Assembly (NCBI RefSeq): GCF_011009555.1
Contig: NZ_QXHD01000004.1
Coordinates: forward strand, 4,930,854-4,994,853
Reading direction: 5' to 3'
DNA from: Adonisia turfae CCMR0081
Lineage (GTDB): Bacteria > Cyanobacteriota > Cyanobacteriia > Phormidesmidales > Phormidesmidaceae
Length of the DNA: 64,000 nucleotides
The notes beneath the pieces are model-generated. The model worked only from the letters and a program-made list of their open reading frames with translations, did no database searches and was not told where the DNA came from. Shown one piece after another: positions 1 through 64,000 of the stretch; within the stretch, counting starts at the first letter, position 1; each line of letters opens with the position of its first letter. The translations under genes and the position numbers were made by a program.

Positions 1-602
1 ACGCCGAAGTTGACCAGGCAGGGTTGGTTGTTGGTGCGATCGCAACTTGGATCAATCCGTGGATGGGCAGAAAAAGCTTCCCCCGGTTTGAGCACACCGT
101 CTAAGTAATCCAGACCCAGGGTGTCTAATGTCTCAGGATTGAGTCGATGGGGTTCCGCTGCTTCCCATAGGGCCAGCAATTTTTCGCCCCAATAAATCAC
201 ATTGGTATTGGCGATGTTCTTGAGGCGTAAATCAAAGGCATTGGCCATGGGACCACCGGGTTTTTGGGTACCAAATACACCGCGATAGAGAGGTTTTCCA
301 GCAGCTCGTTCTTTGACATAACCCTCGGTACGTACAAAGCGATTGCGAAAATAGGCTTTGCCTTGGGCAATAGAGATGGCCGTAATCATGCCATCGCCAT
401 CGAAAGGATGGTGTACAGGATAACCGTTAACATCGAGTAATCCTGGGCCATTCCGAAAGAGTGTTCCTTCTAGTTCAGCGGGAATGGTGCCATCAATGTC
501 TTCAATTGCATAGGCATACTCATTGGGCTGTGAACGATAGCCGCTACGCCAATCGTCCATGTCAAAGCTAGTGGAAGCACTGGGAGATGAGAGAGTCTGC
601 AT
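1..602 (-). CDS. Carotenoid oxygenase (apocarotenoid-cleaving), 5' part; gene runs off the left edge
   Basis: The minus strand is open from an ATG at 602 to the window edge and encodes about 200 residues of the N-terminus of a carotenoid cleavage dioxygenase (RPE65/ACO family). Visible family signatures are the early FRNGPG motif, the HPFDGDGM motif near residue 70, and SAHPRIDP near residue 180, whose His matches the first of the four iron-binding histidines in cyanobacterial ACO. The enzyme would cleave carotenoids or apocarotenals with O2 using non-heme Fe(II). The other three His ligands and the C-terminal half lie outside the window. Exact substrate cannot be told from this part. Confidence 0.9.
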   Translation of the reverse strand, partial: MQTLSSPSASTSFDMDDWRSGYRSQPNEYAYAIEDIDGTIPAELEGTLFRNGPGLLDVNGYPVHHPFDGDGMITAISIAQGKAYFRNRFVRTEGYVKERAAGKPLYRGVFGTQKPGGPMANAFDLRLKNIANTNVIYWGEKLLALWEAAEPHRLNPETLDTLGLDYLDGVLKPGEAFSAHPRIDPSCDRTNNQPCLVNFG

Positions 603-691
603 AGGAAGAGGTAATTGATGTGATTCGGGTATGAATTGTGAATGTGTAAGGCCTGCGTGTGATGTTAATCACCACCTAATTGGCTAGCGCG

Positions 692-2089
692 TTATGACGA
701 TGTAAGTACCGGTTCTGGAGCCGCTGAATCTTTGTCAGCAGCGTCTTCCCCATCGGCCTCAGATAATTCCATGTCTGACGATGCAGACGTGCTAGGGAGC
801 AAAAATAGTAGTGGCAGTGGTAATAACGTCGTGAGACTGGTAATGGTTACGAGCAGCCACAAATTCTCAAAATCTGTCTCAGTCACATGCAACCAATGGG
901 TTAAGAGGGCACCTAGCTCATGGGAAACAAGACCGGCCAGATTGACAATCGACATTAGCAGCGCAAAGAGGGTGGCTTCTACACCAGCGGGGCATAGTCT
1001 TGCTGACAAGACCAGCACAGGCATAAACGCAATTTGGCCCATGATGGTAAGAATTGCGCTATCGCCAAGACTAAACCAGTGATCGTCAATACCGATGCTG
1101 CGATTCGCATGGGTCACCAAAAGCAATGTGGTCATGCCCCCCAACGCTGCTAGAACGGTAGACCAAGCAAAAATTGTCCGAAATGGAACGGCTTTGAGAA
1201 AGCGCTGAAAAATAGCGATACCTACCAGGGCTGCCAGACTGGTGACTAGGCGGACTCGTCCTAGAAATTCAGGCTCGAACCCTAAATCGTTAGTGGTGAA
1301 AAAGAAAAAAGCTGAATCAGCACTGGGGGTGGACTGCCAGAGAAACAGAAATAAAGCAGGCATCCAAATGACCCGTTGGCTAAAGGCTGCCTTTAGCTGT
1401 TTGACCTGACTCCATACCGTTTGAAAGTTTGCTTTTTCTTGGGCCGGTTCCTCTGCAATCAGCCAGGCGACGACGGAGACAATTAGGGGAAATGTGGCGG
1501 TTACCGCAAAAACTACGCGGGTACTTGTTTGCTCCAATAATAATCCGCCCAGGTAGGCCGTTAGTACCCCCCCTAGGGCAGACGCCCCCCAGCACAGTGA
1601 CTGGAGGGTGCCAACTTCGCTCTGGGATTCTTGACGGGCACGCTCGACCACTAAGGAATCCACAATCACGTCTGCGATCGCAACAGACAGCGAACTGAGC
1701 AAGATCATCGTGGTCGCTAGCCAAGCGGTATTAGCGAGGGTTGCCAAGGTCAGCCAAGCCGCTGTACCCATCACGCCCGATAAGACTAGATAGGGGCGTC
1801 TGCGATAGCCAATGATAGGTAAGCCATCAGATAAGAATCCGAATAGGGGCTTAATGGTCCAAGGTAAGCTAGCGATTCCGGTGAGTGCTGCAACTTCTGC
1901 AGGGCTCAGACCTAAATCATCCTTAAGAAAAAAACTAATTGCTAACCGAGCCAGACCTAAGATGCCTTGCACAAAGTACACCAGCAAGATAGCGGTTAAC
2001 TCAGTAGTCAGGGGCCGACCTAGTAAAATGCGTTTTTCCAAAAATTGCTTAATACCCTGCGAGTCGGCAGCTGCAGTCATGGACGACAA
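692..2089 (-). CDS. Folate/biopterin-type MFS transporter (BT1/FBT family)
   Basis: 465-residue polytopic membrane protein with about 12 hydrophobic segments. The N-terminal region with GLARLAISFFLKDDLGLSP, followed by PWTIKPLFGFLSDGLPIIGYRRRPYL, is the typical signature of the folate-biopterin transporter family, known from plant chloroplasts, Leishmania and cyanobacteria (a Synechocystis member transports folates). It should sit in the plasma membrane. The C-terminal 35 residues are acidic and low in complexity. It is divergent to nothing close by: the next upstream gene is 160 bp away on the same strand. The family call is firm; substrate is inferred. Confidence 0.88.
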   Translation of the reverse strand: MSSMTAAADSQGIKQFLEKRILLGRPLTTELTAILLVYFVQGILGLARLAISFFLKDDLGLSPAEVAALTGIASLPWTIKPLFGFLSDGLPIIGYRRRPYLVLSGVMGTAAWLTLATLANTAWLATTMILLSSLSVAIADVIVDSLVVERARQESQSEVGTLQSLCWGASALGGVLTAYLGGLLLEQTSTRVVFAVTATFPLIVSVVAWLIAEEPAQEKANFQTVWSQVKQLKAAFSQRVIWMPALFLFLWQSTPSADSAFFFFTTNDLGFEPEFLGRVRLVTSLAALVGIAIFQRFLKAVPFRTIFAWSTVLAALGGMTTLLLVTHANRSIGIDDHWFSLGDSAILTIMGQIAFMPVLVLSARLCPAGVEATLFALLMSIVNLAGLVSHELGALLTHWLHVTETDFENLWLLVTITSLTTLLPLPLLFLLPSTSASSDMELSEADGEDAADKDSAAPEPVLTSS

Positions 2090-2250
2090 AAACCTTTAAG
2101 AAATGTCAATTAATTGTAATCATAACGATTCTCCTGCGATTGCCCCAGCTCATTGGCTAATAATCCAAAAATTAGGCAAAAAAATGGGGGCGATGATTTG
2201 CCCCCTAAGCCCTGAAATTAATTGAGAAAAAGCGGATCAAATGCTATTGA

Positions 2251-2544
2251 CTATGACTTATCGCGTGTATCTAGAGCGTCGAGACGATATTGCTGGATAG
2301 TCGTGTCAGTTAGTGAGCCGCTGCTTTTTGTGCGTAGATTTAGCTCATCTAGGCGACGCTGCTGAAGCGTAGTATTAACCAAAGAATCACTGCTCTTCGT
2401 GCGCTGATCCAACGCATCTAACCGACGCTGCTGAAGAGTGGTGTCTACTAAAGAATCATGAGTAGGACTTTTAGCTTCAACAGCAGGTGTAATAGCAGCA
2501 GCAGCTAATAGAACTGATAAACCAGAAAGTACGAAGCGTTTCAT
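2251..2544 (-). CDS. Secreted small protein with three 23-residue repeats
   Basis: 97 residues. Residues 1-24 look like a Sec signal peptide (MKRF, hydrophobic core, cleavage after VEA). The rest is three near-identical tandem units of 23 residues with the core SLVDTTLQQRRLDALD; the conserved Ser recurs at residues 31, 54 and 77. The units are rich in Gln, Arg, Leu and Asp and are likely helical. At DNA level this is a 69-bp tandem repeat, so copy number could vary by slippage. A purine-rich stretch (CTTTGGAGGA on the minus strand) just before the ATG serves as RBS. I do not recognise a function; it should be exported to periplasm or lumen. Confidence 0.75.
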   Translation of the reverse strand: MKRFVLSGLSVLLAAAAITPAVEAKSPTHDSLVDTTLQQRRLDALDQRTKSSDSLVNTTLQQRRLDELNLRTKSSGSLTDTTIQQYRLDALDTRDKS

Positions 2545-2701
2545 AGTGTGTCCTCCAAAGAAAGGAAGTTTTTAATGCTTTCTTATCTGTGATTTTGGAC
2601 AACACATCTGAATAGCCTCTGATAGAAGTCTGAGAGCTTTTAAAAAAAGAATGATAGTTGGCTGAGCAAAGAATGTGATTTAAATCACATTCTTTGCCGG
2701 A

Positions 2702-3232
2702 TCACTCAAGGATACGAACAGCTACCGTACTAGCTTTAAACGTGTAGATTTTGCCTTCTAATTCAATGGGGGTGCCAATTTTAATTCTGCTATTGCCTAA
2801 GACAGGACCATCCTTGGTAATCTCGGCGGTTCCTGTCAGAGTGATCAACATATCAGCCGTAAATCCTAGTTCAGGTCTTGGATCAGGAAACGATTTCACT
2901 GAGCCATCAGGTTGGGGGACGGCAGTGCTACGGGGCAGAGCTTGCACATCTTTGACGGTAACTTGGCCGTAGGGTTGATTGCGAATAATGATTTTGGTAG
3001 TGCCTTCAGCCTTCAGGTCGTCTAGAAACTGTTCAGGATTGAGAACAGTCAAACCTCGAGTCATCACATCGACTTCGACCTCCTGATTAACAGCTCCAAC
3101 TGGGGCCACCGAACCTGAGGCACCAGGGTAGAAAAATATGGCAACTGCCACCATTAGAATAATCAGTCCTGCTCCAATATCTAGGAGACTGATTTTGCCA
3201 AATAAGCGGCCTTTAGAATCCAAAATAGCCAT
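2702..3232 (-). CDS. DUF4330 domain membrane-anchored protein
   Basis: Start placed at the ATG at 3232 (MAILDSKGRLFGKIS), since this opening is conserved in cyanobacterial DUF4330 proteins as I know them; a longer reading frame to 3253 exists. 176 residues: a short cytoplasmic N-terminus, one membrane helix at about residues 14-35 (LLDIGAGLIILMVAVAIFF), then an extracytoplasmic beta-rich domain. Function of the family is unknown. It stands alone on the minus strand, with a 150-bp gap to the repeat protein downstream. Confidence 0.82.
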   Translation of the reverse strand: MAILDSKGRLFGKISLLDIGAGLIILMVAVAIFFYPGASGSVAPVGAVNQEVEVDVMTRGLTVLNPEQFLDDLKAEGTTKIIIRNQPYGQVTVKDVQALPRSTAVPQPDGSVKSFPDPRPELGFTADMLITLTGTAEITKDGPVLGNSRIKIGTPIELEGKIYTFKASTVAVRILE

Positions 3233-3253
3233 AGTTTCTGGCACTCCGAACAA

Positions 3254-3665
3254 TCCCTACTATTTAGACTTAGTGCGTTTGAAAGCGCTGATTAGCCCAA
3301 GCGATAATGTAACAGACATGCAACGTCTCTATACAGAATATGCAAAGCAATCGTTAGTATTTAACCATGGGGCATGTCGATTAAATGGGCGTCAGACTAT
3401 TAAGCAGTGCCTGGGTTGCAGTGTCAAATCGTAGATTGATGGAGTATCCGCCAGTTGACGAATGCTGCCTCCTCATGTGACTGCTTAAGCTGGGTTTAGT
3501 GCCCAAATTTACAGTCAATTAACTGTCACAGCCTCCAGATTAAGCCTCGGCAGCTATCGTTATGGTCAAACCATGGACATCAATTGACTGTTGTCGTTGT
3601 CCAACTTCAGAGTTGACCGTACCTGTCTTTTGTTTGATTCATCGTTTCACTACAGTAAGCTGACC
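3254..3665. other. Intergenic region between divergent DUF4330 and M48 protease genes
   Basis: 412 bp holding the promoters of two divergent genes. I see no convincing gene. A 9-bp inverted repeat, CAGTCAATT at 3512-3520 and AATTGACTG at 3582-3590, brackets the last part before the protease start; its role is unknown. Confidence 0.4.
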
Positions 3666-4514
3666 ATGTCTAATGCATTTCTCCGCTGGGGTAATCGCTG
3701 GCAACGCCGTTTAGCCTATGGCTTGATGGCTTTTTTCGTGACGTTAAGTTTTGGCGTCTTTACACCAAGACCTGCTACTGCCGGTTTGCTCGACATCATT
3801 TTGCCGACGATTCAGGTGTTTCAGATTACCAATATGTCTGATGAGCAGGAAGTTAGTCTGGGTAAGCAGGTTAATCAACAGCTGCTTTCTAGCTCATTTC
3901 GACTACATCGAGATTCCTCCCTCACAGCTTATGTAGATCAAATTGGTCAGAGCCTGATTCCCCATAGCGATCGTCCAGATATCCCCTACGTATTTCAGGT
4001 GGTTGAAGACGACAGCATTAATGCGTTTGCCACGATGGGGGGGTATGTATACATTACGACTGGTCTGCTCGCCGCGGCTGACAATGAGGCAGAGGTTGCA
4101 GGGGTGCTTGGACACGAAATTGGACACATTGCCGAAAAGCATGCCCTTGATCAGATGCGAGATGTTGCCATTGCCCAGGGTGTGGCCGGGGCCTTTGGGC
4201 TGAGCCGCAACCAAATGGTGGGGATTGCTGTGGATGTGGCATTGACTCTGCCCAACAGCCGTAGAGATGAGCTTGTAGCTGACGAACATGGCTTTGTCAC
4301 CATGGGTGAAGCTGGCTATGATCAGACTGGTATGGCAACGCTGATGCAAAAGCTAGATAGTGGCAACAGCCCACCAGCTATCTTTAGCACGCACCCAAAT
4401 CCTCGTGATCGAGTAGTGCGTCTACAGCAAATGGATAACGAATCAGCAATTCCTTCAGCGACAGCCGGTACTGATACTACAGCCTATAGTTCTCGAGTTT
4501 CCTCCTTGCGGTAA
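3666..4514 (+). CDS. M48 family metalloprotease, exported
   Basis: Start set at the ATG at 3666 because it gives a clean signal peptide (MSNAFLRWGNRWQRR, hydrophobic stretch, ATAG) with a processed N-terminus near residue 37; an in-frame upstream start at 3591 would bury it. 282 residues. The zinc motif HEIGHIAEKHA (HExxH) lies near residue 150, and the third ligand Glu is in the RRDELVADEHG segment near residue 200; FSTHPNPRDRV near the end is typical of M48B/BepA-LoiP-like proteases that act on outer-membrane or periplasmic proteins. Its last 31 bases overlap the end of coaX on the other strand. Confidence 0.9.
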   Translation: MSNAFLRWGNRWQRRLAYGLMAFFVTLSFGVFTPRPATAGLLDIILPTIQVFQITNMSDEQEVSLGKQVNQQLLSSSFRLHRDSSLTAYVDQIGQSLIPHSDRPDIPYVFQVVEDDSINAFATMGGYVYITTGLLAAADNEAEVAGVLGHEIGHIAEKHALDQMRDVAIAQGVAGAFGLSRNQMVGIAVDVALTLPNSRRDELVADEHGFVTMGEAGYDQTGMATLMQKLDSGNSPPAIFSTHPNPRDRVVRLQQMDNESAIPSATAGTDTTAYSSRVSSLR

Positions 4515-5269
4515 GCAGAGATTCCCCAAAACATAAGGTTTGGATCAAACCAGGTTCTATTTACTAGAGCCTGGTTTTGTTGTATCTGATATTGCGCCAG
4601 GTAAAGGCGATGGAGATACTCGCCGTCACCGCCTGTGAATAGAATAGATGTGTCAGGATATTGGCTGATCCAGCTGTGAATAAATTCATGGATGCTAGCC
4701 AGGATGGTATGAATTACACCGCCTTGAATGGCACTAGGAGTATCCTGAGCCCACCGTGTTGGTAAGTGTGGCGGCGGGCTGAGATGGGGGAGTGCTGCGG
4801 TGTAGTGATGTAAGGCAGCTAGATGCGATCTCACGCCCAATAAAATGGCTCCTCCCACAAACGTACCAGCGTCTCCCGCTGTAAATGTCAGTGCGGTACC
4901 TCCATCGATGACCAAAGTAGGCCAACTATAGTGCTGACCCGCGCCCCAAAGCGTAACAATGCGATCCAGCCCCATGGTGGGATAAACCTTCTCTAAAGGA
5001 AAATGACGGAGCCATCGAATCGTAGATATATGTTCCACCCCCCGTGTTTGGCTGGGCACCACTGAAACAGCCCAAATATTGAGAGATTCAATTGGTAAGA
5101 GCCGTATCTGAGAGGGGGCATGGGCTGCCAAAATTGAGGATAAGTCTGGGGTGGGTGTTTGGCTATTGACTAGATGTTCATGGTGCCAAACGTGTTGTAA
5201 GTGATCATCCTGAAACCAGGCCCAGTGCCATCGCGTATTCCCAATGACGAGGGCTAGCCAATCAATCAT
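4484..5269 (-). CDS. coaX: Type III pantothenate kinase (CoaX)
   Basis: 261 residues. Phosphorylates pantothenate in the first step of CoA synthesis. Type III signatures are present: the phosphate-binding N-terminus (WLALVIGNTRWHWAWF, in place of DIGNT), the catalytic PTMGLDRI region near residue 97, and the VIDGGTALTFTAGD motif near residue 120. The first Asp of the usual D-x-G-N-T loop appears here as V-I-G-N-T, which is common in cyanobacterial CoaX as far as I recall but worth noting. The 3' end runs 31 bases into the M48 protease gene on the opposite strand. Confidence 0.88.
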   Translation of the reverse strand: MIDWLALVIGNTRWHWAWFQDDHLQHVWHHEHLVNSQTPTPDLSSILAAHAPSQIRLLPIESLNIWAVSVVPSQTRGVEHISTIRWLRHFPLEKVYPTMGLDRIVTLWGAGQHYSWPTLVIDGGTALTFTAGDAGTFVGGAILLGVRSHLAALHHYTAALPHLSPPPHLPTRWAQDTPSAIQGGVIHTILASIHEFIHSWISQYPDTSILFTGGDGEYLHRLYLAQYQIQQNQALVNRTWFDPNLMFWGISAYRKEETREL

Positions 5270-5329
5270 TATTGCTTTAACTATTGGCTTAGTACAGATT
5301 TATGCGGTCTAAAATTATTCATTAAAATA

Positions 5330-5355
5330 GGGACCAGTTATTTCTAACTGGTCCC
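5330..5355. terminator. Perfect 11-bp stem hairpin, bidirectional terminator-like
   Basis: Arms GGGACCAGTTA and TAACTGGTCCC around a TTTC loop, with AAAAT before and TTTTAA after, so it would work on either strand. It lies just upstream of the coaX start, so it could insulate coaX from minus-strand transcription arriving from the stpA side. Confidence 0.6.
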
Positions 5356-5902
5356 TTTTAACTTGGCAAAACTCAAAAACAATCGCTAGTCTACTGTTAA
5401 TTTGGTTGGAGAAATAGATAAGATTAAGTTGCTAGGGTTTACGATTCAAATTTGCTACTTGCCTTATATCGATTGAGATTTGGTTGCTTTTTTCAATTAC
5501 TTGAAATGATGCTAACCCTACTTAGACACATAGCTAAACCTGAAGAAGATTTGGATTTCAAATGTCAGGAACAATTGGATTTGCCTGACAGCTATTCAGT
5601 TGTTTCTATAGGATTAATGTAGCACTAGCGACATGGTCTGATCGATGGCCTTTACTCAAGTTTACAACGGTTTATATAAGTCTTCGATTGATTATCTTTA
5701 TCAATTTAGAAAATTGGTTAGAGTCAGTTTTGTAACGTTTTAGTCCTACTTTAAGGGTTTCATTTTTTGTTGGCTGACTAATATGATCCTTTGTTCATTT
5801 AGCTTCGCCAATCATGCCTGCACCATTGCGCAGCGCGGCTGTTATGAGCATGAGATGCCACCGTATCGAGACTATCTGCTTTCCGATTGCACCTTAGGTA
5901 GA

Positions 5903-5940
5903 TAGAGCATTGCGATGACAGTTGCCATCGCAATGCTCTA
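5903..5940. terminator. Perfect 15-bp stem hairpin 3' of stpA
   Basis: Arms TAGAGCATTGCGATG and CATCGCAATGCTCTA with an 8-nt loop. It is 100 bp downstream of the stpA stop on the minus strand. No T-run follows on either strand, so it may protect the 3' end rather than act as an intrinsic terminator. Confidence 0.5.
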
Positions 5941-6039
5941 GTATCGGTCCCGGATATTGTGGTTGAGGCGTCGGTGTCGCGAGCCTGCCCAGCTTGATGG
6001 CTATACCGCCCAATGAATTCCGAAGCTGACCCTCTCAGG

Positions 6040-7317
6040 TTACAATTGTCGCCGCCCGTGGGCACCTGTTTCGAATATCTGGCAATATTGCTGATGACCA
6101 CCAGGAAAAACCACATTTAGCTTTAGCGGGTCGCTATTATCCCGTGGATCACCAGGGCCTTGGGTTACTTTTGAGATACCATTTTGGGTCTCCACTTGGA
6201 CGGGACGACGGTTTTTAAGTTCTCCACCACTGCTGTCGACATAGGCGACGAGATTGCCATTATTAAAGACGTGGCCGATATTTTGGATCAGCTGGAGGAA
6301 GTTGCGATCGCTCCCACCACGCTGAAACACCAATCCATCTTCTGTCTCCACAGCCTGGCTGGTAACCGTATCACCAACACCAATGATCAGCGGCATGTGC
6401 GCCGGGTCAAAGTCTTGCTTGACCAGAGCCAACATATCATCCATCGTTCTAGGGGCTTGCCGCGCATTAAATCCAATCCCTAAGGGGTGTACCCCTATTT
6501 TCTTGAAGTAATAGCGATTAAGTAAAGCCAGTACTCCAGCTTCCTTAATGGCTCCGCGCAGCATAAATTGAAAATCTGTGGTGCCTGAAGTGGTCTCATT
6601 GGCCCACCATACAGCTTCGTCACCATTGTTGTTGCGCCCTAAGTTAGGGGCATAGTGCACAAAAAATGAGTCCCCCAAGCCTTTTTCTACAGCCTCTGTC
6701 AAAAGCTGATCCATTAGCACTTTCATGTGTTCTTGAATTTGTTGATAAAGCGCTGGATTGGCAAGCTTTTCGTAAAACGTGTTGAGGTTGGCTGTAGGGG
6801 ATGCCACATTGTCTAGTACTGATGCATTGATGCAGTGGTTTAGAACTTCTGAGGATAAACCGTGGTTAAGGTTGTTCAAAAACTCACGCAGGGCTGTTGT
6901 AATCCGATTGGGGACAGATTGAAGAAAAATGAGCTCATCATCACTGACGCCAGGGTGGTTTAACTGGCCGTAGCGGTCCTGCCACTGCACACCTCCGGCT
7001 GCTAGCCCTGGTAAGTGACAATCGCTCACGTCTTTCCCTAATGCCTTTTCAATAATGCCGTTAATTCCTCGTTTGCCAATGTGTTCACCATTGGTCAGAA
7101 CAAAAAAATGACCATCATAGGCTGTGACAGCTTCTACATATGATGGATGGATTTCACGGTTGAGGGGATCTTTAACCAGTCCCATGCACACTCCATCCAA
7201 ATCTTGAATGATCAGTAGGTTTTCGGTGTGGGTAAGTAACTTAGTGAACGCCGCGTGATCTAAGGAAAACGTTTGCTGATGTAGTGGTACACGTGTTTCA
7301 AAGCTGGAGGTGACCAT
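6040..7317 (-). CDS. stpA: Glucosylglycerol-3-phosphate phosphatase (StpA/GgpP)
   Basis: Start set at the ATG at 7317 (MVTSSFETRVPLHQQ); the frame extends further upstream without family similarity. 425 residues, close to the 422 of Synechocystis StpA. Diagnostic stretches: FSLDHAAF, LIIQDLDGVCM (HAD-type nucleophile region), VLTNGEHIGKRG, LPGLAAGGVQWQDR, NFMVHYAPNLGR-type SFFVHYAPNLGRNN, and IIGVGDTVTSQ. It removes phosphate from glucosylglycerol phosphate, the last step of making the compatible solute glucosylglycerol in salt-stressed cyanobacteria. The synthase ggpS is not adjacent. Divergent from the YrdC-type gene with 98 bp between starts. Confidence 0.93.
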   Translation of the reverse strand: MVTSSFETRVPLHQQTFSLDHAAFTKLLTHTENLLIIQDLDGVCMGLVKDPLNREIHPSYVEAVTAYDGHFFVLTNGEHIGKRGINGIIEKALGKDVSDCHLPGLAAGGVQWQDRYGQLNHPGVSDDELIFLQSVPNRITTALREFLNNLNHGLSSEVLNHCINASVLDNVASPTANLNTFYEKLANPALYQQIQEHMKVLMDQLLTEAVEKGLGDSFFVHYAPNLGRNNNGDEAVWWANETTSGTTDFQFMLRGAIKEAGVLALLNRYYFKKIGVHPLGIGFNARQAPRTMDDMLALVKQDFDPAHMPLIIGVGDTVTSQAVETEDGLVFQRGGSDRNFLQLIQNIGHVFNNGNLVAYVDSSGGELKNRRPVQVETQNGISKVTQGPGDPRDNSDPLKLNVVFPGGHQQYCQIFETGAHGRRQL

Positions 7318-7415
7318 AGGACTTTTGTTAAGAGAATTAGCCGTTTTCGTAAAAATACGGTAGCACTCGTTACGATACAGTTTGCAGTAGCGAGTCACGA
7401 GTGAGGGCTCGACCC

Positions 7416-8060
7416 ATGGCTACAATTTATACTCTCCATCCAGAGTCGCCTCAATTGTTTAAAGTCGAGAAAATTCGTAAGCAGTTGCAAAGTGGTGCGG
7501 TGATGCTCTACGCCACTGATACTGTTTATGCTATTGGCTGTGATTTGCTGTCTAAGAATGCCATTAAGCGGGTACGGCAGCTCAAGAAACTGTCAAATGA
7601 TAAACCCCTGACATTTCTGTGCTCGTCGCTGTCGAATATTGCTGAGTATGCCTATGTCAGTGATCCGGCCTATCGGACAATGCGTTATCTGGTGCCAGGA
7701 CCCTATACATTTATTTTGCCTGCGACAAAATTAGTGCCGAAGCTAGTGATGAATCCTAAACGTAAGACGACAGGGATTCGGGTGCCGGATAGTGCAGTGT
7801 GTCAGGCACTCTTGAAGAGTCTGGGCAACCCGATTATTTCCACGTCGGCCCATACGGGGGATATGGATGAAGCTTACTTCTCTCGCTATGAGTTGTTTGA
7901 TGCTTTAGAGAAGCAGGTTGATCTGATTATTGATAGTGAAGCTGAGCCGAGCTATCTGGCATCGACGATTTTGGATATGACTGAAGATGAGCCAGTCATT
8001 CTGCGTAAAGGCTTAGGCTTTGATGCCGTCGAACAATTCGCAGCAGCAGCAATTGAGTAG
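7416..8060 (+). CDS. YrdC/Sua5/YciO-family protein (threonylcarbamoyl-AMP synthase type)
   Basis: Start at the ATG at 7416 (MATIYTLHPESP); a GTG at 7401 is less likely. 214 residues, one YrdC domain. Seen: YATDTVYAIGCDL near residue 35, KRVRQLKKLSNDKPLTFLC with the nucleotide-binding KxR/SxxKP region, YTFILPATKLVP, and TGIRVPDS followed by PIISTSAH. Family members make threonylcarbamoyl-AMP for the tRNA t6A modification. The shorter YciO-like branch, which this resembles, has less certain activity, so I do not assign tsaC. Confidence 0.82.
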   Translation: MATIYTLHPESPQLFKVEKIRKQLQSGAVMLYATDTVYAIGCDLLSKNAIKRVRQLKKLSNDKPLTFLCSSLSNIAEYAYVSDPAYRTMRYLVPGPYTFILPATKLVPKLVMNPKRKTTGIRVPDSAVCQALLKSLGNPIISTSAHTGDMDEAYFSRYELFDALEKQVDLIIDSEAEPSYLASTILDMTEDEPVILRKGLGFDAVEQFAAAAIE

Positions 8061-8077
8061 ATCCAGCCAAGGTTTTA

Positions 8078-8332
8078 GTGGCAACAAGTTCCTATGACAC
8101 CATTGGTAATGTGTTTTTCTCTCCCATGATTCACATTGAGCCTATGGCACTGAAGCACCTCTTAGTGATTATCTCTGCGTTTCACATACTCAGCACAAAG
8201 GCTATCTTCGAATGGATTTATTATCTGGAAGGGCTGTCTCAGGATGATCAAGTTGTGTTCGAGGCTGTGAGCGATGACGGTATTGATGCAACAACGTTGC
8301 GATCGCGACAACAAAAAGAGAACGCCAATTGA
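8078..8332 (+). CDS. Possible small hypothetical protein with one hydrophobic segment
   Basis: An open frame 17 bp after the YrdC-type gene, with a GTG at 8078 or an ATG at 8126 (68 residues). The ATG form has a hydrophobic stretch (ALKHLLVIISAFHIL) followed by an acidic and polar tail. I do not recognise it and the RBS is poor. It might be translated from the mRNA of the gene before it, or be noise. Confidence 0.25.
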   Translation: MATSSYDTIGNVFFSPMIHIEPMALKHLLVIISAFHILSTKAIFEWIYYLEGLSQDDQVVFEAVSDDGIDATTLRSRQQKENAN

Positions 8333-8834
8333 TATGATGTGTCAAGAATAGGGCTACACAGGTCTTCATTCGCATACTAATCAATATTAATGATTTCTGT
8401 AGCTGTAACAGTTTTTTGTGATTGCTATTTTTTAGGGAAGATAGTGCCTGAAAATGAATAAAACTTCTTGATTAAAGGCAGTATTTTTACCTTTTACAAT
8501 ACGTGGTTTTTGATTGGAAAGTGAGATGCGCAAAAAAAAGACTGCCGGTTTGCACCGCACAGTCTAATCATTGGCTTTCAGAATCAAAGAGACTAGATCG
8601 TACTGACAGCTACCTTCTGTCTCGGGGAAGATTGCTGATGTGCTCGTTCGGCACATTTCTAGAATAGTCAGTAACTTCGATAGTTGGATAAATCGCTGAT
8701 GAAGAAATCAGTATTTCGTATGATCTGCCTATAAAACCCGCCTGTAGATAGCGGCTTATACTGGGACTCACTGATTTTCAAAATGAACAGGCTGTTTTTT
8801 TAATATCAATTGATTTGACTCTACAGTCAGTCAT
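8333..8834. other. Intergenic region of 500 bp between convergent genes
   Basis: Contains the terminator at 8532-8565 and otherwise no recognisable gene. The 270 bp between that terminator and the STAND gene end would be a long 3' untranslated region or a separate small RNA on the minus strand. Confidence 0.35.
8532..8565 (-). terminator. Rho-independent terminator, minus strand
   Basis: Read on the minus strand: AGACTG stem with an inner CGGT/ACCG stem, closed by CAGTCT and followed by eight T. It would end transcripts coming from the STAND ATPase gene, 270 bp upstream of it. Confidence 0.7.
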
Positions 8835-11252
8835 TTAACCTAATAGTTTTTCTACTCGGTTAACCTGTTTTTGGGCATGAATATCAGAGTATAAAGCTAG
8901 GGCACGATGCCAGTGCTCATGGGCAGTATCTTTTTGATGAAGGCTCATATAGCTATGTCCTAGTTCCACATGGGCATTGGCTAGGTCGCACTTGGCACCA
9001 ATGCTATGAAATAGGGCAATGGACTGTCTGTGATAGTCCATTGCCCTATCCATATGCTGACGCTGGCGGGCAATGGTGGCTAATCCAGTCAGAGCTTTTG
9101 CTTTTACTTGTAGATAATGGCCAACATCAGCAAATGTGAGGGCCTGCTGATGTAATGTTTCAGCTTGTTCCATATCCCCTAGCTGACCATAGGTTTGCCC
9201 CAAAAGCTGGATAAAATAGGCGAGTCTGCCTGACTTTGGACTGTGATGGGCAAAGGTGCTGAGGCATTGGCTAGCGAGGGTGTGGGCAGCTTTCGTTTGA
9301 TTATGATAGGCCAGGGCCAGGGCCAGGGCAACCATTGCCTTATCTGCCCAAGCCTGATGTGGGGTATCTTGCCCAAGTTCTATAACGGTATTAAAGGCTG
9401 CTTTGGCTTGGTCTAGTTCCCATAGATCCATGGCATACAGTCCCAGGCTCAACCGTGAATCGATGTTTAACATCTGGAGGTAATAGTGGTTGAGGGAATC
9501 TGCTGGATCCGTAATCGCTAGTCGCTGCTGAGTAGTTGAGATCGCACCTTGCTGACATTCAATGGCCTGACTAATTTCCCCCGTAATCCAATAAATATCG
9601 CCCAGAATATTACGGAGTTCGCTCACCTGGGGCAATGGGTCAGGTGCCGTTTCCAGATGGGATAACACTTCTAAAATTAATGTGCTGACAGGTTGCAATA
9701 AGCCCATGCGATACAGGCTACTGGCCAGGGGTAAGAACTGTTGCCATTGGTTATGACGGCTCTGCAACAGCACCTGTGCTGCTGCCTGATATTCATCGAT
9801 CGCAACATAGTGATAGTAGGCTTCCAATGCTTTCTGAGCATCTAGCAGTTCTGTTAGTTTCTCTATGCTATTAGTCCAATACTGGGCAGCTACCTGATTA
9901 GCCTGATACCAGAGGTCGCTTTGTCGTAGCCGTTCAATCGCGACAGCACGAATGACTGGATGCAGCCAATATTGGCCATTTTCCATCTCAATCAGTGAGC
10001 GGTTGCGAAGAGATGAAATCGCCCGCTGACCGTCGGTACTGTTACATTGAGCCAGAACAGCAGGCAGCGATAGTGTAGCAATGGTTTGATAGCGATAACA
10101 GCTCAGACGACACAAGAGTTGATACGCTATGAGGTCGAGGCACTGGAGTCGATTGATTTGGCTGATGACCAGGTTATTTAAATCAATCTCTGCTAACGGG
10201 TCTGCGCCGTAAGCTTGCCAATAGGCCTCTAGGTCACCATTGAAATCAGTTTGTACTGTACTACATAAAATCTCCATTGCCTTGGCGTTACCACCATAGG
10301 CACGGTGTAACCTCTGCAAAATCTTGTCAACCTCAGGTAGGCGCAATTGATGATAGGTAAAACACTGTTGCCAATCTGTAAAGGTGAGACGAGGTAGGCG
10401 ATAATGATACGCTCGGATGCCTGGCTCACAGAGACGATCGCGGCTAGTTATTAAGGTTGTTGCATTAATGGAAAAATCCGCTAACAACTTTAGGAGTTCT
10501 GCATAACAACGAGCCTCAATAACAAATTGTCCATCACCATCTAGAGCGGGCTCAAGGTTGTCAATGAGAATACCAACGCGTTTTTGTTTTAGATGACGTT
10601 TTAATCGACTCAGGCTAATACTCAAGTCCTGACCGGGTTCATCATTGAGATCCTGACGCAGCCACTCGTCGAGAATATTTTTAACCGCAGTTAAGCTGGA
10701 GGTTTCCTGCGCAATACGCCACTCTAGCACTACATCGAATGTCATTTGCCGTAAATAATGCTGGGCGAGGGTGGTTTTGCCTAGCCCGCCCTCACCTTGA
10801 ATAACGATGATTTTGTGCCCTTGATGACTAATGGTATTGATTGTTTCAAGCGCTGCGCTCCGACCAATAAAATGTGGATCTAAAATTGGCGATTCGCTGT
10901 TTGGGATCGTTTTTTGAGTGGATTGCGAGGTATGCGATGCACTAACGCGGGGCCAGGCTTCCTCAGCAACGTGCACCATTTTGCGTTTGGCACGTTTCAG
11001 CCAGTAGACCAGCCGTGAACGGTAATTACCCTTAGTAATGCGCTCCCCTAATACATCGGAAAGCAAGCGCCATAACTGAGACGCGACATCTTTTACATGA
11101 CCTTCACTATAGCCAGCAATGGTTGCGATCGCACGGTAGGTTTTGCCTCCCCATACCTGCTTCAATATGCAGCATTGCAGGTCACTGAGGTGTTGTCCTG
11201 TTTTCTCATAGAGTAGATAATCCGTAAATTCGATAGCAGTATCGACACCCAT
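8835..11252 (-). CDS. STAND signalling ATPase: N-terminal HTH, NB-ARC ATPase, TPR repeats
   Basis: 805 residues. Residues 1-95 form a helical DNA-binding-like domain (YRAIATIAGYSEGHVKDVASQLW) of the type found at the N-terminus of cyanobacterial NB-ARC and WD40/TPR proteins (the vMAP-type N-domain). Residues about 125-400 are an NB-ARC module: IGRSAALETI, Walker A GEGGLGKTT near 155, Walker B VGILIDNLEP near 225, TLITSRDR sensor near 270. Winged-helix and alpha-solenoid regions follow, with TPR-like units from about 500 to 800. STAND proteins act as ligand-triggered switches in regulation or phage defence. No effector such as TIR or nuclease is visible, so signal and output are unknown. Confidence 0.87.
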   Translation of the reverse strand: MGVDTAIEFTDYLLYEKTGQHLSDLQCCILKQVWGGKTYRAIATIAGYSEGHVKDVASQLWRLLSDVLGERITKGNYRSRLVYWLKRAKRKMVHVAEEAWPRVSASHTSQSTQKTIPNSESPILDPHFIGRSAALETINTISHQGHKIIVIQGEGGLGKTTLAQHYLRQMTFDVVLEWRIAQETSSLTAVKNILDEWLRQDLNDEPGQDLSISLSRLKRHLKQKRVGILIDNLEPALDGDGQFVIEARCYAELLKLLADFSINATTLITSRDRLCEPGIRAYHYRLPRLTFTDWQQCFTYHQLRLPEVDKILQRLHRAYGGNAKAMEILCSTVQTDFNGDLEAYWQAYGADPLAEIDLNNLVISQINRLQCLDLIAYQLLCRLSCYRYQTIATLSLPAVLAQCNSTDGQRAISSLRNRSLIEMENGQYWLHPVIRAVAIERLRQSDLWYQANQVAAQYWTNSIEKLTELLDAQKALEAYYHYVAIDEYQAAAQVLLQSRHNQWQQFLPLASSLYRMGLLQPVSTLILEVLSHLETAPDPLPQVSELRNILGDIYWITGEISQAIECQQGAISTTQQRLAITDPADSLNHYYLQMLNIDSRLSLGLYAMDLWELDQAKAAFNTVIELGQDTPHQAWADKAMVALALALAYHNQTKAAHTLASQCLSTFAHHSPKSGRLAYFIQLLGQTYGQLGDMEQAETLHQQALTFADVGHYLQVKAKALTGLATIARQRQHMDRAMDYHRQSIALFHSIGAKCDLANAHVELGHSYMSLHQKDTAHEHWHRALALYSDIHAQKQVNRVEKLLG

Positions 11253-11687
11253 CGGCCACAGTCAATGGAAAACCATTGATAGACTACCGTTATCTTCCAA
11301 GCCATTGCGCATAGGATATTCCGACTTTTTCAGACCTTTAAATTCAAACTCTTACCTACAATCTCAGACAAAGAACCCTATAGGGTGTAAACAAGCAAGG
11401 GGGTACACTGGTCTGACCTGTCTTTTAATCAAAGGATTTTGATGCACTTTCTGTAGTCTGCTGTTCATAGATTATAGAGACGTCTAAATTTCAATGATTT
11501 AGGGCATCCTTGAATCATGTCACCGTTCTTAGTTAAGGAGCGTTGTGTGGATGATTGTATGAAAGTCAATGGTTTCGTAAGAGCCAATATTTTAATTTTT
11601 CCTTGAACTTGACTATATCGGTTGCGTGACAGCACAGACAGGCCATTCACGTTTAAGGCATATTTGGAGCAATACGTATCTGCAATT
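11253..11687. other. Intergenic region between divergent STAND ATPase and uppS
   Basis: 435 bp that must carry both promoters. Several short frames cover it but none has recognisable protein sequence. I see no strong hairpin. Confidence 0.35.
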
Positions 11688-12464
11688 ATGACGATCCAAA
11701 CTCTGAAAACTCTACCGTCTGACCTTGACCCTCGCGGTCTACCTAACCACGTTGCTGTGATTATGGATGGCAATGGCCGCTGGGCTCAGAGCCAAGGTTT
11801 ACCCCGGATTGAAGGCCATCGTCGAGGGGCCATTGTGCTCAAAGATTTGCTGCGCTGCTGTAAGGATTGGGGGATTGGAGCTCTAACTGCCTATGCCTTC
11901 TCGACTGAGAATTGGCGACGTCCCCACGAAGAAGTCGATTTTCTGATGGTTCTGTTTGAGCGCTTGCTACGCAAAGAGTTAGCGGAAATGCATGCAGAGG
12001 GGGTACGTATTCGTTTTATTGGTGATCTAGACGGTTTACATACATCCCTGCGTCGTGAAATGGAACGCTCTATGGAGCAAACCAAACATAACGATGCTGT
12101 GGAGTTTAATGTTGCTATCAATTACGGTAGCCGCCATGAAATTACTCAGGCCTGTCGCTCGGTTGCTGAACGTGTTGAGCAGGGTGAGCTGTCTGCTGAT
12201 GCGATTACTGAAGAGCTGTTGGAACGTCATCTCTATACTTCTGGCTGTAGCGATCCAGATCTGTTAATTCGCACCAGTGGCGAGCAGCGGCTCAGCAATT
12301 TTTTACTATGGCAAATGGCCTACGCCGAGATGTACTTTACTAATGTATTTTGGCCCCAGTTTGACCGCCAACAGTTTCACCAGGCACTGCTAGCCTTCCA
12401 AAATCGCGATCGCCGATTTGGAGCCCTGTCAGAACCCGTAAAAGCTAAGGCCCTGACCGCCTAG
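11688..12464 (+). CDS. uppS: Isoprenyl transferase (cis-prenyl, UppS family)
   Basis: Start at the ATG at 11688 ([19 protein letters not shown]); the frame extends upstream without support. 258 residues. All cis-prenyltransferase motifs are seen: [14 protein letters not shown] with the catalytic Asp, [32 protein letters not shown], and the C-terminal [19 protein letters not shown] with YAEMYF. It condenses isopentenyl diphosphate onto farnesyl diphosphate to give undecaprenyl diphosphate, the carrier lipid for peptidoglycan. uppP, whose product recycles the carrier, is about 31 kb away in the same window. Confidence 0.95.
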
Positions 12465-12484
12465 TTTTGGGAGTATTGCGTTCA

Positions 12485-12530
12485 GAGTGTTGAAGTTTGG
12501 TGGGTGGATGTCACTCAAAATTCAACACTC
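12485..12530. terminator. Inverted repeat between convergent uppS and dehydrogenase genes
   Basis: Arms GAGTGTTGAA (12485-12494) and TTCAACACTC (12521-12530) with a 26-nt loop, in the 77-bp gap between two convergent genes. No strong T-run, so termination is inferred from position. Confidence 0.45.
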
Positions 12531-12541
12531 AGCACTCAAAA

Positions 12542-13393
12542 TTATTCATTCACAGCGGCAAACACGGCTGAATAATCTTGGTCAGCTAGTCCTTTGTCTA
12601 CGGCTTGTTGCACCATATGAGCCACACTTTTGGCGACGTCGGCGTTAAAGGTGTCGGCAGCTTGCACAAACAGGTTCATGTCTTTGAGTAGATGCTTGCT
12701 GGGGAAATTGGGATTGGCAAAATTGCGATCGCACATACGTCCTAATTTTTTGTCAAAGGTGGGAGCGTAGAGTGCACTTTGTCGCACGATGGCCATGAAT
12801 TTCTCAACGTCGATGCTTTCTTGCTGGACCAGTCCTAAACTCATGGAGAAGGCAGTGGTCAGGGTGCCAATCAGCTGGTTCATAGCCAGTTTGACACCAC
12901 TGCCTGCACCCACTGGACCCATTAACTGAGGTTCTGGCCCAAAACATGCCAAAATGGGTCGCCATTGAGCAAATTGCTCTGGGGTGGCCCCTACCATCAC
13001 AATTAAAGTGCCTGCTTTGGCTTCGGGGATGCTGCCGAGAACAGGCGCTTCGAAATAATCGCCACCAGCCGCTTGGACGGCTTGGGCAATGGCTTTACTT
13101 TCTTGAGGGGCGATGGTTCCCATTTGTAACACTGTTTTGCCCGTTAGCTCTGCCTTAGCTTCTGGACTTAAGAGTGTGGTCTCGATGGCGGCAGCATTGG
13201 TCAACATCAGGATAATCAGTTGAGAAGCTGCGATCGCACTAGCAGGAGTCTCTGCCTGTTTAACCCCTGTTGCTAACAGCCCCTCTAACTTATGAGCACT
13301 GCGGTTCCACGCATATACTTGATATCCAGCTGATTGGAGCAGCTGTGCCATGGGGGTACCCATCAGCCCTGTACCTAGAAACCCAATGTTCAA
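12542..13393 (-). CDS. NAD(P)-dependent beta-hydroxyacid dehydrogenase family protein
   Basis: 283 residues. N-terminal Rossmann fold with GFLGTGLMGTPMAQ (GxGxxG) and AWNRS; then LMLTNAAAIE, VLQMGTIAPQES, EAPVLGSIPEAKAGTL (substrate loop) and GAGSGVKLAMNQL with the catalytic Lys near residue 170. This is the 3-hydroxyisobutyrate/glyoxylate-succinic semialdehyde reductase superfamily. In cyanobacteria such enzymes may act on succinic semialdehyde or glyoxylate; the substrate here is not determined by the sequence. Confidence 0.88.
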   Translation of the reverse strand: MNIGFLGTGLMGTPMAQLLQSAGYQVYAWNRSAHKLEGLLATGVKQAETPASAIAASQLIILMLTNAAAIETTLLSPEAKAELTGKTVLQMGTIAPQESKAIAQAVQAAGGDYFEAPVLGSIPEAKAGTLIVMVGATPEQFAQWRPILACFGPEPQLMGPVGAGSGVKLAMNQLIGTLTTAFSMSLGLVQQESIDVEKFMAIVRQSALYAPTFDKKLGRMCDRNFANPNFPSKHLLKDMNLFVQAADTFNADVAKSVAHMVQQAVDKGLADQDYSAVFAAVNE

Positions 13394-13573
13394 TTTAATT
13401 TCCTCTATGTCAGTATGTTTGAATTCCAGCTGTCCTGGGGTAACCCTAGTAACCTGTAAAACTAAGAAGCGATAATATTGCTGCTTGTCCTGTGGAAGTT
13501 GGCTAATGTCTTTTCACTGGAAATCGGGAGACGCATAAAGCCAAAGGGGCCTTCGTCGCAACCCAATCACTGT

Positions 13574-14053
13574 ATGTATAAATCTTATATGTCCACTTTT
13601 TATTGTTCTCGTATCGTAGGTCGCTTAGTTTTATCGTTAAGTGTTTCGGCGGCCCTAATTTTGACTAGCTGTACTCCTCGTGAAGACTGTTCCTTAATTA
13701 ATGGAGCGCTAGCAGAGGGCAACTTACGTATTCAAGAAATCAATGAAGGCAATCTGGGTGGCTCGGACTACAACCAGGGCATTGAGCGTCAGATTGGCCG
13801 CATTTACTATGATGTGTCCCAGGTACTTGATAGTCTGCTGATCTCAAATCGCAAGTTGCAAACGATTCAGTTCCAGCTTGTTGAGGTATATCAGCAAGCT
13901 TCGGACTATCGCTATCAAGCGGCGGAGTTGATAGCTAGCAACCCTGACCCTAACGATCAGATTAAAACCGATGTGCGTACACTACAGCTAGATTCTGAAG
14001 CGCAGGTGGGGGCAGTGACGGAAAATCTACGTAAACAATGCCCGCTCCGTTAG
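13574..14053 (+). CDS. Putative lipoprotein of unknown function
   Basis: Start set at the ATG at 13574, giving an N-terminal signal with a lipobox (AALILTSC, Cys near residue 33); the frame opens earlier at 13478, which would bury the signal. 159 residues. After the lipidated Cys the protein is helical and polar (CSLINGALAEGNLRIQEIN, then Gln/Leu-rich helices), likely periplasmic and membrane-tethered. I do not recognise a family. Confidence 0.7.
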   Translation: MYKSYMSTFYCSRIVGRLVLSLSVSAALILTSCTPREDCSLINGALAEGNLRIQEINEGNLGGSDYNQGIERQIGRIYYDVSQVLDSLLISNRKLQTIQFQLVEVYQQASDYRYQAAELIASNPDPNDQIKTDVRTLQLDSEAQVGAVTENLRKQCPLR

Positions 14054-14070
14054 TAAAACTGTAGAGCGGG
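14041..14070 (+). terminator. Hairpin overlapping the lipoprotein stop codon
   Basis: Arms CCCGCTC and GAGCGGG, with the TAG stop inside the loop. No T-run follows. It probably marks the 3' end of the lipoprotein mRNA. Confidence 0.4.
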
Positions 14071-14116
14071 CAGCGAGTCAAATAATTTGTGACTGATTGT
14101 TTTGGCTATTTATTCG

Positions 14117-14764
14117 TTATTTAGCTGCGGTGGCTAGGAACTGAATATTGGAGAAGTTGAACTCCATGTCGCCCTCATCATCAGATGAGATCGCACGACG
14201 AGTCAAGATAAAGTAATCACCTACTTTGTCGTACTCGTCGGTAAATTCGCTACGCCCTTTTTTCTGCTCTCCAGTTTTTGGGTCGTGGTATACCGAATCA
14301 TAGGTATGGGATAAGTAGCCGGCACCAGTGTCGTGAGTGCTAAAGGTGTTAATAGTAACGACTACGCCGTGAATGTGGCGATGAACTAGCACCACCTCAT
14401 TATCAAGAACCTTGTACTTATCACCAGTGGATTTTCCTTCGACCAGGATCTCCACAGCTCCACGCTCATCAGTGTCACCCATGGCAAATGTATTTTTTCC
14501 ATGGGTATCTTCAAACTCACGGCGTACTCGATGAATGGCAACCTCCCAGAGTTGCCCTTTAACCAGCTTCAGCGCTGCCTCATCCTCAATATCAAAAACC
14601 TCAGCTGACAGGTCGGGATTAACTCGAGCTTTCCCAATATAGGTTTGCTCACCATGCTTAAATTCGACATCTGTAGTGTAGCCAGGGAAGTTTCCATCCC
14701 AGGTGTAGCGGTTTTCGTAGGCGGCACGCATGATATCGCGCGCAGAAAGCTGTACAGCAGTCAT
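14117..14764 (-). CDS. DUF3386 protein
   Basis: Start at the ATG at 14764 (MTAVQLSARD); a GTG two codons earlier is possible. 215 residues, no signal peptide or membrane segment. It matches the cyanobacterial DUF3386 family, from stretches such as AAYENRYTWD, FPGYTTDVEF and the YDKVGDYFILTRR ending. Function unknown; I infer a soluble beta-rich protein. Confidence 0.83.
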   Translation of the reverse strand: MTAVQLSARDIMRAAYENRYTWDGNFPGYTTDVEFKHGEQTYIGKARVNPDLSAEVFDIEDEAALKLVKGQLWEVAIHRVRREFEDTHGKNTFAMGDTDERGAVEILVEGKSTGDKYKVLDNEVVLVHRHIHGVVVTINTFSTHDTGAGYLSHTYDSVYHDPKTGEQKKGRSEFTDEYDKVGDYFILTRRAISSDDEGDMEFNFSNIQFLATAAK

Positions 14765-14896
14765 GGGCACTTATTGGATTACATCTACCCTTTACTTTAG
14801 TCAGTTTTTTATCCCTTGAGCAGATAGATATATATCGGCTGTCAATTGAAGTGATTCTGCCGATGGGAATCATCGTCACAACATATACTCAAAAGA

Positions 14897-15532
14897 TTAC
14901 TCGTGCACATTACCCCAAAGCTCTCCTAAACGCTGATCACGACCACAACCAAAGCGATATAACCGATAGCGAGCTGGATGAGTCTGATAATAATTCTGGT
15001 GGTAATCTTCTGCCGGATAAAACGTGTCTGCTGGTAGCAAGTCAGTGGCAATGGGTTGATCAAATAAATGACTCACTACTTCTTTTGACGTTTCAGCAAG
15101 CTGACGCTGAATTTCATTTTTATAAAAGATGATCGATCGATATTGGCTACCTTTGTCGCAAAACTGCCCTTGGCTATCCAGGGGATCTACATTTCGCCAA
15201 AAGGTATCTAAAAGTGTTTCATAGCTGATGATGTCGGGGTCATACTGAATCTGTACAACCTCTGCATGGCCTGTTGCCCCTGAGGAGACCTGACGATAGC
15301 TAGGGTTTTCAACTGTGCCTCCCATGTAGCCTGAGGTGGTATCTGTTACCCCTTGTAGCTCATCAAAGGGATGCTCCATACACCAAAAACAGCCCCCTGC
15401 AAATGTTGCCTGGGCCGTTTCTGCTACGGCTGTAGAGGCTCCTAGACACCATATGCACCCTATTAGCACACTCAGAAATCCTTGTTGTAGCAACCGTCTC
15501 AACGGCCATTTCTTGAAAATGCTGTGCATCAT
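14897..15532 (-). CDS. msrA: Peptide-methionine (S)-S-oxide reductase, exported form
   Basis: Start set at the ATG pair at 15532/15529 because this yields a signal peptide (HSIFKKWPLRRLLQQ, hydrophobic core, ASTAVA-ET); the frame opens at 15622. About 211 residues. The catalytic motif AGGCFWCMEHPF is near residue 45, followed by GYMGG, GHAEVVQIQYDP, DQGxQYRS-type DKGSQYRSIIFY and AEDYHQNYY. It reduces S-methionine sulfoxide in oxidised proteins. The signal peptide places it in the periplasm or thylakoid lumen, unlike the usual cytosolic MsrA. Confidence 0.92.
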   Translation of the reverse strand: MMHSIFKKWPLRRLLQQGFLSVLIGCIWCLGASTAVAETAQATFAGGCFWCMEHPFDELQGVTDTTSGYMGGTVENPSYRQVSSGATGHAEVVQIQYDPDIISYETLLDTFWRNVDPLDSQGQFCDKGSQYRSIIFYKNEIQRQLAETSKEVVSHLFDQPIATDLLPADTFYPAEDYHQNYYQTHPARYRLYRFGCGRDQRLGELWGNVHE

Positions 15533-15731
15533 TAAAGTGTACCTCTGCCAGTGATTAGATGCTGGGAATAACAATGGCTCCCAGCATAAATGACAATGAA
15601 GCCAGTAGCCAATAGTCAACATACCGTTTGCTCATAAGTCTGATTTTTTAGCCCATCATGTCCAGTTTCTATTGCCTCTGTCTAGCCGACATTGATTGTC
15701 GCAGGTTGGTGAGACCTTTCAAATATAGACC

Positions 15732-18398
15732 CTAGGGTTCAATGCCTGCCTCATCATTCCCCAAGACGCTGTTTTCATCCGGTAATGTTGCTGAGTTGGC
15801 CATGATCACGCCGGGTGTCATGAGGGTCGTGAGCTGAATAATAGAGAGCTGATTCAATTCAGAGTTTGGATGCCTGCGTCTAAAGTCTAAGATTTGAGAG
15901 GTCATTGCCAGCTGATCTGTCCCTTTGATGCCCCAGCGTTGAGGTAGTTGCGGGCTGATTGTGTTGCCTGCTCTACTCCACTGCTGGGTGGATAGCGGTG
16001 TCATGATTCCGGGTGCGGTGCGACTCTGCCAGGTCATTGTTAACTGGTGGCGTACCAAGGAAGCCGTCATACCTGCCATTACTGCTAGTGGTAATAGAAC
16101 AGCTACACTGCGATTTCGCCATTGCTGATAAATGGCAGTACGTTTACTCAGTTGTATAAATTTTTGAGCCAATGTAGAAAGCTCTTGCCCATGTACCAAC
16201 AAGAACTGACTAATATCGTTTAAGTACTTTTGCCCTAATAGATAGTCAGAGCATTTTAATTCCCCACGGGAGTGCCATATCCATGCACGGGTTTCAAGGT
16301 CCCGCTGCTGACGTAACGCAGGACGATCAGCCTGTAGCCACTGTCGTAGTAGATGCCAGTCTGATACCAAAGATTTATGGGCTAGTTCAATCCTTTCGTC
16401 GGATGTTATTCCCTGTTCACACCAGTGAGCGATGATGCTCATGTCTGAGCGGTTGGAATGATGATTAGCTTGCCAAGCTGCTGTTGCAATGGTCTGACCG
16501 TTTGTTTGTGCTGCTAAGTGTGGTTTATCTGAGACTACGAGCCGGGCAGCTACTAACTTCTGCAACATTCGCTCAACCATCACTGCGGAAAATTGTGGAT
16601 TGATCAGCTCAGATTTGCGAACGGAACGACCCTGATCCAGGCGACCGTCCCCTAAATCACATAGAGCAATAAAAATACGTTTTGCGATCGCTTGTTCATT
16701 TGCTGGTAAGGATTCATAAAAAGTTGTTGCTCTGTTCGTGAGCATTTGCGATAAACGCCCTAACTTCATATAGCTATCTACTGAGAGACAAGGACCGCCT
16801 TTGCTATAGGACATAGGGGTCCGATGTTGCCAAAGCTCATATAGAATACTTTGTAGCAAGGCTAGTTCACCGGGAGCTCCAGTGAGATCTAACGTTAAAT
16901 GATGTACTAAATGAGGGTCTATTTTGAGCCCCAGCTTCTCAGCAGGTTTCTCAATCACACTTCGGATTGCTTGGTAATTCATCGGCTTGATGACAACCTG
17001 ATTATTTTCGATTAGCGAAAACATCTCGCTATGGCATGTCAGATGGTCGAGAGCATCTGAACGGATGCCAATAACAACGCCTAAGGCTATGGATGAACAA
17101 CGCAATGCGGTGACTAAAACTTCCATAACCTGAGCACGTTCTTGTTGAACTAGGGGATCAGTCGTTGGCATTAATAGCTCTTCAAACTGATCAATAACGA
17201 GCCATAACTTAGTGCCAGTAGGTTGTTTTAGTAATGCAGCAGTAGCTAAGTTAATCAGACCACTGGATTCATGACGCAGAAGTTCTTCTGCTTGCCATAA
17301 TTGTTTGGCCACATCTATTTCCCGACTGCCGAGTGTGAATGCGGTTGCTAAAGTTTTCAATGGCGTTGTCCCAAGATTGACATAGCGTATAAGCCAATTC
17401 TCGCTGCCCAAAATATCATTACCTGCTGACAATCTGGGAATTAGTCCTGCTCGCAGGAGTGATGTTTTTCCACTACCTGATGCTCCTACTACGGCACAGA
17501 CATTGGTTTGTTGGAGTGACTGAAGAAGTTCTTGTATCAACTCGTCGCGACCAAAATAATACTCAGCATGTTTCTCTTCAAAGGGATGTGGGCCTCGATA
17601 GGGACAAAAGTTAAAACTATACTGTTTGAGGCGAGAGATAATTGAGATGTTCTCTGATGTAGATGTTGAGAGCTCTGTGTGTTGGGTAATAACAATTTCA
17701 CTGCCTCCCTGTTCAAAGAGGGGTTGTTGCAGCTCGCCACTTAGTTGATTAGTGATAGATGCAACTAAGTCAGTACTTGTGACCCGACCACTATTAGAAT
17801 TTTGAGGCCGTAGGCTAGAGATAACTGCCTGGGTGAGCACACTATAATCGCTACTTAATGACTCATAAGCTTCCTCATACTCACGGGATGCTGCTATAAA
17901 GAGGTAACTCTGACCATCACAGCCTTGCCATGCTTCGTCTTTTAGTGAAAGAAACTCACCACTATGACAACAATCTAAAATAATGATGATTTGTCTGATA
18001 GGACTATGTTTAATAAGTCGGCGCAGCCAGGACAATGATATGCCACTATTATTTGAATTGTTTGGCTGAGTTTCACTAGTGGCTAGATATCCCTCTCGTA
18101 TGCCTATTTCACGCTGAAGCCCATGGCCTGAAAAATAAAAAAAGACAGCTTCGGGAATATGGTTGCCTTTGGGCAGTAGAAGTCTAACTAAGCTATTTTC
18201 TAATTGTTGTGTAGATACTAATGTTTGTTGGCCTACTTTGGGACGCTGATTTTGTATGATTTCCGGTAACCTACGTACACGGAAATTACCATGATTCTCC
18301 AACAAGTTAGCGATGCCTTCTGCATCTTTAGCTGCTGCTGTAAGCCTAGGTAATGTCTGGTATTGATTAATGCCGACAATAAGTGCGTCCCGTGACAT
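15732..18398 (-). CDS. Caspase-like protease fused to STAND ATPase and a membrane helix
   Basis: 888 residues. Residues 1-240: peptidase C14 fold; catalytic His in FFYFSGHGLQ near residue 92 and catalytic Cys in IIILDCCHSGEF near residue 142, both intact. Residues about 265-700: novel STAND NTPase 1-type domain, opening with CPYRGPHPFEEKHAEYYFGR, Walker A VGASGSGKTSLLRAG near 305 and Walker B LWLVIDQFEELL near 395. A hydrophobic helix lies near 765-785 (SVAVLLPLAVMAGMTASLV) and a 100-residue tail follows. Homologues often continue into WD40 repeats; here there are none. Probably a sensor that activates the protease, perhaps causing cell death under phage attack or stress. Confidence 0.9.
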   Translation of the reverse strand: MSRDALIVGINQYQTLPRLTAAAKDAEGIANLLENHGNFRVRRLPEIIQNQRPKVGQQTLVSTQQLENSLVRLLLPKGNHIPEAVFFYFSGHGLQREIGIREGYLATSETQPNNSNNSGISLSWLRRLIKHSPIRQIIIILDCCHSGEFLSLKDEAWQGCDGQSYLFIAASREYEEAYESLSSDYSVLTQAVISSLRPQNSNSGRVTSTDLVASITNQLSGELQQPLFEQGGSEIVITQHTELSTSTSENISIISRLKQYSFNFCPYRGPHPFEEKHAEYYFGRDELIQELLQSLQQTNVCAVVGASGSGKTSLLRAGLIPRLSAGNDILGSENWLIRYVNLGTTPLKTLATAFTLGSREIDVAKQLWQAEELLRHESSGLINLATAALLKQPTGTKLWLVIDQFEELLMPTTDPLVQQERAQVMEVLVTALRCSSIALGVVIGIRSDALDHLTCHSEMFSLIENNQVVIKPMNYQAIRSVIEKPAEKLGLKIDPHLVHHLTLDLTGAPGELALLQSILYELWQHRTPMSYSKGGPCLSVDSYMKLGRLSQMLTNRATTFYESLPANEQAIAKRIFIALCDLGDGRLDQGRSVRKSELINPQFSAVMVERMLQKLVAARLVVSDKPHLAAQTNGQTIATAAWQANHHSNRSDMSIIAHWCEQGITSDERIELAHKSLVSDWHLLRQWLQADRPALRQQRDLETRAWIWHSRGELKCSDYLLGQKYLNDISQFLLVHGQELSTLAQKFIQLSKRTAIYQQWRNRSVAVLLPLAVMAGMTASLVRHQLTMTWQSRTAPGIMTPLSTQQWSRAGNTISPQLPQRWGIKGTDQLAMTSQILDFRRRHPNSELNQLSIIQLTTLMTPGVIMANSATLPDENSVLGNDEAGIEP

Positions 18399-20031
18399 GA
18401 CCGGTACATTCCAATAAATATTTAGGTGGCGTCATGATTTTCTACTGTGCAGAAGACTATGGCTGCCAGATGGATTTTTCATATATCTTGAGAGAAAAAC
18501 ACAAGCAAATGAGTTTTCTGGAGCAAGACATGAAAGCATCAGATCGTTTTGATGCTCGTTTCAGATATAAACAATATTTTCAGAGCTAGCTCGCAGAACA
18601 CTTGGGTGTTTGAGCAAAAACTGATGCCAGTAGGCTTTGAATATGATTGTTTTCATACTCAACATACTAGAAGTTTTTGCGGACAGTCGAGAGGGGTGAG
18701 ACCCTCCTGTCGGTAATATCAAAGAGAATTAATGGGTTGTGCTTTATGGGTTATCCATAAAAACTCGTAGGAACTTCATTGAAACACTGATTATGGTTGA
18801 TATATTGATTATGGTTAGACGTATGTTTACTCAAAGTAACAACAAAATTTGCTAGTAAAAATCAGTGAATTAAAGGTTTACTTTGTCCACAGCAAACAAA
18901 AAAAAGGTGCCAATCGGTCATCATTAATTTATATCGGCCAGTCGGCGGATATTTTTGAATAAGACTCCGTAAGACTATGCAAGACTCCGTTTGGGTGTTT
19001 CGGTGATGACCGATGTAAACCTTTGTTTAATAGGGGTTCTACTGATCTGTCTGAATGAAGTCTAAAAATATATAGCGTTTTTAATATCATTAACGATGGT
19101 GTCACTGCTCATGTCTCACGCACTGACACTATCAAAATCTGTTGATATCAGGGTTAGAAATGTCTATATATTGATTTGCTTGAGCTATAACCTGTGGTGT
19201 AATTATCTTTGATTACAAAGAAAAAATCTAAGGTTGTGAATCTGCCCAATATGAAGAGTCTAGATAGAATCGCGTAGAGTTTGGGGGTTTATCTATCAGT
19301 AGTAATGATACTTAGGAGTTTTTATACTCAGCAATTTAAGGAGATCTACTAAACTGGTTGTTTGTGCTTTAGCTATTTTGAAAAAATATAGCGTTTCTCT
19401 ATCTGATAGAGCACGGACTTAAGGCTGAAAAGCTTGCTAATAAAGGATTCTAATGTTCTTTGTTTGCGTGGGAACGTTGTCAAAAGTACTCTCGATGGAG
19501 TCTTTATAGGTATAAGCCTTAGCCTAGTTGAGCGATATCAGAACTTAGAAAGATCTTCCTGCAAAGCGTTGCCTTGCCTTTTACTATGGATCAGCAAAAT
19601 AGCTTAATTCACAATTATAAGGAACAAACTAATGCACCTCAAAATCTAAAGGAACAGCATCAATGAATATGATGAGATTTTGGGGGAAGAACAGTGCAGA
19701 ATAAGAGAGGGGTCTTGTTTGCTGAATGCTAGCTTGTCAATGGGCGAGACCTTTAATAAGCGCTTGTGTGACTATGCTAAACCGTTGATTTCCCATGAAT
19801 GTTAAGGTTTGCATTTCAATATTGTTCAACTCTAGGAACTTTGCGTGCCTGCATCCTTCAAGGATAAATAATGGGTGGTTTTGAGAATTATTTATCTTAA
19901 CAGTTAAAGTCTCGAAAAGTATTAACTCAAACTATTGAAATTGGTCTTAGGGGCTTAACTTAAGCATCAGGGTGCTGCTGAACTACCTTAATCGAAAACT
20001 CAATTCATAGGTTTATTTAGGATAGTTTCAT
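18399..20031. other. 1.6 kb AT-rich region without genes, with nested inverted repeats
   Basis: No frame with recognisable protein on either strand. It contains a hairpin near 18682-18714, the nested inverted-repeat structure at 18872-19024, and a repeated AAAATATAGCGTTT-like word (near 19068 and 19384). It could be decayed DNA, a long regulatory region of the caspase gene, or hold non-coding RNA. Confidence 0.5.
18872..19024. repeat. Nested inverted repeats
   Basis: Outer arms AAAGGTTTAC (18872-18881) and GTAAACCTTT (19015-19024) are perfect. Inner arms ATCGGTCATCA (18913-18923) and TGATGACCGAT (19004-19014) are also perfect. On the right the two arms are contiguous; on the left they are split by 31 nt. 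The loop has two copies of AAGACTCCGT. Could be a structured RNA or a small mobile-element relic. Confidence 0.6.
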
Positions 20032-20328
20032 ATGTCACAAGAGATTCTGGAGGCTGCTATAGATGCGGTTAGGGTCGGACAGTTTCAAGCAGGTATTAGT
20101 GGCTTGAGGCATGTTGCGTCTCAAGTGCGTCCACCGGATAAGCTATATTATTCGGCAAATATTTGGTTGGTCAGAGCCTATAAAGAGAGTGGTCAACTGC
20201 CACAGGCCATTAAACTCTGCCGTCAGTTGGCGACGAGTTCTCATCCCAGAGTTCAAGTTTGGGCTCAGCAGGCTTTGCCGGTTTTGCGACAACCGTCAAA
20301 CATTTCTAGTCGTCTAGATATTTTCTAG
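20032..20328 (+). CDS. Small TPR-like protein
   Basis: 98 residues that look like two helix pairs of a tetratricopeptide fold: AAIDAVRVGQFQAGISGLRHV, then IWLVRAYKESGQLPQAIKLCRQLATSSHPRVQVWAQQALP. The second unit, ending in HPxVQxWAQQ, is common in small cyanobacterial proteins that I know only as hypothetical. No signal peptide or membrane segment. Likely a protein-binding adaptor; partner unknown. It is followed on the same strand by the SbcC-like gene 163 bp downstream. Confidence 0.75.
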   Translation: MSQEILEAAIDAVRVGQFQAGISGLRHVASQVRPPDKLYYSANIWLVRAYKESGQLPQAIKLCRQLATSSHPRVQVWAQQALPVLRQPSNISSRLDIF

Positions 20329-20490
20329 AAACTCTAAAGAAATTGGCAATCCTTAACTCGAATCTTTGATTTAATATCTCTATTGCGGCTATGCCATGCT
20401 AGAAAACGTCGTGGCAATCGCTGTCCAGGTAAACTAGGCTAGCGCATGCATACTTTAGAAGATCGTTTAGGGATGTAATCAGGGGTTGCC

Positions 20491-23253
20491 ATGTATCTGC
20501 TGTCGGTTACCCTTACTAATTTTAAGACTCATCGCGATCGCAACTTTGAGTTCCAGCTAGGGACCAATGCCATCTGTGGGGTCAACGGTGCGGGTAAGAC
20601 TAGTATTTTAGAAGCGATTGCTTGGACCCTATTTAACTATCGAGGGAACTATAAGCAAGAGGACTTGATTCGGAATGGCAGTGGTAGTGCGCAGGTTAGA
20701 GTCGCGTTTGTTTCTGGCCATGATGGCCGTACCTACGAAGTAGAGCGTTGTACTAGCCGAGGCTATACCCTATACGATCCCCAGCTTGGGGAACGCTTAA
20801 ATTATAGTCGCATTAAAGATGAGGTAGAACCCTGGCTCAAGCAGCATTTAGGCGTACCGATCGGAACAGAGTTGGGGCAACTTTTTGCTAATACGGTTGG
20901 GGTCCCCCAAGGGACTTTTACCGCTGATTTTTTGCTGAGTACTGAGAAGCGTAAACCTATTTTTGATAATGTTCTCAAGGTAGAGGAATACCGCCGGGTT
21001 CATAAAGATTCTAACGCTCTGCGGCGGTATGCTGAGGCTCAAGTAGATTTGCTTAAACATCAGCTACAACAGTATGAGGAGCAACTCCAGTCTTTGGATA
21101 CGCTACAGACTCGCTATGATGGTGTTGCCGAAGAGATTGCTCTTGATGAGCAACAGCTGGTTAATTTACAGCAGGATCTGACGAAACTCCAGGCAAAGAA
21201 AGAGGCCTTAACTAGGCAAGCTCAAAAAGTGCAGACTTTACAGCAACAGCAACAGCAACTAGTGTTGCAGCTAGAGGCAAAGCAGCAAGCCCAGCAAGTG
21301 ATGGAGCAGGCTCAGCTAAGAGCACAACAGGCAACAGAACTATGTCAAGCCCATGCTGAAGCTTATCGATGTTATCTGGCGGTAGAAAATATTCTTAAGA
21401 CGTTAACCCAGAGAAATAAGCAGTATCAGCAATTATTACAGCAACAGCAGTCCCAACAACGTAGCTTAGATCAGCAAGCAGCTACCATGGCAGGACTTAA
21501 AGTGAAACTGGAACAACGTAGTCAGCTTCAAACTCAGGCAGCTAATGTAGCCCAACCATGTCAGCAACAAGATGAGCTAGAGGCTGAACGCCAGGGGGTG
21601 ATTCAGCAACAACAAGTTTTGGGTAAGTTGCAGCTGCGTTGTCACAGTTTGAAAGAGCGTTTGTCTAGAAACCAGCGGGATGTTCAACAGGTGCAATATG
21701 AACGTAAGGCTCTTGATGCACTACAAGACAGTGTAGAGACAATTTCTAGTTTGGAGCAACAGCAACAACGTTGGCAGCAACAGCTGAGCCGAGTTGAGGC
21801 CGCTCAACAGTTTGAAGCAGAGCTTCAACAACTGGTTGTTACCCATCGTTCTCAAGCTATAGACTATGGTCAACAAACGATGGCTGCCTTGGCGTCCTTA
21901 GAACAGTTGCAACAAAGTTTACCCCTGCTGTCTAATGATGTATTTGAGCAGTTAGAAGCTGCGATCTCAACTGGACAATCTCTTAGTCAGACTACTCTGT
22001 CAACCCTAGAGAATATTCTCAATGATCTCTCGGGACAAGTGGACACTGAACAGCTGACTCGTAAATTAATGTCTGTACAGACACAGTTAAACAAAGCTTA
22101 TGGCCATAAAGCGCAGCTGAGTCATCGCCCACGTCTACAACAAAAATATGCAGAACTGCTCGAGCAACAAAGCCAACTTCAAAACGATATTCTCCAGCTT
22201 GAACAACAGCTGACACAAACGGAGCAGCTTGAGCAGCAGTTAAGTGAGATAGATAAAACTTTGGATGCTCTCGGTGATCCGAAAGGACGGCGGCGGCTTT
22301 TACAAGAACAGCTTCAGGCAATGGAAAATGTTGAGGCTGACTATGGGCGTCTCACCGCCCAGCATCAAATTTGGGAAAAGCAGCTTGCTGAACTGACTAC
22401 TCAGCTTTCTGACTTTACTGACCTCGATCAAGAAATTGCCCAGCAGCAGCAGTTGCGCCAGGAGTATCAACCGGGCTATCTGATCTATATTCAAAATGAA
22501 AAAGATGCCCAATTGTTAGAACAGCGGACCGCTGATGTAGCAGCCACTCATCAGTTGGTTGTGGAATTAAGCCAGCACCGTGAACGTCTTGTTGATCAGC
22601 TGAGTCGTCTCTTGGATGAGTTAGACCCAGCAACATTACAACTGGTAGACCAACGGTATGGGGAGGTGAAGTCTCAGTGCGATCGCATCACGGGCAGTCT
22701 GCCTCAGCAACGCAAGCTCCAGGCTGAACTGACCGATCAACTTGAGAGTTTGCAAAAAGTAAAAGAAAAGCGAGATCAGACTCAGCTCGACCTGAAACAA
22801 AAGGAGCGTACCAAACGCTTTATTAACTTCGCTCGAAAAGCATATAAAGAAGCCGGACCCCGCATCACTGAACGTTATGTAAAGGGCATCTCCCAGGAGG
22901 CAGATCGGCTATTTCGCGATCTGCTCAATCGACCCAACGTCTCATTAGAATGGACACGGGACTATGAAATTGTGGTTCAGGAAGGTAGCAATACGCGTCG
23001 GTTTATTAATCTGTCTGGTGGAGAGCAAATGTGTGCCGCTCTCGCTGTGCGTTTAGCCTTGCTAAAGGTCCTTGCTGATATTGATATTGCCTTTTTTGAT
23101 GAACCGACTACTAATATGGATCGCTCCCGACGTGAGAGCCTGGCTGAGGCGATTGCGCGGTTGAAGGCATTCAAGCAGTTATTCGTGATCAGCCATGACG
23201 ATACCTTTGAAAAGGTAACCGAGAATGTCATTGTTGTTGAACGAGAAGATTAG
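20491..23253 (+). CDS. Rad50/SbcC-like SMC-family ATPase
   Basis: 920 residues. N-terminal ATPase half: FKTHRDRNFEFQLGTN, Walker A GVNGAGKTSILEAIAWTLF near residue 32. A Gln-rich coiled coil runs from about 180 to 750. C-terminal half: signature LSGGEQMCAALAVRLALLK near 835 and Walker B IAFFDEPTTNMD near 870, with the H-loop VISHDD. This is a DNA double-strand-break repair type ATPase. No CxxC zinc hook is visible in the coiled coil, where only isolated Cys occur, and the SbcD/Mre11 nuclease partner is not adjacent. Assignment as sbcC is therefore not certain. Confidence 0.85.
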   Translation: MYLLSVTLTNFKTHRDRNFEFQLGTNAICGVNGAGKTSILEAIAWTLFNYRGNYKQEDLIRNGSGSAQVRVAFVSGHDGRTYEVERCTSRGYTLYDPQLGERLNYSRIKDEVEPWLKQHLGVPIGTELGQLFANTVGVPQGTFTADFLLSTEKRKPIFDNVLKVEEYRRVHKDSNALRRYAEAQVDLLKHQLQQYEEQLQSLDTLQTRYDGVAEEIALDEQQLVNLQQDLTKLQAKKEALTRQAQKVQTLQQQQQQLVLQLEAKQQAQQVMEQAQLRAQQATELCQAHAEAYRCYLAVENILKTLTQRNKQYQQLLQQQQSQQRSLDQQAATMAGLKVKLEQRSQLQTQAANVAQPCQQQDELEAERQGVIQQQQVLGKLQLRCHSLKERLSRNQRDVQQVQYERKALDALQDSVETISSLEQQQQRWQQQLSRVEAAQQFEAELQQLVVTHRSQAIDYGQQTMAALASLEQLQQSLPLLSNDVFEQLEAAISTGQSLSQTTLSTLENILNDLSGQVDTEQLTRKLMSVQTQLNKAYGHKAQLSHRPRLQQKYAELLEQQSQLQNDILQLEQQLTQTEQLEQQLSEIDKTLDALGDPKGRRRLLQEQLQAMENVEADYGRLTAQHQIWEKQLAELTTQLSDFTDLDQEIAQQQQLRQEYQPGYLIYIQNEKDAQLLEQRTADVAATHQLVVELSQHRERLVDQLSRLLDELDPATLQLVDQRYGEVKSQCDRITGSLPQQRKLQAELTDQLESLQKVKEKRDQTQLDLKQKERTKRFINFARKAYKEAGPRITERYVKGISQEADRLFRDLLNRPNVSLEWTRDYEIVVQEGSNTRRFINLSGGEQMCAALAVRLALLKVLADIDIAFFDEPTTNMDRSRRESLAEAIARLKAFKQLFVISHDDTFEKVTENVIVVERED

Positions 23254-23896
23254 CCCGAACGGTTGGTCAAACGTTTTACCACGGTGTCTTTAAGGGTTGA
23301 GGGGAGGGGCAGCCACTCAACCAAGATAACCCAAAGGTTTCCCATGCCAACCCTCCATATCTAGGATCTAGATCTAAGGCCGGGTTCCAATCACTGCTCC
23401 CTAGATATAAGCTTTTATCAATCTAATTCATTGATTTATTAAGCATTCCGAAAGGTAGAGCTGCAAGGGCAATTTGCCTGAATATCAGCATTTAAGCAAC
23501 GTGAGATTTTACTGGACTTGATGTGTAATCAGTGGGTGAAAACAGCAAATGAAAACCTCTGTATTGCCTTGCATGTAAATCTTCCACAGGAATTTTATCC
23601 AAAAGGTAAATCCGTCTTGGATTTGTAGGCTTATAAGTTAAGCTTTTCACTCCAATTCAAATTAATAAACGAAACAAATAGTGGAGTCATTTCAATTTAT
23701 TGGTAGACTTTAATCAATGAAAATTAGGAGTTTCATTTATCAGAGTCAATTCTCCCTTGGTAGCCTAACCATTGAGTCTGATTTTCTGAGGCAGTGCAAA
23801 CAATAGCTTTCTTTGGGAGGCATCAGGCAAGCTTGCTGATTTCAGAACCAATGGTAGGCAACTGGTAGTCTTGGTTGGACTAATAGGTGCTTCAAA
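23254..23896. other. Intergenic region upstream of bicA
   Basis: 643 bp without a recognisable gene. It must carry the bicA promoter. I see no strong hairpin or operator with confidence. Confidence 0.35.
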
Positions 23897-25588
23897 ATGC
23901 AAATTACAAATAAGATACATTTCCGAAATTTACGCGGTGACCTCTTTGGGGGTGTCACCGCTGCTGTGATTGCGTTACCCATGGCCCTAGCCTTTGGTGT
24001 TGCCTCAGGTGCTGGTGCGGCATCAGGTTTATGGGGGGCTGTATTAGTAGGTTTTTTTGCGGCTTTATTTGGTGGTACACCCACGCTGATTTCTGAGCCC
24101 ACTGGCCCTATGACAGTTGTTATGACAGCTGTGATTGCCCATCTAGTGGCTGCTGATCCTGACAACGGTATGGCGATGGCCTTTACCGTCGTCATGATGG
24201 CCGGCGTATTCCAAATTATTTTTGGCGCTTTGCGGCTTGGTAAATATGTCACGATGATGCCTTACACAGTGATATCGGGCTTTATGTCTGGTATCGGCAT
24301 CATTCTGGTGATTTTGCAGCTAGCGCCATTTTTGGGCCAAGCGAGTCCTAGTGGCGGTGTTGTCGGTACGCTACAGGCGATTCCGGAACTGTTAGTCAAT
24401 ATTCAACCGGAAGAGACAATGCTGGCGGCTGTCTCTGTTGCCATTATTTTGTTCATGCCTGCTCGCCTTAAACGGTTGGTCCCCCCTCAACTAGTTGCAT
24501 TAATAGGTGGCACAATTCTCTCATTAGTCTTATTTCCTGACTTAGACATTCGTCGCATTGGCGAGATTCCTATGGGTTTCCCGCAAATGCAGGTGCCTAC
24601 CTTCAGTGCTGATCAGCTGCAACTCATGTTTGTTGATGCAGCTGTGCTTGGTATGTTGGGCTGTATTGATGCACTTTTGACTTCTGTCGTTGCTGATAGT
24701 CTTACTCGGACTGACCACAACTCTAATAAGGAATTGATTGGTCAAGGTATCGGGAACCTGATGTCGGGACTGTTCGGTGGTATTGCTGGTGCAGGGGCTA
24801 CCATGGGAACCGTTGTGAATATCCAAACGGGTGGTCGTACAGCCCTTTCTGGCTTGACTCGTGCGTTTGTTCTGCTGGTTGTTATTCTGGGGGCTGCTAA
24901 TTTAGCTGCAACAATTCCCCTGGCGGTGCTTGCAGGTATTGCTCTCAAAGTCGGTATTGACATTATTGACTGGGGTTTTCTCAAACGAGCGCATCAAATT
25001 TCTGTCAAAGGTGCGCTGATTATGTATGGCGTTATTCTGCTGACGGTTTTGGTGGACTTGATTGCAGCTGTTGGTATTGGCGTGTTTGTTGCCAATATTC
25101 TCACTATTGATCGCATGAGTCAGCTCCGTTCTGAATCAGTTCGAGCAATTACTGATGCGGATGATGCGATTCGGTTAAATTCTGAGGAAAAACGTTGGTT
25201 AGATGAGGGCAATGGTCGCGTGCTGTTATTCCAGCTCAGTGGCCCTATGATCTTTGGGGTTGCAAAAGCGATTTCCCGAGAACATAACGCCATTGGTGAG
25301 TATGATGCAGTTGTCTTTGATGTAAACGATGTGCCTCATTTAGGCGTTACAGCATCTCTAGCCTTAGAAAGTGCTATCGAAGAAGCTGTTGAAAAGGGTC
25401 GCTCTGTTTATATTGTAGGGGCTGCTGGCCAAACTAAGCGTCGTTTAGCGTCACTGAAGGTTTTTAATCTAATGCCTGCTAACAATCTGTATACAGATCG
25501 TACTGAAGCTTTAAGACAAGCTGTTCTTCAAATCTATCCAACGTCCCCAGAAGTGACTGTGTCTGTGGACGCCTCTTCCAAAACCTGA
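23897..25588 (+). CDS. bicA: SulP-family bicarbonate transporter BicA
   Basis: 563 residues. N-terminal region FRNLRGDLFGGVTAAVIALPMALAFGVASG is characteristic of BicA and related SulP carriers, followed by LISEPTGPMTVVMTA. About 12-14 membrane segments to residue 410, then a cytoplasmic STAS domain (about 430-545; LLFQLSGPMIFGVAKAI, VVFDVNDVPHLGVTASLALE). In cyanobacteria BicA is a Na+-dependent, high-flux HCO3- importer of the CO2-concentrating mechanism. Its neighbours (small membrane protein, NhaS3-like antiporter, mrp operon) fit the need to expel Na+. A sulfate role cannot be excluded from sequence alone, but context favours bicarbonate. Confidence 0.88.
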   Translation: MQITNKIHFRNLRGDLFGGVTAAVIALPMALAFGVASGAGAASGLWGAVLVGFFAALFGGTPTLISEPTGPMTVVMTAVIAHLVAADPDNGMAMAFTVVMMAGVFQIIFGALRLGKYVTMMPYTVISGFMSGIGIILVILQLAPFLGQASPSGGVVGTLQAIPELLVNIQPEETMLAAVSVAIILFMPARLKRLVPPQLVALIGGTILSLVLFPDLDIRRIGEIPMGFPQMQVPTFSADQLQLMFVDAAVLGMLGCIDALLTSVVADSLTRTDHNSNKELIGQGIGNLMSGLFGGIAGAGATMGTVVNIQTGGRTALSGLTRAFVLLVVILGAANLAATIPLAVLAGIALKVGIDIIDWGFLKRAHQISVKGALIMYGVILLTVLVDLIAAVGIGVFVANILTIDRMSQLRSESVRAITDADDAIRLNSEEKRWLDEGNGRVLLFQLSGPMIFGVAKAISREHNAIGEYDAVVFDVNDVPHLGVTASLALESAIEEAVEKGRSVYIVGAAGQTKRRLASLKVFNLMPANNLYTDRTEALRQAVLQIYPTSPEVTVSVDASSKT

Positions 25589-25608
25589 AACCAAATCATA
25601 TAAGGGCT

Positions 25609-25818
25609 ATGCAACCTGTTTTGTGGCTGTTACTTGCTCTCGGCATGACTGCTTTAGGTTACCGCTTACGCCATCGTGATGAAGTTTATGCGCTCGCGCT
25701 CTATATCGTTGCCTTGCTGAGTGGGCTTTGGGGATTTTCCTTAGTGCCTAGTACGGTGCAACTGACAATGGGGGCTATTGCCATTGGTTGGTTACAAATG
25801 AGTAGTCGGCGTAATTAG
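25609..25818 (+). CDS. Small two-helix membrane protein downstream of bicA
   Basis: 69 residues, starting 20 bp after the bicA stop and so probably cotranscribed. Two or three hydrophobic segments: VLWLLLALGMTALGY, LALYIVALLSGLWGF and VQLTMGAIAIGWLQM, with a basic RLRHRDE loop between the first two. No family recognised. The position suggests an accessory or regulatory subunit of BicA or the antiporter that follows. Confidence 0.7.
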   Translation: MQPVLWLLLALGMTALGYRLRHRDEVYALALYIVALLSGLWGFSLVPSTVQLTMGAIAIGWLQMSSRRN

Positions 25819-25848
25819 AGGCTTGTTGTCGGCGAGTAATCCAGCTGT

Positions 25849-25892
25849 GTTGCTGGGTATTGAATTCAAGCTTTTGGTGAATACCCAGCAAC
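25849..25892 (+). terminator. Perfect 13-bp inverted repeat after the bicA pair
   Basis: Arms GTTGCTGGGTATT and AATACCCAGCAAC with an 18-nt loop, between the small membrane gene and the antiporter gene. No clear T-run follows, so it may be an RNA processing or stability hairpin rather than a full terminator. Confidence 0.5.
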
Positions 25893-26002
25893 CAACACCT
25901 TCAACTTACTATTTTTGCTATTTATCTTGGGAGAGTGCATATTTTTCATACTGAATTTAAGACAAAAACACTTTAAAACTATGAAGCAAAGAGGATTTAC
26001 TC

Positions 26003-27415
26003 ATGTTGTTCAATAACGTGTCAGCGTTATCCCTGGATCAGTTGATAGACACGTGGCCATCAACCCCATGGACATTTGCAGAAGTCTTGCCAGCTGAGTT
26101 CAGCCCTTTTATTTTGATGGGTGTGCTGCTGAGTTTGATAACAGTCTATGCCACTAGTAAGATTGGTGGTGAGCTATCAAAGCGCCTTGATTTACCTCCC
26201 GTATTAGGTGAATTAGTAGGGGGTGTTGTTGTTGGTATCTCTGCTCTACATCTGTTGATGTTTCCTGAAAACACCGCAACGATTACAGATTCATTGATTG
26301 CTCAATTAGTGCAATGGATGGGGCATCTGGATGCGGATGCAGCAATGCGTGTCTTTGAGGGGCAGAGTGAAGTAATCTCAGTATTGGCAGAATTAGGTGT
26401 TATCGTTCTGCTATTTGAAATTGGCTTAGAGTCTGACTTACGTGAATTGAGTAAGGTCGGCTTTCAAGCTGCTGTGGTAGCTGTTGTCGGGGTAGTTGTT
26501 CCTTTTACCTTAGGCACCGTAGGCTTGGTATCGATTTTCCATGTTCCTGTTATTCCTGCCATTTTTGCGGGAGCAGCGCTAACTGCGACTAGCATTGGTA
26601 TTACCTCTAAGGTTTTATCGGAGTTAGGCCACTTAAAGTCTAAAGAAGGTCAAATTATTGTTGGAGCTGCTGTCATTGATGATGTTTTAGGCATTATCGT
26701 CTTAGCGGTTGTGGCTAGTTTGGCTAAGACAGGTGAGGTAGATCTGCTAAATGTGGTTTATCTCATCATCAGTGCCAGTGGCTTTTTGCTAGGAGCTATT
26801 CTCCTCGGTAAGTTTTTCAATACAGGATTTGTTGCGATTGCTGATAAGTTGCAAACTCGTGGTGCATTGCTGATCCCTGCGTTTACGTTTGCTTTGGTAA
26901 TGTCTTGTTTTGCTAGCGCTATACATCTAGAAGCCATCTTAGGTGCATTCGCAGCAGGTCTTGTGCTAGATGAAACTGACAAGCGCAAAGAACTCGATCA
27001 GCAAATTATGCCGATTGCCGATATCCTGGTACCAATCTTTTTTGTTACTGTAGGTGCGAAAGCAGACCTGGGAGTTTTGAATCCTATGGTTGCTGAAAAT
27101 CGGGCTGGTTTAATTATTGCCGCTTTCTTAATTGCGGTAGCTGTGGTAGGTAAGTTAGTCACCGGTTGGGCTGTGTTTGGTCAGCCTGGAATTAACCGTA
27201 TGGCCATTGGTGTTGGCATGATTCCTCGTGGTGAAGTGGGTCTTGTCTTTGCTGGAATTGGATCTGCTAGCGGGGTATTGGATCGACCTTTGGAAGCGGC
27301 GATTATCGTGATGGTAATCCTGACCACATTCTTAGCGCCTCCACTACTTCAGCTGACGCTGAAAGGATCTAATGTGGAGATGTCGTCTAGTGACGTGTTG
27401 CCAGCGACAGATTAA
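26003..27415 (+). CDS. CPA2-family Na+/H+ antiporter, NhaS3-like
   Basis: 470 residues, about 12-13 membrane segments. Conserved features: LDLPPVLGELVGGVVVG, LFEIGLESDLREL, ALTATSIGITSKVLSELG, and the paired Asp of the ion site in GAAVIDDVLGIIVLAV near residue 225; MIPRGEVGLVFAGIG near residue 410 is typical of CPA2 proteins. Closest known type is NhaS3 of Synechocystis, a Na+/H+ antiporter of thylakoid membranes. A start with ATG at 26003 has GAGGA upstream. Lies between bicA and mrp, consistent with Na+ extrusion during bicarbonate uptake. Confidence 0.88.
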   Translation: MLFNNVSALSLDQLIDTWPSTPWTFAEVLPAEFSPFILMGVLLSLITVYATSKIGGELSKRLDLPPVLGELVGGVVVGISALHLLMFPENTATITDSLIAQLVQWMGHLDADAAMRVFEGQSEVISVLAELGVIVLLFEIGLESDLRELSKVGFQAAVVAVVGVVVPFTLGTVGLVSIFHVPVIPAIFAGAALTATSIGITSKVLSELGHLKSKEGQIIVGAAVIDDVLGIIVLAVVASLAKTGEVDLLNVVYLIISASGFLLGAILLGKFFNTGFVAIADKLQTRGALLIPAFTFALVMSCFASAIHLEAILGAFAAGLVLDETDKRKELDQQIMPIADILVPIFFVTVGAKADLGVLNPMVAENRAGLIIAAFLIAVAVVGKLVTGWAVFGQPGINRMAIGVGMIPRGEVGLVFAGIGSASGVLDRPLEAAIIVMVILTTFLAPPLLQLTLKGSNVEMSSSDVLPATD

Positions 27416-27453
27416 AGTCGCTAGTCCAATCCTCTGTTGCCGGGGACAGATTA

Positions 27454-27499
27454 AATATCCTGCCACTTCTGTTGTGCTCAATTGAAGTGACAGGATATT
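27454..27499 (+). terminator. 16-bp inverted repeat between antiporter and mrp operon
   Basis: Arms AATATCCTGCCACTTC and GAAGTGACAGGATATT, one mismatch, 14-nt loop. It sits in the 129-bp gap before mrpC and has no T-run. Probably a transcript-end or processing hairpin. Confidence 0.5.
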
Positions 27500-27544
27500 C
27501 CTCATAATCTGAATCAACCAGCTGTTTGTTTGATATTTAAATCA

Positions 27545-27910
27545 ATGATTGCTGTACTCGAAGCCTGTATTTTTGCCACAGTCATGGGTGGTTTCTTTGG
27601 AATTATTTTGAAGAAAAACCTCATGATGAAAATTCTCTCTATGGATGTGATGAGCACTGGTGTCATTTCCTGTTATGTGCTTGTGGCATCGCATCGCGGT
27701 TTGTTTACGCCCATCTTAGGATCTGGGGCTGGGATCGAATTGGGAGCAGACTCTGGGGCCTATGCGGATCCGGTGCCTCAAGCTGTGATTTTGACGGCTA
27801 TTGTGATTGGCTTTTCGATTCAAGCATTGATGCTGGTCGGGGTGATGAAGCTGTCACGGGATAACCCGACTCTGGAGATTTCCGAGATTGAAAAGAGTAA
27901 TACGCCATGA
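27545..27910 (+). CDS. mrpC: Mrp antiporter subunit C (NuoK-like)
   Basis: Start set at the ATG at 27545 (MIAVLEACIFATVM); an in-frame TTG at 27530 is unlikely. 121 residues with three membrane helices, as in NuoK/MrpC: MGGFFGIILKKNLMMKILSMDVM, PQAVILTAIVIGFSIQALML. The PQA(L/V)xLTAIVI motif is diagnostic for MrpC. First gene of an operon in which the stop of each gene overlaps the next start. It forms part of a multisubunit Na+(K+)/H+ antiporter in the plasma membrane. Confidence 0.88.
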   Translation: MIAVLEACIFATVMGGFFGIILKKNLMMKILSMDVMSTGVISCYVLVASHRGLFTPILGSGAGIELGADSGAYADPVPQAVILTAIVIGFSIQALMLVGVMKLSRDNPTLEISEIEKSNTP

Positions 27911-29346
27911 TGATTTTAACGATTGCTTGGATTGCATTACCGCTCTTAATTGGATTTAGCATCTATCTTTTGCCCAAGTTAGATCGTTATCTGGCCATGG
28001 GTGTTGCGCTGGTTTCAATAGGCTATGGTTTGGCCTTATTCCAAATGCCAGATGCCCTCGATATAAGTCTATTAGACAACTTTGGTGTAACTCTTTTAGC
28101 GGATTCACTGAGTGGTTACTTTATTTTAGGAAATGCCCTGGTAACAGTTGCGGTGCTGCTCTATTGTTGGGAGCAAGAGAAATCGGCTTTCTTTTTTACG
28201 CAGATGATAATTTTGCACGGTAGTGTCAATGCCGTTTTCATCTGTGCTGATTTCATTAGTTTGTATGTAGCCTTAGAAGTCGTTGGTATTGCTGCTTTTT
28301 TGCTGATTGCCTATCCACGAACGGATCGTTCTATTTGGGTGGGCTTGCGCTACTTATTTGTCAGCAATACGGCCATGCTGTTTTATCTAATTGGAGCAGT
28401 GCTAGTGTATCAGGCGAATGGATCGTTTGCCTACACAGGTTTACAGACGTCTCCTGCAGATGCGATCGCACTTATCATGTTGGGCCTTTTAACTAAGGGC
28501 GGCATGTTTGTATCGGGTTTATGGCTGCCGTTAACCCATTCCGAAGCCGCAACACCTGTCTCAGCAATACTATCTGGTGTAGTGGTCAATACAGGTGTTT
28601 ATCCCTTGGCACGGTGTGCGCTGTTAGTTGATGATATTCAGCCGATTCTTCAATTATTTAGTATAGCCACAGCGCTTTTCGGTGTGGGCTACGCAATCTT
28701 TGAAAAAGACACAAAGCGAATGCTGGCATCCAGCACGATTTCTCAGCTAGGATTTGTTGTGGCTGCGCCAGCGGCATCAGGTTTTTATGCACTAAGTCAT
28801 GGTTTAGCCAAGGCATTGCTTTTTTTAGTCGCAGGCAATTTACAAAGTCGCAGTTTTCAAGAATTGCGTCAGATGCCTATACAGTTTCCTGTGTGGGGTG
28901 TACTGACAGCCGCTAGTCTGTCTATTTCAGGTTTTCCGTTAATGGCTGGTTTCGGTGCTAAAGCGCTCACCTTAAAATTAATGGCACCTTGGCAATCCAC
29001 AGTACTTACCCTTGCAGCCATTGGTACAGCAGTTGCATTTGCCCGATTTATCTTTTTACCATTTGAAAAACTCGCCATCTCAGATAAGAAACCGTCCCGT
29101 GGATTTTGGTCAGCGACGATAGTGTTGTTGGGCGGCCTTATTGCAGCCAATAGTTTCTTTTTAGGGGGGTATACACTTCCTAATATTGTCAAAGCATTGC
29201 TGGTCATTATTGCAGGCTGGTTGATTTACTTCATAGGTGTTAGAAGACTTAAGTTTGAACTGCCCCGTGCTGCTGAACAATTTGAACATTTGATTGGTGC
29301 AATGAGCCTGATTTTAGTGTTGCTGTTTAGTATGGTGTTGGTGTAA
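27907..29346 (+). CDS. mrpD: Mrp antiporter subunit D (NuoM/NuoN-like)
   Basis: 479 residues, about 14 membrane helices. Seen: SLYVALEVVGIAAFLLIAYP with the helix-5 Glu; GLLTKGGMFVSGLWLPLTHSEAATPVSAILSG with the conserved Lys; FEKDTKRMLASSTISQLGFV; LSHGLAKALLFLVAGNL. It is the ion-translocating antiporter-like subunit. Overlaps mrpC by 4 bp. Only one such subunit is encoded in this operon, whereas some cyanobacterial mrp clusters have two (D1 and D2), and the NuoL-like part of MrpA is missing too. Confidence 0.88.
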   Translation: MMILTIAWIALPLLIGFSIYLLPKLDRYLAMGVALVSIGYGLALFQMPDALDISLLDNFGVTLLADSLSGYFILGNALVTVAVLLYCWEQEKSAFFFTQMIILHGSVNAVFICADFISLYVALEVVGIAAFLLIAYPRTDRSIWVGLRYLFVSNTAMLFYLIGAVLVYQANGSFAYTGLQTSPADAIALIMLGLLTKGGMFVSGLWLPLTHSEAATPVSAILSGVVVNTGVYPLARCALLVDDIQPILQLFSIATALFGVGYAIFEKDTKRMLASSTISQLGFVVAAPAASGFYALSHGLAKALLFLVAGNLQSRSFQELRQMPIQFPVWGVLTAASLSISGFPLMAGFGAKALTLKLMAPWQSTVLTLAAIGTAVAFARFIFLPFEKLAISDKKPSRGFWSATIVLLGGLIAANSFFLGGYTLPNIVKALLVIIAGWLIYFIGVRRLKFELPRAAEQFEHLIGAMSLILVLLFSMVLV

Positions 29347-29744
29347 TGAGTATTCCAGATTTATTACTGCGACTGACGATTTGGTTTTTACTCACAGCTG
29401 ATTTAAGTCCAGCAAACATTGCGATTGGACTCTTTGTTGCCTGGTTCATTCCTCACCGGTATACTGTTCCCGCTTCTTGGAAGCGCTGGTTAAAAGAGTT
29501 GTTGCGAGTCTGCTGGGAAATTGTCTTAGCTATTCCCAAGGCTTATTTTGAAGCGTTTGAGATTATATTGCGTCCCCATGCAAAGGAGGTAATAACGCGA
29601 GAGCGTGTACGCCCTTTTCGAACACCTGGCTTGATTTTTCTCGATATCTTTTTAATCACGTTTACACCTAAAACAATTGTCCTTAAATGTCGTGAGGATG
29701 GCTGGTATGAGGTCCATCAAGTTGAGCGGAGGAAACGCCCATGA
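29346..29744 (+). CDS. mrpE: Mrp antiporter subunit E
   Basis: 132 residues: two N-terminal hydrophobic segments, then an amphipathic basic and beta-rich cytoplasmic part typical of MrpE: LKELLRVCWEIVLAIPKAYFEAFEIILRPH, and LIFLDIFLITFTPKTIVLKCREDGWYEVHQVE. The start shares one base with the mrpD stop (TAATG). MrpE is a structural subunit of the antiporter complex. Confidence 0.85.
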   Translation: MSIPDLLLRLTIWFLLTADLSPANIAIGLFVAWFIPHRYTVPASWKRWLKELLRVCWEIVLAIPKAYFEAFEIILRPHAKEVITRERVRPFRTPGLIFLDIFLITFTPKTIVLKCREDGWYEVHQVERRKRP

Positions 29745-29992
29745 ACGGTATTTTATTAGCCATGATCGGTGCTTTGTTGATACCAATCTATGAAGCTTGG
29801 CAAGATGACGATATCTGGCAAAAAATGTTGGCATTTGCCAGCATTGCCACCAAAACATCAGTCATGATTCTGATGCTTTCTATCCTACGTGATGACTGGA
29901 TGATTGGTGTTGTTGGAGTCCTAATTTTAAGTGTTGGCAATGCTGCATTAATGTTGTTAGCTCATGTGCTGAGACGGGTGAATGAATCATGA
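29741..29992 (+). CDS. mrpF: Mrp antiporter subunit F-like
   Basis: 83 residues, three hydrophobic segments, overlapping mrpE by 4 bp. Length and position between E and G fit MrpF. Sequence similarity that I can see by eye is modest: the usual GP(T/S)xxDR motif is replaced by a QDDDIWQKMLAFASIATKT segment, so it is a divergent MrpF. Confidence 0.7.
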   Translation: MNGILLAMIGALLIPIYEAWQDDDIWQKMLAFASIATKTSVMILMLSILRDDWMIGVVGVLILSVGNAALMLLAHVLRRVNES

Positions 29993-30276
29993 TAGATACT
30001 GTTATTAATGTCATCAGCTATAGCTGTATTGTAATTGGTCTAATCTTTTGGTTTTGGGGCACATTACCGTTGCTGGGGCATCGCTCCGTCCTCTTTAAAC
30101 TACATAGTTTGTCTGTTTCTGACACCCTTGGTTCAATGAGCATTATTGTGGGTCTCTTGCTCAAAATTCCGAGAGAATGGCCCTTGCTTTTGCTAGCACT
30201 GATTTCTCTGTCTCTTTGGAATACGGTGTTGGGTTATGTTCTGGCTTACTGCTCAAATGAGGGACGTTATGACTGA
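29989..30276 (+). CDS. mrpG: Mrp antiporter subunit G
   Basis: 95 residues, three membrane helices. GLIFWFWGTLPLLGHRSVLFKLHSLSVSDTLGSMSIIVGLLL matches the MrpG pattern (G-x-LG-xx-R-x-D-x(x)-R-x-H-A-x(x)-x-D-T-LG), with the Asp-Thr-Leu-Gly retained. Overlaps mrpF by 4 bp and the next gene by 8 bp. Confidence 0.85.
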   Translation: MIDTVINVISYSCIVIGLIFWFWGTLPLLGHRSVLFKLHSLSVSDTLGSMSIIVGLLLKIPREWPLLLLALISLSLWNTVLGYVLAYCSNEGRYD

Positions 30277-30847
30277 AGATATTTATACGGTTGCAATACT
30301 TCTCCTGCTACCCATGACAGCCAGTATGTTGGTGTCACAAGTAAATCCATACAATGCGCTAGTGATTCGTGGCATCCTTGGTGCTGTTGCAGCCTTAGTC
30401 TATGCAATGTTTGGTGCGGCTGATGTTGCTCTGACCGAGGCTTTGGTTGGCACAATGTTATCAATTACCCTCTATGCAGTAGCGGTACGCTCCTCGATGA
30501 GTATGCGGCTAGGGGTGGTTGAAACCGCGAGTAGTGAATGTCCAGGCTATGAGGCCTTGTTATCTTCTTTACGCACTCATCTTCAAGAAAAGCATCTGAG
30601 ATTGGAAGTGATTCCATTCACTCAGACTTCTACCCTGCAGACAGCATTAGCCAATAAAGAAATTCATGCGGTTTTCATGGTGCCAAATTCCGAGAACTCT
30701 GATCAGCTAACGGCTCCTACTGGTGACTTGCAAATTCGTGTGCGTCGTCTATATGAGATCTTGCAGGCTAAATTGTCTCATGAGTTAGTGAACCTCAGAT
30801 TTGCTGATGTAGAAACCGCTAATTTATCCAGAGGGAAAGGACTATGA
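30269..30847 (+). CDS. DUF4040 Mrp subunit (MrpA C-terminal-like/MbhD) with a soluble C-terminal extension
   Basis: Start set at the ATG at 30269 (MTEDIYTVAILLLL). 192 residues. The first 75 residues are two or three helices matching DUF4040: VIRGILGAVAALVYAMFGAADVALTEALVGTMLSITLYAVAVR. This module is normally near the C-terminus of MrpA or forms MbhD. Residues 80-192 are soluble, not part of standard DUF4040: ECPGYEALLSSLRTHL, HLRLEVIPFTQT and IHAVFMVPNSENS suggest an alpha/beta fold. The extension could be regulatory. Overlaps the next gene by 4 bp. Confidence 0.75.
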   Translation: MTEDIYTVAILLLLPMTASMLVSQVNPYNALVIRGILGAVAALVYAMFGAADVALTEALVGTMLSITLYAVAVRSSMSMRLGVVETASSECPGYEALLSSLRTHLQEKHLRLEVIPFTQTSTLQTALANKEIHAVFMVPNSENSDQLTAPTGDLQIRVRRLYEILQAKLSHELVNLRFADVETANLSRGKGL

Positions 30848-31506
30848 AGTGGATTTATGTGATTGCTGGAGTTGCTCTCTACATTAAGATGCTGGTTTTT
30901 CCTAATCCATCTACTGATATGGCTGAGGTTTCTATTGTTGACGTGATCGTGCAAGATACGGGTGTGTCGAATGCGGTGTCAGGCATTATTTTTAGAAACC
31001 GCCTCTATGACACCATTTTTGAAGTTGTTGTTTTTACCCTAGCAATTATGGGGGCACGCTTTTTGCTTGCTAATGAACAGCCTTCCTGCACGATTTACCA
31101 ATTTACCGATCACCCATCTGTAGTATTGGCACGGTTAGGCGCAACGATTGCAGCCTTAGTGGGTATTGAGTTGGCAATTCGGGGGCATTTGAGCCCCGGT
31201 GGCGGTTTTGCTGCTGGTGTTGCGGGCGGTACAGCGATTGGCCTTGTGGCGATTACCTCGTCACCAAAATGGATGGAGGATATTTATCAACGTTGGGGGG
31301 CTGCTATTTGGGAAAAGATAGCAGTGCTGGTTTTTATTGTTTTAGCAGTGCTTTCGTTAGTCGGCATTGCTTTACCCAACGGCCAAGTCGGCACGTTAGT
31401 CAGTGGTGGCTGGATTCCACTGCTCAATATTTTAGTGGCGGTTAAAGTAGCTTTGGGATCTTGGGCGGCTATTCTGACATTTATTCGTTATCGAGGATTG
31501 TTGTAG
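30844..31506 (+). CDS. mrpB: Mrp antiporter subunit B
   Basis: 220 residues. N-terminal 90 residues include two hydrophobic segments (a split MrpA-tail/MbhE-like region, DTGVSNAVSGIIFRNRLYDTIFEVVVFTLAIMGARFLL). The rest is the MrpB/MnhB domain: GHLSPGGGFAAGVAGGTAIGLVAI, with the conserved (H)xxPGGGFxxG motif. Last gene of the operon, followed by a hairpin at 31581. Confidence 0.87.
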   Translation: MKWIYVIAGVALYIKMLVFPNPSTDMAEVSIVDVIVQDTGVSNAVSGIIFRNRLYDTIFEVVVFTLAIMGARFLLANEQPSCTIYQFTDHPSVVLARLGATIAALVGIELAIRGHLSPGGGFAAGVAGGTAIGLVAITSSPKWMEDIYQRWGAAIWEKIAVLVFIVLAVLSLVGIALPNGQVGTLVSGGWIPLLNILVAVKVALGSWAAILTFIRYRGLL

Positions 31507-31580
31507 CTGGTGATGCTACGTCTTAAGTTTGAGTGATAGAACTGCTTGCCATACAAGTTATCGCTTAGTCCTAGATACAT

Positions 31581-31614
31581 CCATGCCTCTCAAACCGCAG
31601 TTCAAGAGGCATGG
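31581..31614. terminator. Hairpin at the end of the mrp operon
   Basis: Arms CCATGCCTCT and AGAGGCATGG, perfect, 14-nt loop, in the gap between the convergent mrpB and the small gene at 31686. No T-run, so only a probable terminator or 3' protector. Confidence 0.5.
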
Positions 31615-31685
31615 AGTTGGAATGAATTGGAGACAGTGAATGTAGATTCACTATGAGTACCAGCTCTACAGCTGATACGAGAGGG

Positions 31686-31913
31686 TTAACCCTCTAAGCT
31701 TCGACTTGAGAATGCGTCATAGCTATAGGCAGGAGTACGAGTGCTGAAGCTAGTCTCACGTCCAGTGATAGTTTGAGATAGGGCGTCGAAGGAATCAGAA
31801 CGCCAGTTACGCTCATGAATGGGTTTAGATTGCTCGCCTAGGAAGTATGCTTGAGAGCCAATCAGTACAGCGGCTAGCCAACCTACGATCAAAAGTGCCA
31901 ATACGATAGCCAT
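31686..31913 (-). CDS. Small single-helix membrane protein, thylakoid-type candidate
   Basis: 75 residues. N-terminal membrane helix (MAIVLALLIVGWLAAVLIGSQAYF), then a polar tail with HERNWRSDSFDALS and the ending YSYDAFSSRSLEG. I recall close relatives as conserved hypothetical proteins in many cyanobacteria, including the HERNW and DAFSSRS-like motifs, but not a secured name. Its architecture resembles small photosystem assembly or accessory subunits, which is inference. Well-spaced purine-rich RBS (AGGAG on the minus strand) upstream of the ATG supports expression. Confidence 0.78.
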   Translation of the reverse strand: MAIVLALLIVGWLAAVLIGSQAYFLGEQSKPIHERNWRSDSFDALSQTITGRETSFSTRTPAYSYDAFSSRSLEG

Positions 31914-32149
31914 ATTTAATCTCCTATTTAAAGTGCTGATGATATTGCGATGTAGGGCAACACCAGCCGGTCAATAAGTGCAAGCGTTGTCTTATGTAAT
32001 TAACAGTAACGAAAATTATTAAGAAACGTCAACTGCGATTGACTAAATTGTTGGTGTGGCTATCAACAATTTGCTTTATGACTATCACCCTTGATGCCAA
32101 CGTTGTGTGCTCTAAGTAGAGACACTGAGTGTGGGGAGTAGAGTGCATT

Positions 32150-33490
32150 TTAAGTTACACGCTGTTTGATCAATTCAAACAGTGCTCTCATGCCCATGGC
32201 GTCCCCTCCCTCAGGGCGTCCGGGCAAGCTCCGGAGGTTGTAACCCATAAAATCTACATGGATCCAGGAGATGTCTGGCTGAACGAATTCTTGTAAAAAG
32301 AGAGCTGCTGTAATGGAACCACCATAGGAGCCGCTGGCAATATTATTCATGTCAGCTACTGGACTATCTAGCATGGAGCGATAGGCCGTATGTAAAGGCA
32401 GATTCCAGAGTGGGTCGTCTATATTTAGACCTGCATCAAGTAATGTTTTAGTGACCCCATTGTCGTTGCAGAAAAAGGCTGGCAGTTCAGTGCCAAGGGC
32501 AACACGGGCAGCACCGGTAAGGGTGGCACAGTCAATCAGTAAGTCTGGGTCTTCGCTGCTAGCTTCCCATAAGGCATCGGCTAATATTAAGCGTCCTTCA
32601 GCATCTGTATTGCCTACTTCGATGGTTGTTCCTTTGCGGGATGTCAAAATATCTAAGGGGCGTAGGGCATTGCCCGCAATGCTATTTTCAACGGCTGCCA
32701 CCAATACTCTGAGGTTGACCGGTAAGCCGATTTCCATAATCATCTGTGCTATCCCTAGCACCTGGGCTGCTCCCCCCATGTCTTTTTTCATGAGGCGCAT
32801 GCCAGTGGCGGATTTAACGTCTAAGCCGCCACTGTCAAAGCAAACTCCTTTGCCTACCAGGGTGACTTTGGGGGCGTCTGGATTGCCCCAGCGCAGATCA
32901 ATCAGGCGAGGCGCACGGGTGCTGGCTTTTCCAACGGCATAGATCATCGGGTAATTTTCGATGACTAAATCGCCACCTGCAATGACTTCCACTTTGGCTT
33001 CGTAGCGCTCAGCTAAGCTGCGGGTTGTTTCCTCAAGCTGATCAGGCCCCATATTGTTGGAGGGTGTGGTGATCAGATCGCGTACTAGATAGGTGGCTTC
33101 TGTGGCGGCTTTAACGTAGGTTACATCTACATGATCAGGGGGGTGTAGTTTTGCAAGAATGCTGGTTTTGGTCAGTTTGTAGCGATCAAAGCTATAGCTG
33201 CCCAACTGCCAACCCAAATACAGTTTGGTCGCGTTAGCGATAGCTAACGCATTGCCCAAGGTGTATGTCCCTGCTGGCAATGTTTTGGGTAGACTTGCCA
33301 GGGTCCAGGTATCTATGGTGTCGGGACGCCCCACTAAGACTTTGCCAATTTTGCCAGTGGCATCGGGAATTAAGCATACTTTGCCAGTTTGACCAGAAAA
33401 TCCGGCTGCCTGGCACCAGGCAGCACTATCAGGATGATCGGTCTGGAGCTCCTCTTCATTGACTAGGTAAATTGCGATCGCATCTGCCAA
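32150..33490 (-). CDS. M17 leucyl aminopeptidase family protein
   Basis: 446 residues. The N-terminal 130 residues are divergent; the C-terminal catalytic domain has all metal and active-site motifs: VTLVGKGVCFDSGGLDVKS (Lys and Asp), MRLMKKDMGGAAQVLG, the NTDAEGRLILADAL signature with Asp, Glu and the catalytic Arg, and GSYGGSITAALFLQEFV. It would remove N-terminal residues from peptides in the cytosol using two divalent metals. Standing alone on the minus strand; start at the ATG at 33490 (MADAIAIYLV) with GGGGAGG-like RBS nearby. Confidence 0.92.
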   Translation of the reverse strand: MADAIAIYLVNEEELQTDHPDSAAWCQAAGFSGQTGKVCLIPDATGKIGKVLVGRPDTIDTWTLASLPKTLPAGTYTLGNALAIANATKLYLGWQLGSYSFDRYKLTKTSILAKLHPPDHVDVTYVKAATEATYLVRDLITTPSNNMGPDQLEETTRSLAERYEAKVEVIAGGDLVIENYPMIYAVGKASTRAPRLIDLRWGNPDAPKVTLVGKGVCFDSGGLDVKSATGMRLMKKDMGGAAQVLGIAQMIMEIGLPVNLRVLVAAVENSIAGNALRPLDILTSRKGTTIEVGNTDAEGRLILADALWEASSEDPDLLIDCATLTGAARVALGTELPAFFCNDNGVTKTLLDAGLNIDDPLWNLPLHTAYRSMLDSPVADMNNIASGSYGGSITAALFLQEFVQPDISWIHVDFMGYNLRSLPGRPEGGDAMGMRALFELIKQRVT

Positions 33491-33611
33491 GGGGGAACCT
33501 CCACACGTTCAAACATAGTTATTCAGACGAGTTTAGTTTGCCTTATGGCTACTAGCAACGGTGTAGCACCTGAGCTTTATTTCAAGAAATACACCTTAAA
33601 ATTATTTGTCT

Positions 33612-33870
33612 TCATGGCCACTCAAATAAAGCTGGCTTTTCTTCGACGCTCTGACGAACACAGCAACTTTCCAGATGATCGTTCACGGAACCCATGGCCT
33701 GCATAAAGGCATAGACGGTAGTTGGTCCAATAAATAACTAGCCCCGGTTCTTTTAAACCTTGCTTAACGCTAGAGATTCTGGCGTTTTATTCAGCTGGAG
33801 ATAGAGTTGCGTAGTCACACTCAAGCGGGCGTTGAGTGGGCTCATATTGCCAAAAGTTACGCGGCTAGTG
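33612..33870 (-). pseudogene. tag: Decayed DNA-3-methyladenine glycosylase I (tag), C-terminal remnant
   Basis: On the minus strand, just before a stop at 33612, a frame reads LFIGPTTVYAFMQAMG followed by SVNDHLESCCVR, which matches the C-terminus of Tag (GPTxxYAFMQAxGxVNDHL). Upstream, in other frames and broken by stops, are NFWQYEPTQRPL and SSVKQGLKEPG, matching earlier Tag segments. At least one frameshift and several stop codons separate these pieces, and the N-terminal half is not found. So this is a dead remnant of a base-excision repair gene. Confidence 0.75.
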
Positions 33871-33916
33871 AACCCCATTCATCAACACCAATAATGAGGC
33901 CCTCAATCATATACGC

Positions 33917-35050
33917 CTAAGGTTGAACTACGTATTCTCCATCAATGGAGTCAACTCTCCCTTGGTTCGCTAACGTTTGATAAATCATCGCTGCAACTTC
34001 GGCACGGGTAGCAGGCTGATTGGGATTGAGCATATCCAAGTTGGGGTAGTTAACGACAATATTGGCTTGGGTAGCCGCCGCCATTTTGTCAATTGCCCAA
34101 CTAGGGATCTCTGCGGCATCGCTGTAGAGATTAACTATGGTTTGAGTGTCTGTGGGGATAGTGCTATTCAGCCCTGTAACTAAGGCCGTGAGGACCTGGG
34201 CACGGGGTACCGGTAGTGTAGGTTGGAAGCTTTCATCAGGGAAACCACTCATAAAGCCACCTTTTACGGCTTTGTCGATGGCTTCGGTTGCCCAATAGCC
34301 TTCCTCAACATCCAAGAATGCGATCGCGGCCTCTTGATCTTCTAGGGGAAATGCTTGAGCAATTGCACTCGCTAACTGTGCCCGTGTCACTGGTTGCTCA
34401 GGAGCAAACGTACCCTCAGAAATACCATCCAAGACCAATCGCTCACTGAGAGCATCAATGTAGGGCTTAGCCCAATAATCGTCAGGCACATCCTGAAATT
34501 GAAGCGCCTCACGGCTTGACTCCAAAGGCTCCTGGTTCGTTGGGGCAGCAGCCGTATCCGTTTGTGCAGGCTGCGCCGATTGTTGAGGCAGCTCCGTTGA
34601 GGCAGATGTCTGAATGTCAGAACGCGACGGTACCGTTGTTGTCTGACTAGTAACCCTATTGTTCAGAGAGGGACCCTTCAGAAAGGGATCCTCAGCTGCT
34701 CTTTCTAGCGCCTGATTGCTATTCCTAAGGACGCCAGCACTACCTGAACCAATATCCTCTACAGTGCCAAAGCCAATACCATCTCCATCAGTTTCAGCTT
34801 CCAGGCTACTATCAGTGTCTTCAGCTCGACCCAGTCGCTCTCCTGCGTCGAACGCACCCGCTACAGAAGGTGCACTATCGGCATTAAAGAGTCCCGCTTG
34901 CCCCAACAAGTTCACCCCGGATCGGGTCAACCCCCAAAATAATACGCTGCCCAAGGTTAGAAATGCTACAAATAAAGCAATCAGTTCATCATAGTCAACT
35001 GAGCGACGACGATTATTATCAGTACCTGGGTCAGACGGAATTTGTGACAC
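33917..35050 (-). CDS. Membrane-anchored protein with three S-layer homology domains
   Basis: 377 residues. N-terminal cytoplasmic stretch, a membrane helix at about 22-42 (ELIALFVAFLTLGSVLFWGL), a low-complexity acidic and Ser/Thr/Gln-rich linker to about 180, then three SLH units (FQDVPDDYWAKPYIDALSER; FLDVEEGYWATEAIDKAVKG; YSDAAEIPSWAIDKMAAATQ), each ending in the TRAQLA/PRAQVL/TRAEVA motif. SLH domains bind pyruvylated cell-wall polymers or peptidoglycan. No porin domain follows, so it may tether the inner membrane to the wall. Confidence 0.88.
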   Translation of the reverse strand: MSQIPSDPGTDNNRRRSVDYDELIALFVAFLTLGSVLFWGLTRSGVNLLGQAGLFNADSAPSVAGAFDAGERLGRAEDTDSSLEAETDGDGIGFGTVEDIGSGSAGVLRNSNQALERAAEDPFLKGPSLNNRVTSQTTTVPSRSDIQTSASTELPQQSAQPAQTDTAAAPTNQEPLESSREALQFQDVPDDYWAKPYIDALSERLVLDGISEGTFAPEQPVTRAQLASAIAQAFPLEDQEAAIAFLDVEEGYWATEAIDKAVKGGFMSGFPDESFQPTLPVPRAQVLTALVTGLNSTIPTDTQTIVNLYSDAAEIPSWAIDKMAAATQANIVVNYPNLDMLNPNQPATRAEVAAMIYQTLANQGRVDSIDGEYVVQP

Positions 35051-35232
35051 AGCAGACTCCTAATCCCTTAATAGAGGATTAATCAAAATATATTCCCGAT
35101 ATAAAGATAAATCAGAAAAGGATCGACTTAAGCGTTATTACTTACATTTCTAAATTATTCTTTCTATTAAGCTTTTGCGTAAGTGGTTATTTCTTGACAG
35201 TGAGCTACCATAGCTTGCTACTTTCTTGACTG

Positions 35233-35949
35233 ATGATTTTACGATTTAGAAAGTCCAAATTAAAATCTACAGTGGGTCGTGCCAAGCGTTTACTGGTCAT
35301 CGCTTTACCTGCTCTTGGTATGAGTGGCTGTGTAATGATGACTGGGCAAATCTCCACATTGCGCCCTGTGTCCGCCTTGGTGACTCACATCATGGCTAGA
35401 GCTACGGCGGTTGGCGCTCTGATTAGTAAGGTTCATCAACGCTTGGATATCCTACAGCCGTTAGAAAAAGAAGCCGTATCCATTGGCGGTTTAGGCCCAG
35501 TAAGACTGGGAATGTCTATTCAAGAGGCAGCCAATGCTGCCCAGGTTAGTTTTGTCGTGGCTCCGATGACCCAGTCAGAATTGTGCCAGTACTACTTACC
35601 AGAAGTTTATGATCCTGAAAAGGCAACCCGTGTCGCGTCGATTGATGGCATTGGCCTCATGGTGGTGAATGATCAAGTAATTCGAATTGATATTTGGTCG
35701 GAGAGTCCAATTAAAACCCTGAGTGGTCTTGGCATTGGTTCCACCATTGAAGAGATTGATGCCGTTTATGACGGACAGATAGACGTGACGCCCCATCCAT
35801 ACACCGACGGCAGTTATGTCACACTAACCTCGGAGGCTGCTGGCAGTAACCTGTATAGCCTCGTCTTTGAAACCGATAAAGAAGGCCGAGTCACCCAGTT
35901 TCGCACTGGACAATTCCCTGCCGTCACATGGGCTGAAGGCTGTTCTTAA
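35233..35949 (+). CDS. Putative lipoprotein of unknown function
   Basis: 238 residues. Basic N-terminus (ILRFRKSKLKSTVGRAKR), hydrophobic segment LLVIALPALG, and a lipobox-like LGMSGC with Cys near residue 33. A central part has a repeating IG(G/I)LGPVRLGMS and LSGLGIGST pattern that resembles paired domains, each perhaps a small beta-alpha unit; the Cys-containing ELCQYYLPEVYD stretch and final EGCS may form a disulfide. I do not recognise a family with certainty. Confidence 0.72.
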   Translation: MILRFRKSKLKSTVGRAKRLLVIALPALGMSGCVMMTGQISTLRPVSALVTHIMARATAVGALISKVHQRLDILQPLEKEAVSIGGLGPVRLGMSIQEAANAAQVSFVVAPMTQSELCQYYLPEVYDPEKATRVASIDGIGLMVVNDQVIRIDIWSESPIKTLSGLGIGSTIEEIDAVYDGQIDVTPHPYTDGSYVTLTSEAAGSNLYSLVFETDKEGRVTQFRTGQFPAVTWAEGCS

Positions 35950-36011
35950 GCACATCATTATGGCTAATCTTGATAGACTCAGGGGGCAACAGTTCTTTGT
36001 TTCCCTGACCT

Positions 36012-38072
36012 ATGGTGAATCGTCTTGCCCAAAGTCAAAGTCTCTACTTGCGTAAACACGCCGAAAATCCAATTGACTGGTGGCCTTGGTGTGATGACGC
36101 ATTAGAGGCAGCAAGACGTGACAATAAGCCAATTTTTCTGTCGGTGGGCTATTCTAGCTGCCATTGGTGCACGGTAATGGAAGGGGAAGCTTTTTCGGAT
36201 AGTGAAATAGCTACCTATCTCAATGCCAACTTTTTGCCTATCAAGGTTGATCGTGAGGAGCGTCCCGATCTTGATAGCATTTATATGCAAGCCCTTCAGA
36301 TGCTTGTAGGACAAGGAGGCTGGCCGCTCAATATTTTTCTATCTCCTGATGATTTAGTGCCCTTTTATGGAGGCACTTACTTCCCCGTTGAGCCTCGCTA
36401 TGGTCGTCCTGGTTTTTTGAAACTGTTAGAGATTTTGCGCAATCTCTACGATACAGATCAGCCTAAAGTGGGTGCAGTCAAAGCTCAGATTTTAGAAACG
36501 CTACAGCAGTCAACGTTGTTGCCCGCAGACGACAACCTCAGTACAGAGTTGCTAGTCCGTGGATTGGCCACCAGTGTGAAAATCCTGCTTCCATCGGGTC
36601 AAGGCACCAGTTTTCCCATGATTCCCTATGGGCTCAGTGCTTTACGTTCTATTCGTTGGGTGGAGCCCACAGACGAGCTGAATCCTGAGGAAATTTGTCT
36701 GCGTCGAGGAGTGGATATGGCCCTTGGGGGGATATATGACCATGTAGCTGGCGGTTTCCATCGCTACACCGTCGATCCAAATTGGACGGTGCCTCATTTT
36801 GAAAAAATGCTCTATGACAATGGTTTGATCATGGAGTACTTGGCAGATTTATGGAGTCAGGGACATCAGGAACCTGCCTTTGAGAGAGCGGTTGCTGGAA
36901 CTGTTCAATGGCTAAAGCGTGAGATGTGGGCGGGGTATTTCTATGCCGCCCAAGATGCCGACAGTTTTGTCACCCCTAATGACGTTGAACCTGAAGAGGG
37001 GGCGTTTTATGTGTGGCGTGAGACCGAGCTGCGAGAACTTTTAACAGATGCGGAATTTGCTGACCTGAACGCCGACTTTTTTATTTCGGCTGAAGGCAAT
37101 TTTGAGGGTAATATCGTGCTCCAACGGCAGCAGCCTGGAGCGCTTAAGCCAGGGACAGAGTCTGCCTTGCAAAAACTGTTTGCTGTGCGCTACGGTCAAC
37201 CTGCCTTGGCAACCTTTGCACCAGCAATCGATGCTCATGCTGCCAAAAACTCGGCGTGGCCAGGTCGCATTCCCCCTGTCACTGATACCAAAATGATCGT
37301 CGCATGGAATAGCCTGATGATTTCTGGTTTAGCTCGTGCGGCGGCTGTCTTTAACCAGATGGAGTATCTAGATTTAGCGGTTGAAGCAGCTCAGTTTATT
37401 TTAGAAAACCAATGGATAAATGGACGCTTTCATCGGTTGAATTACGATGGGGCCCCTGCTGTATTAGCTCAGGCCGAAGACTATGCCTTATTTATCAAGG
37501 CTCTGTTGGATATTCAGCAAGCTAGTCTTGGGTTGTCGAAGGGTATAGCAGCAGACTGGTTAGCCCATGCCAAGAACATTCAAGCTGAGTTTGACCAATG
37601 GCTTTGGAGTGATGTAGCCAATGGGTATTACAACACGGCTAGCGATGTCAGTGAGAGTTTATTGATCAGAGAACGAAGCTATCAAGATAATGCAACGCCA
37701 GCAGCTAATGGTGTGGCTATTGCCAGCCTGATACGATTATTCTTACTCACTGAAGATTTAACCTATTTAGATCATGCTGAAAAGGCTCTAAAGTCTTTTA
37801 GCATCGTTATGGAGCAGGCGACTAGGGCTTGTCCAACCCTGTTTCAGGCCCTCGACTGGTATCGTCATCACACCCTGGTCAGAACGCATGCAGAGAATGT
37901 CACTAAACTATCGCGTAGTTACTTACCTACCGTTGTTTTAGTGCATCAAAATTTATCGGATGGAGAGGCCGGGTTAGTATGTCGCGGTCTGTCATGTCGT
38001 AAGTCAGCAATGAGTGTTGAAGAAATGATGGAGCAGATTGTTATGAGTCAGCAAAGGGACAAAATTCGCTAG
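36012..38072 (+). CDS. Thioredoxin-domain protein of the DUF255/YyaL (SPATA20) family
   Basis: 686 residues. N-terminal thioredoxin-like DUF255 domain (about 1-165): NRLAQSQSLYLRKHAENPIDW, SSCHWCTVMEGEAFSD with the CxxC, and KVDREERPDLDSIYM. The rest is an (alpha/alpha)6 barrel typical of N-acylglucosamine epimerase/glycosidase-like folds; HFEKMLYDNGLIMEYLA and DADSF are conserved. Function is unknown though the family is found in all kingdoms. Full length. Positioned 62 bp after the lipoprotein gene on the same strand, so possibly cotranscribed. Confidence 0.9.
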   Translation: MVNRLAQSQSLYLRKHAENPIDWWPWCDDALEAARRDNKPIFLSVGYSSCHWCTVMEGEAFSDSEIATYLNANFLPIKVDREERPDLDSIYMQALQMLVGQGGWPLNIFLSPDDLVPFYGGTYFPVEPRYGRPGFLKLLEILRNLYDTDQPKVGAVKAQILETLQQSTLLPADDNLSTELLVRGLATSVKILLPSGQGTSFPMIPYGLSALRSIRWVEPTDELNPEEICLRRGVDMALGGIYDHVAGGFHRYTVDPNWTVPHFEKMLYDNGLIMEYLADLWSQGHQEPAFERAVAGTVQWLKREMWAGYFYAAQDADSFVTPNDVEPEEGAFYVWRETELRELLTDAEFADLNADFFISAEGNFEGNIVLQRQQPGALKPGTESALQKLFAVRYGQPALATFAPAIDAHAAKNSAWPGRIPPVTDTKMIVAWNSLMISGLARAAAVFNQMEYLDLAVEAAQFILENQWINGRFHRLNYDGAPAVLAQAEDYALFIKALLDIQQASLGLSKGIAADWLAHAKNIQAEFDQWLWSDVANGYYNTASDVSESLLIRERSYQDNATPAANGVAIASLIRLFLLTEDLTYLDHAEKALKSFSIVMEQATRACPTLFQALDWYRHHTLVRTHAENVTKLSRSYLPTVVLVHQNLSDGEAGLVCRGLSCRKSAMSVEEMMEQIVMSQQRDKIR

Positions 38073-38106
38073 AGAGAACTATCTGCTGACTAAGGGAAGA
38101 AGTGCT

Positions 38107-39786
38107 TTATTGCTGGATGGGCTGCGATCGCAAACAAATTCCATCTTGAACTAGGGTATGCACCTGCCAGGTAGCATCTGTTTCAGGATAATCACTGCGG
38201 TAATGCCCACCGCGACTTTCAGTGCGAAACAGGGCGCTTTCAAGCACTAATTTGGCCACGGTTAATAGATTGCGAGTTTCTGCCCAAAGACGGAGTATTG
38301 TGAAATCTAGCGTTGCAGGGAGCGTATGATTTTTCTGTTCGTTCACCCTGTTTACTATCTGTGTCAGCGGTAATGCGTCGAACTCGGTTTTCCATTGTTC
38401 TAGCTGATCCAGTGCCGCATTCATTTGGTTGGCTTCACGGGCAATGCCTGCACTTTGCCACACCAATTGCCCAATGGCTGTTCGATGTTGCTGGAGCCAA
38501 CTAGCAACCTCATCTAAATCCGGGGGCGTGGTTAATTCATCACTAGCAGCACTATCGCTTTGAGATAAATCTGCTAGTGGTTGTGGTGTAATGTCCTTCA
38601 GCTGTGCTCCAAATACCAAACATTCCAGTAATGAATTACTAGCTAATCGATTAGCACCATGTACACCCGTGCTGGCATTTTCACCAACGGCATAGAGGCG
38701 AGGTATGGTCGTTTGACTACCAAGGTTAGTGATTATTCCGCCCATCCAGTAGTGGGCTGCAGGTGAGACGGGAATCGGCGTTTCAAAGACGTTAATACCT
38801 GCCCATTTTTGACATTTGCGAATGATATTGGGAAACCGATGGTTCACTCGCTCTGGGGCAATCACCCTCAGATCCAGATACACCACAGACTCATCTGGAT
38901 GTCTCTGAAGATGATTAAAAATAGCTCGACTGACCACATCTCTGGGGGCTAATTCGCCGTCAGGATGATAGTCAAAGGCAAACCGACGGCCATGAATATC
39001 AATCAAATGTGCGCCTTCTCCCCTGACAGCCTCACTAATGAGAAAGCGAGGAGCCCCTGCTTGGGTTAAGGCTGTGGGATGAAATTGCATAAATTCCAAA
39101 TCCCGTAGGGTGGCTCCCGCTCGCCAGGCCATGGCCACACCATCCCCTGTGCTGGCAGTGGGATTGGTCGTTTGTGAATAGATTTGGCCACCGCCACCTG
39201 TGGCTAGAACGACGGCGTTAGCCTTTACCAACTTTAGTTGTTGACTGTGGACCAGCTGTACACCAAGGCATTCTCCCTGATGCATCCATAGGTCTAATGC
39301 TAGGGCTTGGTTAAAGACGTGGATATTTGGGCGTTGGAGTACTTGATCTGCCAGTGTGGTGACTACGGCTCGTCCAGTGGTATCGGCGGCATGTAACACT
39401 CGACGCCGAGAATGGGCCGCCTCTAGGGTCATTGCTAGCTGCTCGCCTTTGCGATCAAATGCCACACCCATTTGGGTCAGGTGCTGAATACATTCCCCTG
39501 CCTGTCTAACTAGCACGTCTACGGCTTGGCGCTCGCATAGACCAACGCCAGCTTTGAGAGTATCGGCAATGTGGAGTTCTGGGGCATCGTCAGGTGCGAT
39601 CGCAGCGGCAATTCCTCCCTGTGCCCAGTCGCTGGCGGAGATAGACAGCGTATCTTTTGTGATTAAGCCTACTTGGAGCGTTGCGGGTAAACAAAGGGCT
39701 GAATACAGGCCAGCAGCTCCACCACCGACGACTAAAACATCAAACTGTGATGGCAACGCAGCATAGGACGAAGAGGAGTGCACCAA
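38107..39786 (-). CDS. nadB: L-aspartate oxidase
   Basis: 559 residues. First enzyme of de novo NAD synthesis: oxidises L-aspartate to iminoaspartate with FAD. Seen: dinucleotide-binding FDVLVVGGGAAGLYSALCLP at the N-terminus, SDWAQGGIAAAIAPDD, the flavin-contact MQFHPTAL near residue 235, EAVRGEGA, and HYWMGGI near 345. C-terminal helical domain with RESRGGHYRSDYPE-type sequence present (TESRGGHYRSDYPETD). Downstream of psbU on the same strand but separated from it by a terminator. Confidence 0.93.
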   Translation of the reverse strand: MVHSSSSYAALPSQFDVLVVGGGAAGLYSALCLPATLQVGLITKDTLSISASDWAQGGIAAAIAPDDAPELHIADTLKAGVGLCERQAVDVLVRQAGECIQHLTQMGVAFDRKGEQLAMTLEAAHSRRRVLHAADTTGRAVVTTLADQVLQRPNIHVFNQALALDLWMHQGECLGVQLVHSQQLKLVKANAVVLATGGGGQIYSQTTNPTASTGDGVAMAWRAGATLRDLEFMQFHPTALTQAGAPRFLISEAVRGEGAHLIDIHGRRFAFDYHPDGELAPRDVVSRAIFNHLQRHPDESVVYLDLRVIAPERVNHRFPNIIRKCQKWAGINVFETPIPVSPAAHYWMGGIITNLGSQTTIPRLYAVGENASTGVHGANRLASNSLLECLVFGAQLKDITPQPLADLSQSDSAASDELTTPPDLDEVASWLQQHRTAIGQLVWQSAGIAREANQMNAALDQLEQWKTEFDALPLTQIVNRVNEQKNHTLPATLDFTILRLWAETRNLLTVAKLVLESALFRTESRGGHYRSDYPETDATWQVHTLVQDGICLRSQPIQQ

Positions 39787-39838
39787 TAAAAATTGCTCCT
39801 GACAGAGGGATTAAACCACTCTATCAAGAGCAATGATA
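39787..39838 (-). terminator. Rho-independent terminator of psbU
   Basis: Read on the minus strand: ATTGCTC arm, extended by TGATAGAG pairing imperfectly with CTCTGTCA, closing arm GAGCAAT, then TTTTTATT. It ends psbU transcripts just before nadB, whose start lies inside the same short gap. Confidence 0.6.
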
Positions 39839-39905
39839 GATAAAGACAATACCAGGGAATTGAAATTTTGAGATTTACCCAATATTCAAGTCTGGGAATG
39901 CTTGC

Positions 39906-40322
39906 TTACTTGTAAGCACCATTGTTGTAACGGTCGTCACCTTCCACTAGCGCAGGGTTAGGTGGAGAGATAGTAAATATGTCCATGTTCTCTTGAATCC
40001 GTGATTTCTCAACATCACTAAGTCCAGGGATTTCTAAGATATCCTCCAGGTTCTCGTAGGGAGCATTCCGAATGATTTTGCCTGCAATCGTCGGAAATAG
40101 GCCCCGATACTTCCTAAACGCTGCAACGTTAGTGTTATTCACATCAAGCTTATAGCCATACTCTGTAGCCAGCTTGTCATCCACTGCGTTGCGAGGTAAG
40201 TTAGCTTCTGCCAGAAACACCGTACCGCCATTCAACATATTGGCTACTGCGGGCTGAGCATCGCTCACCAAAGTACCAAATACCAGTCCAAGCGCCATTA
40301 ATAGGCCAAAGAATTGTTTCAT
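39906..40322 (-). CDS. psbU: Photosystem II extrinsic protein PsbU (12 kDa)
   Basis: 138 residues: signal peptide of about 40 residues with a lumen-targeting cleavage near PAVAN, then the mature PsbU. Characteristic stretches: LPRNAVDDKLATEYGYKLDVNNTNVAAFRKYRGLFPTIAG (two pieces), and the helix-hairpin-helix-like NAPYENLEDILEIPGLSD. It stabilises the oxygen-evolving cluster on the lumenal side of photosystem II in cyanobacteria. Strong purine RBS (GGCGGAGAG) right before the ATG. Confidence 0.95.
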   Translation of the reverse strand: MKQFFGLLMALGLVFGTLVSDAQPAVANMLNGGTVFLAEANLPRNAVDDKLATEYGYKLDVNNTNVAAFRKYRGLFPTIAGKIIRNAPYENLEDILEIPGLSDVEKSRIQENMDIFTISPPNPALVEGDDRYNNGAYK

Positions 40323-40452
40323 CTCTCCGCCGGATTTATTTAAATCTCATACACAGCATTAATGAGCAGCCTATCACTTTCGCTGTGCCAATGTTGAGTA
40401 ATGGTGATAATCCTTTGCGGACCGTTACGCAAATGCTCACCTGAGCCCTAAT

Positions 40453-41496
40453 TTAGGATGACTGCACAGACGAGGATTTTATTGGAACTGAGGATTTGCG
40501 ATCGTAACTGATCAAAAATCTATCCAAGTCTGAAAACGTGCATGCATAGGTCGTTAACGGTTTGTCATAACCCTTTAACAAAGCTGAATAGCGCTTAAAT
40601 GTTTGTTCGTTGGCTCCCAGCTTACTCAAGTACTTATAAGTTTCTGCCCCCAGCGCTACATCTAGGCCTAGCTGTTTGGTGGAGCTTTCAAAGCGGAAGG
40701 CCGCATTGACGGTGTCACCTAGGGCCGTGTAGTCAGGACGGTCTCCTGTACCTGTATTACCTACGACTGCATAGCCAGTGTTCACACCAGCTCCCACCCG
40801 TAACGGGAAAGGGAGGGGAAATTGCTTATGAAGCTGACGCGTCATCTCATTCAGTGCACTAATGGCGCGGCTGATTTTCAACATTTCCTCAGCTTCTACC
40901 GCCTGGGTGCCATGAATCCAAACGGCCATCACAGCATCACCAATGTATTTATCGACCCAACTACCGTACTCGCCAATGATGTTGCCAGCATGACGGAACC
41001 AGGTGCCGATGACTTCTGATAAAATCTTTTCATCGATCTGCCGGGTCATGACTGTGAAGTCTCGGATGTCGACCACCATGACCGAAATCAAACGACGCAC
41101 GTGCAGTGTAGCGGTTGCGGTAGAGTCGTGTGAGCTCAGTGAGTTATTACTATTGGTGTTAACGGGTTCTGGTGCAGGACAATAGAATTGCAATTCAGTC
41201 TGCCCAAAGGTTAGAGCATCCCCATTCCGTAGGGTAACTGGCACACTGACTCGACGGCCATTCACAAATGAGCCATTGCGGCTACCTAAGTCGATCAAAT
41301 AGAATTCTCCGCTTTCCATAAATTGCAGCATTGCATGGTTGCGGGAAATCCAGCGATCGGGCAGAACAAAATTATTATCGTCGCTGCGGCCAATAGTCCA
41401 ACAACTATTACCCATCAACGATAAGTGACGTTGACCTGAGTCTGTTTTTAGGACCAGGTAAGGTCCAACTTGAGGGGTCTTTTCAGGGAATAACAC
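40453..41496 (-). CDS. FHA domain-adenylate cyclase (class III)
   Basis: 347 residues. FHA phosphopeptide-binding domain at about 25-110 (WTIGRSDDNNFVLPDRWISRNHAMLQ, DLGSRNGSFVNGRRV). Class III cyclase domain at about 140-325: VVDIRDFTVM and DKYIGDAVMAVW carry the two metal-binding Asp, the Lys of DKYIGD is the adenine-specifying residue, RPDYTALGDTVNAAFRFE contains the second specificity Asp and the transition-state Asn and Arg. All catalytic residues are intact, so it should make cAMP. The FHA domain suggests input from a Ser/Thr kinase. Confidence 0.9.
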   Translation of the reverse strand: MLFPEKTPQVGPYLVLKTDSGQRHLSLMGNSCWTIGRSDDNNFVLPDRWISRNHAMLQFMESGEFYLIDLGSRNGSFVNGRRVSVPVTLRNGDALTFGQTELQFYCPAPEPVNTNSNNSLSSHDSTATATLHVRRLISVMVVDIRDFTVMTRQIDEKILSEVIGTWFRHAGNIIGEYGSWVDKYIGDAVMAVWIHGTQAVEAEEMLKISRAISALNEMTRQLHKQFPLPFPLRVGAGVNTGYAVVGNTGTGDRPDYTALGDTVNAAFRFESSTKQLGLDVALGAETYKYLSKLGANEQTFKRYSALLKGYDKPLTTYACTFSDLDRFLISYDRKSSVPIKSSSVQSS

Positions 41497-41782
41497 TATA
41501 CCTCGACGCTTCGAGTCAGCTATGTCCTATACCTTAACGCTACTGCTCCTAACAGCACTATAGCCTTTGTGCTTATTTATTATGCATTACATACACAATA
41601 CTGCTGATCCTAAGGATTCATGGTCAAAGCTTCATACGTTATCTAGATCTTCAACGCTAAGGCTAATTTTTCTAAGTCCCCACCAGGTGCCTAGATTCGA
41701 ATAATCTTGCTTATTTGTCAAGAAAGTCACGCCGTTTAGCGGTAAGGCTCTTGCAGACAAGCTTATGGGGCCTCTTACTTAT

Positions 41783-42484
41783 TTATGCCAGGATTGCCGC
41801 AAGTAGGAATAGCGCATCTACCAGAATTGTGCTTAGCACTGCCCCAGCGAATGCCCACCAATGGGTTTGGTTAGATTTGAGTGCTAGGGTGCCAACACAG
41901 ATAAGTGCTATGAGCAATGCCAACGCCCTGGCGACAGCAATAGGGTTTTCAATCTGTAGTAGAGCTGCCTGCAAAACATTACCTGCCTCTGTGGGTTCCA
42001 CGGTCATGGCTTGTCGCCAATAGGGAATTAGATTGACCCAGTAGAAATAAAGATCCGTAATAGCAGTACCCAGTAAAGACCCTACATAAAAATAACTGCC
42101 AATCTTAAGGCGAGTCTGGCTGATTAAAATAATGACGATGGGTAACCCAATGGCTTCAACGGGTAAGTGGACATAGGGATTTTCCCTCAGCCATCCCCAG
42201 TAAAGGCTGCCAGCGAGCCATGTCCAGGAAAACCCAATTGCCAAGTCTCCCCAGAGTTTGTATGTGTGCTGACGCAGGGCATAGATCCCACCGAATAGCC
42301 AAATAAAGGTCATTAATAAGCTCACCCAAGGCTGAAACCGCACAAGGGGGGCTTGAAAAAAAACGGGCACACTGACCAAGAAAGCAGATGCTAGGAATGC
42401 AGGTAACCGATGAGCTGCATGCTCATCAGAACGTAGCGTTAGTTGTTCAGTGAGTTGGGTTTGAGGTGAAGTTTCGGATAGCAA
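41783..42484 (-). CDS. DUF3120 membrane protein
   Basis: 233 residues with about six or seven membrane helices and conserved aromatic stretches (LGDLAIGFSWTWLAGSLYWGW-like, FYVGSLLGTAITDLYFYWVNLIPYW). It matches DUF3120, found in cyanobacteria. Function unknown. The start at 42484 gives a soluble 24-residue N-terminus before the first helix. Confidence 0.83.
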   Translation of the reverse strand: MLSETSPQTQLTEQLTLRSDEHAAHRLPAFLASAFLVSVPVFFQAPLVRFQPWVSLLMTFIWLFGGIYALRQHTYKLWGDLAIGFSWTWLAGSLYWGWLRENPYVHLPVEAIGLPIVIILISQTRLKIGSYFYVGSLLGTAITDLYFYWVNLIPYWRQAMTVEPTEAGNVLQAALLQIENPIAVARALALLIALICVGTLALKSNQTHWWAFAGAVLSTILVDALFLLAAILA

Positions 42485-42990
42485 TACTTCCTGATGAATT
42501 CAATTGAATTCTGAGAGAGGTTAATTATTGTTAACATAACATGTCAATTGAGCCACTCAGGAACCGTAGCCTCGTAAATGGCGACCTAGATAATATTGCA
42601 GTATGTAAATTTTTAGGGAGAACCCAATTAAAAATTGCTGATAAGGAATTTTCAGTTCTGATTTGTCTTGCCAGCATGTACCTTAGCGAGCATTGGATAT
42701 ATCTTTGCTAAACTTCAGATTTTCTTTGGGTTGCTGCTTAGCTGAGGATCATGCTTCAGTCTATGAGCGGTTTGTCTGTTGATACATACTTGCGACTGCC
42801 TGCCGAGGGTTTTGTGGTGCACCCATACCGACATTCTTAATTTCAGTGCAGTTGGATTCCAAAGTGCTGATATGGCGCATCAGTAAAAGCTTGTCGAGGT
42901 AGTCCGGATGTAGTTGTGAATGGTTCGTGTCCTATAGGAGTGGTCTGCGCTAGACCTAATTGATAAAGTTCGAGCTTTGGAGCATTTTTC
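42485..42990. other. Intergenic region upstream of uppP
   Basis: 506 bp between divergent DUF3120 and uppP genes. A 29-codon frame at 42751-42840 is not convincing. I see no strong hairpin. Confidence 0.35.
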
Positions 42991-43896
42991 ATGTTTGTTT
43001 GCCAATTATTTGAGCTTTTGGCCCAAGCACCTACGAGTCAAGCAGCGCAAATTAACCTGTTTCAAGCCATTGTGATTGGCATTGTGCAGGGACTGACGGA
43101 GTTTTTGCCTATTAGTAGTACCGCTCACGTCAAAATTGTGCCTGTAACGCTAGGTTGGGGCGATCCTGGTGTGGCATTTACGGCTGTGATTCAGCTTGGT
43201 AGTTTAGCTGCAATCTTGTGGTACTTCTGGGATGATTTGACCAAAGTGACTCGCAATACGATCAAGGCGGCCATTGCAAAGCGCTATCAGTCTTCAGATT
43301 TTCGTTTGGGGTTAGGTATAATTCTGGGCTCGATTCCGATCGTATTGTGTGGCCTAATCATCAAGCTGTTTTTTGAAACGCAGTACGAGACGTCAGTGAT
43401 TCGGAGTACCCAAGCGATCGCAATTACATCTATTGTGATGGCCGTCCTTTTGGGCATTGCTGAAAAGGTAGGCTCTCGTAAGCGCAAGTTTGAGAAGTTA
43501 GACCTCTGGGATGGCGTTGGCGTTGGCATCGGTCAGGCCCTGGCCCTGGTTCCTGGTGTATCTCGTTCAGGTTCAACGCTAACAGCCGGTTTGTTTTTAG
43601 GTCTGGAGCGAGATACGGCAGCACGCTTTTCGTTTTTGCTAGGGACACCAGCTATTTTGCTGTCTGGTCTAGTAGAACTTAAGGGGTTGCTGGATGAGAT
43701 GGCGACAGTGGGCGATGCAAGTTTGGTGCCCCTGGTCGGTGGCTTGATTGCGGCGGTGATTTCTTCGTATCTTGCGATCGCATGGCTAATTCAATTTCTA
43801 AGGCGCAATAGTACCTGGGTTTTTGTTTGGTATCGCCTGGCCTTTGGCGTCGCTATTTTAATTGGATTAGCTACTAAGACTATTCAAAACGTTTAG
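42991..43896 (+). CDS. uppP: Undecaprenyl-diphosphate phosphatase (BacA/UppP family)
   Basis: 301 residues, about eight membrane helices. Catalytic motifs: GIVQGLTEFLPISSTAHV near residue 30 with the conserved Glu and Ser, and PGVSRSGSTL near residue 190 with the essential Arg. It dephosphorylates undecaprenyl diphosphate so the lipid carrier can be reused for cell-wall synthesis; uppS at 11.7 kb makes the same lipid. Bacitracin resistance is a known side effect of the family. Confidence 0.94.
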   Translation: MFVCQLFELLAQAPTSQAAQINLFQAIVIGIVQGLTEFLPISSTAHVKIVPVTLGWGDPGVAFTAVIQLGSLAAILWYFWDDLTKVTRNTIKAAIAKRYQSSDFRLGLGIILGSIPIVLCGLIIKLFFETQYETSVIRSTQAIAITSIVMAVLLGIAEKVGSRKRKFEKLDLWDGVGVGIGQALALVPGVSRSGSTLTAGLFLGLERDTAARFSFLLGTPAILLSGLVELKGLLDEMATVGDASLVPLVGGLIAAVISSYLAIAWLIQFLRRNSTWVFVWYRLAFGVAILIGLATKTIQNV

Positions 43897-43974
43897 GGCG
43901 TTTTTGCTTTTATTTATTCCCACAATAGGTGGTTTCCCTAAGTATTATGGATTAATTGTCTAGCCCGATGGTTT

Positions 43975-45336
43975 ATGCGTAGTGCGTCTATCCAACCGGC
44001 TGTCGTTACCAGTGTTCTCAGTGATTCTATTGCTGAAGCTATTGGCTTTGAGCCTGGCGATCGGTTGGTTTCGATCAATGGTGATCGTCCCCGTGATTTA
44101 ATTGACTATCGATTTCTTTGCTCGGATGAATGGTTGACCCTGGAAGTATTAGACGCCGCCGGGGATAGCCACACCGTTGAGATTGAAAAGGAGTATGACG
44201 AAGATCTGGGCCTGGAATTTGAAAGTGCTCTCTTTGACAACCTGATCCAGTGCAATAATCGTTGCCCTTTTTGTTTTATTGACCAGCAACCTCCTGGTAA
44301 GCGAGACACTTTATACCTGAAAGATGATGATTATCGCCTTAGTTTTCTGTACGGTAGTTATCTGACACTGACCAATCTGCCTCCCTCAGAATGGGAACGG
44401 ATTGCACGTTTGCGTTTGTCTCCGTTGTACGTTTCGGTCCATGCCACCGAACCAGAACTGCGTCAGCGCTTACTGAAGAATTCTCGTGCTGGCTTACTTT
44501 TAGAGCAGCTCAAATGGTTTCAAGAGAACCGTCTACAAATCCACGCACAGGTGGTTGTTTGTCCTGGCATTAATGATGGTCCACATTTAGAGCGCACGTT
44601 GCGTGATTTAGCTCAATTTCATGTTGGTGATACCCCTGCTGTTGCTTCAGCCGCTGTTGTTCCAGTTGGGCTTACTCAGTTTCGTCCAACAGAAGACGAG
44701 CTCATCCCTGTCAACACCGCTAAAGCTAATGAGGTGATTGAGCAGGTCACACAGCTACAGTCTGAATTCAAAGACACCTTGGGCTCTACATTTGCCTGGC
44801 TGGCAGACGAATGGTTTTTAATTGCACGACGTAGCTTGCCACCAGAGTCTCACTATGAGGCCTATCCCCAAATTGGCAACGGTGTAGGGTCTATTCGTTT
44901 ATTTCTGAAGCAGTTTGAGGCAGCAGCTCAGAAATTGCCTGAATCTATCAATACCTCTAAACATCTAACCTGGGTGGTTGGTAACGCTGTTGAAAAGGCG
45001 TTTGAGCCCATTTTGGAACGAATCAACCAGGTAAGGGGGCTAACAGTTACTATGGCGGCTCTAAACAGTGAGTATTGGGGACAGGAGATTACTGTTACTG
45101 GCTTACTGACGGGTTACGATATTTTAGAAAAGCTAAAGGAACGCAACTTAGGGGATGGAGTGTTACTGCCGTCTTTGATGTTGAAGCGGGGACAGCATGC
45201 TACACCTGAGAACACATATTTCCTAGATGATCTGTCCTTATCGGAGCTAAGTCATCATCTTCAGTGTCCTGTCTGGCCAGTGGACGATATTACCGAGTTA
45301 TTAGCGGCCTGTGCCACTCCAGATTGCACCGATTAG
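43975..45336 (+). CDS. TIGR03279-type putative FeS oxidoreductase (PDZ, radical-SAM-like, DUF512)
   Basis: 453 residues. N-terminal PDZ-like segment (SIAEAIGFEPGDRLVSINGDRPRDLIDYRF), then a Cys cluster CNNRCPFCFIDQQPPGKRDT near residue 90 that resembles a CxxxCxxC iron-sulfur site, followed by LKDDDYRLSFLYGSYLTLTN, and a DUF512 C-terminal part (QFRPTEDELIPV; GYDILEKLKERNLGDGVLLPSLML). The family is universal in cyanobacteria and has relatives near der/engA in Firmicutes. Reaction unknown. Downstream of uppP by 78 bp. Confidence 0.88.
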   Translation: MRSASIQPAVVTSVLSDSIAEAIGFEPGDRLVSINGDRPRDLIDYRFLCSDEWLTLEVLDAAGDSHTVEIEKEYDEDLGLEFESALFDNLIQCNNRCPFCFIDQQPPGKRDTLYLKDDDYRLSFLYGSYLTLTNLPPSEWERIARLRLSPLYVSVHATEPELRQRLLKNSRAGLLLEQLKWFQENRLQIHAQVVVCPGINDGPHLERTLRDLAQFHVGDTPAVASAAVVPVGLTQFRPTEDELIPVNTAKANEVIEQVTQLQSEFKDTLGSTFAWLADEWFLIARRSLPPESHYEAYPQIGNGVGSIRLFLKQFEAAAQKLPESINTSKHLTWVVGNAVEKAFEPILERINQVRGLTVTMAALNSEYWGQEITVTGLLTGYDILEKLKERNLGDGVLLPSLMLKRGQHATPENTYFLDDLSLSELSHHLQCPVWPVDDITELLAACATPDCTD

Positions 45337-45527
45337 CTCTAAGCTTTAATTCTCTCAATTATGACGATTGTCAGCTTGTAAGTCTGATTCAATTGCTATT
45401 GAATGAGAATTTCTTAATGAATGGGCGGCCTTGGGCTCGATTGCTTGTATATCTGTGTAAGCTGCTTGAAAAACGAGCTTGTGTACGAATTTACTAAATT
45501 TATTAGCTACCAACTGACGCAAACACT

Positions 45528-47396
45528 ATGGGATACATCAACCACTCGCTTTTGATCCGCATAGCTGTGCTTGGAGGCGCATTGTCCCTACTGCCTCTTC
45601 CAGCGCACGCTAAGGTCTTAATTGATGATGATCCAAGTGGTACCTCGCTGCCTTTGATCACAGCTCAGTTAGATGTGCAGGAGACTGAAGTAAGTAGCGG
45701 TAATCATGCCGATTCTTTCCCAGATATGCTGGCTCCTGCTGTGATGGCAAGTGCGGCATCACCGACGTTTTCAGTAAAGTCGTCAAGGGCTCATGGAATT
45801 GCTTTACCGCCAGAGCTAACCCAAATGTCTCAACTGCCTGAGTTGTCTGAGCAGGACGAATCTGAGGAAGAGGTTGCTCCGGATACGATTCCGTCTACTG
45901 ATGAGGCAGATCCCGCAGAACCCGCAGCTTTAGATGAAGAACAAGACCCCGCAGCTGTAGATAGTGATGGAGCTGAGCAGCCATCTGCGGTCGATAGTGA
46001 AGAAATTGTGCCAGCAACTGGTCAGGCCGAATCTACATCTAGTGATGACTTGCTAGATGAAAGTAATTTGCCACCTACAGAATTGCTTGCAGACCCTAAT
46101 CCGTTAACTGTACCTACGTTAGAGTCGGAAGTATTGCTGCAAGAAGGTGACGAGCAAACAATTTCGCTGGAAGAAGCGATTGAGCTTGCTTACTTTAATA
46201 ATCAAGATTTGCAAGCGTCTTTGCTAGAGCTGGAGCAGGCTGAGGCCACCCTGGCGGAAGCGCGGGCTGCTTTTTCTCCCACCGTGAGCACGTCGGCAGA
46301 TGTGACGGCCCAAGAGTCGGATTCGCAAACAATCTTTGGGACTACGGTGGGGGAGGATGAGCTTGATACCACCCTCAATGCATCAGTGCAGGTGAACTAT
46401 GATCTATTCACATCAGGCCAGCGAGTTGCTTCAGTCCGAGCCGCAAAAGAGCAAGTCCGTTTGAATGAGCTGGAAGTTGATCGTCGTCGCGAAGAGCTTC
46501 GTCTTCAAACTACCAGTCTTTACTATGATTTGCAGGAAAGTGGTGAACAGATTCGCATTAACAGGTCCTTTGAGGAAGAAGCACAGCGGAACCAGCGGGA
46601 TAATGAATTGCGTCGCCAAGCTGGTGTAGGTACCCGCTTTGATGTGCTGCGGGCAGATGTGCAGTTAGCCAATGCTCAACAGGCACTGATTCAATCCCAA
46701 GCAGATCAGCGCATTGCTCGGCGTAACCTGGCGCGTCTGCTGAATATCCCCTCTACGGTGAATATTAATGCTACGCCGGTACCTGCCCCAGATAACTGGG
46801 AAGAAACCTATGAGCGCTGGAGTTTAACGCTAGAGGATAGTATTCTGCTTGCGTTCCAAGGCCGTGTGGAATTAGAGCAGCAGTTAGCGCAACGGGAAAT
46901 TAGCACTCAGCAAGCTCGCGCAGCTCGCGCAGCGATTCGCCCACAGGTGAGTTTGTTTGCTAACTATAGTTGGAGCGATCTGTTGGACGACTCGTCGGAT
47001 AACTATAGCTTTGGGGCGCAGTTAAACTGGCTACTGGTGGATGGCGGTGCCGCTCGAGCCCGAGCTCGTCAACAAGAAGCCAATGCTGATATTGCTGAAG
47101 AACGGTTTTCAGAACAGCTGGATCAAATCCGTTTTGAAGTGGAGCAGGCCTATTTCACGCTACGTTCTAATGAAGAAAATGTGAGAACGGCTAGAACGGC
47201 GATCACTCAGGCTACGACCGCCCTGGAATTGGCTAATTTACGTCTTGATGCGGGTGTGGGGACACAGTTAGATGTGCTGACAGCCCAGTCTGAATTGACT
47301 GAAGCTGAAGGTAACTGGGTCAGTGCAGCCTTAGGATATAACCGAGCGCTCGCCTCATTACAGAGAGCTGTTAGCAACTTGCGTTCTACGCTATAG
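45528..47396 (+). CDS. TolC-family outer membrane efflux protein with a long acidic N-terminal extension
   Basis: 622 residues. Signal peptide of about 28 residues (ending LPAHAK). Residues about 90-205 are acidic and Pro/Ser-rich (DESEEEVAPDTIP, EQDPAAVDSD), not part of the usual fold. From about 210 the outer membrane efflux repeat begins: SLEEAIELAYFNNQDLQAS, with coiled-coil arms and the second repeat at about 430-615 (QVSLFANYSWSDLLDD, GVGTQLDVLTAQSELTEAEG). It forms an outer-membrane and periplasmic export channel with an ABC or RND partner, not encoded nearby. Confidence 0.88.
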   Translation: MGYINHSLLIRIAVLGGALSLLPLPAHAKVLIDDDPSGTSLPLITAQLDVQETEVSSGNHADSFPDMLAPAVMASAASPTFSVKSSRAHGIALPPELTQMSQLPELSEQDESEEEVAPDTIPSTDEADPAEPAALDEEQDPAAVDSDGAEQPSAVDSEEIVPATGQAESTSSDDLLDESNLPPTELLADPNPLTVPTLESEVLLQEGDEQTISLEEAIELAYFNNQDLQASLLELEQAEATLAEARAAFSPTVSTSADVTAQESDSQTIFGTTVGEDELDTTLNASVQVNYDLFTSGQRVASVRAAKEQVRLNELEVDRRREELRLQTTSLYYDLQESGEQIRINRSFEEEAQRNQRDNELRRQAGVGTRFDVLRADVQLANAQQALIQSQADQRIARRNLARLLNIPSTVNINATPVPAPDNWEETYERWSLTLEDSILLAFQGRVELEQQLAQREISTQQARAARAAIRPQVSLFANYSWSDLLDDSSDNYSFGAQLNWLLVDGGAARARARQQEANADIAEERFSEQLDQIRFEVEQAYFTLRSNEENVRTARTAITQATTALELANLRLDAGVGTQLDVLTAQSELTEAEGNWVSAALGYNRALASLQRAVSNLRSTL

Positions 47397-47527
47397 CGGT
47401 TAGAGGTGTTTTAACAGCTCCAAGATATAGCAAGCTGCTGAAATGCATATCTCCAAAGGATAAGTGCACTGAGCTATATTTAACCAAGCACCAGTGCAGC
47501 AAACTCCTTCACTTTGAACGGACATTC

Positions 47528-47558
47528 CTAAGCTATTCAACTAAGTTGGATAGCTTAG
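47528..47558. terminator. Hairpin between tolC-like gene and small convergent gene
   Basis: Arms CTAAGCTAT and ATAGCTTAG with an inner CAA/TTG pair around a 4-nt loop. It covers the stop codon of the minus-strand gene. No T-run. Probably marks the 3' end of one or both transcripts. Confidence 0.4.
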
Positions 47559-47879
47559 CTGTTCGGACATTGAGAGTTTGGAGTTGTCTGTGGTTGATAT
47601 CTCACCGCCACATAATTTCTCAATGACTTGATCAGCGGTCATGAGCCGTTTCAGAACAACTTGGCCAATTGGGTTGCCAGTCTCATCTTCAGGCAAGACT
47701 TCAACCATTAGTACATCCTCTTCGACTTGATATAACCATAGCTTTTCTGTGGCTTCTTCGATGTAAAGCCCTAGCTTGTTGATAATTGGTTTGCGCTGCC
47801 AGGCAATTTCATTCCAAAGGCCGCCAAACTCCCATACTCTGCCAGTTGTCCAGCCGTCGGACAGAAAAAAATATTTCAC
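47541..47879 (-). CDS. Conserved hypothetical protein
   Basis: 112 residues, no signal or membrane helix. Sequence is rich in aromatic residues at the start (MKYFFLSDGWTTGRVWEFGGLWNE) and then acidic (WLYQVEEDVLMVEVLPEDE). It reads like a small beta-rich regulatory or cofactor-binding protein. I do not recognise a family. The stop lies inside the hairpin shared with the convergent tolC-like gene. Confidence 0.7.
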   Translation of the reverse strand: MKYFFLSDGWTTGRVWEFGGLWNEIAWQRKPIINKLGLYIEEATEKLWLYQVEEDVLMVEVLPEDETGNPIGQVVLKRLMTADQVIEKLCGGEISTTDNSKLSMSEQLSYPT

Positions 47880-48000
47880 AGATCCTGAGTAAGGTCAAAG
47901 GTTTAATCGCATTATCTCTGGTCATGTTGTTTTTGACACGGGGTCGCTAAAATCTTGATGCTTTCTTATGGTAAGGACGGAAAAAGAAGCTGATTTTGAG

Positions 48001-48100
48001 TTCTGTCCGGACGTCAGGGGGGATGACATGGACAATTAGCTGGTAGATGCACCCTGATGTCTAACTCCTGAGCCCTTCTGGGACTTGGGAGCTTTTTTTT
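48001..48100 (+). ncRNA. Tandem small RNA candidate, copy 1
   Basis: Starts TTCTGTCCGGACG and ends in the terminator ACTCCTGAGCCC-TTCT-GGGACTTGGGAGC-T8. It has the shared core GCTGGTAGATGCACCC and TGATGTCT. The 5' hairpin (CTGTCC/GGACAA) has lost one pair against copies 3-5. A -10-like box is not evident here. Confidence 0.65.
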
Positions 48101-48165
48101 GCTAATTAATGCTGCTACTTCTTACCAAATAATGAGGGCCAGGTTGCTAGTAAAACTTGATTCTA

Positions 48166-48265
48166 TTGTGTCCGGTAGCGGGGAAGAATAGTATTGACAG
48201 TTCGCTGGTAGATGTATCCTGATGCCTAACCTATGAATCCTTGTGGGGCTTAGGAGTTTATTTTT
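48166..48265 (+). ncRNA. Tandem small RNA candidate, copy 2 (most divergent)
   Basis: Starts near TTGTGTCCGG; core GCTGGTAGATGTATCC then TGATGCCT. Terminator arm CCTATGAATCC pairs with GGGGCTTAGG: the A of CCTA and the T of TAGG changed together against the other copies, a compensatory change that supports RNA structure. TATTGT upstream is a possible -10. Confidence 0.62.
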
Positions 48266-48336
48266 GATCAACTCAATTACTTAATTAGATATGACGTTTA
48301 AAAAGAAGATTCAGTTGTAAATGCAATTTGATTTTG

Positions 48337-48434
48337 TTCTGTCCGGAAGTAGGGAGTAATGGCATGGACAGTTAGCTGGTAGATGCACCCTGATGTCTGA
48401 CTCCTGAGCCCTTCTGGGGTTTGGGAGTTTTTTT
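48337..48434 (+). ncRNA. Tandem small RNA candidate, copy 3
   Basis: Identical to copy 4 from TTCTGTCC through GACTCCT (about 68 bp). 5' stem CTGTCC/GGACAG closes a loop of about 21 nt. Terminator stem ACTCCTGAGCCC with GGGGTTTGGGAGT and then seven T. TTGTAAAT lies about 30 bp upstream, as in copy 4. Confidence 0.7.
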
Positions 48435-48525
48435 ATTGCCTGAAATCTAGATTTTAGTGCTATCAATTGATCAAAGATGGATCCAAATTTCTACTACTTA
48501 AGTTGTAAATAAAAATTGATCTTTA

Positions 48526-48624
48526 TTCTGTCCGGAAGTAGGGAGTAATGGCATGGACAGTTAGCTGGTAGATGCACCCTGATGTCTGACTCCTAAGCCC
48601 TTTTTGGGCCTGGGAGTTTTTTTT
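48526..48624 (+). ncRNA. Tandem small RNA candidate, copy 4
   Basis: Best promoter of the set: TTGTAA (48503-48508) and TATTCT (48524-48529), 15 bp apart, giving a likely start around GTCCGG. 5' hairpin CTGTCC/GGACAG; core shared; terminator ACTCCTAAGCCC with GGGCCTGGGAGT and eight T. Confidence 0.7.
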
Positions 48625-48708
48625 GCTAATTTTTTAGCAGCGAGATGTTAGCACCATTATTTGTGCTCAAATTGTGAGGTCTCACTGGTAAATAAAACTG
48701 ATGTTTTA

Positions 48709-48806
48709 TTCTGTCCGGAAGTCGGTAGGAGTTGTGTGGACAGTTAGTTGGTAGATGCACCCTGATGTCTGACTCCTGAGCCCTTTTGGGGCTTGGGAGT
48801 TTTTTG
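48709..48806 (+). ncRNA. Tandem small RNA candidate, copy 5
   Basis: CTGTCC/GGACAG stem kept while its loop has diverged (GGAAGTCGGTAGGAGTTGTGT). TATTCT box just upstream as in copy 4. Terminator ACTCCTGAGCCC with GGGGCTTGGGAGT and six T: a 12-bp stem including two G-U pairs. It is 206 bp before the ddl start codon. Confidence 0.7.
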
Positions 48807-49012
48807 TAATTGGCTGATAGCCACGGAGTATCGAGATTGCCTAATGGGTAGGTTGAGTCTGTGATAGGCTAACCCCTTAATAGGATTTTGGCGTTTCTGA
48901 TCCTCGGGCACAGCAACTTTTTATTTAGCCTTACGTAAATAGCGTTCGTTGTAGCTCGGTTTATTGATAAATCAGAATAACGTCCTTTTGAGATAAAAAG
49001 GAGCCTCACTTA

Positions 49013-50074
49013 ATGGCAAAGATGCGCGTAGGCTTATTGTTTGGTGGATGCTCAGGTGAGCACGAGGTGTCTATTTTCTCAGCCCAAGCAATTGCTCGAG
49101 GGCTAGAGTTGAAAAGTAATGCTGAGAAGTATGACGTGGTGCCGGTTTACATTCGTAAGGATGGCGCTTGGGTGATGGATGCCTACGATGTTCTGAAGTC
49201 GGGTAGTCCACTACTAGTAGCTGATGATCAAGAAGTTTTAGCAACGGAGCGTATACCGACACAGGTAGCCAATATTGATATTTGGTTTCCTGTACTCCAT
49301 GGGCCCAGTGGTGAAGATGGCACGATTCAGGGCCTATTTGAATTGATGCAAATGCCCTATGTCGGTTGTGGCGTCTTAGCGTCAGCTGTGGGTATGGACA
49401 AACTCGCCATGAAGTCTGCGTTTGCTCAGGTAGGGTTGCCTCAGGTGAAGTATATGGAAGTTTTGCGATCGCAAGTCTATTCCAACCCCTGTGTTTTCCC
49501 AAAGCTGTGCGACGATATCGAGCTTACTCTGGGGTATCCATGTTTTGTTAAGCCTGCCAACTTGGGGTCGTCCGTTGGTATTGCTAAAGTAAAAGATCGC
49601 CAAGATCTAGAAGCGGCTCTGGATAATGCGGCCAGCTATGACCGTCGCATCATTGTTGAGGCGGGTGTTGTAGCCCGTGAAGTTGAATGTGCCATTTTGG
49701 GAAATGACAATCCGAAAGCCTCGGTCATTGGTGAAATTAGCTTTGATGCAGATTTCTACGACTATGAAACAAAATACACGAGTGGCCAGGCTGATTTAGC
49801 CATTCCTGCATCACTGCCAGCCGATATTGTGACAGCGATTCAAGAACAGGCCATGAAAGCGTTCCAGGCAATTGATGGTGCCGGTCTATCACGGGTAGAT
49901 TTTTTCTATCTTGAAGACACAGGCGAAGTCTTGATCAATGAAATCAACACATTCCCAGGGTTTACAGCTACCAGCATGTACCCCATGTTATGGAAAGCTG
50001 CCGGTGTGGAGTTTGATCAGTTGGTTGATCGATTAATTCAGTTGGGTTTAGAGCGCACAGCGCGTAAATCCTAG
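49013..50074 (+). CDS. ddl: D-alanine--D-alanine ligase
   Basis: 353 residues, ATP-grasp fold. Motifs: [19 protein letters not shown] at the N-terminus, [16 protein letters not shown] near 95, [16 protein letters not shown] near 185, EVECAILGN and the final [18 protein letters not shown] that binds metals and substrate. It joins two D-alanines for the peptidoglycan precursor. Strong RBS AAAAAGGAG 10 bp before the ATG. The sRNA array lies directly upstream, so its last terminator must be passed or the ddl promoter lies in 48807-49012. Confidence 0.96.
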
Positions 50075-50086
50075 AGCGACCCCGTC

Positions 50087-50521
50087 CTATAAGCTTTCTA
50101 AAAATACGAGTAGGTCGGCCATATCCTGAGTATTTGGTTGAAACTGTGGCATAGGTGGAGTTTTACCACTAATAACCTGCTGGATGAGTGCTACCTGTGA
50201 TTTACGCTCAGAGACATGCTGTAAATCTGGTCCAACTTCTCCAGTTCCTTCTAATCCATGGCAGGTGGCACAATTTTGCCAAAATAACTGTTGCCCACGT
50301 TCGAGATCTCCTGTGGAGGCTAAGACGTCATGTACGTACGGATCGGATACTTGTACCCTATGAATTCCCCAAATAATCAAAATGACGCACAATAAAATTG
50401 TTGTTGCCGCCAATACAAACTGGACCAACAGCCGATTGTCCGAGTTGGCTACGGTTGTCTGGGGAAGAGATGGGCTATCGACTGTTTTTTGGGTCACAAG
50501 CAGAACGTAACACTTTGTCAT
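50087..50521 (-). CDS. cytM: Cytochrome c-M (CytM), membrane-anchored c-type cytochrome
   Basis: 144 residues. A soluble N-terminus of about 30, a membrane helix (LLVQFVLAATTILLCVILIIWGI), then a class I cytochrome c domain: heme-binding CATCH near residue 87, axial Met in PPMPQFQP near 122. The stretches SDPYVHDVL, EVGPDLQHVSERKSQVALIQQVISG and MADLLVFLESL match CytM. This low-abundance cytochrome affects photosynthetic and respiratory electron flow under stress. Start at the ATG at 50521; a GTG at 50497 is an alternative. Confidence 0.88.
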   Translation of the reverse strand: MTKCYVLLVTQKTVDSPSLPQTTVANSDNRLLVQFVLAATTILLCVILIIWGIHRVQVSDPYVHDVLASTGDLERGQQLFWQNCATCHGLEGTGEVGPDLQHVSERKSQVALIQQVISGKTPPMPQFQPNTQDMADLLVFLESL

Positions 50522-50788
50522 TACGCATATGATACATAGTTTAAAGTTTTCTCAGGAGCCAGTGCAAGTTGTTTTGGCTGGAAAATGAAGATCAAATCTA
50601 TAGCTTTGATTAAGCTATAGATTTATCAAGCTTAATCTTGCGCATTTACCAGCAGACATCGTCACGGGATCTGGCTAGGCCTGACCAAGGGACTAGGATC
50701 AATTAAGGGAATGTCTTAATATAAAGGTAGAAGAAGTAATGTGTAGTGCTGCTTCTATGAGCTCTGTAAGTCATTGAGGAAATACGGC

Positions 50789-50902
50789 GTGATTGAACCT
50801 TTGCTGTTAGGAATTGTTTTGGGCCTAATTCCGGTAACATTGGCCGGTTTGTTTGTAGCGGCTTACATGCAGTATCGCCGGGGTGATCAGCTCAACTTTT
50901 AG
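50789..50902 (+). CDS. petG: Cytochrome b6f subunit V (PetG), GTG start
   Basis: 37 residues: (V/M)[15 protein letters not shown], then [19 protein letters not shown] and NF. This is the nearly invariant PetG sequence, a single membrane helix needed for the assembly or stability of the cytochrome b6f complex. The start is GTG, preceded by GAGGAAA, a good RBS. Too short for usual ORF thresholds. A strong terminator follows at 50930. Confidence 0.95.
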
Positions 50903-50929
50903 ATTTTGATTGGTAAGAACTTTTGCGAA

Positions 50930-50957
50930 GCCAGCGTTTCTAAAAACGCTGGCTTTT
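50930..50957 (+). terminator. Rho-independent terminator of petG
   Basis: GCCAGCGTTT, short loop, AAACGCTGGC then TTTTTT. It lies in the 60-bp gap between petG and the end of the kinase gene on the other strand. Confidence 0.9.
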
Positions 50958-50962
50958 TTCGT

Positions 50963-52207
50963 TCAGGCTTTTGCGACTAGGTTAGCGGCGAGGCGTGCAG
51001 TTCCATAGGCGGCTTCACTGTGTAGCGAAGAAACCAGGGGAATGCCTAAGGCTTTTGCCCTTAATGTTTGCCAGGTCAGGTTTTGTGCTCCTCCTCCCGC
51101 TGTATAAATGCGGTGTACTGGACCTCCACCCAGGGTAATCAGCTTTTGATAGCCTAAGGCTTCGATGTGAGCTATGCCTTCTAATAATCCGTGGAGAAAC
51201 CGTACCGGATCGCTGGGACGGGGAGTCAAGCGAGGTGGCAGGTGAGGATCGCTGATGGGGAATCGTTCCCCAGCGGTGAGTAATGGATAGTAGTCAAGTC
51301 CGCTAGGGATTTCGGTGTGAATACGTTGGCTGATTGAGCCAAGTTCGTCATCACTAAAGTGGTGACGTAATACAGCTCCCCCTGTATTGGATGCACCTCC
51401 CACTAACCATTGTTGACCGAGCCGATGGCTGTATACACCACTTTGGGTGTCATTAATGGCAACGGGGCTTAACAGTTTAATCACCAGCGTAGAGCCAAGG
51501 GAGGTTACAGCGTCTCCTGGGGTGCTGGCACCACTGGCTAAAAAGGCGGCAATACTGTCAGTAGTGCCCGCTTTGATCATGCAGTTTTTCGGCAGGTTAA
51601 ACCGCTGAGTCAGTTGAGGCTGAATGGGTGCGATCGCATCCCCAGGCGCTAAAACGTTGGGTAACCATGGACTGATCTCTACGCTCAGTAGCCAGTCGGG
51701 ATAACTGAGAGTCTGTGGGTCATAGCCTAGCTTGAGGGCATTGTTATAGTCGCTGATACCCGGTTGACCATGGAGCAGACTACTGAGCCAATCTGCTTGA
51801 TGCACCAGGTAACGAGCATTGGCCAAAATATTAGCCGGTAAATTATTTTTCCACCATAGGGCTTTGGCCAGGCTGGAGGTGGTGCTGTGGGCTGGGCTAT
51901 GGGTAGGTGCAATGGCAGGAGTACCACCACGAGTATCGTTGTAGAGCAATGGCGGCACTAGGGGGATATGGTTGCGATCGCACAGGAGAACGGTGGCCGA
52001 GGTGCCATCAATTGAGATCGCGCTCGTGTGTTGGCGAATAGCCTGGGGGATTTGGTCAATCAACGCCCATAGTGTTTGCTCCCATCCCTTCGCATTTGGC
52101 TCTGGAGTAGGATACTGACAGCGACCTTCGCCGACAATCTGCCCATCGGCATCGATTGCGATCGCCCGTGCGCCCGAAGTGCCAAAGTCAATTCCTAGGT
52201 AGTTCAT
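50963..52207 (-). CDS. FGGY-family sugar kinase, D-ribulose kinase type
   Basis: Start set at the ATG at 52207 (MNYLGIDFGTSGARA); a GTG two codons earlier is possible. 414 residues, two FGGY halves: N-terminal DFGTSGARAIAIDADG and ISIDGTSATVLLCD, then GTTDSIAAFLASG and AGGGAQNLTWQTLRAKALGIPL in the second half. It resembles the cyanobacterial and plant kinase shown to phosphorylate D-ribulose (Synechococcus elongatus and Arabidopsis XK1-like). A xylulose role is the main alternative. Confidence 0.85.
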   Translation of the reverse strand: MNYLGIDFGTSGARAIAIDADGQIVGEGRCQYPTPEPNAKGWEQTLWALIDQIPQAIRQHTSAISIDGTSATVLLCDRNHIPLVPPLLYNDTRGGTPAIAPTHSPAHSTTSSLAKALWWKNNLPANILANARYLVHQADWLSSLLHGQPGISDYNNALKLGYDPQTLSYPDWLLSVEISPWLPNVLAPGDAIAPIQPQLTQRFNLPKNCMIKAGTTDSIAAFLASGASTPGDAVTSLGSTLVIKLLSPVAINDTQSGVYSHRLGQQWLVGGASNTGGAVLRHHFSDDELGSISQRIHTEIPSGLDYYPLLTAGERFPISDPHLPPRLTPRPSDPVRFLHGLLEGIAHIEALGYQKLITLGGGPVHRIYTAGGGAQNLTWQTLRAKALGIPLVSSLHSEAAYGTARLAANLVAKA

Positions 52208-52217
52208 AAGCACGCAA

Positions 52218-52250
52218 AAAAAGAGGTACCCGAATGAGCACCTCTTTTCA
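52218..52250 (-). terminator. Rho-independent terminator of apcF
   Basis: On the minus strand: AAGAGGT, a 12-nt loop, ACCTCTT then a run of seven T. It sits 23 bp after the apcF stop. Confidence 0.8.
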
Positions 52251-52272
52251 AAACTATTGATCTTAGGTGGAA

Positions 52273-52782
52273 TTAAACGCTCACTTCACCCAACTCACGG
52301 CTTAAATGCTCAAAGGGAGCATCCACAAATGAAGTGTCACTAATGCCCTGGGCCGTTAGTTGCTCCTTCAGGACATCTTTCATGATTTGAATACCAATGA
52401 CCGTTGGGCCAACGGGCACTTCCAAAGAGTTGTAAGTTTCACGCAGACCGTTGAGAACGCGCTCAGTGAGGACATCACAGTTGCCTGCTACCAGCGCATA
52501 GCTGCTGTAGCGCAGGTAATAGTCCAAGTCGCGTAAGCAAGCGGCATAGCGCCTAGTGGTGTAAGCATTGCCGCCGGGGCGAATCAATTCAGGTATCCGC
52601 TCAAACAGTTCAGCTCCTGTCGCCTTTACCAGGCCAGATGCATTTGCACTGATATAAGCAGCGGCTTTAACCCGATCAGAGCCACTGTCAAAATAACTCT
52701 TTAGAGAATCGAGGGCGTCGCGATCGAGGTACCGACCTGTGATGTCGTAGGTGCTGATTAAACCCGTCACCGTATCCCGCAT
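52273..52782 (-). CDS. apcF: Allophycocyanin beta-18 subunit (ApcF)
   Basis: 169 residues. MRDTVTGLISTYDITGRYLD and AMDSLKSYF-type ALDSLKSYFDSG at the start; chromophore-binding RRYAACLRDLDYYLRYSSYALVAG near residue 80 with the bilin Cys; GLRETYNSLEVPVGPT near 115. The sequence fits ApcF rather than ApcB, from DSLKSYF, AGNCDVLTERVLNGLRE and the C-terminal HLSRELGEVSV. A minor core subunit that helps pass energy from the phycobilisome to photosystem II. Monocistronic, ended by its own terminator. Confidence 0.93.
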   Translation of the reverse strand: MRDTVTGLISTYDITGRYLDRDALDSLKSYFDSGSDRVKAAAYISANASGLVKATGAELFERIPELIRPGGNAYTTRRYAACLRDLDYYLRYSSYALVAGNCDVLTERVLNGLRETYNSLEVPVGPTVIGIQIMKDVLKEQLTAQGISDTSFVDAPFEHLSRELGEVSV

Positions 52783-53703
52783 GAAACCTTTCTCCCAGTG
52801 CGATTAATGTGCGACTCAAAAACTAGAGCAAGAATTTGTAACCAAGCTTGGAGTGAAAGTCCTCATACAGACCATGGTATGACCCAAATATGAGAACAAG
52901 CGCAAGGGCTATCCAACCGCTTGTTAAGGTAGTTACAAGTGCCTTGCCGCTGCCATGTAAATCCTGAAACCCGTTCAGCGACAACGATTACCGACACTTG
53001 AGTACCAAAACTTAGTCTACCACGGTGGATTAAACCCCAGGCAATCGACTCAATGGAGAAGGGGATTGACCTGCGTATTTTTTACAATCCGCAATCTTTC
53101 GCAACATTTTATGGCATGCTTAGACACCATTTTAGGGGCATCTGAATAACTCTGATGTCAGTTCACCTCTCAAAAATGAGACGGAAACATCCCAATCTTC
53201 CATGGGTTTGCTTGAGAAAACTTGAATTTGTAACAAAAGATACAATTGCTCGGTATTACAGTTCTTAGGATTATCCATGCCTGGTTAAAGTAGGCACTAA
53301 TGCATGCTTTAACCCAGTAGATCTGTTTATGGGTGTTACTAAACCTTTGGATCATAGCCAGGTTCAGAGGTTGTATGGGGATGAGTGAGCGTCTCTGGGT
53401 GACATAGTCGTATGGCCCGAGTGCAAATAATATGCTTGCCACTGTTAAGGGATATAGAAAACTTCTAACAGGCATACATTTTTCGTTACACTCATTTTTT
53501 AATGTTTTGGTCGTTACACAGGTTGGCCTGTCCGTGCTGCAAAGCGCCTACATTACCCTCAGATTTTCCTGGTGTTGCTGGCTTGGTTTGAGTCGAGCTT
53601 GGGGATATTACTAATCTCTGGATATTCTCAGCAAGGCATACCTCCGCTTAGCGACGATATTTGTGAAAACGGCTCTAGTTGAATGCATAGAAAGGAGTGA
53701 TCC
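52783..53703. other. 900-bp region holding the apcF and glnA promoters
   Basis: Divergent promoter region. It has the NtcA site at 53230 and a hairpin (CTGGTTAAAG 53281-53290; CTTTAACC with one bulge near 53307-53317) just after the predicted glnA transcription start. A minus-strand frame at 53170-53475 is not convincing. No riboswitch was recognised. Confidence 0.5.
53230..53271 (+). promoter_or_regulatory. NtcA-activated promoter of glnA
   Basis: GTA at 53230-53232, eight bases, TAC at 53241-53243: the NtcA consensus GTAN8TAC. Then exactly 22 bp to TAGGAT (53266-53271), matching the -10 form TAN3T. This equals the canonical activated-promoter layout known for NtcA. It predicts a start near 53278 and a leader of about 425 nt. 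Confidence 0.82.
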
Positions 53704-55125
53704 ATGGCTCAAACCGCCGCAGAAGTTTTGCAGATGATCAATGATCAGGACATTCAGATGATTGATCTGAAGTTCATTGATTTGCCTGGTATCTGGCAAC
53801 ACCTTACGGTGCATCGTAGCCAGATTGATGAGAGTAGCTTTACCGACGGAGTGGCTTTTGACGGATCCAGTATCCGGGGGTGGAAGGCAATTAATGAGTC
53901 GGACATGTCTATGGTTCCAGATCCTGCAACAGCCTGGATCGACCCTTTTATGAAAGAGCCTACCCTCAGTCTTGTGTGTTCTATTAAAGAGCCTCGTACT
54001 GGTGAATGGTATGATCGTTGCCCCCGCGTTATCGCTCAGAAAGCTTTGGACTATCTGAATGCAACTGGTATTGGCGATACCGCATACTTTGGCCCTGAAG
54101 CAGAATTTTTCATCTTTGATGATGTGCGTTTCGATACCACATCTAACTCTAGCTACTATCACGTAGACACCGTTGAGGGCCGTTGGAATACTGGTCGCGA
54201 AGAGGAAGGTGGCAACCTGGGGTATAAGCCCAACTACAAGGGTGGTTATTTCCCCGTGTCTCCCACTGATACATCTCAGGATATGCGTACTGAGATGCTG
54301 TTAACCATGGCTGATTGTGGTGTGCCCATTGAGAAGCATCACCATGAAGTGGCCACTGGTGGTCAGTGCGAACTAGGTTTCCGTTTTGGTGAGATGATCC
54401 AAGCGGCTGACTGGTTGATGACCTATAAATATTGCATTAAGAACGTTGCCAAGAAGTACGGTAAGACCGTTACCTTTATGCCCAAGCCTCTCTTTGAGGA
54501 CAATGGTTCTGGTATGCACACGCACCAGTCCATCTGGAAAGATGGACAGCCTTTGATGGCAGGCGATAAGTACGCTGGCTTGAGCGAACTCGCTACCTAT
54601 TACATTGGCGGTATTCTTAAGCATGCCCCTGCACTACTGGCATTTACTAACCCCAGTACTAACTCTTACAAGCGCCTGGTTCCTGGTTTTGAGGCCCCTG
54701 TAAACTTGGTTTACTCAAACGGTAATCGTTCCGCTGCTGTTCGGATTCCGTTGTCTGGTGATAATCCTAAGGCTAAGCGTTTGGAGTTCCGCTGTCCTGA
54801 CCCCACTGCGAATCCTTATCTTGCCTTTGCTGCAATGCTGTGTGCTGGTATTGATGGTATTAAGAACAAGATTGAGCCTCCTGAGCCTATCGATCAGGAT
54901 ATTTATGAGCTCAGCCCTGAGGAGTTGGCTAAGATTGCATCCACTCCTGCTTCCCTAAAAGAAGCCCTATCTGCCTTAGAGAGCGATCATGCTTTCTTGA
55001 CTCAAGGTGGCGTGTTCACCGAGGACTTTATCCAAAACTGGATCTCTTACAAATTGGATACTGAAGTAATTCCAATGGATATTCGTCCTCACCCCTATGA
55101 GTTAGCCCTCTACTATGATTGCTAA
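53704..55125 (+). CDS. glnA: Glutamine synthetase, type I
   Basis: 473 residues. Beta-grasp N-domain ([22 protein letters not shown]), then DGSSIRGW, the metal-binding [63 protein letters not shown]. Condenses ammonium and glutamate to glutamine with ATP, the entry of nitrogen in cyanobacteria. Strong RBS GAAAGGAG. In cyanobacteria its activity is controlled by binding of the small protein IF7; the gifA gene is downstream here. Terminator at 55168. Confidence 0.97.
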
Positions 55126-55167
55126 TCTGTTTTGAATGACTTTTGATTAGCGATCGCTTTTGGTCTG

Positions 55168-55195
55168 ACGCCAGTCTCTGGACTGGCGTTTTTTT
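55168..55195 (+). terminator. Rho-independent terminator of glnA
   Basis: ACGCCAGTC, 4-nt loop region, GACTGGCGT followed by TTTTTT. It sits 43 bp after the glnA stop and separates it from gifA. Confidence 0.88.
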
Positions 55196-55279
55196 ATGGC
55201 AGTAGCCAATAGATTATTGAGTAAAACCAATCTTTATTTGAAATAAGATTAGCATTTGTTTAAAAATAAATTTAAAACC

Positions 55280-55311
55280 GTATCAATTGATACGGTTTTT
55301 TTGGCTATAAT
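55280..55311 (+). promoter_or_regulatory. gifA promoter with NtcA site over the -35
   Basis: GTA TCAATTGA TAC (55280-55293) fits GTAN8TAC and is the centre of a longer palindrome AAACCGTATCAATTGATACG. TATAAT follows at 55306-55311. The -35 position, about 17 bp before it, falls on the NtcA site, so NtcA would block it, in line with known NtcA repression of gifA. T-rich sequence right after the palindrome also looks like a terminator. Confidence 0.75.
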
Positions 55312-55379
55312 TAAAACTGAAAAGAGTCCATGGCACTACAACGGTGCCTTTGCTGTACTTTTGTAGGAGTTCAATAGAT

Positions 55380-55580
55380 ATGTCTATTCAAGAATCTGCT
55401 AGGCTGCGCATCGTTAGCAACCGCCATGCTGTTACTAATCGTCAACGTTCTTTGCTGAGTCGTGCTGCCGTGGATGTTGGTATGCCAATGGATTCAATTG
55501 GTGGGGGCAGTCGCATTCAAGGTAAGCCTAGGTATGATGTGCAGCATACCTATGGTCGTAGTAATGCTGCTATGAGTTAA
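55380..55580 (+). CDS. gifA: Glutamine synthetase inactivating factor IF7
   Basis: 66 residues from the ATG at 55380 (MSIQESARLRIVSNRH); an earlier in-frame start at 55344 is unlikely. The size and pattern match IF7, which binds glutamine synthetase directly and shuts it off when ammonium is plentiful. Arg residues at 8, 21 and 28 match those known to be needed for binding in Synechocystis IF7. The C-terminal GKPRYDVQHTYGRSNAAMS also matches the family ending. Basic and likely disordered when free. Sits 254 bp after glnA with its own promoter. Confidence 0.87.
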   Translation: MSIQESARLRIVSNRHAVTNRQRSLLSRAAVDVGMPMDSIGGGSRIQGKPRYDVQHTYGRSNAAMS

Positions 55581-55593
55581 ACACTGAGCTAAT

Positions 55594-55657
55594 TGCCATA
55601 AGACATCAGTGGGCGGGGGATGCGATCGCATCCCCCGCCCACTGATGTCTTATGGCA
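55594..55657. repeat. 64-bp perfect palindrome centred on a HIP1 site
   Basis: Two 32-bp arms without a loop, the left arm reading TGCCATAAGACATCAGTG then GGCGGGGGATGCGA, the right arm its exact complement. GCGATCGC, the HIP1 octamer, is at the centre. It lies 14 bp after gifA. It could act as a terminator, but no T-run follows on either strand; as DNA it could extrude as a cruciform. Confidence 0.92.
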
Positions 55658-55810
55658 TCACAAAAAACTATTAAACTTAGATCTAGGCGTAAAGATTTGA
55701 AACTAAGCGGTACAAAATGTTAATTTGCAGGGAGCTAGATGTATTGACTTAGTCTTTAGGGTTAGTGTCACAAGTTTTGTTATTCCGTTGCTTCTTCGGT
55801 TAAAAGGTTT

Positions 55811-56509
55811 ATGGCTGCTCTTACTTCTCGTGCTGCCGAGTCCCGCAATGGTCAGGCTAAGTCCGCTCATCCTAAAAAAGTAGTTGTTATCGGCGATAGC
55901 CTGATTTACGGTTACGGTGATATCGAAGGTGGCGGTTGGGTTGAGCGCTTGCGTCGTCAATGGATGGATCCATCACAGCCAGGACCCATTATCTATAACC
56001 TGGGCGTGCGAGGCGATGGTGTACAGCGTGTAGCTAGACGGTTAGACGGGGAGTTTAAGCTGCGCGGTGAGCTGCGCCGTCGAGTGCCTGATATTTTGGT
56101 GCTCTCCGTAGGCTTAAATGATAGTGCACGCATAGGACGGTCTATAGGACGCCCCATCATGGATCGGGTTGCCTTTACTCAAGAACTTTACGGATTACTT
56201 GATCAAGCTACGCAGTTATGCCCCACATTTTTTGTGGGCATGATTCCTGTGAATGAGGCTGCGATGCCCTATGCAGATATCCTTCACTTTTCAAATAGTG
56301 ACCAAATCCATTACAACCAAATCACTCGTCATGCTTGCGCAGCACGACAGATTCCCTATCTAGATCTTTTTCAACGGTGGCAATCCCAGGGCCAAGCTTG
56401 GTGTAACGAACGCCTGTGTGAAGATGGCTTGCATCCTAACGTATTGGGATATCGTACGCTTATGCAGGAAATTTCAGTATGGGAGCCATTGATGCAAGCC
56501 TTAGTCTAA
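55811..56509 (+). CDS. SGNH/GDSL-family hydrolase
   Basis: 232 residues, no signal peptide. Block I VVVIGDSLIYGYG (Ser nucleophile near residue 31), Block II NLGVRGDGVQRVARRLDGE, Block III VLSVGLNDSAR near residue 100, and Block V CEDGLHPNVLGYRTL near residue 212 with the catalytic Asp and His. All catalytic residues are kept. It is probably an esterase or lipase acting on an acylated small molecule; natural substrate unknown. Confidence 0.9.
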   Translation: MAALTSRAAESRNGQAKSAHPKKVVVIGDSLIYGYGDIEGGGWVERLRRQWMDPSQPGPIIYNLGVRGDGVQRVARRLDGEFKLRGELRRRVPDILVLSVGLNDSARIGRSIGRPIMDRVAFTQELYGLLDQATQLCPTFFVGMIPVNEAAMPYADILHFSNSDQIHYNQITRHACAARQIPYLDLFQRWQSQGQAWCNERLCEDGLHPNVLGYRTLMQEISVWEPLMQALV

Positions 56510-56530
56510 GATTTGAGGCTTAACCTGGCA

Positions 56531-56659
56531 TCACTGAGCTGGTGTTGCTGCTAAAAGTACCCAAAGACAAGCCAGCACAGTTGCTAATACAAGTGTGGTG
56601 AGCATTGTGTGAAGAACGGTGCTTGAAAATACTGTTCTGGAAGACTTATGGGTAACCAT
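56531..56659 (-). CDS. Possible 42-residue membrane protein
   Basis: Starts 14 bp after the LCP gene stop on the minus strand: MVTHKSSRTVFSSTVLHTML, one hydrophobic helix (TTLVLATVLACLWVLLAATP), ending AQ. Too small for usual ORF thresholds. No clear RBS. It could be translated with the LCP gene. Similar in shape to small photosystem or cell-envelope proteins but I recognise none. Confidence 0.35.
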   Translation of the reverse strand: MVTHKSSRTVFSSTVLHTMLTTLVLATVLACLWVLLAATPAQ

Positions 56660-56673
56660 GGGCAGTGCTCATA

Positions 56674-58020
56674 TCACTGAATCAGCTGCTCTGTCCAGTC
56701 ATCGCCAACGCGGATGGTGATATCGGAGTCTAGATCACCTGTGGAGTCAGCAACGACTTTACCAGCTCCCAGGACGGCCTCTAAAAAGCCAGCACCGTCA
56801 ATGTCACCCCGTTGGGCAATCACCGTTGTTTGATGCTGGAAATCAGGCCAATCTGCAATCAGGTAAACATTTCGGAAGCCTTCATTGCGTAGATGATCGG
56901 CCACGGCTTGACCCATATATGGCTCCCTTGATGCATTTTGAACAGCGATGCGGAGGCGACTAATAGAACGGCGAGGTGTATCGGTAGCTAGAAGGGCATC
57001 GGGTTCTGCATCGAAGAACTTCTGCATGACCTCATTCGTATTATTGGTGTCAGCAATCCAATAGCTTGCCCTATATTCAGTTGGGCTGCTAAAGCGACCT
57101 GGCAGCATCACCATGTTGAGATTTTCTCGGTCAAGCTGTAGTCCAAAACCTGCTAACGCCAGAATTTCTTCGGTAGATAGATTTGTATCGATATGGCTTT
57201 GCAGAATGCGAACAATTTGTGGCAATTGGGTAATGACCTTGGGATTGATCATGCGATCGCGCAAAGCCTTTAGCAAAATTTGCTGCCGTTGTACCCGCCC
57301 AATATCCCCCAAGTTATCCTGACGAAATCGAGCAAATTGTTCAGCCTCATCGCCATTAAGGGTTTGCCAACCAGGTTCTAAATCAATTACTAGCCCTTGA
57401 GTTTTATCCTCATATTGCATTCGTTTGGGGACAAAGACTTCGACGCCACCGATTAAATCGACAATTTCACGAAAGGCAGCCGTGCTGACCCTGACATAGC
57501 GGTCAATCTCAACCTCGTTGAAGTTATAGCTGACGGTTTGAGCAGCGAGTTCTGCTCCACCTTCCACATTGGCTTGATTAATTTTGTCAATGCCATAGCC
57601 TGGAATTTCCACACGGGTGTCCCGTGGAATTGACATGACATTAATGGTTTCTGCCTCTGGGTTGATCCGGGCAAGTAGCATTGTGTCAGTACGACCCACC
57701 AAGTCAGTGGGTACTGCTCCATCAATATCAGTAGCCTCGTCGAGTCCCATTATTAGGAGCGTCACTGGACGGGATACCTGATAGCGGAAACCTGATTGCC
57801 ATAGATCGCTCAATGGCGGTGTGGCCGTTTCTTCTCCCAAACCCTTAGGTAGAGGCACAGTCAATATAAAAGCTGCCCCAGCCGCTGCAGATACCACTGC
57901 TGTTGTTCCAAAAATGCCAGTCCAGGCAAAAACTCTGAGGGCGTTACCTAGAAATGAACGATGCTGAGGTATATCGGATGAAGTCGTGGAGTCGGACTGA
58001 GACGATGGAGAGGGAGACAT
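56674..58020 (-). CDS. LytR-CpsA-Psr (LCP) family protein
   Basis: Start set at the ATG at 58020 (MSPSPSSQSDSTTSS), preferred to one 27 codons upstream because the protein should begin with a short cytoplasmic tail and a helix (VFAWTGIFGTTAVVSAAAGAAFIL). 448 residues. LCP domain at about 85-260: GLDEATDIDGAVPTDLVGRTDTMLL, VMSIPRDTRVEIPG with catalytic Arg, IDKINQANVEGG, EQFARFRQDNLGDIGRVQRQQ. LytR C-terminal domain at about 345-445. LCP proteins attach glycopolymers to the wall. Confidence 0.9.
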   Translation of the reverse strand: MSPSPSSQSDSTTSSDIPQHRSFLGNALRVFAWTGIFGTTAVVSAAAGAAFILTVPLPKGLGEETATPPLSDLWQSGFRYQVSRPVTLLIMGLDEATDIDGAVPTDLVGRTDTMLLARINPEAETINVMSIPRDTRVEIPGYGIDKINQANVEGGAELAAQTVSYNFNEVEIDRYVRVSTAAFREIVDLIGGVEVFVPKRMQYEDKTQGLVIDLEPGWQTLNGDEAEQFARFRQDNLGDIGRVQRQQILLKALRDRMINPKVITQLPQIVRILQSHIDTNLSTEEILALAGFGLQLDRENLNMVMLPGRFSSPTEYRASYWIADTNNTNEVMQKFFDAEPDALLATDTPRRSISRLRIAVQNASREPYMGQAVADHLRNEGFRNVYLIADWPDFQHQTTVIAQRGDIDGAGFLEAVLGAGKVVADSTGDLDSDITIRVGDDWTEQLIQ

Positions 58021-58380
58021 AGGGTATTTATTAGAATGCCCGGACAGGCGGGGGATGCCTAGCAAAGAATGAATGGTGATCCCTAGAAACAAACTACGCA
58101 CTCTTCAATCGAGAGTCAGAACGCGATTGGACGTGATTTGCGGATTATCATCCAAACAGCATGTTTGTTTATGGATTTCTCAGGTGTAGAAACAGTTGTG
58201 TTTGCTGGTGTGTCTATGGGGATGGGGCTATGGACGTTTGATGTGTTCCACACATTAGTGAGAAGTTAACCAATATTAAGCTGTTTCTATGCTTCGCGTT
58301 TTGGGGAATCGCTAATATTGTTCAGAATTCTATAAGGACACACCATTTTAACGCCGTAATTTAACTTTATTAAGTAAACA
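58021..58380. other. Intergenic region between divergent LCP and manC genes
   Basis: 360 bp with both promoters. A 32-codon frame at 58171-58269 (+) encodes one hydrophobic helix but lacks an RBS. Nothing else seen. Confidence 0.35.
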
Positions 58381-59460
58381 ATGACACAACCTATGAACCC
58401 AACTCCAAAGTTAGTGCCAATTATTTTAGCTGGCGGTAAAGGTGAGCGTTTTTGGCCGGTTAGTCGTCTGAAGAACCCCAAACAGTTTTTATGTTTAGAC
58501 GGTAGTGGTCGCAGTTTGATGCAGTCTACGGCGGATCGTTTATTGCCTTTGTCCGGTGGCTGGGATGCAATTTGGGTGATTACAGCGTCTCATTTGGCGG
58601 ATGGTGTCAAACAGCAGCTGCCTGAACTGCCTGAGGACAATATTTTGGTGGAACCCCAAGGCCGTGATACAGCACCGGCTGTGGCCTGGGCAACTTTGGA
58701 AGTGGCTAAGCGCCATGGGGAGGATGCGATCGCATGTTTTTTCCCGGCCGATCACTACATCACTGACGAACCCAAGTTTCGTGCCACAATTCGTGCCGCA
58801 GCTGACTTGGCTCTGAGCCAGCAAGCCATTGCCACACTAGGGATTCAGCCCACGTTCCCATCCACGGGATACGGCTATATTGAGCAGGGCGATGATGCGG
58901 GTCAATATGGTGAGTTAGCCGCTTACCGTGTGAGTCGCTTTACAGAAAAGCCTGAGCGTAGCGTAGCCGAAGAGTTTCTGGCGAGTGGGCGCTACAGCTG
59001 GAACAGCGGCATGTTCATTTTCCCGGCAGGGGTAATGATTAACGAGCTCAAGACCTATTCGCCTGAGCTCATGGGACCGCTGATGTCTAAAGGTGTCGAT
59101 GCCTATGCTGAACTGGAGAAGCTCAGCATTGACTACGCAGTAATGGAAAAAACCCAGAAAGCCTATGTAATGCCTGCCAACTTTGGTTGGGATGACCTGG
59201 GGGACTGGAATGCCATCGAGCGTCTGATGAAGGGGGATGCTGAAAATGTGGACATGTGTCAGCACCAGGCCCACGATACCAATGGCTGCATTGTTTACTC
59301 TTCTTCGGAAGACGAAGTAGTGGTCACCATTGGTTTAGAGGATGTAGTGATTGTGCGTGATGGTAAAGCCACCCTCATTGTTAAAAAAGACCGCACCCAA
59401 GACATCAAAAAAGCGGTGAAAGCCCTTGGACAAGAGCAGAAATTCCATCATTTCCTTTAA
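58381..59460 (+). CDS. manC: Mannose-1-phosphate guanylyltransferase
   Basis: 359 residues. Nucleotidyltransferase domain: PIILAGGKGERFWPVSRLKNPKQF near residue 14 (GGxGxRxWPxSR and the PKQF motif), GRDTAPAVAW near 95, FFPADHY near 120, FTEKPE near 185, NSGMFIF near 210, GWDDLGDWNAIE near 275. The C-terminal beta-helix is short; no phosphomannose isomerase domain follows. It makes GDP-mannose from GTP and mannose-1-phosphate for polysaccharides, e.g. wall or capsule sugars. Confidence 0.93.
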   Translation: MTQPMNPTPKLVPIILAGGKGERFWPVSRLKNPKQFLCLDGSGRSLMQSTADRLLPLSGGWDAIWVITASHLADGVKQQLPELPEDNILVEPQGRDTAPAVAWATLEVAKRHGEDAIACFFPADHYITDEPKFRATIRAAADLALSQQAIATLGIQPTFPSTGYGYIEQGDDAGQYGELAAYRVSRFTEKPERSVAEEFLASGRYSWNSGMFIFPAGVMINELKTYSPELMGPLMSKGVDAYAELEKLSIDYAVMEKTQKAYVMPANFGWDDLGDWNAIERLMKGDAENVDMCQHQAHDTNGCIVYSSSEDEVVVTIGLEDVVIVRDGKATLIVKKDRTQDIKKAVKALGQEQKFHHFL

Positions 59461-59522
59461 GGCATAGGTCATAGCCAGCCAGGCTAACTCATTAGCTTAA
59501 CTTATATAGCTACAGATGCTTT

Positions 59523-59555
59523 ATAAAGCTCCATCCGTTTTGGTTGGAGCTTTAT
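59523..59555 (+). terminator. Rho-independent terminator of manC
   Basis: ATAAAGCTCCA and TGGAGCTTTAT form an 11-bp perfect stem with an 11-nt loop; followed by TGCATTTT. 60 bp after the manC stop. Confidence 0.75.
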
Positions 59556-59646
59556 TGCATTTTAAGAAGCGATAGTCAGTGAAAAAGGTTGAAAGCATTA
59601 ACCTTAAACCATTCAGAGAGTTCATTGCTAGCTATTAAGAGGTTTT

Positions 59647-60330
59647 ATGACAGCCACAAATCTCAAACCTGTAGAAATTCTTCGGGATACGTTTCAGCGG
59701 GTAGGCCCTGTGTTTGTGCCAGTTTTGCTGCTGGCGTTGCCTGGTGTACTCATTTCTGTTCTGGTTCGGAATGTGATGCTTCAAGGCATGCTCAATGTAA
59801 TATATGCAATTTTGGTTGCGCCTATTTTAGGTGGAGCCATGATTATTCTGGTTAATCGCTGTTTAACAGGCCAGACAACGGATCTGAGTGAAGCGGTGGC
59901 CATGGCCTGGAGAAAGGCTAGCAATCTAATTCTGACGTCACTGCTATTAGTCGTAATTTTAATCCCAGCATTTGTATTGCTATTGATTCCAGGCATTTAC
60001 CTCTCTGTACGACTATTTTCGACCCAATACGCTGTTGTCTTGGAAAATAAGTCACCAACCGAGGCGTTATCAGCCAGCTGGGAGCTAACCCAAGGAAAAT
60101 GGTGGAAAATCTTCTGGGCTGTTTTTGTGATTACGCTTGCCTTGGTGATTCCACTGTTTATTGTTAGCGCTATTGTGGGTGCCGCCTTGCCCTGGGGTGC
60201 CACCATTGTGTCCAATTTGCTGGGGCTGGTGATCACGCCTCCCATCGTTATGGCATTGCTCATGGTCTATAAAGTGCTTAAAGGTGAAGCGGCTTTAGAC
60301 GCTGATGGTGCGAATCCCGCGAGTGCTTGA
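59647..60330 (+). CDS. Multi-pass membrane protein (GDPD-anchor/DUF975-like)
   Basis: 227 residues with about five or six hydrophobic segments. The opening PVEILRDTFQRVGPVFVPVLLLALPG and the later YAVVLENKSPTEALSASWELTQGKWWKIF match the glycerophosphoryl diester phosphodiesterase membrane domain/YciC-like families: the ENKSPxEALxxSWxLTKG motif is diagnostic. RBS AAGAGG just before the ATG. No partner domain is attached; function unknown. Confidence 0.78.
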   Translation: MTATNLKPVEILRDTFQRVGPVFVPVLLLALPGVLISVLVRNVMLQGMLNVIYAILVAPILGGAMIILVNRCLTGQTTDLSEAVAMAWRKASNLILTSLLLVVILIPAFVLLLIPGIYLSVRLFSTQYAVVLENKSPTEALSASWELTQGKWWKIFWAVFVITLALVIPLFIVSAIVGAALPWGATIVSNLLGLVITPPIVMALLMVYKVLKGEAALDADGANPASA

Positions 60331-60390
60331 TCACTCTGATTAATTGATTAATATTGCTTCAGGTAAAGTTGGATCCTGAAACTATTTTTC

Positions 60391-60427
60391 TAGGCTGTGG
60401 AGTACGACACCCACAGCCTATTTTTTT
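60391..60427. terminator. Bidirectional terminator between membrane gene and trpE
   Basis: TAGGCTGTGG and CCACAGCCTA around a 10-nt loop, followed by seven T on the plus strand; it would end the membrane-protein gene, and it also overlaps the trpE stop on the minus strand. Confidence 0.75.
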
Positions 60428-61950
60428 AAGCATCTGACAGCTTCGAGCATGCCCCGTGCTTTGTTCAGGGTTTCCTGATATTCATTTTCAGGCACCGAAT
60501 CGGCAACCAGTCCTGCTCCTGCCTGAACGCTAATCCGATGTGTGCCATCCTCCTTGCTTTCGACCACCATAGTTCGGATAGTGATCGCGCTGTTGAGCTG
60601 ACCTTCAAAGTCGTAGTAGCCATAGACCCCAGAATAGGGGCCGCGACGACAGGGCTCCAGGTCATTCATGATCTGCATGGCGCGAATTTTGGGCGCACCA
60701 CTGACTGTACCTGCTGGAAAACAGGCTTTGAGTAAGTCCCACGCGGTTTTGCCAGGTGCCAGTTCGCCGATGACGTTGCTGACGATGTGCATGACATGGG
60801 AGTAACGCTCAATGATCATCAGCTCATCAACGCTGACGGTGCCGCTGGTACATACGCGCCCCAAATCATTACGGCCTAGATCCACCAGCATCACGTGCTC
60901 GGCAAGTTCTTTGGGGTCAGCCAATAGATCCTCAGCATAGGCATTATCTTCAGCAATTGTTTTGCCGCGAGGACGGGTACCGGCAATAGGTCGGAGAATG
61001 GCGGTCAGGGTATCGTCATCGCCTTCGCGGGTGGCTTTGACCATAACCTCAGGGCTGGAGCCAATAATCTGCCAGCCTTGGAAGTTGAAATAGGCCATAT
61101 AGGGCGATGGATTGACCAGTCGCAATGAGCGATATAGGTCAAACGGATTACCACTGTAGTCAGTTGTCAGACGCTGGGAGATGACCAACTGGAAAATATC
61201 GCCTGCTTTGATGTGGGCTTTGGCCGTTTCTACACTTTGGCAAAATTCGTCTTTGCTACGGTTACTGGTATAGGCCAGCTCAGCTGCTTGATTACTGCCA
61301 GGAGGGGTCCATGCAAGGCGACTGTCTTGGCTCGCTAAGGGCAGGTTGAGTTTATTGACGAGGTTGCTTATGCGATCGCAACTCTCCCCATAAGCCTGCT
61401 CCAGCCCAATCTCAGGGTCACGTAAATCTGCATAGCTAACAGCCCAAATTTTTCGCTTAACCTGGTCAAAAATCAAGAGGCTATCCACCTGCATCCATAG
61501 ACCATCAGGCAGGTCACCCTGACTAAACGGGTGAATCGTAACCGTCGGCTCAATCCACTTGATCAGCTCATAACCCCAAAAGCCAAATAACCCACCAATA
61601 CCAGGGGGTAAGGCGGGCAATTTCACCGGTTGATAGGGAGCAAGACAGTCCGTCAAAATATCAAAGGGATTGCCGGTAAACACTTGCTCAGTACCGTCGC
61701 GAAATCGCTGAGTGGTCGTTTCGCCTTTGGCTTCAAGAGTCCATAGTGGATCACACCCCAATAGACTATAGCGGCCAATATTTTCACCCCCCTCGACAGA
61801 CTCCAGTAAAAAACTGTAGGGCTGCCCTGCGCATACCTTGCACCAGGCTGACACTGGCGTATCCAGATCGGCAACCCACTCCTGGTATACCGGGACAAAG
61901 TTACCCTGTTTTGCAAGCGTCTTAAATGTGTCGAGGTCTGGATAAATCAT
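60418..61950 (-). CDS. trpE: Anthranilate synthase component I
   Basis: 510 residues. N-terminal TrpE domain with YSFLLESVEGGENIGRYSLLG (tryptophan-feedback element LLES) near residue 48; chorismate-utilising domain with LRPIAGTRPRGKT near 320, DLGRNDLGRVC near 370, and the C-terminal FPAGTVSGAPKIRAMQIM near 435. It turns chorismate into anthranilate with the TrpG glutaminase, the first step of tryptophan synthesis; trpG is not next to it. Length matches standard TrpE rather than PabB. Confidence 0.9.
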   Translation of the reverse strand: MIYPDLDTFKTLAKQGNFVPVYQEWVADLDTPVSAWCKVCAGQPYSFLLESVEGGENIGRYSLLGCDPLWTLEAKGETTTQRFRDGTEQVFTGNPFDILTDCLAPYQPVKLPALPPGIGGLFGFWGYELIKWIEPTVTIHPFSQGDLPDGLWMQVDSLLIFDQVKRKIWAVSYADLRDPEIGLEQAYGESCDRISNLVNKLNLPLASQDSRLAWTPPGSNQAAELAYTSNRSKDEFCQSVETAKAHIKAGDIFQLVISQRLTTDYSGNPFDLYRSLRLVNPSPYMAYFNFQGWQIIGSSPEVMVKATREGDDDTLTAILRPIAGTRPRGKTIAEDNAYAEDLLADPKELAEHVMLVDLGRNDLGRVCTSGTVSVDELMIIERYSHVMHIVSNVIGELAPGKTAWDLLKACFPAGTVSGAPKIRAMQIMNDLEPCRRGPYSGVYGYYDFEGQLNSAITIRTMVVESKEDGTHRISVQAGAGLVADSVPENEYQETLNKARGMLEAVRCLKK

Positions 61951-62114
61951 GGAGTATTGGAAGGTAGGCGTAAACGCATATGCAAGTTCAACCTTAAGTT
62001 GTTTTGCAGAAAACTACAGCTCTAGATGTGGATAACGTTGTTCAGCCTGTCTTATGGGGTTGAACCTTGGGTAAGCGGCAAAATTAATCAGAGGATAGTC
62101 GGCCATTAGACCAT

Positions 62115-62144
62115 TAAAAAGAGGCAGCCCATAGACTGCCTCTT
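62115..62144 (-). terminator. Rho-independent terminator of psaD
   Basis: On the minus strand AAGAGGCAG, an 8-nt loop, CTGCCTCTT, then TTTAATGG. 56 bp after the psaD stop. Confidence 0.82.
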
Positions 62145-62200
62145 AAAGCCGTAACGGTTATTCTTCTAAACCAATGCAATAGGTGCAGTAGCTAAAATCC

Positions 62201-62629
62201 TTAAACCTCGTAGGGTTCCTTACCGCTAAACTTAATAGTCGCTGGGTTAGGATTACTCCCAATGTTGCGATCAATCTTGCCGCTGTAACCACGACCTTCG
62301 TTAACCTTCTCAGGAGGAACACCATCTGCCGGGTGCAAATAGGTAGTCTCACCAGTAGGTAAAACGCGATAAATTTTATAATCAGTAATTCTGGGCTTAA
62401 ATTTGGTCTTGAGTTGACGGCTGAGAGCTAAGCACTGCTCTTTGCGAGCTAGATAAAGCATATTCTCGCCTGTGTTCATGATAGCTACACCACCAGTGGG
62501 CATCTCAAAGGGCTGTTCCTTTTTGCTGCTCCAGGTGATAACGTACTTTTCTTCCCGCTCAGCAGCGGAAAGTAGGCCACCAGTACTGCCACCAAAGATC
62601 GGAGTTTTGCCAGTAATTTCTTCAGACAT
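62201..62629 (-). CDS. psaD: Photosystem I subunit II (PsaD)
   Basis: Start set at the ATG at 62629 ([14 protein letters not shown]), because this is the usual PsaD N-terminus and an earlier in-frame ATG adds six unrelated residues. 142 residues. Conserved stretches: [76 protein letters not shown]. PsaD is the stromal docking site for ferredoxin on photosystem I. Confidence 0.97.
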
Positions 62630-62994
62630 GGAAATATTATCTCTCAACCTTATCGCTCACAAATTTATCACTGTAAATGACGTTGTTTACATTCTTTGTG
62701 AGGAAGCGTAATAGTTCTTCAGAGTTTAAATGTGGCTGTCTAAATCTGCTACATCCCATGACGATTAAAGGATTTCTAGCTTCACTGTTTTCTTCCCAGG
62801 AAAACACCATATCTAGTGGTAGTAACAAAGAACAATCATCAAATATGGTGAATTATTTATTTGGTGGAAAAAATTTATAGAATTTCTTGAGTAAGGTCAA
62901 TAAGGTCAATATAGATACGTAATGAATATATGGGGAAAATGGCACCGTAACCATTGATAATAAAGGCACATTTAAGATTTCGGATTTATAAGCT
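62630..62994. other. Intergenic region upstream of psaD and the ABC-2 gene
   Basis: 365 bp, AT-rich, with no recognisable gene. It must carry both promoters. Short frames on both strands seem to be noise. Confidence 0.4.
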
Positions 62995-63795
62995 GTGAAA
63001 ATATTCCGAGCTCGCACACTACAGACCCTGTTTGCAGACAGTTGGACCATTTTTTGGGGGGACTGGTTGGATTTGCGGGTGCGGATTCCCCAAGTGGCGG
63101 CATCAGGGTTGGTGTCTCCCCTTATCTATATTTTGGCGTTTGGGTTGGGGTTGGGGAGTTCTCTCGACCAAGCTGCCCGCCCCCCCGTAGGGGATAGCTA
63201 TTTAGAATTTATTCTGCCTGGTATGGTGGCGCTATCATCCATGGTGATTAGCTTTGGTGGAACCACGTTCTCGATTTGTGGTGAGCGACTGTTTACGAAA
63301 AATTTTGAGGAAATGCTGCTGTTTCCCATTCATCCTCTAGCGATGCATTTAGGAAAGATGTTGGCAGGGATAGTACGTGGTTTGTTAACGGCTGGCTCAG
63401 TGATTTTGGTGGCCATCCTGTTTACCCGTGATGTATGGAGTTTCTTGCACCCACTGTTTTTATTGCTGCTAGTGCTGAATTGTGCGGTGTTTGCTGGTTT
63501 AGGGGTAATTGTTGGCTTAAATGTTAAGTCCTTGGAGAGCGTTGGACTCTTTAACAATTTTTTGATTGTACCGATGTCATTTCTGGGGGCGACATTTTTT
63601 GACCCATCTACGCTGCCCGCTGTGCTAAAGGGCATTGTTTATCTGCTGCCCCTCACCTATACAACCATTGGCTTACGGGCTGTAGCGTATCAACCCCTGA
63701 ATGAGTTTCCTTGGTACTCGATTCCTGTGTTGTTGATAGTTGCGATCGCACTTTCCATGAATGGGGCCTATCAGTTTGCCCGCCAGCAAGACTAA
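62995..63795 (+). CDS. ABC-2 type transporter permease
   Basis: GTG start at 62995 (MKIFRARTLQTLFADSW). 266 residues with six membrane segments. ABC-2 features: FWGDWLDLRVRIPQVAASGLVSPLIYILAFGLGLG, EFILPGMVALSSMVISFGGTTFSICGERLF, LNPLTYTTIGLR-type LLPLTYTTIGLRAV. The ATPase partner is not in the window; it may be a neighbour on the other side, or elsewhere. Likely exports polysaccharide, lipid or drug. The stop overlaps the next minus-strand gene by 4 bp. Confidence 0.87.
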   Translation: MKIFRARTLQTLFADSWTIFWGDWLDLRVRIPQVAASGLVSPLIYILAFGLGLGSSLDQAARPPVGDSYLEFILPGMVALSSMVISFGGTTFSICGERLFTKNFEEMLLFPIHPLAMHLGKMLAGIVRGLLTAGSVILVAILFTRDVWSFLHPLFLLLLVLNCAVFAGLGVIVGLNVKSLESVGLFNNFLIVPMSFLGATFFDPSTLPAVLKGIVYLLPLTYTTIGLRAVAYQPLNEFPWYSIPVLLIVAIALSMNGAYQFARQQD

Positions 63796-64000
63796 CTTGC
63801 GATCGCGTCCTGCATGGTGGGAGGCATAGTTGCGATTTCTAGTGGAGTTTGGGCTACTAAGTGTTGTTGTAAGGTCTCGTCCTCCATGATGCGCTGTTCA
63901 AGCTCTGCTGCAACTTGGTTAAAGTTCAGATGCTGATCTCGCAGTTGTGAAAAAATCCGATAGGTACTGAGGGGCGGCACAGTCGCATCGTCTGTGGAGA
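63792..64000 (-). CDS. Unknown protein, C-terminal part; gene runs off the right edge
   Basis: The minus frame is open from the edge to the stop at 63792, about 69 residues visible: STDDATVPPLSTYRIFSQLR followed by FNQVAAELEQRIMEDETLQQHL and ending TMPPTMQDAIAS. A GTG lies at 63980, but the frame continues upstream of it, so this is probably the end of a larger protein. Helical and acidic; no family recognised. Confidence 0.55.
   Translation of the reverse strand, partial: STDDATVPPLSTYRIFSQLRDQHLNFNQVAAELEQRIMEDETLQQHLVAQTPLEIATMPPTMQDAIAS

Follow-up and report, generated by a model that had tools for sequence, protein, structure and literature searches.

The five direct repeats that lie upstream of ddl in Adonisia turfae CCMR0081 form a tandem array of NsiR1, a small RNA already known from cyanobacteria and studied as a regulator of heterocysts, the nitrogen-fixing cells. 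The array is real and belongs to an already-described RNA family, found here in an under-studied host. Its family identity, promoter architecture, co-occurrence with HetR and conserved neighbourhood were all established by computation. The explanation that best fits the evidence overall, and that we hold to be very probable, is that the repeats are separate genes with DIF1-type promoters, presumably driven by HetR, whose RNAs would pair with mRNAs.

Identity and Architecture of the Array

The window (the whole stretch of 64,000 nucleotides that was analysed) holds five direct repeats at 47980-48805, with spacings of 165, 171, 189 and 183 nt and 69-86% identity to the reference copy. The units share a near-invariant core, TGGTAGATGCACCCTGAT. 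The array is flanked upstream by a gene for an outer-membrane efflux protein and by a 112-aa ORF on the opposite strand, and downstream by ddl. The features are:

47541..47879, - strand: 112-aa ORF beside the array (ORF call; relatives in loci L050 and L053)
48006..48011, + strand: DIF1 (-35) motif TCCGGA of copy 1, at position -35
48041..48099, + strand: NsiR1 copy 1, predicted RNA (RF02399, 52.9 bits; fold -18.9)
48171..48176, + strand: DIF1 motif TCCGGT (one mismatch) of copy 2
48206..48264, + strand: NsiR1 copy 2, degenerate (RF02399, 24.1 bits, below the cut-off; fold -14.2, z -1.0; orthologue in G162 mutated otherwise)
48342..48347, + strand: DIF1 motif of copy 3
48377..48435, + strand: NsiR1 copy 3 (RF02399, 52.5 bits)
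48531..48536, + strand: DIF1 motif of copy 4
48555..48565, + strand: extended -10 region of copy 4, GGACAGTTAGC, which on inspection aligns with the conserved -12 to -2 pattern of the listed NsiR1 sites (n = 212)
48566..48624, + strand: NsiR1 copy 4 (RF02399, 54.5 bits)
48714..48719, + strand: DIF1 motif of copy 5
48749..48807, + strand: NsiR1 copy 5 (RF02399, 54.1 bits)
49013..50074, + strand: ddl, D-Ala-D-Ala ligase, downstream neighbour (Pfam PF01820/PF07478)

A Pfam search with the 112-aa ORF gave no match; its relatives are 75% identical in L050 and 71% identical in L053.

In a scan of the 64 kb, the Rfam family RF02399 (NsiR1) matched copies 1, 3, 4 and 5 at 52.5-54.5 bits, over a cut-off of 39 and with E values of 5.5e-8 to 1.7e-7, which places the identity of the repeat far beyond chance. 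The match spans all 60 model positions and begins at TGGTAGATG. An intrinsic terminator with a T-run is present in the same four copies (fold energies -18.9 to -23.9; z -2.0 to -3.6), and by sequence and fold each of them is predicted to give an RNA of about 60 nt that ends in this terminator. The first-pass annotation had proposed an undescribed small RNA, had compared it with NsiR1, and had named an Rfam match as the result that would remove its novelty. With the Rfam search run and four copies over the cut-off, the comparison proves apt, the units being not merely NsiR1-like but NsiR1, and the claim of novelty falls because the array units match RF02399. Other parts of that description hold up, namely the five tandem units, the near-invariant core (mutated in copy 2), its likely exposure for pairing, and the terminator with its T-run in copies 1, 3, 4 and 5.

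Copy 2 reaches 24.1 bits in a permissive search and misses the membership cut-off. It folds poorly (-14.2, z -1.0) and its core departs from the consensus, and the corresponding copy of the sister strain (G162) carries other changes. The paired changes in its terminator stem had been taken as compensatory; given the poor fold and decayed core, we ruled copy 2 out as evidence for selection on structure, and it looks instead like a decaying copy. The other four copies look functional.

Promoter Elements in Place of a 5' Hairpin

At least 119 loci with an exact core were found among the genome contigs, and together with the window and two further places of the host genome (L001 and L006) they gave 212 distinct sites, each taken with 60 nt upstream. 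Of these 212 listed sites, 206 have TCCGGA, with up to one mismatch, with its first base at -36, -35 or -34; each of five control windows gave 1-5 of 212. A further conserved block, resembling AGAACA, occupies -12 to -7. The DIF1 promoter class is described as having the consensus TCCGGA at -35 from the start site and as also needing an extended -10 (PMC6133370). All five window copies carry DIF1 with at most one mismatch, four of them exactly, and a block resembling the extended -10 region of copy 4 stands before every copy. Among the matches listed, 80 of the 119 named loci were sorted by their titles, with 39 unsorted. In the 46 non-heterocystous loci DIF1 is present at 56 of 57 sites, and in the 34 heterocystous ones (33 giving usable sites) at 91 of 95.

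The first-pass annotation had placed a CTGTCC/GGACAG hairpin at the 5' end of each unit. In the window, the DIF1 box gives part of the CTGTCC arm and the -10 block gives the GGACAG arm, which is contained in the extended -10 region of copy 4. Copies 3, 4 and 5 have exact arms, and those of copy 1 (GGACAA) and copy 2 (GTGTCC/TGACAG) are disrupted. Covariation was assessed in 15 copies from the ddl loci of the genus (15 of 16 full-length copies, one being dropped as identical; one further copy is cut by a contig end), and none of the six pairs of the 5' hairpin covaries: four are invariant and two vary only by unpaired cells. The terminator helix shows some covariation across the genus, both partners having changed in 3 of its 14 pairs. 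For the structure as a whole, few shuffles reached the observed value in three of the five measures (19, 5 and 11 of 500), and the other two measures do not stand out (124 and 432 of 500 as high). With no covariation, and with promoter elements in its place, we rejected the 5' hairpin; by its sequence, the element is a DIF1-type promoter and not RNA.

This bears on the extent of the transcript. The suggested start near GTCCGG, with a product of about 95 nt, conflicts with the location of DIF1 at -35, and the expected RNA is about 60 nt rather than 95. Each copy appears to be its own transcription unit with a terminator of its own. The TATTCT blocks of copies 4 and 5 are, on inspection, located just upstream of the DIF1 box and are therefore not the -10 element.

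A new family of RNAs of about 95 nt, starting near GTCCGG and carrying a 5' hairpin, would be in keeping with an inverted repeat that is exact in three of the five window copies and has arms nearly invariant across the genus. We consider it extremely unlikely, since RF02399 is matched along its whole 60-nt model, and the hairpin does not covary, is broken in two window copies and has arms that coincide with the DIF1 box and the -10. Moreover, the 5' arm CTGTCCGG occurs outside the window at only two loci (L072 and L117) among the 212 listed sites, as against 206 of 212 for DIF1.

Even less probable is a reading of the core as a micro-peptide (ATG CAC CCT GAT ...). A short in-frame stop is common (MHPDN* at 57 and MHPD* at 23 of the 212 listed sites), but 95 of the 212 are without a stop in the first nine codons, so length is not conserved, and action at the RNA level is documented in Nostoc (PMC9045159). 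We dropped this reading for want of a conserved peptide length.

NsiR1 and HetR Across the Class

The distribution of NsiR1 was surveyed in a sample of 388 genomes of the class, of which 201 have NsiR1 above the cut-off and 196 have HetR. Each of the 196 genomes with HetR gives an NsiR1 match (E <= 0.001), which in 194 of them exceeds the cut-off. Both are thus found in 194 genomes, NsiR1 only in 7, HetR only in 2 (each with sub-threshold NsiR1) and neither in 185. Five of the genomes with NsiR1 above the cut-off and no HetR match are incomplete or fragmented assemblies (G093, G243, G309, G365 and G383). Nine weak, sub-threshold NsiR1 matches in genomes without HetR are probably chance, because an E. 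coli control also scores below the cut-off. In the family of the host, an NsiR1 match was found in 60 of 60 sampled genomes, host included. NsiR1 follows HetR rather than heterocysts, and the array seems tied to HetR.

Two near-complete genomes, G006 and G021, have NsiR1 above the cut-off without a HetR match and are apparent exceptions to the pairing.

The HetP family, to which the documented target alr3234 belongs, is present in 12 of 12 genomes of family f32, which we infer from copy numbers and HetP genes to hold heterocyst formers, and in 2 of 10 other genomes tested, 7 of these 10 being from the host's own family. All ten carry NsiR1, which therefore cannot depend on an alr3234-type target everywhere. 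PatD (NF037954) failed as a heterocyst marker, being present in 20 of 20 genomes tested.

The literature on NsiR1 that we saw concerns heterocyst formers, save for an NsiR1-like RNA of Limnospira (PMC8400943) and PMC4365693, which does no more than cite NsiR1; we do not claim the wide distribution as unreported.

The Host Genome and the ddl Neighbourhood

The host genome (8.66 Mb, 17 contigs) is that of a close congener of Leptolyngbya sp. PCC 7375, and the Ddl of G162 is 99% identical to that of the window. Leptolyngbya is non-heterocystous. The genome has one HetR match, nifH over its family cut-off, two HetP-family genes, and a HetF homologue at C10:438222 (43% identity). Beyond the array it holds three other NsiR1 places, two above the cut-off and one below, and no ddl was seen among the ORFs of at least 120 aa around them. 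At the fourth NsiR1-like place, L180 (33 bits), inspection revealed no DIF1 motif.

At another of these places, the NsiR1 at about 5438 of L178 (C11:6041437) and a 637-aa ORF are divergently oriented, with the NsiR1 beginning some 140 nt upstream of the ORF start. The ORF product looks like a solute-binding protein by sequence, and a long 5' UTR, if present, would be antisense to NsiR1, as hetF is in Nostoc.

Could the array be a functionless relic of heterocyst regulation in a lineage without heterocysts? Copy 2 is decaying in both sister strains, and L180 is an NsiR1-like place without a visible DIF1 motif. Set against this are a core, promoter and terminator kept across many genera and the NsiR1 matches in 60 of 60 genomes of the family and in 196 of 196 HetR genomes, which make a relic very unlikely.

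In 8 of 8 genomes of the genus, ddl is preceded by one or more NsiR1 cores, and two further Leptolyngbya-type loci, L050 and L060, repeat the order efflux protein - NsiR1 - ddl. Across the 119 listed loci, ddl was found within the stretch analysed in 6 and a HetF-like match in 22, some of which may be other CHAT proteins. The array lies on the ddl strand, about 200 nt upstream, and it might therefore act in cis as a leader that attenuates or times read-through into ddl, as the gene order conserved through the genus and shared by L050 and L060 would allow. This is improbable, if slightly less so than a relic: each unit has a promoter motif and a terminator, NsiR1 stands at three further places in the same genome where ddl was not seen among ORFs of at least 120 aa, and only 6 of the 119 listed named loci have a ddl match in the stretch analysed. 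As a pairing target for NsiR1, ddl was rejected (-10.9, rank 66 of 78). Our preferred reading remains that of separate, presumably HetR-driven genes.

Candidate Targets

The 5' part of NsiR1 was screened for pairing against the start regions of seven selected genes, with 77 ORFs as background. Targets documented in Nostoc do not transfer straightforwardly to this host: no NsiR1 core was found within 1.5 kb of its hetF homologue, and its two hetP-like leaders give weak pairing (-9.4, rank 71 of 78, and -11.8, rank 57 of 78). We also set aside patX (-13.8, rank 38) and the leader of the host hetF, which reached -22.7 (rank 2 of 78) but only via a long internal loop and was given no weight.

The leader of the host hetR scored -22.9 (rank 2 of 78) and is the best candidate target in the genus by predicted pairing; hetR as a target is no more than tentatively suggested. 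In the five of five genus genomes examined (of the other three of the eight, two have no HetR match and one has split matches only), a 19-nt site at -29 to -11 before the ATG is complementary to NsiR1 through 12 or 13 Watson-Crick and 4 or 5 G-U pairs, with energies of -18.8 to -20.2 against the 18-nt core. On inspection, its four variable positions all stay paired via G-U exchange. The whole block of 30 nt before this ATG is conserved, so that conservation extends beyond the pairing site, whose mean unpaired probability is 0.42.

We extended the comparison to 80 leaders of 150 nt from 79 genomes (G362 giving two), hand-chosen out of the 196 HetR genomes. Their mean duplex energy was -14.63, against -12.56 (sd 0.54) for shuffled cores, with 0 of 600 shuffles as good, and 10 of 80 reached -20 where 0.75 would be expected, a count matched in 1 of 600 shuffles; the leaders are phylogenetically related, so that these shuffle counts overstate independence. 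Start codons were scripted (nearest ATG upstream of the conserved stretch) and may be off; in most leaders of the genus (g1) the scripted ATG lies 21 nt downstream of the one used for the -29 to -11 site. As hetR was one of seven genes of the host genome examined, the g1 result is a discovery sample. Without g1 (75 leaders), 1 of 600 shuffles was as good in the mean, and 7 leaders stood at -20 or below against 0.73 expected (5 of 600 as good). Without both g1 and f32 (66 leaders of 150 nt), 15 of 600 were as good in the mean and 24 of 600 in the count at -20 or below.

Leader length mattered. With the last 60 nt, 39 of 296 shuffles did as well as the observed mean and 138 of 296 as well as the genus medians, which is not significant; the corresponding numbers were 1 and 22 of 298 with 100 nt and, in the same length series, 0 and 6 of 298 with 150 nt. 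The modelled pairing signal of hetR thus appears to depend on leader length, and it is weak without g1 and f32. Leaders of 441 other genes had a mean of -12.73, with 18 at -18 or below as against 19 of 80 for hetR; this background comes mostly from other genomes, excludes NsiR1-holding, full-complement and N-containing leaders, and includes one leader (L087, -28.3) that lies partly antisense to an NsiR1 gene. No fixed position of the pairing site was found in the hetR leaders of other genera. The hetR site of f32 overlaps a TATACT-like sequence, possibly a promoter -10, and a good site is missing from several of the other f32 hetR leaders.

As a positive control, 30 HetP-family loci (24 usable) gave a mean of -13.4, with two at -18 or below and none at -20. 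Two ATG-TAT HetP leaders that resemble the description of alr3234 scored -18.9 and -16.4 at the start codon.

Complements of the 17-nt core with up to two mismatches were also sought in the eight genus genomes, giving 12 non-NsiR1 hits compared with 6 for a reversed control; of 10 of the 12 inspected, 9 were not at a start codon in the sense direction. One near-complement (C11:6439337-6439353; L169:1038-1054) immediately precedes the ATG of a small protein that may be secreted. It was chosen for the pairing screen because of this complementarity and scored -26.0 (rank 1 of 78); the sister strain G162 showed no counterpart at up to two mismatches, and the small ORF is a lead only.

Comparison With Known Systems

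Like NsiR1 of Nostoc sp. PCC 7120, the array matches the 60-nt RF02399 model end to end and consists of tandem copies, some of them divergent, with individual DIF1 promoters and an intrinsic terminator. It has 5 copies rather than 12, and it lies upstream of ddl on the same strand, whereas the Nostoc array lies upstream of hetF in the opposite direction. That antisense arrangement next to hetF, a Nostoc trait outside the Rfam model, is absent here. Unlike Nostoc sp. PCC 7120, the host is of a non-heterocystous group and has further single NsiR1 places elsewhere. Another close known system is RNA162 of Limnospira indica PCC 8005, described as a 57-nt RNA gene and an NsiR1-like RNA of a non-heterocystous filamentous cyanobacterium with hetR (PMC8400943).

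PatX, an RG(S/T)GR protein, is reported as accompanying HetR (Elhai and Khudyakov 2018, as cited in PMC7761841 and PMC12756182). It resembles NsiR1 in being reported alongside HetR in filamentous cyanobacteria, heterocystous or not, and in having a DIF1-type promoter, and differs in being a secreted peptide precursor and not an RNA.

Directly upstream of the host hetR (C10; L127:2370-2789, - strand), we observed a gene whose 139-aa product combines a signal-like N-terminus with nine RGSGR pentapeptides arranged in tandem repeats of about 12 aa. From its sequence, it is apparently a PatX-type precursor of a HetR inhibitor with multiplied signal units. The hetR loci of G162, G217, G353 and G169 have 9, 5, 5 and 4 RG(S/T)GR motifs, respectively. 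Other genera of the same family have 3-4 (5 loci); in other families, 7 loci have a single motif and 4 gave none. No report of multi-RGSGR PatX arrays was seen in the literature searched, which excluded Elhai and Khudyakov 2018. TCCTGA, a one-mismatch DIF1 variant, lies 60-62 nt before the patX ATG in 12 of 13 hetR loci (L127, L148-L152, L154, L157 and L163-L167, of which only L150 lacks it); these 13 do not include four further loci that have such an ORF.

Proposed Mechanism and Implications

In Nostoc, NsiR1 is described as having individual DIF1 promoters, as depending on HetR and as pairing with the start region of alr3234 (PMC9045159). The same source reports that NsiR1 overexpression raises HetR and gives hetF repression as affecting HetR accumulation. 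NsiR1 is characterised by induction on nitrogen step-down that depends on HetR and NtcA; for the present array, induction and mode of action are carried over from Nostoc by analogy. Each unit would be a separate gene with a DIF1-type promoter (TCCGGA at -35, extended -10), a product of about 60 nt and an intrinsic terminator. HetR, probably through HetZ, would switch these promoters on under nitrogen stress. The RNAs would expose the 5' stretch UGGUAGAUGCACCCUGAU and pair with ribosome-binding regions of target mRNAs, lowering translation, and copy number would set the NsiR1 dose.

If the hetR leader is a target, it would close a feedback loop. We offer, as a possibility that we think doubtful and that leans on modelled pairing, an ancestral HetR circuit of filamentous cyanobacteria that predates heterocysts, in which HetR (via HetZ and DIF1) drives NsiR1 and NsiR1 pairs with the hetR leader and tunes the translation of HetR, with the array setting the dose in this genus. 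A direct effect of NsiR1 on hetR could have either sign. In Leptolyngbya BL0902, PatX effects are described as basically independent of HetR (PMC11298460), a warning against transferring the Nostoc circuit unchanged.

What hetR and patX do in species that lack heterocysts has been called a mystery (PMC11298460). With a match in 196 of 196 HetR genomes of the sample, and with the same type of promoter in non-heterocystous lineages, NsiR1 may offer a small readout of HetR activity in those lineages. If NsiR1 pairs with hetR mRNA, this would add a post-transcriptional loop to the classic patterning circuit.
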